Shown here in pieces: positions 1-20,494 of a stretch of 20,494 nucleotides of DNA. The position numbers and the translations under genes are program-made. Below the pieces are notes generated by a model. The model was given only the letters and a program-made list of their open reading frames with translations. It was not told the origin of the DNA and did no database searches. Positions within the stretch are counted from its first letter, which is position 1, and each line of letters begins with the position of its first letter. The stretch is from a virus, in IMG/VR virus record IMGVR_UViG_3300017957_000098, positions 1-20,494 of that record; one strand, given 5' to 3'.

Positions 1-41
1 ATCATAGTTGCTAATGTAAAAACGATGTGCTTCTGCTCCAT
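1..41 (-). CDS. Partial CDS, start of a further minus-strand gene cut by the window edge
   Basis: An ATG on the minus strand at 41 opens a frame reading MEQKHIVFTLATM to the window edge. It lies one base past the stop codon of the gene at 43-297, which is the tight spacing used throughout this operon. Only 13 residues are visible, so no function can be given. It shows that the late operon continues past the left edge. Confidence 0.45.
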   Translation of the reverse strand, partial: MEQKHIVFTLATM

Positions 42-42
42 T

Positions 43-297
43 TTAACAGTTCCATCTCTTACGTGCTGCTTTACCGCGTTCGCCAGTCCATCCACGGCTA
101 CGCGCACAGAAAGATTTCTTACGAGCCTTGTCTTTTTTCGACTTTGGGTTTGGTGCAGGAGCTTTAAGATTTGATCCCGTTTGACGGTTGTACTTGGCTC
201 GACCTTTGGCAGTGAGTCCCGCTCCCTGCTTAACTGATCGTTTCTCGCCACGACCCACAGATAACTTAACACTTTTCTTTTTCTTTCTTTCTGCCAT
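43..297 (-). CDS. Small basic phage protein, DUF6321-like
   Basis: An 84-residue, very basic protein. The segment GAGLTAKGRAKYNRQTGSNL at about residues 25-44, followed by a Lys-rich linker and KKSFCARSRGW, matches my memory of the DUF6321 family found in marine phages. The family has no established function to my knowledge; the charge suggests nucleic-acid or capsid contact, which is inference. Its ATG overlaps the stop of the upstream structural gene as TAATG, so translation is probably coupled. Family recognition is from pattern only. Confidence 0.7.
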   Translation of the reverse strand: MAERKKKKSVKLSVGRGEKRSVKQGAGLTAKGRAKYNRQTGSNLKAPAPNPKSKKDKARKKSFCARSRGWTGERGKAARKRWNC

Positions 298-1037
298 TAC
301 ATCGGTCCTTGCTCTTTAATCAAAAAGCCATCTCCAAAGATCCCTACATCTGCCGTTTGACCAGACATCTTGGCTTGAAACTCAATAGTTGATTTTTCTG
401 AAACCTTAAAGGGAAGCGTTCGTGCGATATCCATTCGAGACACAAAGCTAGTTTGTGCCACATCAAAAACCCGCCCGTCAGAAAACGTGACTTGGTTTCT
501 AAAGGTCATGATCTTAGTGTCATTGTTTGCCGTCGCGGTAAATGCATCAATCCGTCCAAGATAGAACGAGTAACCCGCAGGTACTGTAAACACCGCAGCC
601 TGATTCCTACCGCGACCTGCAATGATTTTTGCATAAACTACTGAGTTAACCTCTGCCGTAATGTCTCCATCAGCGTTACCTTCTACCAAAAGTAAATCAT
701 TTATACGGAAAAAGTTTTGTTGTGTTTGCGCACCCGCAGTTCCATTTAAAGCAACTACTTCACGTATTTCGTTGTAGTCGCCGTCAACACCCACGATTAA
801 AACTTGCGGTCCTTCCGCGTCATCCTCGCTAGTGCTTATTATATCCAACTTTTGCTCTGCGCTAAGAAACGGCAATGCCGTGTTGTTTTCCCAAGGTGTA
901 CGAAATGTTGTACCGATTGCAGGGTTTGTTCCAAACAAATTGCGAATAGAATGGCCCGGAATCTGCCCCCGGGCCACCTGTAGTTCGAAAGGCTCAGATG
1001 TGCCGACCTGAGATATAGACCGTAGATCGTGAACCAT
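297..1037 (-). CDS. Virion structural protein, beta-rich
   Basis: A 246-residue protein with no signal peptide or membrane segment. Residues 20-36 (QVARGQIPGHSIRNLFG) and about 80-100 (VLIVGVDGDYNEIREVVALN) resemble conserved stretches of a structural protein common in uncultured marine phages. The composition, rich in Asn, Thr and Gly with alternating hydrophobic residues, suits a beta-sandwich virion protein such as a head decoration or neck component. Its place downstream of the capsid genes agrees. The exact position in the particle is not known. It is preceded by an AAGGAG-like site and ends in a TAATG overlap with the next gene. Confidence 0.7.
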   Translation of the reverse strand: MVHDLRSISQVGTSEPFELQVARGQIPGHSIRNLFGTNPAIGTTFRTPWENNTALPFLSAEQKLDIISTSEDDAEGPQVLIVGVDGDYNEIREVVALNGTAGAQTQQNFFRINDLLLVEGNADGDITAEVNSVVYAKIIAGRGRNQAAVFTVPAGYSFYLGRIDAFTATANNDTKIMTFRNQVTFSDGRVFDVAQTSFVSRMDIARTLPFKVSEKSTIEFQAKMSGQTADVGIFGDGFLIKEQGPM

Positions 1038-1046
1038 GACGACTCC

Positions 1047-1328
1047 TTACGATAAGATGACCGTCAATTCGTTACTCGCACCTGTAAACGCAGAAACGTA
1101 AACCCCTTCAGAGGCAATGATGCCGTCATCAGGAATGTTCATAACATGATGCCCAGTAGGAAATTTTTGCGTAAGAAGTGTTTCACCACTTGCGCTACCG
1201 TTCTTTAACGTGAACTCTCCTGCCGCTGCACCGTAAATTACGATCTGACGTAAACGAGAACGAGAAGGACCAACAATCCCTGCGGATGTGCCCTGCGCCC
1301 AGTTATACGCTTTTACGGGACCTGCCAT
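1047..1328 (-). CDS. Small virion-associated protein, unknown
   Basis: A 93-residue protein with alternating hydrophobic and polar residues (for example RLRQIVIYGAAAGEFTLKNG), as in a small beta-barrel. There is no membrane segment and no cysteine. Its position between structural genes and its composition suggest a minor virion or head-decoration protein. An AAGGA site lies about 9 bases upstream of the ATG. The upstream gene ends just 2 bases before this start. I do not recognise a named family. Confidence 0.65.
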   Translation of the reverse strand: MAGPVKAYNWAQGTSAGIVGPSRSRLRQIVIYGAAAGEFTLKNGSASGETLLTQKFPTGHHVMNIPDDGIIASEGVYVSAFTGASNELTVILS

Positions 1329-1330
1329 TG

Positions 1331-1522
1331 TTACTCATCCTTCTTTTTACGAGGACGCTTAACAACTTTCTTCACCGTCTCCCACGCTTCGTTTACGTCT
1401 GGAGTCGATGGGTCATCTGCCTTGAGCGTACCATCTGAGTTTCTAGCGCGTTTCTTCTCGGTTTTTACTCCGATTCCACGACGCGCTAGTTCTTCTTCAC
1501 TAGGAGGTTTAAACCTACTCAT
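1331..1522 (-). CDS. Hypothetical small charged protein
   Basis: A 63-residue, highly charged protein with Lys/Arg-rich tracts near residues 20-27 and at the C terminus (KKVVKRPRKKKDE). It is likely disordered with a central helix and has no recognisable domain. It sits between two small structural genes with short gaps, and an AGGGT-like site precedes its ATG. A capsid-associated or DNA-contacting role is only a guess from charge and context. Confidence 0.55.
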   Translation of the reverse strand: MSRFKPPSEEELARRGIGVKTEKKRARNSDGTLKADDPSTPDVNEAWETVKKVVKRPRKKKDE

Positions 1523-1534
1523 CGGTTACCCTCC

Positions 1535-1759
1535 TTATGCGCCTGCGATTGTTGCGCCTGTGTCTGAACGCTTCCAATCTGTGCCGTTAGAAAACGCTAG
1601 GATAGCAGAACCCGCCGCGCCGTCAGAAACGTACACAAGTGTTCCCGCCCCTGCGTCTGAAGCAGATGGTGCAGTTGCTACAGTATATGTTGGAACTTTG
1701 ATGTCGCCAACAAAACCGTTAGTCGAGGTCACTGGACCTGAAAATGTAGTTGAAGCCAT
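1535..1759 (-). CDS. Small fiber-like or decoration-like structural protein
   Basis: A 74-residue protein beginning ASTTFSGPVTSTNGFVGD and carrying GTLVYVSDGAAGSAILAFSN followed by GTDWKRSD. This pattern of a short collar-like N terminus and a beta-hairpin ending in a G-x-W motif is one I associate with small structural or fiber-like proteins of marine phages. AAAGGG lies 7 bases upstream of the ATG. It is the first minus-strand gene left of the inserted plus-strand cassette, so it needs read-through from the capsid genes or a local promoter; I found no clear one. Confidence 0.6.
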   Translation of the reverse strand: MASTTFSGPVTSTNGFVGDIKVPTYTVATAPSASDAGAGTLVYVSDGAAGSAILAFSNGTDWKRSDTGATIAGA

Positions 1760-1864
1760 TGTATTACCCTTTGCATAAGGATTCGCTTTACAGTCTATGC
1801 AACGTCAGGAGGGCCTGTACCTGTCTGCAAAGCTAGTGATGCCCTGCCCTAAGAATACCTAAGT

Positions 1865-1892
1865 TTGCCAAAAATGCAATCTATGTTATGGT
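1865..1892 (+). promoter_or_regulatory. Candidate promoter for the HNH cassette
   Basis: TTGCCA (1865-1870, 5 of 6 to the -35 consensus) and TATGGT (1887-1892) are separated by 16 bases. A TG one base before the -10 makes it an extended -10. The predicted start of transcription falls about 10 bases before the ribosome binding site AAGGAG (1908-1913), leaving a short leader. Confidence 0.4.
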
Positions 1893-1921
1893 TCCTGCAG
1901 CCAACACAAGGAGATTCTCCG

Positions 1922-2284
1922 ATGCCGCATAAGGATCCGGAGAAGCGTAAGCAGTATAGTAAAGAATACGGAGCCGAATGGTATCAACGGAACCGTGAGA
2001 AAACTCTTGCGCGGACACGTAAAAGAAAACAAGAAAAACGAAAAGAGTGGAAAGCATTCAAGGCAGGGTTATCCTGCCTTTTTTGTGGAATTCAACATGA
2101 AGCCGTGATCGAATTTCATCACCCTGATGGTTCTGACAGTTACGACACAAAAGTACACAATTTTGTACAAGCAGGACAGTGGAAACGAGCATATAAAGAA
2201 GTGGAAAAATGTATCCCCTTGTGCTCTAACTGTCATCGCATTCTACACCATAACGAAAGGCTAGGGGAAAATGATGCTCAATGA
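1922..2284 (+). CDS. HNH-type endonuclease, free-standing
   Basis: A 120-residue protein that probably cuts DNA through a zinc-stabilised HNH (treble-clef) fold. The first 45 residues are strongly basic and helical. C52-x2-C55, then EFHHPD (H66, H67), then C101-x2-C104-H105 and H109/H110 form the two zinc knuckles and the catalytic His region. AAGGAG at 1908-1913 lies 8 bases before the ATG at 1922, favouring this start over the TTG at 1865. It is transcribed against the surrounding late operon, lies beside the major capsid gene and has its own promoter. That suggests a homing endonuclease or moron; target and activity are unknown. Confidence 0.8.
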   Translation: MPHKDPEKRKQYSKEYGAEWYQRNREKTLARTRKRKQEKRKEWKAFKAGLSCLFCGIQHEAVIEFHHPDGSDSYDTKVHNFVQAGQWKRAYKEVEKCIPLCSNCHRILHHNERLGENDAQ

Positions 2285-2495
2285 AGAACAAATAAAAAAC
2301 TGGGAACATTTCAAAATCGCAGACAAAATCTGTGAACGTGCACGTCGGGGCCTACCACAGGATCGTTGGATGCGTGGTGATCAAGAGATGTTCGCTATGG
2401 TGAAAGCTTATATGGACCTAGTGAGTGCTATGAAAAGTATGCACGACGATATGATAAACAAAGGTCTCGAATCGATGGGAATAGGGGAAGACTAG
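2271..2495 (+). CDS. Small hypothetical protein in the HNH cassette
   Basis: A 74-residue, mainly helical protein (NEEQIKNWEHFKIADKICER, later a Met-rich stretch MVKAYMDLVSAMKSMHDDM). It overlaps the HNH gene by 14 bases and has an AGGGGA site just upstream, so the two are co-transcribed and probably coupled. It has no recognisable domain. It may assist or restrain the endonuclease, or be an unrelated passenger; nothing in the sequence decides this. Confidence 0.6.
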   Translation: MMLNEEQIKNWEHFKIADKICERARRGLPQDRWMRGDQEMFAMVKAYMDLVSAMKSMHDDMINKGLESMGIGED

Positions 2496-2515
2496 CTCCC
2501 CCTACCCTATTTTTA
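2481..2515 (+). terminator. Probable terminator at the end of the HNH cassette
   Basis: ATAGGG (2481-2486) can pair with CCCTAT (2505-2510), and the alternative AGGGGA with TCCCCCT lies inside it. Five T residues follow on the plus strand (2510-2514). It lies just after the small gene's stop and at the end of the convergent capsid gene. On the minus strand there is no T-run, so it should stop mainly plus-strand transcription. Confidence 0.45.
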
Positions 2516-3424
2516 TGCGCCCGGTGAACCGAACACTGCGCGTGGGTCGCTGTAGCCAAAGCTATAACGCTCACGAGCTTTATAACGCATGTCACCAGTG
2601 TCGAAGTCGGCTTCCATGCCTGTTGACATTGGTGTGCGCTCGAAGTGGATGAATCCACGAGGTGCGTCAGTTAGGATAAAGAACGCATCTGGGTCCGTTA
2701 GGAAGTCGTTAACGGCATAACCGTTAGGCAACATACCCATTGAACGAATTGCGTTTGTGTCGTTATCCGCTGTACCTACACGCAAGTTAGAAACCATCAA
2801 ACGCTCTGCAACGAATTGCAATTGACGTGGGATGATCAACTTTGTGCCGCGTAGAGCAACTTTTAGACCACGCTCATCAACAAAACCTGCGATATTGATC
2901 AAAGCATCTTCTAGAGATGTCTCGTTCAAATCGGCAGCTACTGTTGGTTCGTTGGCAAATGTGCCACCTGATGTCAGTGGGTGATCAGTTGCACAAAGTG
3001 CTTTACCGTCGCCACCCGCTGAAGCACCGCCTGTAAAGGCGTTGTTAAGAACCGCAGCGGCCTTAACTTGCTTGGTGTGTGCCATAGAACGAGCCAACGC
3101 ACGAGTATAACGCGAACCAAGACGATCATAAAGATTGTCTTCGACTGCTTCCTCTGTAATAGAGAACGCAAGTGCGATAGTCTCGTGGTTGTAACGAGCA
3201 GTGTATGCTTCGTTAGCGTCGTCATAGTTAATTGCAGAACCTTCCGATTTGGTAGGTGCCGCACCGAACCCTGATAACATAACCTCTTCCTCAAATGCAC
3301 GATCTGAAGATTCAGTTGTGTAGATCTCGGCATGTTGGTTTTCGTACCGGGAGTACTCCATACCAAACAAGGCGTTAAGACCGGGTTCCAACTCTTTCGC
3401 TAGTTGTGCGCGAGAGATAGCCAT
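2513..3424 (-). CDS. Major capsid protein (Mu gpT-like family)
   Basis: A 303-residue protein of typical capsid length with no membrane segment. Residues about 85-125 (ITEEAVEDNLYDRLGSRY, then an Ala/Lys-rich helix), a central CATDHPLTSGGTFAN, and a C terminus ending YSFGYSDPRAVFGSPGA follow the pattern of the Mu gpT-like HK97-fold major head proteins. It is the shell subunit of the procapsid. It follows the scaffold, a conserved small protein and a decoration-like protein in transcription order. An AAGGAG-like site precedes the ATG. Family assignment is by pattern; position and size support it. Confidence 0.85.
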   Translation of the reverse strand: MAISRAQLAKELEPGLNALFGMEYSRYENQHAEIYTTESSDRAFEEEVMLSGFGAAPTKSEGSAINYDDANEAYTARYNHETIALAFSITEEAVEDNLYDRLGSRYTRALARSMAHTKQVKAAAVLNNAFTGGASAGGDGKALCATDHPLTSGGTFANEPTVAADLNETSLEDALINIAGFVDERGLKVALRGTKLIIPRQLQFVAERLMVSNLRVGTADNDTNAIRSMGMLPNGYAVNDFLTDPDAFFILTDAPRGFIHFERTPMSTGMEADFDTGDMRYKARERYSFGYSDPRAVFGSPGA

Positions 3425-3436
3425 TAGTCAGTCTCC

Positions 3437-4075
3437 TTATGCCAAGCCTAGGTTGGACACTGTACCCGCTGCAACTGCACCGTTAGATGCGTTGAAGTGG
3501 TTGTTCAACCGTACGATTAGTGGAATGCCTGCCGCAGTGTAGTCCGCATTTTCAGCATCGTCTTGGATACCGATAATACGCATCTGCAATGTTGCGGTGG
3601 CTGCGATTGTGCTGACAGCTAGTTTGCCTGATGAGATACCTGTAGCTGTTACGCCTGCATCTGCGTCTGCAAAGTTAGCATTTGCGAACACATGACCACG
3701 AGCAGTTGCTTCATTTGTCAACGAAGCGTCTGACGCAATCACGAATGTTTGCATTGGGTTGTCATACACGTATGCAATGACGGGATGGTTAGAATCCGCG
3801 CCAGAGCCGGGCCAATGATTTGACCATACCATTTCACCAGTAGTGGACGAAACGTACTTACAGCCCCAGAAAACACCTAATACACCTACTGTGCCACCTG
3901 CCGCTGCGCCAACAATGTCAATAAAGCCAGTTGCAAGCGGAATAACAGGAGAACCTTGGTAGATCGCGTTAGTGTTTCCAGAAGCAATACGATACTCGGT
4001 CGCACCAGTGGTGTTCGCGCCCTGTCCTTGGACGCCAATCGGACGTAGTCCGAATGCACCGTTAGTGTTTGCCAT
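3437..4075 (-). CDS. Virion structural protein, probable head decoration
   Basis: A 212-residue protein starting MANTNGAFGLRPIGVQGQG, with IASGNTNAIYQGSPVIPLATG shortly after. This opening, an FGLRP motif followed by a YQG-D/S-PV motif, is one I know from structural proteins encoded beside the capsid gene in many marine phages. It is rich in Ala, Gly, Thr and Asn, with predicted beta structure and no cysteine cluster. Immediately upstream of the major capsid gene (12-base gap), it probably stabilises or decorates the shell. The exact role is inferred from position. Confidence 0.7.
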   Translation of the reverse strand: MANTNGAFGLRPIGVQGQGANTTGATEYRIASGNTNAIYQGSPVIPLATGFIDIVGAAAGGTVGVLGVFWGCKYVSSTTGEMVWSNHWPGSGADSNHPVIAYVYDNPMQTFVIASDASLTNEATARGHVFANANFADADAGVTATGISSGKLAVSTIAATATLQMRIIGIQDDAENADYTAAGIPLIVRLNNHFNASNGAVAAGTVSNLGLA

Positions 4076-4092
4076 CGTAGCAATCCTTTAAA

Positions 4093-4551
4093 TTAATCAG
4101 CGTCTCGTCTTGAGCCGCCGAAAGTTACACGACTACGCCTATCGTTAGAGATAGGCATTGAAGGATGTTGTTCCTTCATCAAGTCCTGATCCACAGCTAA
4201 CATCTGTTCGCGGGTACGGCCCCCGTAATACTCGTTTCTTTCAGCGGCTGTTTCTTCAGGTATACGGCACAACATCAGACCACCTTGACCGATAACCCCT
4301 TGATACTTGCCATCATCGATGACTGGAGTTTCGTAATCTGGATACTCATCAGCACGGACGGGTTCCCATCCTTCACGTAGCTTAGAATGGACATTCATTT
4401 TGTCCTCTTCACCACGCATTGCTACTCGAATCCAACGATGCACGTACCCATCAGGTGCGGGTGGTGCAGCAAGGTGACTGGGCGGTGCCCATGGTTTTCT
4501 GCGCGTTTCAGTTTCGCGGGTTGCGCTTGCGCGCGGTTTTCTATCTGCCAT
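4093..4551 (-). CDS. Conserved phage protein, unknown, in capsid module
   Basis: A 152-residue hydrophilic protein. A basic N terminus leads to WAPPSHLAAPPAPDGYVHRW, then IRVAMRGEEDKMNVHSKLREGWEPV at about 41-66. This W-PP ... DGY-x-RWIR ... REGWEPV arrangement recurs in phage head-gene clusters, always next to the scaffold or capsid. The C-terminal part (GGRTREQMLAVDQDLMKEQ) is helical. There is no enzyme signature. It ends 4 bases after the scaffold stop, so is tightly coupled in the operon. A minor capsid or assembly role is inferred. Confidence 0.65.
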   Translation of the reverse strand: MADRKPRASATRETETRRKPWAPPSHLAAPPAPDGYVHRWIRVAMRGEEDKMNVHSKLREGWEPVRADEYPDYETPVIDDGKYQGVIGQGGLMLCRIPEETAAERNEYYGGRTREQMLAVDQDLMKEQHPSMPISNDRRSRVTFGGSRRDAD

Positions 4552-4554
4552 CTT

Positions 4555-5430
4555 TTAATCCTTCACGTACTTAGCGTATTCTTCAAGAGGTACGCCTAGT
4601 TTTTTCGCAATAGCTACTTGTGAATGCGTCAACTTGACAGACCTGCGCCCCTGTTTGTTACTGCGGGATGCGGAGGAACTAGCAGAAGCGACCTGACTCC
4701 CTCCACCCGATTTTTTAGCCGTTTGGAACTTGTGTGGAAACTCCTTCCGAATACGGCTATCAACCTCAGTATAATACTCGTCGGTGTTTGGGTCAAATCC
4801 TTCTTCATCGACAAGCTGTTGGTGGATCGCAAATGCCGCAGTCGTCATGACTCGGTCACTTCCAAACCACTCGTTCTTTTCTGCCCAAGTCTGAGCCTTT
4901 GGGTCAGGCGTAGGCATCTGTTGTTGCTGTGGTTGCGGTTGTGGTGCAACTTGAGGTTCCGCTTGTTGCGGCCTCTGAGCCTCACGTTCCGCACGAGCCT
5001 TTGCACTATTATAACGCTGAGTCTCAACAGCAATATTAGACAAAGCCTGTTGGGCCTCGATCATTCTATCTGCATCGCCAGACTCATACGCCTCTTTATA
5101 GGCTCGTTTAGCTGCTTCCGTTTGAGACTGCAAACGTGTCCCATACTCAGAGAGGTAACCTGTGTCTAGAGCCTGCATACGAGACTTCAGCTTATTGTTC
5201 TCTTCTATAAGCTGTTGAGACAAACGAACTGCTTCCGCTTTATCCCGCTCTTCTTGGCGATACTTCTCTGTAAGCTTTTTAATCCGATTCTGAACCCCTT
5301 TACTATAGGAGTCCAACTCATCAGAGGCTTGCTCAGAAGCTTCTACCGCTTCCTCAACTGGAGCCTCTTCAGTTTCTTCAACGACGATACTCTCTTCGTT
5401 TTCAACTGCGTCTTCTCTTTCTTCTGACAT
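4555..5430 (-). CDS. Scaffolding protein (probable)
   Basis: A 291-residue protein from the ATG at 5430. It would line the inside of the procapsid during assembly and then leave. The N terminus is strongly acidic (Glu-rich), followed by a long coiled coil (about residues 45-150), a Gln/Pro-rich linker (about 160-185) and a basic, Ser-rich C-terminal tail ending in a helix that could bind the coat protein. This acidic/coiled-coil/basic-tail plan and the place just before the capsid genes fit scaffolds. AAGGAA (5437-5442) lies 6 bases before this ATG and overlaps the co-chaperonin stop, so I prefer it to the in-frame ATG at 5460. Confidence 0.7.
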   Translation of the reverse strand: MSEEREDAVENEESIVVEETEEAPVEEAVEASEQASDELDSYSKGVQNRIKKLTEKYRQEERDKAEAVRLSQQLIEENNKLKSRMQALDTGYLSEYGTRLQSQTEAAKRAYKEAYESGDADRMIEAQQALSNIAVETQRYNSAKARAEREAQRPQQAEPQVAPQPQPQQQQMPTPDPKAQTWAEKNEWFGSDRVMTTAAFAIHQQLVDEEGFDPNTDEYYTEVDSRIRKEFPHKFQTAKKSGGGSQVASASSSASRSNKQGRRSVKLTHSQVAIAKKLGVPLEEYAKYVKD

Positions 5431-5440
5431 ACCCTGTTCC

Positions 5441-5929
5441 TTAAACGTGTTTAATGTCATCAGGCTCTAACAAGGTTGCAATAACCTCGTCGTCATTAAT
5501 GATGCGGACCTCCCCGCCATCAATCTTAAAACGCGACCCTGAATATCGACCAATACATACCCATTGGCCCTCTTCGCACCACGGCTCTGGATTAGGACCA
5601 AATTTGTCCGGATCCTTATAAGCCAACGGTCCAAGCTTCATAACGTATGCAACAACTGTCGCTACGCTCTCACGTTCCCGAACCTCGTCGGGAATGTACA
5701 GTCCACTCGCTGTCTTAGCTTTGCCTTGATACGGCATAACTAAAACCCGCCAACCTGTAGGCTGCGGGAGACGTTCGAGTAAAGGTTTGTCTAGAAGAGA
5801 TGGGTCTAAGACCCGTTCTTTAGCGTCAACATATGCGCCTTCTAAAGAAGAAGAGTCTGTCTGAGACTCCTGTCGTTCTTTATTCATTTTCTGCGCAACG
5901 TGGTCAGGAAGATATAACGTCTTCGACAT
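5441..5929 (-). CDS. GroES-like co-chaperonin (Cpn10 family)
   Basis: A 162-residue protein. About residues 57-160 form a Cpn10 domain: PTGWRVLVMP is the first barrel strand, KAKTASGLYIPDE (70-82) is the mobile loop that docks on GroEL, and EEGQWVCIGRYSGSRFKIDG with the closing INDDEVIATL matches the rest of the barrel. It probably caps the host GroEL to fold a phage protein, most likely capsid, as gp31 does in T4. The first 50 residues are an extra charged extension absent from the 97-residue bacterial GroES. It precedes the scaffold gene, whose ribosome site overlaps its stop. Confidence 0.85.
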   Translation of the reverse strand: MSKTLYLPDHVAQKMNKERQESQTDSSSLEGAYVDAKERVLDPSLLDKPLLERLPQPTGWRVLVMPYQGKAKTASGLYIPDEVRERESVATVVAYVMKLGPLAYKDPDKFGPNPEPWCEEGQWVCIGRYSGSRFKIDGGEVRIINDDEVIATLLEPDDIKHV

Positions 5930-6116
5930 CGTCTACGGTTCCATTCAGCAGGGCCTTAATTTCGTCTTTTGCAAACGAGAGACCCCGTATCTCGCCTACT
6001 GACATTTTATACTGCTCCCAGTCCTTTACAGCACCGTGAGAAAGAGCTTCAGAGATATCCTCCTGACGCTCTTCTATCTTTTTATACAAGTGTCGAGCTA
6101 AGTCAACAAGATCCAT
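5904..6116 (-). CDS. Small hypothetical phage protein
   Basis: A 70-residue, helical, acidic protein (VDLARHLYKKIEERQEDISE at the N terminus; EIKALLNGTVDDVEDVIS at the C terminus). It overlaps the co-chaperonin start by 26 bases in another frame, and its own ATG overlaps the upstream stop as TAATG. It resembles small helical proteins found in phage head-gene clusters, but I know of no assigned function. A helper of capsid assembly is possible from position only. Confidence 0.6.
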   Translation of the reverse strand: MDLVDLARHLYKKIEERQEDISEALSHGAVKDWEQYKMSVGEIRGLSFAKDEIKALLNGTVDDVEDVISS

Positions 6117-6451
6117 TACAGGTTGTCCTTATACTCTTCTTGCCACATATCACAGGTGTTCTCACCCTTACACACAAATTTTAGAGCCGCACAGTATCCC
6201 ATAGACTCATCGCCAATGCACTTTTGCATGTCTTCTGAGGTGTCGTAGAAAGCACAGGACGCACAACACTCATCATTGCGGAATGCTACCGACTCGTTGC
6301 ATGGTCTGTAGTTGTGCTCTTCAATCGCAACTTCCCGAAGTTCGTCATTGATAGACTCGTCATCACAGCACAGAGGGCAAATATTCTCTTCATCCTCTAC
6401 GCCGTGTCCTCCCTCTATGTCAGGGAGGATAGATATCATAATATTAACCAT
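6116..6451 (-). CDS. Cysteine-rich small phage protein, probable metal binder
   Basis: A 111-residue acidic protein with 11 cysteines: 25, 28, 29, 51, 62, 63, 66, 78, 87, 94 and 100. CPLCC and ECCASCAFYD look like zinc or iron-sulfur ligating knuckles, and the end, CKGENTCDMW, closes the second cluster. I have seen similar Cys-rich proteins in marine phages, with no proven role. The ATG at 6451 overlaps the upstream stop as TAATG and has GGGAAG 8 bases before it; a GTG at 6460 is the in-frame alternative. The Cys spacing does not match a classic high-potential iron-sulfur protein, so the metal is undecided. Confidence 0.6.
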   Translation of the reverse strand: MVNIMISILPDIEGGHGVEDEENICPLCCDDESINDELREVAIEEHNYRPCNESVAFRNDECCASCAFYDTSEDMQKCIGDESMGYCAALKFVCKGENTCDMWQEEYKDNL

Positions 6452-6795
6452 TAGTAGCACTTCCCACGTTTAGGGTTCACACGAACGTCACCGCCACGGT
6501 AGAAACCTTCAACGCCTCGACCTTTTAAAATGTCTGCACGACTAACCTCTCCATCACCATTTAGGTCAGGAAACACTTTACCACCATCTTTAAATCGTGC
6601 TATCTCGCTGCGAGGTTTTCGTTTCATTGTATTATTACGACCTTTCAAAGTATTGTACTTTGATGTCGGATTTTTCTTAGGGTCAGACATGGCTTCAGAA
6701 AGCGCGTCCTCTATAGCCTTTTCTGTATCTTTTGAGATCCCAGAAAAAACCTTTCCCCCCTCTTTGTATCCTTTTTTAGAACCGCAACCTGCCAT
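6451..6795 (-). CDS. Small protein with an EF-hand-like (dockerin-like) calcium loop
   Basis: A 114-residue basic protein with GGKVF motifs near residues 13 and 71. Residues 76-94, PDLNGDGEVSRADILKGRG, carry D77, N79, D81 and D88 in the spacing of a calcium-binding EF-hand/dockerin loop. Only one loop is present, where dockerins have two. It ends in RGGDVRVNPKRGKCY. This motif recurs in short proteins of marine phages; calcium binding in a virion or lysis setting is plausible but unproven. GAGGGC-type sequence precedes the ATG. Confidence 0.6.
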   Translation of the reverse strand: MAGCGSKKGYKEGGKVFSGISKDTEKAIEDALSEAMSDPKKNPTSKYNTLKGRNNTMKRKPRSEIARFKDGGKVFPDLNGDGEVSRADILKGRGVEGFYRGGDVRVNPKRGKCY

Positions 6796-6804
6796 GAGGG
6801 CCTC

Positions 6805-7257
6805 CTATACTACAAGTTCAAAATGTGGGGCGTCGATAAATGGACGGCGACCCTGACCCCGACGTGTGTCGATATAATCATTCATAGCAGATTCCATGTC
6901 TCCGTTCCACTGTGCAATGTTTGGAACAGTCCATGCAGCACCCCACTTGATCGGCACATCACAGGCTCTCGCACCTTCTGCCATCGCATCTGCGATTTCA
7001 TCATACAAATTCAACTCCCAACGGCCTCCATCTACATAGGCCATTAAATCTACTGCTAGCCCATCGATGTGTTTTGATTTCATCGTCTGACTTGCACCCT
7101 TGGCAACAAGTGCTTTCTGCTCTTCAATTGTACGTAGCCCACAAATCACCGAGAAGTCCTGCTTCGACACGCCAATAGCATATTTAACAACAGCGACCAT
7201 GCGCTCATCTACGCCCTCTAGTTTAGCTAGACTACGTTTTCCTAATTTATAACTCAT
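6805..7257 (-). CDS. Endolysin, M15-family L-alanyl-D-glutamate/D-Ala-D-Ala peptidase
   Basis: A 150-residue protein that probably cleaves the peptidoglycan stem peptide to lyse the host. SKHIDGLAVDL (61-71) supplies zinc ligands H63 and D70, and DAPHFEL (142-148) supplies H145; GLRT at 40-43 is typical of the M15/VanY-like fold. There is no signal peptide, so release depends on the holin. The ATG at 7257 overlaps the holin stop as ATGA and has a GAAGAA/GAGGG region before it, so I prefer it over a start 21 codons upstream. It is a single-domain enzyme with no cell-wall-binding domain. Confidence 0.9.
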   Translation of the reverse strand: MSYKLGKRSLAKLEGVDERMVAVVKYAIGVSKQDFSVICGLRTIEEQKALVAKGASQTMKSKHIDGLAVDLMAYVDGGRWELNLYDEIADAMAEGARACDVPIKWGAAWTVPNIAQWNGDMESAMNDYIDTRRGQGRRPFIDAPHFELVV

Positions 7258-7598
7258 TTCTTCAACCCTCTCATAGTTCTTATGCCAAACGAGGCGGCAA
7301 TGGACGCATACATCCCCCACTGTACCCAGAGGGGGGTAGTCTCAAGGTTGGCAAATCCAACTGCCATAGTGTCTTGCAAGCTAGGCACGAAGTTAGCAAC
7401 AAGGATAACCACAAAAACAATAGTCCAGAGCTCGTCTTTCCATGAGTTCTGAGCAGAACGTATAGCTTCAATCTCCCAGTCAATTTCACCAGTAGCCTGT
7501 TTAAGCTTGATCTCTGCATTTGCTTTTTGTACCGCCGTTTTTCCGTCAACCCACGCAGTCGCTAGTCCACCAAGACTCCCTATAATCTGACCAATCAT
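7254..7598 (-). CDS. Holin, GTA 3TM-holin-like
   Basis: A 114-residue protein that would make the inner-membrane lesion freeing the endolysin. An N-terminal amphipathic stretch (2-16) is followed by a helical linker with GEIDWEIEAIRSAQNSWKDE (37-56), which resembles the linker of the gene-transfer-agent 3TM holin family, then membrane segments at about 57-73 and 89-106. The C terminus is basic. The ATG at 7598 has GGAG 9 bases before it, overlaps the 32-codon gene upstream as ATGA, and overlaps the endolysin below. Of the membrane proteins here, this is the best holin candidate. Confidence 0.75.
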   Translation of the reverse strand: MIGQIIGSLGGLATAWVDGKTAVQKANAEIKLKQATGEIDWEIEAIRSAQNSWKDELWTIVFVVILVANFVPSLQDTMAVGFANLETTPLWVQWGMYASIAASFGIRTMRGLKK

Positions 7599-7693
7599 AC
7601 CACCACACTCCCGTATAATGTCATCTCTACACCGAGTACCCACTCAAGTGCTTTAACCACCAAAAACGTCAGAAAGTCTTCAGCGGTTGTCAT
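7595..7693 (-). CDS. Putative 32-residue membrane peptide in the lysis cassette
   Basis: A short frame not found by a length cut-off. It reads MTTAEDFLTFLVVKALEWV and continues to GSVVV. AAGGA lies 8 bases before the ATG, the start overlaps the end of the upstream membrane-protein gene by 14 bases, and its stop overlaps the holin start as ATGA. It fills the 81-base gap between the two lysis genes exactly. The hydrophobic stretch (FLTFLVVKALEWVLGV) is amphipathic and could sit in the membrane. It may be a lysis regulator or simply carry ribosomes to the holin start. Confidence 0.5.
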   Translation of the reverse strand: MTTAEDFLTFLVVKALEWVLGVEMTLYGSVVV

Positions 7694-7949
7694 AACTCTC
7701 TTCCTTACTAACCGTCACAGACCGAGGTGTGTGAGTCACCGTAGTCTTAGACTCCTTGCCCATCCAAATGCCGAAGCACCCTGTTAAGGCCCCCATACAA
7801 ACAGATACAAGGCCACTCTGTTGTATAGTAGGATCCGGTAAACTCATATACCAATGGACAGATTGGTACGTTAGTATTGTCACCGCCAACATCATAAGCC
7901 GAGGCAGTATTTTAAGGTCGTCTATATACCTTGCCGTTATCTCTACCAT
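7680..7949 (-). CDS. Two-helix membrane protein, holin-like
   Basis: An 89-residue protein with two membrane segments: about 15-35 (ILPRLMMLAVTILTYQSVHW region) and 45-63 (SGLVSVCMGALTGCFGIWMG), then a polar, Thr/Ser-rich C terminus. The short periplasmic or cytoplasmic turn is LPDPTIQQ. In the lysis cassette it could be a second holin, an antiholin or an inner-membrane spanin part. The ATG at 7949 follows a GGA 6 bases upstream; the TTG 4 codons earlier has no usable ribosome site. Downstream lies the 32-codon gene and then the holin. Confidence 0.65.
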   Translation of the reverse strand: MVEITARYIDDLKILPRLMMLAVTILTYQSVHWYMSLPDPTIQQSGLVSVCMGALTGCFGIWMGKESKTTVTHTPRSVTVSKEESYDNR

Positions 7950-8028
7950 AGTGATCCGCAATCCTTTTGTTCGAGGTGATTATAACCACTTTTCCGTCTT
8001 TGTCCAAAACTACGTATTTTCTTACCAC
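7912..8028 (-). CDS. Putative 38-residue small protein
   Basis: A short frame from a GTG that overlaps the stop of the upstream membrane-protein gene, reading RKYVVLDKDGKVVIITSNK and then RIADHYGRDNGKVYRRP. The alternating hydrophobic residues with a DKDGK turn look like a beta-hairpin, and the sequence reads as protein rather than noise. It would fill the 72-base gap and then overlap the next gene by 38 bases. The nearest Shine-Dalgarno-like GGGAAG is immediately adjacent to the GTG, which is poor, and this is the main reason for doubt. Confidence 0.35.
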   Translation of the reverse strand: MVRKYVVLDKDGKVVIITSNKRIADHYGRDNGKVYRRP

Positions 8029-8489
8029 CTTCCCATATAGACACCCAAATAGTAGATACCTAAAACAATAGCCGTAACCGCAAGAACTATTCCTGTGGCT
8101 ATCTGCAGCTTCTCCATTTTTTCTGCATGTGCTGCCTCCGCAGCCTTACGAGCAGCCTGACGCTGTTTACGCGCCTCATTCTGCCACGAAATCCACCTAT
8201 CCCATTGGCCAGGTGCCCCATACAAACGGATATGTGATTCGAGCTCACGGCGTTTTTCTCTAATAGATTCAAGGGCTTGGAACTCTTCCCAATCCCCTTC
8301 TTCACCGCCTGTAATCGCTGTTAATGGACTGTTCTTCTTTTTCTGTACGGCTTGTTTTATGTCTTCTTCTGCCGTAAGAAATTTTCCAACTGCGCCAATA
8401 AGACCTGCAGTCTCTTTGCCATTCCCAAGAGCAGTCTTGATGACCGAATAAGCGGCATTCGCAGCCGCAATGCTCTCAAGTATAGCCAT
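8022..8489 (-). CDS. Membrane-anchored helical phage protein, unknown
   Basis: A 155-residue protein starting MAILESIAAANAAYSVIKTA, with a Gly/Ala-rich N terminus, a charged helical middle (EEFQALESIREKRRELES and RLYGAPGQWDRW at 66-99), an Arg/Lys/Ala coiled coil (105-128) and one C-terminal membrane helix at 129-150. Proteins of this plan occur in many marine phages near the lysis genes. A spanin-like or lysis-accessory role is inferred; there is no signal peptide and no lipobox. AAGGTGATGAT precedes the ATG. Confidence 0.65.
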   Translation of the reverse strand: MAILESIAAANAAYSVIKTALGNGKETAGLIGAVGKFLTAEEDIKQAVQKKKNSPLTAITGGEEGDWEEFQALESIREKRRELESHIRLYGAPGQWDRWISWQNEARKQRQAARKAAEAAHAEKMEKLQIATGIVLAVTAIVLGIYYLGVYMGRW

Positions 8490-8498
8490 ATCATCACC

Positions 8499-8882
8499 TT
8501 ATCGAAGCCCACCCAGTCCTACTGGCTGTGCCTGTTGAGTAGTTTGCTGCCCTAACAAACCTAAAATACCCGGAGCCCCTTGACCGAAGCCCGGTGGAAA
8601 TGGTTTAGGCATAGGATTCCCTACACCCGGCAAACCGGGGAAGCCGCCTCCGGGCTGAAAAGGAAAACGAGGCCCTTGTCTATTAAACTCTACGTCTGGA
8701 AAAGTTGTTCGTGTTAAATCCTCTACCTGTTGAACGTACGGTTGAACCGTGTCCTGTTGGTAATCTTGGTTGATGTGACTTAGCAGGGGCTGTAAAAAAC
8801 CCATTATCCCACCACCTCCCATGCCCGGAAAGTTTGGTCTAATCGTCAACCCATTAGGACGTGGCATCATATTAGGGGTCAT
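8499..8882 (-). CDS. Pro/Gly-rich hypothetical protein
   Basis: A 127-residue low-complexity protein: Pro and Gly dominate both ends (FPGMGGGG near residue 18; repeated PGLPG, PFPPGFGQG, GLLGQQ later), with a short helical segment (HINQDYQQDTVQPYVQQVED, 36-55) in between. It is likely disordered. Its ATG overlaps the portal stop as ATGA, so it is translated with portal. A portal- or connector-associated role is conceivable from position; no family is recognised. Confidence 0.55.
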   Translation of the reverse strand: MTPNMMPRPNGLTIRPNFPGMGGGGIMGFLQPLLSHINQDYQQDTVQPYVQQVEDLTRTTFPDVEFNRQGPRFPFQPGGGFPGLPGVGNPMPKPFPPGFGQGAPGILGLLGQQTTQQAQPVGLGGLR

Positions 8883-11356
8883 CCTGCATTCCTCCGTGCC
8901 GCACTCTCTCTTTGTACATCAATTCGCTCCCGATTGGTAGCGTCTCGTTGCGCGGCTATGTCTTCTTGGCTCTCGATTCGTGCCGCATCCGTTGCTGCAC
9001 GTTGTTGTAAATTCTGTAGCTGCACCATCAATTGAGCCTGATCCTCTTGTGCCTTACGCTGCAAATCTTGCTGTTTGATGTTTAGTTCCTGCATACGAAT
9101 TTGAACTAGCGGATCTGCCATCGGATCCTGACCCTGCGGCATCAAATCCGGTAGAATCTCTGCCATGATCTTTTCCATCTGCATAGAAACAAGTTTTTCT
9201 AATTGAGCAGGATCCTGCATGTCTTGCTGCACTTTTTGTATTTGTTGCTGCGCTGCCATCGGATCTATCGCTCCACTCTGCGCTGCCAACTCTGCTTGTC
9301 CAATAATCTGGTCAATCTCTGCCATGACCATGATACGAGCTTTCTGGGAAATGTGTTCCATAATGTGCGCGTAGAAAATACCCATGATCTGTGGTGAAGT
9401 CATAACAAGAGGTGTCTTCATGAACGCCAAGTGCAAACGAATATGCACCTCATGTTCCTGATCAGGGAACGTATTTAAGTTTTCACCCATCAACGCACGA
9501 GCGTTCTCAATTGCGGGGTCCATAGGCTGCGGCTGTGGAGGTGGTGGTAGCACCTCATCAATATTCTGAACCTCTAACGCTTGGTACATACGACGGTATG
9601 CAGCATGTAGATTATGCATCTCAGGGTTAGATTGCGCCAACTGCAACTGAGTCTGTGCTAGAGTAACACGTTGCGCCATAGAGAAGATGTTAGGGTCACT
9701 AACAGGCAAAACATCAACACGTTCGTCAAAGTCTTGCGCCATAATCATACGGTTGCCGCCTTGGACATCGTATGGATACTCTTGAGGCAGGTTGTCACGG
9801 AAAATTCGCGCTAGAATGCGGAATTCCTGCTTCTGTGAGTAGTGTAGGCGTTTGTGGATCGCGGACATGACTTTCATGCCACGCTCTAGGAGAGCCACAG
9901 TGGTCCCTACAGGAGCCTGACCGTTGTTATCGGCAGTCTGTTGGTCAGCAATAGAAACAAAGCGTCTACCGCCCTCTATAAGGGCTCCTAGAAGCTGTGA
10001 GAGGGTCGCAGACGGCTCTTTGTATGGAAGCGGTTGAATCGCATCTCGTATGTTGCCCCCCGGAGCATCTATGTCCCGCCACTCACCCGGTTGTAAAGGT
10101 TCATCGTCATTACGGACCCTTACGCCCCTAGCCTTGAATCCTGCCGGGAGGTTGGCAAGAGTTCCTGCATCGATCAGTTGTCGGAGAATACTCGTTGCCG
10201 CACGACCAAGGCCACCAATCATGTGAATTAGACCAAAACCGTAGAAACCAAGACCCGGCATAAACTTGTAATGCACAAAGTACTGCATCTTACGAGCTAG
10301 GTCAGTGTTCTCTTCGAAGTTGCGTCTAATAGACAGAATCTCCCCCGATCCTTCGTCAATACTGACGATATACGGAAGAGCAATACCTGTAGGCTCACCA
10401 TTAGGGGCCATGTCCTCAAAACCCTCTAGGTCGAGGTCAACATGCATCTCTAAAACTGTGTAGATGTCATCGGTGTACGTTTTTGACGTACCCTGCAACT
10501 CGTCTACTTTATCACGAACAGGATCATCATCCTCATCTGTAGCACTTAACTCAACATCGCGATAAAAGCCCGAGACCTGCATTTTTCGGACTTCATTAGC
10601 ATCCATCCGCAGTACATGGGTGACTCTAGAGGCAGTCTGTAAGTCAGATGCTGCATATGGAACAACCAAGTCTTCTGCAGGGACAAATTGGGACACGGCT
10701 CGTTGTTTGGTCTCATCGAAGTACACCTTCTTAAAACAAGATCCCGACAACGGTAAATAGAACAACAACTGATCCATATCAGGGTCGAACTCTTCCATCA
10801 CCTCTGTGATCTGGTAGTTCATAAACTGTTTGACCCGCATCGCCTGATCTTCACGCGCTTGGTCTTGCAGCCCAATAACCTGTGTCTTAACAGGCCCACC
10901 TGACGGTAGTAGCTCTTTGTATGCCTGTGCTTGGAACTGTGTCGCACTTTCCGCAATCAGCGGATGTGTGACTCCAGACGCACCTTCAAACGGTCTAGTG
11001 CGTTCCTCATACTTGACACCAAGCTGATCAAGACCTTTAGTATAAGTTTCTTCCCACTCACCACGAGAGTCCAAATCTTCTTCGTAAGAAGCTCGAAGCT
11101 CTGTCGAAATTTCTCCAAGATAACCTTCATCTAAATACTCCGCTAAGTTAGCATTGTGATCTATTTGTTGTGGTTGCTGCTCTTCCATAAAAGCTTCTGC
11201 CAAAGCCTGCACTAACGCACCGCCCTGCCCATCATCAATAACTTCTGCCCCGCCTGCAAAATCTTCAGGTACTGGCACAGACACATCTACCGATGCTTCT
11301 GTGGGCAACATGTCTTCAGGTGTGATTCCTGAATCTACAATAGGTGGCAACGCCAT
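8879..11356 (-). CDS. Portal protein (P22-type)
   Basis: An 825-residue protein forming the dodecameric ring through which DNA enters and leaves the head. An acidic N-terminal segment (1-60) leads to the portal core (about 80-600), with ERTRPFEGASGVTHPLIAES, a middle section LPLSGSCFKKVYFD, and the PASFKARG-like NLPAGFKARGVRV at about 405-418. A Pro-rich hinge (PPPPQPQPMDP, about 605-615) precedes a long Gln-rich helical region, probably the barrel (about 690-825). Length and order fit the P22 portal class. It overlaps the terminase stop as TAATG and lies directly after it, as expected for a packaging pair. Confidence 0.9.
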   Translation of the reverse strand: MALPPIVDSGITPEDMLPTEASVDVSVPVPEDFAGGAEVIDDGQGGALVQALAEAFMEEQQPQQIDHNANLAEYLDEGYLGEISTELRASYEEDLDSRGEWEETYTKGLDQLGVKYEERTRPFEGASGVTHPLIAESATQFQAQAYKELLPSGGPVKTQVIGLQDQAREDQAMRVKQFMNYQITEVMEEFDPDMDQLLFYLPLSGSCFKKVYFDETKQRAVSQFVPAEDLVVPYAASDLQTASRVTHVLRMDANEVRKMQVSGFYRDVELSATDEDDDPVRDKVDELQGTSKTYTDDIYTVLEMHVDLDLEGFEDMAPNGEPTGIALPYIVSIDEGSGEILSIRRNFEENTDLARKMQYFVHYKFMPGLGFYGFGLIHMIGGLGRAATSILRQLIDAGTLANLPAGFKARGVRVRNDDEPLQPGEWRDIDAPGGNIRDAIQPLPYKEPSATLSQLLGALIEGGRRFVSIADQQTADNNGQAPVGTTVALLERGMKVMSAIHKRLHYSQKQEFRILARIFRDNLPQEYPYDVQGGNRMIMAQDFDERVDVLPVSDPNIFSMAQRVTLAQTQLQLAQSNPEMHNLHAAYRRMYQALEVQNIDEVLPPPPQPQPMDPAIENARALMGENLNTFPDQEHEVHIRLHLAFMKTPLVMTSPQIMGIFYAHIMEHISQKARIMVMAEIDQIIGQAELAAQSGAIDPMAAQQQIQKVQQDMQDPAQLEKLVSMQMEKIMAEILPDLMPQGQDPMADPLVQIRMQELNIKQQDLQRKAQEDQAQLMVQLQNLQQRAATDAARIESQEDIAAQRDATNRERIDVQRESAARRNAG

Positions 11357-12822
11357 TAGTAATACTCCCGTTTAGGACGGTATGTTAAGTCTTCGTCTTC
11401 CATCTCGTTATGAAGGGATATAAACCCTCCCTGCCGAAAACGCATCAGTGCTAGCGTCATACTATCACAAAAGTCGTCATGATCGCCATTTGGAAATGAT
11501 ACTACCTCCTCAATGACCTCATCTGCAAACTTTTTATCCGAAGGAGCCCATACGACCCCTGCTTCGAACAACGGCGCAACCATGTGCATTCTCGTTATCT
11601 TATCATTCCCCTTGCCCGGTGAGAACCCCAGTGCCGGAATACCGCGTAACCGCAACTCGTCAATAAGTGGTGTACCCGTCGCTTTTGCTTCGACCAACAC
11701 CATGTCTGGTTCCCAGTATTCCTGCTCATCATATGCAACCTCCTTGAGTTCAGGGAAATTCCAACGCCCTCGTCGGGCATCTAGCAAAATGATGTTATCT
11801 GGGCCCCCTTCGTCCGGCTCGAAGATGCCCCAAGTCGTGATTGCAGAGTAGTCAGCGGTTTCTTTCTTCGAAAACGCCGTGTCATACGCTTGAAGTACAT
11901 ATTTTACAGGTGGAATCTCTTCTTTTTCCCAAGGTTGCCACCATTCTCGCTTAATTATCGCAGAATCCGACGCTGTTGGCGTTTGTTGCCACTGCGCATT
12001 CCATTTTTGTACAGGAAGTGACGCTTTAATCGACAAAAGTGCGTCTTTTTCCCAAAATTCAGGCCACAACGGCTTGTCAGAGGGCAAAATGGCAGGAAAT
12101 TCCACAACTTCCCACTGATCTGACATCACATCACTGCCTTGAGCAGCCAAAAGTCGGCCTGTCAGGTCCTTTTTACCCCATCGAGTCATAACAATGATGA
12201 TTGCACCGCCCGGTTGGAGACGCTGACGGGGTCCAGAGGTGTACCATTCGTACGCATGGTCGAATGCAGTCTCCGAAAGCGCGTCTTGTTCCGAGTGAGG
12301 GTCGTCAATTACGAACAAATCCGCACCACGACCCGTTACCGCAGCACCAACACCCGCAGCAAAGTACTCACCACCCGCAGATGTTTGCCATTTACCCGCA
12401 CCTTTGTTGTCTTCTTTCAGGCTTGTGTCAGGAAATATCTCTTTATAGGCCGGATCGTCGATCAAATCCCGCACTTTTCGACCAAATCTGACCGCAAGTT
12501 CAGTGTTGTGGGTCGCTTGAATGATTTTTAGCTTCGGATTTCGACCCAAAAACCACGCAGGCATCAAAAAACTCGCAAACTCCGACTTAGAGTGACGCGG
12601 CGGCATGTTGATAATAAGTCGCTTTAGGTCGCCTTTTGCGACCTTTTCCAACTTTTCGGCAATAATTCGGTGGTGTCGGCCCTCGATAAAGTTCTCGTAG
12701 ACGTGGTGGGCAAAGGGCATGAAATAATCTTGCGCCTTTTCCCTCAAATCTAGTCTTTTCTTAGCCTCGGTTAAGGCTAAGATCTCTTTTAAGGCTTCTT
12801 CTGGTAAGGCTTGGAGGCTCAT
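11356..12822 (-). CDS. terL: Terminase large subunit
   Basis: A 488-residue DNA-packaging motor. Walker A is MPPRHSKS at 73-80 (a deviant P-loop common in this family), Walker B is LFVIDD at 169-174, and VMTRWGKKDL (211-220) is the coupling motif. The C-terminal RNase H-like nuclease shows D313 (in QAYDTAFSKK), E378 (in VLVEAKATG) and D449/D450 with D453 (in DHDDFCDS). All ATPase and nuclease residues are present. Its ATG overlaps the preceding gene's stop as ATGA and its own stop overlaps the portal start. No small terminase is recognisable upstream. Confidence 0.95.
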   Translation of the reverse strand: MSLQALPEEALKEILALTEAKKRLDLREKAQDYFMPFAHHVYENFIEGRHHRIIAEKLEKVAKGDLKRLIINMPPRHSKSEFASFLMPAWFLGRNPKLKIIQATHNTELAVRFGRKVRDLIDDPAYKEIFPDTSLKEDNKGAGKWQTSAGGEYFAAGVGAAVTGRGADLFVIDDPHSEQDALSETAFDHAYEWYTSGPRQRLQPGGAIIIVMTRWGKKDLTGRLLAAQGSDVMSDQWEVVEFPAILPSDKPLWPEFWEKDALLSIKASLPVQKWNAQWQQTPTASDSAIIKREWWQPWEKEEIPPVKYVLQAYDTAFSKKETADYSAITTWGIFEPDEGGPDNIILLDARRGRWNFPELKEVAYDEQEYWEPDMVLVEAKATGTPLIDELRLRGIPALGFSPGKGNDKITRMHMVAPLFEAGVVWAPSDKKFADEVIEEVVSFPNGDHDDFCDSMTLALMRFRQGGFISLHNEMEDEDLTYRPKREYY

Positions 12823-15800
12823 ACTCTTCTAGTAACCACTGGTCTACGTTTCTGTGTTGTTTTTGTCACAGTTTTCTTCTTCTGACCCGGTCCCTTTTGT
12901 CCCTTAGTCGCGATTCCTGTGTACGCTTCAATTCCGCGACCCGCACGTTGACGAGTGTAGCTCTGAGTCAAGTCAACCACGCAGTACGGACCATCCGTAC
13001 CTTCAACCATGCGATAACCTTCTGGGCACTCGGTAATTGTGCTACCGTCATCCGTTACAGTCGTAATCGGACGAACGGTATCGTCGTCTACGACCTCAAC
13101 TACTGGGTCCTTGGTCTCTTCTTCATCAGGCTCTACGTCAACTGTAGCAGGCTGTACAGATGTTGTCGGTGTTGTCGTTACCTCTTCTGTAACAGGAACC
13201 GTAACAGTCAAATCCTGTTGTGTGTTTGGATCTTCCACAAGCACAAAATCAGTGTTTGTTGAAGTCTCCGTGGTAGCAGGCACTTCTACAACGGTTTCTT
13301 CGTTAGTCGAAGTGTCCTCTTGAACAGAAGTTTCTTTAGGTGCAGCACCTCGTAACCCGGTGTCCTGATCCGCTACAACAACCGTAGTCTGTTTATTTTC
13401 AGATTCTTGTTCCGCAAATCTCTGATCTAAGGCTACTTGGATTGCGTCATACGCTTCATCCCGAGACATCCCTAAAGACGTTAGCCTATCAACCTCTGCA
13501 TCAAAAGCTTTATTATACGCCGCACCTCTTTGCGCTTTAGCAGTGAGGTGGAAAGAATGTTTGTCGTCGGAACTAAGGAAAATAGGGTTTCCTGTAGCAG
13601 CGAATAAAGAGCGACCTAGCCGACCCGTGTCTTTAGGCTCGAAATCTGTAACCACATCTTTAGTCGTCTGGTATGGTTCTATGATATCAGATATATCAAC
13701 GTTAGACGTATCTATAGAAGCCGTCTCTTCCTCTATAACTCCTTCAAGAGACGGTGTAGAATCGTCAATTTCAGGACCTGACTCTTGTGACGGCGCAGCA
13801 CCCAACGCAGTTTCAATACCTGTCGGGGTGAACGGTTTTTCTGGACCCGGAGGTGTCGCTGCTTTGTCCTGCTCCATCTGAAGAATTTGATCCATTCGCG
13901 TCTCACCTTGGTTATTAACGAATGGGTTCGTAATAGCAGTATTGATAATATCGTTAGCCACGTCCTCTGGAAGCTTGTCACGAATCTCTTCGTTCATTTC
14001 CGATGACAAACCACCTGTTTGGATCACTTCTTCTTCTGCTAACGCTCTTAACATCATAGCATCGTTGTCCATCTTTTTAGAGATGGCACTATCGGCAAGT
14101 GATTGTACCTCATCTAACGTCAGACCAAAACCATCGTAGTCAGTAACGTCTAGCATTTCTCCGTCTTCTAATTGATTCATCATCAATTTTTCTGCCTGAC
14201 TATAGTTATCAGGAGTTGTCTCAGACGACGGCGTGGATGGGGCCGTGTCAGTATTAACAGGAGCCGACATACTGCCAATTTCTGTCTCTACTTGAGGACC
14301 TGCACGGAATTCTTGACCAATGTTCGGCGTAGTATCCGTAGTAAACGATGAGGGCGAGGGTAACAGATTCCGTTCTTCTGTGCCTATCTGACGCGTCGTG
14401 GTCTCTGGTGTTTGAGCCCCACCAACAATACCTGTTGTTGCTGCTCCTCCTATTGCACCTAATAAAGCTTCGTCCGCGCTAAAGGCTTTGCCGAACTTAT
14501 CCGTACCCGTCATAATATCTTCAGCAAGCGCAGTGACGTTTTGTTCACCGTAACCTTCCATAAAGGCTTCTTCCATCGCATTTTTACCAATCTGAGCTGT
14601 TAGGCTAGCTCCTGCGGGGGGCATTTTTGCAAACGCTAGGTTACTAATCGCTCCTAAAGGCGCACCCACTACACCCGCGATTTTAGAAGCTTCGTTCCCC
14701 ATAGCCGTTGCAACTTCTTGACTGTAGCCTCTCGCAAGAGCCTCGGCCTCTACAGCGTCACGAGCTTCCATAGCTGTTTCGCCGCCCCCTAACACCGCGC
14801 CTGTAGCTAATAGCGCAGGAGAACCAAAAGGCACAGAAGCAATTGTAGCACCAAAAGAAGGTATCGTTTTAAAGGTATTATATTTAAGAGAATCGGTGTT
14901 TATCTGGTACGCAGGTCTAGTATCTAAAGGAAACTGCGTGTATTTTTCATCATCATTGACTGTAATAATAGGACTGTTCATTGCGTCCCGAGCATCCTTC
15001 GGCATGTTCTGCATTGCTCGATTTTCGAGCCTAGAACCTATTTCCGACATCTCTCTGCCTAGTACAGTAAGATCTGACGGTTCAAAGTTTGTTGGAACCG
15101 CAGTAGCTCCCTTCTTACCTGTAACCGCTTCCGCTAAAGCCGGATCTACTGGTTGATATCTATTCTGCAATGGGCTTTCATACGCACTATACCCAACACG
15201 AGCGGAAGTAGGCGATATTGCCTCACCTGCAACCTGCGCTGCATTACCCACCAAATCTACCATAGTACCAATACCCGTGGCTAATGCGCCACCTGTACCT
15301 GTGGATTGGCCCGGGCGACCCAAGGGATAGTTTAAATCAACTGGTTGCGCGGCACCCGTACCTTGCTTCGCTTTTAAGTCATCGAAATACGGAGAATCTT
15401 GTGAGTAGATATTGCCTGTAAAGTCAACGCTAGGAGTCGATGGTTTGTCATCTTCAGGGGTATCTAACGCAGGTAATGGAGGCAATAGGTCATCGATAGA
15501 ATAATCGACGGAAAAATCCTCGTCATCCATCAAAGCATCATACGCTTCGTCAGGAAACATCTCTTCAGGATTTGAGATATTATTAAGAGTTCTTTCCGCA
15601 GCTATAGATGCAGGGGTGCCGTACCCCAGTTCTGGGCCCAGTGCTTGCCGAGCATCAATACTGTAACGAGAATCCTGAGCCGTGTTCATACCATAAATAG
15701 GTTGATTGTTCGTAGATGCATACGCCGGACTTACAAAACCATACGTGTCTTGTGTTGCGGGGTTATAACGAGACTGAACATACTCCAGAGCTTCCCGACG

Positions 15801-16433
15801 ATCCTCTGCTCTTTGAATCTCTGCGTTAGCTGCGTTACGGGCTGCCTTAGATGTGTGACGACCCCCCTCCTCATCATAATAGTACGTAGGAGTGGGAGGT
15901 GTATAAACAGGAGGTGGTGTATATACGTATGTCGATGTGTTCGTTGACGTACTTGTATCCGTCGTACCGCCACCAGTTGTAGTGGTCTCAGTCGAAGTAC
16001 TGGTGTTATAGCCAGAGTCACTAGAATCTGATACGCCTCCAGTATTACCACCGTTATCGTTCCAATTGCTACCAGTGTTCGTTTCGGTAAAGAAATCGTC
16101 ATTGTTTCCCGTTGCTCCGCCAGTGACAAGAGAACCGCTAGGTTCGCCTGTGTAACCACCGCCATCATCATCATCAACTGTGTTGTATGCGTCAGATCCA
16201 GTCCAACTGAAGTCACCACCGTCGTTGCTTAATGTTCCAACATCGGTCTGTTCGCCTGTGCTTAAATCAATAGTAGTGAAGTCAATATCGCCAGTTGGCA
16301 CCGCTGTGGACCCGTACGAGTCTCCATCGTCGTCGCCGCCACCGCCGCCGCCGTCGCCGTCGCCGTCAAATGCTGCAATGGTCCAAAGGTTCAAGTACCG
16401 ACGCACGTCATACGGGTTTAACAAATCTCTCAT
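12819..16433 (-). CDS. Large uncharacterised phage protein, possible virion/ejection protein
   Basis: A 1204-residue protein, the largest here. Order: a short N terminus, an Asp/Gly run (about 22-45), a Ser/Thr/Gly-rich low-complexity part to about 175, a YTPPP segment and basic helix (about 185-225), an acidic middle, then a Gly/Ala-rich hydrophobic region (about 524-551 and 653-674) around a helix-rich AMEEAFMEGYGEQN (about 614-630). Near 968-1009 is a helical SRDEAYDAIQ repeat; ECPEGYRMVEGTDGPYCVV (about 1130-1150) could be a disulfide loop; the tail is Lys/Arg-rich. Such Gly/Ala hydrophobic helices occur in phage DNA-ejection and polyvalent proteins. Upstream of terminase, with the transglycosylase and HlyC-like genes, it may be an internal virion protein; the function is not established. 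Confidence 0.7.
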   Translation of the reverse strand: MRDLLNPYDVRRYLNLWTIAAFDGDGDGGGGGGDDDGDSYGSTAVPTGDIDFTTIDLSTGEQTDVGTLSNDGGDFSWTGSDAYNTVDDDDGGGYTGEPSGSLVTGGATGNNDDFFTETNTGSNWNDNGGNTGGVSDSSDSGYNTSTSTETTTTGGGTTDTSTSTNTSTYVYTPPPVYTPPTPTYYYDEEGGRHTSKAARNAANAEIQRAEDRREALEYVQSRYNPATQDTYGFVSPAYASTNNQPIYGMNTAQDSRYSIDARQALGPELGYGTPASIAAERTLNNISNPEEMFPDEAYDALMDDEDFSVDYSIDDLLPPLPALDTPEDDKPSTPSVDFTGNIYSQDSPYFDDLKAKQGTGAAQPVDLNYPLGRPGQSTGTGGALATGIGTMVDLVGNAAQVAGEAISPTSARVGYSAYESPLQNRYQPVDPALAEAVTGKKGATAVPTNFEPSDLTVLGREMSEIGSRLENRAMQNMPKDARDAMNSPIITVNDDEKYTQFPLDTRPAYQINTDSLKYNTFKTIPSFGATIASVPFGSPALLATGAVLGGGETAMEARDAVEAEALARGYSQEVATAMGNEASKIAGVVGAPLGAISNLAFAKMPPAGASLTAQIGKNAMEEAFMEGYGEQNVTALAEDIMTGTDKFGKAFSADEALLGAIGGAATTGIVGGAQTPETTTRQIGTEERNLLPSPSSFTTDTTPNIGQEFRAGPQVETEIGSMSAPVNTDTAPSTPSSETTPDNYSQAEKLMMNQLEDGEMLDVTDYDGFGLTLDEVQSLADSAISKKMDNDAMMLRALAEEEVIQTGGLSSEMNEEIRDKLPEDVANDIINTAITNPFVNNQGETRMDQILQMEQDKAATPPGPEKPFTPTGIETALGAAPSQESGPEIDDSTPSLEGVIEEETASIDTSNVDISDIIEPYQTTKDVVTDFEPKDTGRLGRSLFAATGNPIFLSSDDKHSFHLTAKAQRGAAYNKAFDAEVDRLTSLGMSRDEAYDAIQVALDQRFAEQESENKQTTVVVADQDTGLRGAAPKETSVQEDTSTNEETVVEVPATTETSTNTDFVLVEDPNTQQDLTVTVPVTEEVTTTPTTSVQPATVDVEPDEEETKDPVVEVVDDDTVRPITTVTDDGSTITECPEGYRMVEGTDGPYCVVDLTQSYTRQRAGRGIEAYTGIATKGQKGPGQKKKTVTKTTQKRRPVVTRRV
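16327..16367. repeat. GC-rich trinucleotide repeat coding for the Asp/Gly run
   Basis: A run of GCC/GTC/ACC triplets on the plus strand (GGC, GGT and GAC codons on the minus strand) encodes alternating Asp and Gly near the N terminus of the 1204-residue protein. It is the most repetitive stretch in the window. Slippage here would change the number of Asp/Gly residues without shifting the frame. Confidence 0.7.
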
Positions 16434-16846
16434 GCTGCTTTCCTATACCATGTTCCTTTGCGAGACTTTCCTTGCTCATAAACCCGCAAACAATCTGCCG
16501 TTGCCACGTCCGGGTACATATCATACATCTGTTGCTGTATGTCCCGAACAAATTTAAATACTTCACGCCGCCCCGCACGACACAAGAACTTAGGTATATA
16601 TAACACATCTCCGCTCTCGCGAGAATATACCTCATCCCCGTTCCATAAATCCTTGTCTATCTCTTCCTGTGTGAAAAAGCCATACGTGTAAAACCCCAAC
16701 AACTCCTCGTCACGCCAGTGACAAACCAACTTGTTGTGCTTCGCCGCATAGTAAATAGAATTAGTGTGTCCCGAAATCCGCTTCCTAGAATAATACGGAT
16801 CTAAATGAACCAACTCCATAACCCTGCCGTACACGTAATAATCCAT
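16430..16846 (-). CDS. HlyC-like (toxin-activating lysine acyltransferase) fold protein, putative
   Basis: A 138-residue protein. The layout ISGHTNSIYYAAKHNKLVCHW, then GFYTYGFFTQEEIDKDLW, then SGDVLYIPKFLCRAG runs parallel to HlyC, where H23, the SWANLS stretch and the FIDWIAPFG segment occupy the same places. HlyC-like proteins transfer acyl groups to lysines and share the GNAT fold. The position of the catalytic Asp is Pro85 here, so it may be inactive or act differently; H27 could match the catalytic His. Genes with this fold sit beside virion genes in some phages. The assignment is by eye and tentative. It overlaps both neighbours (ATGA and TAATG). Confidence 0.45.
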   Translation of the reverse strand: MDYYVYGRVMELVHLDPYYSRKRISGHTNSIYYAAKHNKLVCHWRDEELLGFYTYGFFTQEEIDKDLWNGDEVYSRESGDVLYIPKFLCRAGRREVFKFVRDIQQQMYDMYPDVATADCLRVYEQGKSRKGTWYRKAA

Positions 16847-17541
16847 TACCGCTTCCGATACAGACTCTCGATTCCACCCGGAGTAGAATACTGCTTAATC
16901 ATACCAAGGCCCGGGATCCCCGAACCACTCAACGGACTCATACGTCCACTCTCACCATAACGTCCACTCGGGGGACGACTCGGCGTGAACTTAACATTGT
17001 CCTCCTTGAACAACGCTGCTAACTGACGCTCAAAATCCGCTGCCGCTCCCGCCTGATCCGCTTGCGGGATAATCCCCTTCGAAGCGTCCGAGGGCCGAGT
17101 ACCACGGGCCGTCTCTGTACGATCTTGGCCCCCGAACTTCTGACCATAGTCCCGTAACGTCGTGCCATTGGAATCCGCAGGGTTGTACTCCCCGCCAGTC
17201 TCCAAAAACTTCTTCATACCCGCCTTGCCACCTAAATGCGCCATACCTAACATCGCACTAGGCGTAATCTTCACGCCATTAATTGTCTTACCAATAAATT
17301 GATCCAAACCCTGCGCTGCTACGTAATCTAATATGTCCCCCTCATGCCACTTCTGAACACGCTCCTGCAAGGCAGGGCTGTTCTTGAACTGATTCATGGT
17401 GAACTTATTACCAGTAGCTTTCATGTAATCTGCCAAACGAGCCGGACCAAACTGGTATTTACCAGTGTAACCCTCCTCATTTACAGCACTGTAACTATTC
17501 GAGCTCTCGCTCTGACCTAATTTTTCTCTAAATGCACTCAT
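16846..17541 (-). CDS. Lytic transglycosylase-like peptidoglycan hydrolase, virion-associated
   Basis: A 231-residue protein. The N-terminal domain carries SESSNSYSAVN (11-21, with E12 as likely catalytic Glu), GKYQFG (27-32) and GMAHLGG (99-105), the hallmarks of a lysozyme-fold transglycosylase that digests peptidoglycan during DNA entry. From about 150 onward the chain is Ser/Pro/Gly-rich and probably disordered. With no signal peptide and a place among virion genes, it is likely carried in the particle rather than used for lysis, which the M15 endolysin covers. GGAG lies 7 bases before the ATG. Confidence 0.75.
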   Translation of the reverse strand: MSAFREKLGQSESSNSYSAVNEEGYTGKYQFGPARLADYMKATGNKFTMNQFKNSPALQERVQKWHEGDILDYVAAQGLDQFIGKTINGVKITPSAMLGMAHLGGKAGMKKFLETGGEYNPADSNGTTLRDYGQKFGGQDRTETARGTRPSDASKGIIPQADQAGAAADFERQLAALFKEDNVKFTPSRPPSGRYGESGRMSPLSGSGIPGLGMIKQYSTPGGIESLYRKR

Positions 17542-17608
17542 CTACAAGCTCCGAGGTTCAAGGACCACTCTACAATAAACCCAAATGAAAATACACCCGC
17601 GATTTTTT

Positions 17609-17863
17609 TCACTTGATTTGCGCCTTACCCGCTCTCCGATTGCGCCTGTAACTACGGTTCTTAGATGCCGCCAAAACTCCAAGATTCTTCCGGCTGTTGT
17701 CGCGAGGGTTGCCATTCTTGTGCGTAACGTCCTTCCCATCACCCTTCTTAACCTTGCCCTCCTTAACCATAGCTGCTCGGGCCGCGTTCCTCGCTGCTCG
17801 GTTTTTCTTCTGCTTCGGCTTGGAATGGTAATTCCGATATTCGGCTGCGTAATCTCGGGCCAT
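17609..17863 (-). CDS. Small HNH-like nuclease, first gene of the late operon
   Basis: An 84-residue, very basic protein. KDVTHKNGNPRDNSRKNLGV (44-63) followed by NRSY fits the second half of the HNH motif: H48 for catalysis, N50 and N60 in place of the usual Asn and His/Asn. The first Cys pair of larger HNH proteins is missing, so it is a minimal form. HNH proteins next to terminase genes help cut packaged DNA in several phages (HK97 gp74), and its position suggests a similar role. AAGGAG (17871-17876) lies 7 bases before the ATG, under the promoter at 17892-17920. Confidence 0.7.
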   Translation of the reverse strand: MARDYAAEYRNYHSKPKQKKNRAARNAARAAMVKEGKVKKGDGKDVTHKNGNPRDNSRKNLGVLAASKNRSYRRNRRAGKAQIK

Positions 17864-17891
17864 GGATGTTCTCCTTACGTTCTTAAATGAT

Positions 17892-17920
17892 ATTATACCC
17901 GAATGAATTTACAAAACCAA
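17892..17920 (-). promoter_or_regulatory. Strong sigma70-like promoter for the late minus-strand operon
   Basis: On the minus strand, TTGGTT (17915-17920) and a perfect TATAAT (17892-17897) are separated by 17 bases. Transcription would start near 17885, about 10 bases before the ribosome site of the first gene. It is the only consensus-quality promoter found for the 17.9-kb late module, and it suggests the host RNA polymerase reads it. Confidence 0.7.
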
Positions 17921-18191
17921 CATTTTAGGGTGCACACAGAACAACCGGGGTCTTATATAGCGGGGGTGGGGTCGCCGGGTAAGTCAATATCTGTAGGATT
18001 TTAGGCTAAGTAACCCCTATAGCTGTGTAATAGTGTGTTGCTGCAAGGTCATAGGTCCATGGCTCTAGGTATGCTGCACTACGCTACTCATACTCTCGCT
18101 AGAATATTTGCACCTCGACCCTTTGATTTTCTGGGCGACGCCCGGGCTGTCGTGAACCAAGCCCCTTCAGGTCTTGGCCCTTCGGGCTTCC

Positions 18192-18229
18192 ATCCCTGTC
18201 GCACCGCTCTCAGGGATTTTTCATCCCTG
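18192..18229. repeat. Three-segment switch-like inverted repeat
   Basis: ATCCCTG occurs at 18192-18198 and 18223-18229, and CAGGGAT at 18211-18217 lies between them. The middle segment can pair perfectly with either copy, not both. The first pairing leaves four to five T residues directly behind it, as in an intrinsic terminator; the second buries them in its loop. Confidence 0.6.
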
Positions 18230-18249
18230 CCGCTCGGGCAAACCCTGAA

Positions 18250-18266
18250 CAAACGCCGGGCGTTTG
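18250..18266. repeat. 17-bp palindrome, operator-like
   Basis: CAAACGCC and GGCGTTTG flank a single G. The dyad is perfect over 8 bases per arm. The tight centre suits binding of a dimeric protein better than an RNA hairpin, though a 6-bp stem with a 5-base loop is also possible. Confidence 0.5.
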
Positions 18267-18430
18267 ATCCCTTTAGGAACGACGTATCAACCCTCACCTG
18301 AACACCTCGTCCGTGCAGTGGCGCGGGCGAGAGTTTATCAGGTGGGCTTGATTCGCCGTGTCGGACGCGTCGGTAAACTCCTTGCCTCCGCGTTGCAAGG
18401 GAAGGATACGGGAATCGTGCTTACTCGCCG

Positions 18431-18487
18431 ACAGTCGCAGGGGGCACGAGCATATTTGATTTAAGCAGTCGTGCCCGTCTGCACTGT
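18431..18487. repeat. Long imperfect stem-loop
   Basis: An inner perfect 8-bp arm (GGGCACGA with TCGTGCCC, 18442-18449 and 18469-18476) extends through a 1x2 internal loop and a bulge into GCAG/CTGC and ACAGT/ACTGT, about 17 pairs in all. The loop is 19 bases and AT-rich. It is the longest single helix in this region. Confidence 0.6.
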
Positions 18488-18589
18488 CACTCGACGCACG
18501 ATGCACACCCGACCACGCTCCCGCTTTTGTGGTCTAAACCAACTGTCTTTATTGGTTCTTCAGTAGGGTTGGTGTGCGTCCCCTTGCGC

Positions 18590-18606
18590 GTAAGTATATC
18601 AAACAA
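18590..18606 (+). repeat. Direct repeat, copy 1
   Basis: GTAAGTATATCAAACAA. It matches copy 2 (18876-18892) at 15 of 17 positions in the same orientation, 286 bases apart. Neither copy lies in a gene. It may be a protein-binding or promoter-associated element. Confidence 0.45.
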
Positions 18607-18615
18607 CGTGGGATA

Positions 18616-18656
18616 GATTCGGGGCAACGGGAACGCCGTTGCCTGTTAACCGAATC
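18616..18656. repeat. 15-bp hairpin with a six-base bulge
   Basis: GATTCGG and GGCAACGG pair with CCGTTGCC and CCGAATC around a GAACG loop, with TGTTAA bulged out on the 3' side. The bulge and part of the outer arm (TTAACCG, 18646-18652) can instead pair perfectly with CGGTTAA at 18700-18706, so two folds compete. Confidence 0.6.
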
Positions 18657-18800
18657 ACGGCGCGATAATCCCCTGCGAAACAACGCAACATCACTGCAAC
18701 GGTTAAGGTGCTCGACAACAGAGCCATACCGTCTCTGTTCTCTCGCGCTTTATTAGTATTCCGTTGACCTAGTGACGTAGCATCGTTTCTTGCGCAAGCG

Positions 18801-18838
18801 TTGAAACAATTTGTCACCTCGGCAACAAATTGTGTCAA
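18801..18838. repeat. 14-bp inverted repeat, one mismatch
   Basis: TTGAAACAATTTGT (18801-18814) and ACAAATTGTGTCAA (18825-18838) match at 13 of 14 positions around a 10-base loop. No T-run follows on the plus strand. A perfect 10-bp palindrome, CTTGCGCAAG, lies just before it (18789-18798). It could be an operator, an origin element or the 3' end of a structured RNA. Confidence 0.55.
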
Positions 18839-18865
18839 GGGATTATTAAGACACGCCGCCCACGT

Positions 18866-18893
18866 TTGATCTCCGGTAAGTGTATCAAATAAT
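18866..18893 (+). promoter_or_regulatory. Candidate promoter for the right-hand plus-strand operon
   Basis: TTGATC (18866-18871) and AATAAT (18888-18893, 5 of 6 to consensus) lie 16 bases apart. Transcription would begin near 18900, shortly before the ribosome site AAAGGAGG (18914-18921) of the first gene. The -35 is only moderate. Confidence 0.4.
18876..18892 (+). repeat. Direct repeat, copy 2, inside the early promoter region
   Basis: GTAAGTGTATCAAATAA. It overlaps the spacer and -10 of the candidate early promoter, and TGTATC within it also forms a 6-bp inverted repeat with GATACA at 18895-18900. A regulator bound here would block or recruit polymerase. Confidence 0.45.
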
Positions 18894-18926
18894 CGATACA
18901 TAATCTTCAAAACAAAGGAGGCCATC

Positions 18927-19223
18927 ATGGCTAAATCAAACTACAACTCAGTCTACAGTTCACCTATCAAAGTAGAGTTCCAAGGCTTTGGGGAACTAGA
19001 AAATCTAATCGATGACTTGCGTGAGCTACTGTCAACAGCAGACCGTGGTCAGTTCAGCATGACCGCGTCAATGTACGACGAACTGCTAAAGATTCGCGAC
19101 ACAGCATTACGCGAACTCATCCAGTCTGCCGAGTCACGTCTAACATACACCAGTTACAAGTTAGACAACGTATCCGAAGTCATTATCGAAGATCGTCGCA
19201 AGCAAGAAGGAGAGGCAGCATAA
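18927..19223 (+). CDS. Hypothetical small phage protein, first gene of the early operon
   Basis: A 98-residue protein, mostly helical and acidic (FQGFGELENLIDDLRELLST at about 18-37; LKIRDTALRELIQSAESRL later). AAAGGAGG sits 5 bases before the ATG, the best ribosome site in the window. No family is recognised. It begins a plus-strand cluster of small genes running away from the late operon, which is the usual place of early, host-takeover or regulatory genes. Codon third positions are richer in C than in the late genes. Confidence 0.7.
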   Translation: MAKSNYNSVYSSPIKVEFQGFGELENLIDDLRELLSTADRGQFSMTASMYDELLKIRDTALRELIQSAESRLTYTSYKLDNVSEVIIEDRRKQEGEAA

Positions 19224-19224
19224 C

Positions 19225-19392
19225 ATGAAAACAATTCCAGCTTTTCACACACCCGCTAACTGGGAAGAGTTGATGGACTGGATAGAGGGTTGCTCACGCG
19301 ACTCTCGTCCCTTCCTCATCGTAGCCGCAGCAATGGCTTATAACCTAGCTGTATCAGAATCACAGTCAGAAACAGGAGAATCAAATGACTGA
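19225..19392 (+). CDS. Short hypothetical protein, 55 residues
   Basis: Frame MKTIPAFHTPANWEELMDWI through SRPFLIVAAAMAYNLAVSES to SNDstop. It begins one base after the previous stop, has AAGGAG/AGAGG 9-12 bases upstream, and overlaps the next gene's start by 8 bases. It has an amphipathic N-terminal helix with two Trp and an Ala-rich helical segment too short and polar-flanked to be a sure membrane span. It fills the gap between two genes neatly, which supports it; no function can be proposed. Confidence 0.65.
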   Translation: MKTIPAFHTPANWEELMDWIEGCSRDSRPFLIVAAAMAYNLAVSESQSETGESND

Positions 19393-19759
19393 TATCATCG
19401 TAGACCGCTCACCAATGCACAACGAAGAGTTCTTCAACAAGGTAGCCGACGCAATGTGGCTACTGATGGAACAACGTGTCCACAAGGCAGTCGAGGAAGC
19501 TATCGCTGCACAGTCAGTAAAGCTTGACAACGACCAACTAGACGAACGCATCAAGGATCGTCTTGAGATGTTCAGTGTCGAGGACATGGGTTTCGACCTC
19601 AGTGACTACTCATACGACCTCGACAGCATGATCGACCAACAGATTCAGTATCAAGCCGAAGACGGCGAACTGAAAGAGTGGCTCGGTCACGATGACGACA
19701 ACTTCGAGGACAGAGTTCTCAACGTCCTTCGCACTAACACGATCCGCATCGAGATCTAA
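19385..19759 (+). CDS. Acidic hypothetical phage protein
   Basis: A 124-residue strongly acidic protein. Its N-terminal half is helical (FFNKVADAMWLLMEQRVHKA, KAVEEAIAAQ), while the second half is rich in Asp, Tyr and Gln (FDLSDYSYDLDSMIDQQIQY). Very acidic early phage proteins sometimes act as DNA mimics or bind host enzymes; here this is only a possibility. AGGAG precedes the ATG, and translation is probably coupled to the 55-codon gene it overlaps. Confidence 0.65.
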   Translation: MTDIIVDRSPMHNEEFFNKVADAMWLLMEQRVHKAVEEAIAAQSVKLDNDQLDERIKDRLEMFSVEDMGFDLSDYSYDLDSMIDQQIQYQAEDGELKEWLGHDDDNFEDRVLNVLRTNTIRIEI

Positions 19760-19767
19760 TCGCAACC

Positions 19768-19789
19768 GCAGGGGGCTTCGGCTCCCTGC
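19768..19789 (+). other. TTCG-capped intergenic hairpin
   Basis: GCAGGGGGC and GCTCCCTGC form a 9-pair stem (one G-T) closed by a TTCG tetraloop, 8 bases after the stop of the acidic gene and 20 bases before the next ATG. No T-run follows, so it is unlikely to be a full intrinsic terminator. It may shield the upstream mRNA end or tune expression of the next gene. Confidence 0.55.
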
Positions 19790-19809
19790 ATCAACTCAAG
19801 GAGCATACA

Positions 19810-20490
19810 ATGCAACACGCAATCATCTACAACGGACCAAGTCTCTTGGATGGTCAACCTATCGTAGTCATCGCTACATACTCTAACCGTAACCGCAAGA
19901 CAGGTCAGGTCGTGCAAACGTACATTCTGTGTCGCGACATCAACCCTCTCGAGGCTAGCAAGACAGGTGCCGACTTCAGCATCTGCGGCGACTGCATCAT
20001 GCGCGGCACACCTAACGACGACCCCAAACGTAAGCAAGCAACAGGCCGTCGCTGCTACGTCAACCTAGGTCAGGGTGTCCTCATCGTATGGCGTTCGTAC
20101 AAACGTGGCGTATACGAGTACGGTGACGCTCGTACCATGGGTCATGGTCGCTTCGTCCGCATCGGGACATACGGTGACCCCGCTGCCGTACCGCCGTCAG
20201 TGTGGGAGGACCTACTATCAGAAGCAGACAACTACACAGCGTACAGCCACCAGTCAGGATGGCGACCAGACATCGCAATGCAGTCAGCCGACACATACAC
20301 ACAGGCTCGTGATCACTGGCGCAATGGTCGACGCACCTTCCGCATCGTCAGAGACATCAAGGGTGTTGACTACGCTCACGAGACCCTGTGCCCGGCATCC
20401 AAAGAGGCAGGTCGTCGCGTCACCTGTCATGACTGCAAGCTATGCGCAGGTCACAAGAAAGCTAAATCAATCGCAATCGTGGAGCACTAA
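19810..20490 (+). CDS. DUF7227-like phage protein, cysteine-rich
   Basis: A 226-residue protein. Conserved-looking stretches are ICGDCIMRG (58-66), RRCYVNLGQGVLIVWRSYKRG (80-100), VRIGTYGDPAAVP (116-128), RRTFRIV (174-180) and LCPASKEAGRRVTCHDCKLCAG (193-214). C59, C62 and C82 plus C194, C206, C209 and C212 could bind metal. This set matches my memory of DUF7227, a family in actinobacterial and marine phages with no established role. AAGGAG lies about 6 bases before the ATG. The next ATG (20492-20494), with GGAG upstream, opens another gene cut off by the window edge. Confidence 0.75.
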   Translation: MQHAIIYNGPSLLDGQPIVVIATYSNRNRKTGQVVQTYILCRDINPLEASKTGADFSICGDCIMRGTPNDDPKRKQATGRRCYVNLGQGVLIVWRSYKRGVYEYGDARTMGHGRFVRIGTYGDPAAVPPSVWEDLLSEADNYTAYSHQSGWRPDIAMQSADTYTQARDHWRNGRRTFRIVRDIKGVDYAHETLCPASKEAGRRVTCHDCKLCAGHKKAKSIAIVEH

Positions 20491-20494
20491 GATG

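Follow-up and report, generated by a model that had tools for sequence, protein, structure and literature searches.

Promoters that work on a single strand have been described in conjugation, in which the incoming DNA is one strand. Frpo1 and Frpo2 of the F plasmid are such ssDNA promoters, and early expression in vivo depends on them (PMC9849209). On ssDNA, Frpo initiates RNA synthesis and also primes DNA synthesis, the latter in vitro (PMC7690428). Hairpin extrusion from supercoiled dsDNA in phage N4 requires, on the template strand, a C-G pair that closes the loop and a loop with 5′ G and 3′ A (PMC4496689).

The window, that is, the whole stretch of DNA analysed here, is the 20,494-base virus record IMGVR_UViG_3300017957_000098, a fragment. 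According to its terminase, portal and capsid families, the window phage is a tailed phage, and we refer to it as a marine dsDNA podovirus. Its terminase shares 58-60% identity with those of Pelagibacter phage HTVC027P, phage 023Pt_psg01 and phage DSL-LC04, and PolA-type polymerase, helicase and primase genes were present in two of these three relatives, the two that were examined. Structural and lysis genes of the window run leftward, and small genes run rightward from 18927; from this gene content, the leftward operon is presumed to be late and the rightward operon early. The region between them, 18130-18926, is free of genes and harbours a junction element followed by an array of hairpins (Table 1). 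On balance, and by a modest measure, we favour the reading of this region as a Frpo/ssi-type folded-DNA initiation region between the divergent operons, acting on the template strand.

Table 1. Features of the intergenic region of the window and its borders.
Feature	Position	Strand	Evidence and details
Leftward promoter TTGGTT-17-TATAAT, presumed late operon	17886..17929	-	Read from sequence
Junction element	18130..18204	-	Hit of the R1 covariance model at 18142-18199 (74.2 bits; E 1.8e-15, 589 kb searched)
First hairpins, including 18250-18256/18260-18266 (CAAACGCC/GGCGTTTG)	18205..18275	.	Alignment A3; C-G to T-A double change 18250-18266
Long stem 18279-18301/18338-18359 with inner hairpin 18306-18316/18321-18331	18279..18359	.	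C-G to G-C double changes 18306-18331 and 18311-18326
Stem 18414-18420/18496-18502 around 18430-18449/18469-18488, variable hairpin	18414..18502	.	Predicted on both strands
Stem 18503-18509/18571-18577 around 18511-18516/18529-18534	18503..18577	.	Fold and alignment
Multi-branched domain	18606..18865	.	Closing stems 18606-18611/18860-18865, 18658-18672/18839-18858 and 18677-18702/18761-18789; double changes 18624-18642, 18626-18640, 18671-18840, 18711-18745, 18714-18742 and 18812-18827
Hairpins of the multi-branched domain	18616-18656, 18708-18748, 18802-18837	.	Within 18606..18865
Promoter-like TTGATC-16-AATAAT	18866-18893, within 18866..18900	+	Consensus scan, weak
First rightward gene, 98 aa, presumed early	18927..19223	+	Preceded by AAAGGAGG; relatives by tblastn

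The gene-free region and its conserved fold

The preliminary description of this DNA had reported a gene-free region packed with inverted repeats, and the repeat finder indeed lists 36 inverted pairs in 18000-18950. The absence of a convincing gene, which it had also noted, agrees with the comparison of relatives, in which the ORFs are not conserved and indels of 1, 2 and 4 nt run through them. Protein coding in the array region was rejected on account of these frame-breaking indels. The RNA fold of 18120-18900 is stronger than that of shuffled sequences on both strands (z -6.9 on the plus strand and -10.3 on the minus strand; 0 of 20 shuffles as good). Scored in 120-nt windows, the array core has a mean z of -2.1/-1.9, compared with -0.4/-0.6 in coding windows, and 400-nt pieces of the array, directly ahead of the rightward genes, reach z of -4.7 to -9.8.

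IMG/VR holds relatives of the array at 82-95% identity. The covariation alignment comprised six sequences, the window and five relatives, which is a small and related set. All five relatives keep the branched fold, with a consensus of 242 pairs, 16 of which changed on both sides. Double changes from one Watson-Crick pair to another, counted in helices predicted on both strands, number 12, against a shuffle mean of 5.4 and a maximum of 10 in 1000 shuffles. Paired columns of the same alignment vary less than unpaired ones (17% vs 31%). The fold of the array is thus conserved, and the evidence is good, not decisive, because the sequences are few and related. Mismatches of the G-T and A-C types are equally rare in the array (7 vs 10); the strand test built on them was discarded as uninformative, being biased by the use of helices predicted on both strands.

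The nesting and branching proposed earlier are real: the stem 18503-18509/18571-18577 does enclose a smaller one, and the domain closed by 18606-18611/18860-18865 branches repeatedly. The block 18331-18344 had been thought to pair on both sides. Its upstream pairing (18338-18344/18295-18301) is kept, but the downstream pairing (18331-18337/18374-18380) fails in relatives, since L095 and L125 keep TAAACTC and have CGAGCTT opposite, and TAAACTC is lost in L097.

The hairpin 18430-18488 is replaced by a different stem in the relatives L012 and L095. Compared with these two, positions 18420-18490 of the window form a mosaic of near-identical blocks around one fast-changing hairpin, which suggests recombination or a hairpin swap. 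The multi-branched domain is flanked on either side by direct repeats of GTAAGTRTATCAAAYAA (18590-18606 and 18876-18892), which are 88% alike.

The leftward promoter is kept in about 30 related contigs. Because it sits to the left of the array and outside it, the structured region is not the 5′ leader of the late operon; this was rejected as the main reading, the operon having its own conserved promoter. Between the leftward promoter and the array, AGTAACCCCTA(TAG) is kept with diverging flanks (window 18010-18024, L074 4144-4164, and the equivalents in L012 and L015), and is possibly a protein-binding site. A promoter consensus scan found two sites against 1.1 expected, which is near chance. 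The site TTGATC-16-AATAAT at the right edge of the array has its AATAAT in the loop of hairpin 18881-18900, and the stretch 18866-18900 is kept in L012, L095 and L125. This conventional promoter-like site may perhaps serve the rightward genes instead. The promoter and terminator scan of the region found no intrinsic terminators, and no tRNA or tmRNA was found.

The 98-aa protein of the first rightward gene has no match in Pfam or PHROGs. The 124-aa protein encoded further downstream (19385-19759, plus strand) is very acidic, with a pI of 4.2 and a charge of about -19, and in L074 a 78-aa protein in a like position is also acidic (pI 4.05, charge -13). An antirestriction role as a DNA mimic would suit the acidic protein of the window. 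Relatives of the 226-aa cysteine-containing protein at 19810-20490 (plus strand) number in the hundreds among viral contigs and also occur in 148 phage records; it has no Pfam match.

The junction element and its genomic neighbourhood

The trail to the junction element was a 37-nt piece of the region which persists in the distant relative L074 and in microviruses. The element is composed of an inner helix GGGAU-N / N′-AGCCC, the hairpin P2 (GCCC-GAA-GGGC), the hairpin P3 (CCAAG..CTTGG), the conserved GTTCACGA, and an outer closing stem GCGAC/GTCGC. The pattern GGGATNGAAGCC-(18 to 47)-GTTCACGANAGCC matches 66 viral stretches and at least 119 bacterial-genome stretches, and 158 distinct copies were present across the loci examined. 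N and N′ form a Watson-Crick pair in 150 of the 158 distinct copies, where 64 are expected. The complement of the outer stem lies in the copy's own flank in 111 of 156 cases, against 22% for the flanks of other copies. In an alignment of 48 element sequences, 99.1% of the cells are paired and the covariation score is 0.290, compared with 0.088 in shuffles; as the search pattern fixes much of the inner helix, it is N-N′, the outer stem and P3 that carry the covariation test. Wobble pairs are rare (8 in about 750 scored).

Model R1 was built with the window copy included, and the independent finding is the exact pattern match in the F plasmid and elsewhere. R1 detects one copy only in the window, with no further copies above noise within the array, and no match in those of the named terminase relatives that were examined. 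The element does not correspond to any family in Rfam 15, whose models were run against the element loci, and searching the literature by sequence string alone, a weak probe, returned no record of it.

Four out of 120 genomes of the phylum possess the element, one of them being the Bradyrhizobium on which the search was centred; it therefore behaves as a feature of mobile elements and not as a housekeeping RNA. The genome of Bradyrhizobium nitroreducens TSA1 has nine copies, several of them clustered at 6.36-6.49 Mb. Plasmids with the element are mostly conjugative, and the copy in pK516_NDM1 belongs to the leading region, close to psiB and to an antirestriction gene. In viral contigs, DNA methyltransferases and integrases are among its neighbours. 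In 86 of 124 cases from viral and genome loci, the gene closest to the element on its 5′ side is encoded on the opposite strand (p 2e-5, as a guide only, copies that share a contig not being independent), and the 3′ side has no bias. This count took only genes of 170 aa or more, short-ORF calling around the element being noisy. Sixty-three of the opposite-strand genes on the 5′ side are in bacterial genomes, and these include 30 ArdC, four ArdA, four ParB and three SSB genes. In the microviruses L090, L091, L145 and L181, the element is intergenic and on the coding (virion) strand. The copy in L145 is 89.9% identical over 79 nt, near-identical in an unlike phage.

Folded DNA, RNA or origin

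According to the favoured reading, the minus strand, which is the template of the rightward genes, would fold into the junction element (18130-18204) and then about 700 nt of branched hairpins. The strand would be exposed by gyrase-driven, supercoiling-dependent hairpin extrusion in the manner of N4, or as the lagging-strand template in replication. The exposed fold would recruit host RNA polymerase or primase, and RNA synthesis would start rightward, giving early transcripts, replication primers, or both. We know of no ssDNA phase for the window phage.

Three lines of evidence argue for the element acting as DNA. The strand that carries it is the T-strand in the F plasmid and the virion strand in microviruses. 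In addition, wobble pairs are rare, and the P2 loops on the strand of the element are mostly of the G..A type closed by C-G, as in the N4 rule. Among these loops we found 44 C(GNA)G, 64 tetraloops closed by C-G and largely GNAT, 29 GNNA, and no TNC.

The preliminary description had taken the region for a large ornate noncoding RNA. Its large, conserved and branched single-strand structure is supported, but an RNA nature is less probable. Transcription through the array of a large structured noncoding RNA, or of a long structured 5′ leader, would agree with the strong conserved fold and its double changes, and with folds under RNA parameters as strong as those under DNA parameters. Twelve of the 29 GNNA loops also fit the RNA GNRA type, and P2 read on the complementary strand is often c(UUCG)g, which is a stable RNA tetraloop. 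However, the better RNA-parameter fold is usually on the minus strand (in the window, L074, L118, L146 and F), which is antisense to the genes that follow, and the right end of the array shows no convincing leftward promoter. Rfam gave no match, and the element, with its few wobble pairs, marks loci linked to ssDNA. RNA is less likely because the element is common to F Frpo regions, antirestriction leaders and ssDNA phages, on the template strand of the downstream genes. We consider an RNA unlikely on these grounds.

A role in replication alone, with the element as a complementary- or lagging-strand initiation signal, the array as origin DNA, and no part in rightward transcription, would suit the position between divergent operons and the intergenic copies on the virion strand of microviruses. 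The priming of DNA synthesis by Frpo in vitro (PMC7690428) points the same way. Nevertheless, the strong link of the element to the promoter side of antirestriction genes suggests a role in expression, and GC skew has no sign change at the array region, so that we hold an origin or primer site without promoter function to be improbable. A hairpin cassette of a mobile or recombination kind (REP-like or att-like), spread without a regulatory role, would explain the patchy presence, the nine copies in one Bradyrhizobium genome and the near-identity of copies in otherwise unlike phages (microvirus L145, for example), but it is very unlikely given the strong orientation bias toward neighbouring genes and the strong internal covariation, including that of the single isolated N-N′ pair.

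Tentatively, the folded-DNA initiation region would have a wider meaning: one folded-DNA regulatory element, without a record in Rfam 15, could serve conjugative plasmids, ssDNA phages and tailed dsDNA phages, and could allow the host RNA polymerase to transcribe the first genes of a dsDNA phage off a template strand that is exposed. If this is true, reading genes from folded template DNA would be a general strategy of mobile elements. R1 is a searchable marker that pulls out antirestriction and other establishment genes.

Comparison with Frpo and other known systems

Similar to GOLLD and ROOL, with which the preliminary description had compared it, the structure is large, branched, phage-borne and gene-free. 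Kinship to them was not borne out: the Rfam 15 search, including both models, gave no match to any family at the gathering score in the whole window or at E up to 5 in 17860-18940, and the neighbourhood and strand of the element point to DNA. The STAXI and C4 motifs are also structured elements near ssb and antirestriction genes and in phages. However, no scanned locus gave a match of either model to the element; for STAXI, the Rfam searches of viral, phage and plasmid loci had no match there, and the C4 antisense RNA (RF01695) had no covariance-model match at E up to 10.

Phage N4 is likewise a dsDNA podophage, and its early promoters carry a template-strand hairpin with a C(GNA)G-type loop, as in P2 of the window on the minus strand. 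They differ in being single short hairpins, compared with a branched structure of about 800 nt here, and in the use of a giant virion RNA polymerase, none of which was found among the ORFs of this 20-kb fragment. Complementary-strand origins of ssDNA phages and the ssi/sso sites of plasmids share a folded signal on the single-stranded strand, and the microvirus copies of the element are intergenic and on the virion strand.

In the leading region of ColIb-P9, which has published Frpo/ssi sites, the element is not present. Because ColIb-P9 does without it, the element is not required for Frpo activity and is an accessory of some such regions. In the F plasmid, it is present at both Frpo1 and Frpo2 (L152 12173-12092 and 17561-17480), on the opposite strand to the downstream genes. 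The window and F share the element at E 5e-9; outside it, no significant similarity to the Frpo promoter hairpins was found in the window, the best other match having E 0.27, and no convincing -35/-10 pair was found inside an array stem. The stretch CCCCTTGCG...ATCAAAC (window 18580-18610) resembles one conserved in Frpo1 and Frpo2 of F. A second shared element at these positions (CCCCTTGCG...TCAAA) is not claimed, as 5 of 300 shuffles equal its score, it was chosen post hoc, and it is weaker in L097 and L125.

The fold strength of the arrays is similar in both systems. On the minus strand, z is -8.1/-8.1 for the F arrays and -9.8/-6.6 for the window with RNA parameters, and -7.3/-6.5 and -7.4/-8.7, respectively, with DNA parameters. 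Frpo1 and Frpo2 (ssiD) of F also have the same layout in the same orientation, namely an element on the template strand, followed by a gene-free stretch rich in hairpins and, after it, the first gene; the folded strand is a T-strand there, whereas it belongs to a dsDNA phage here.
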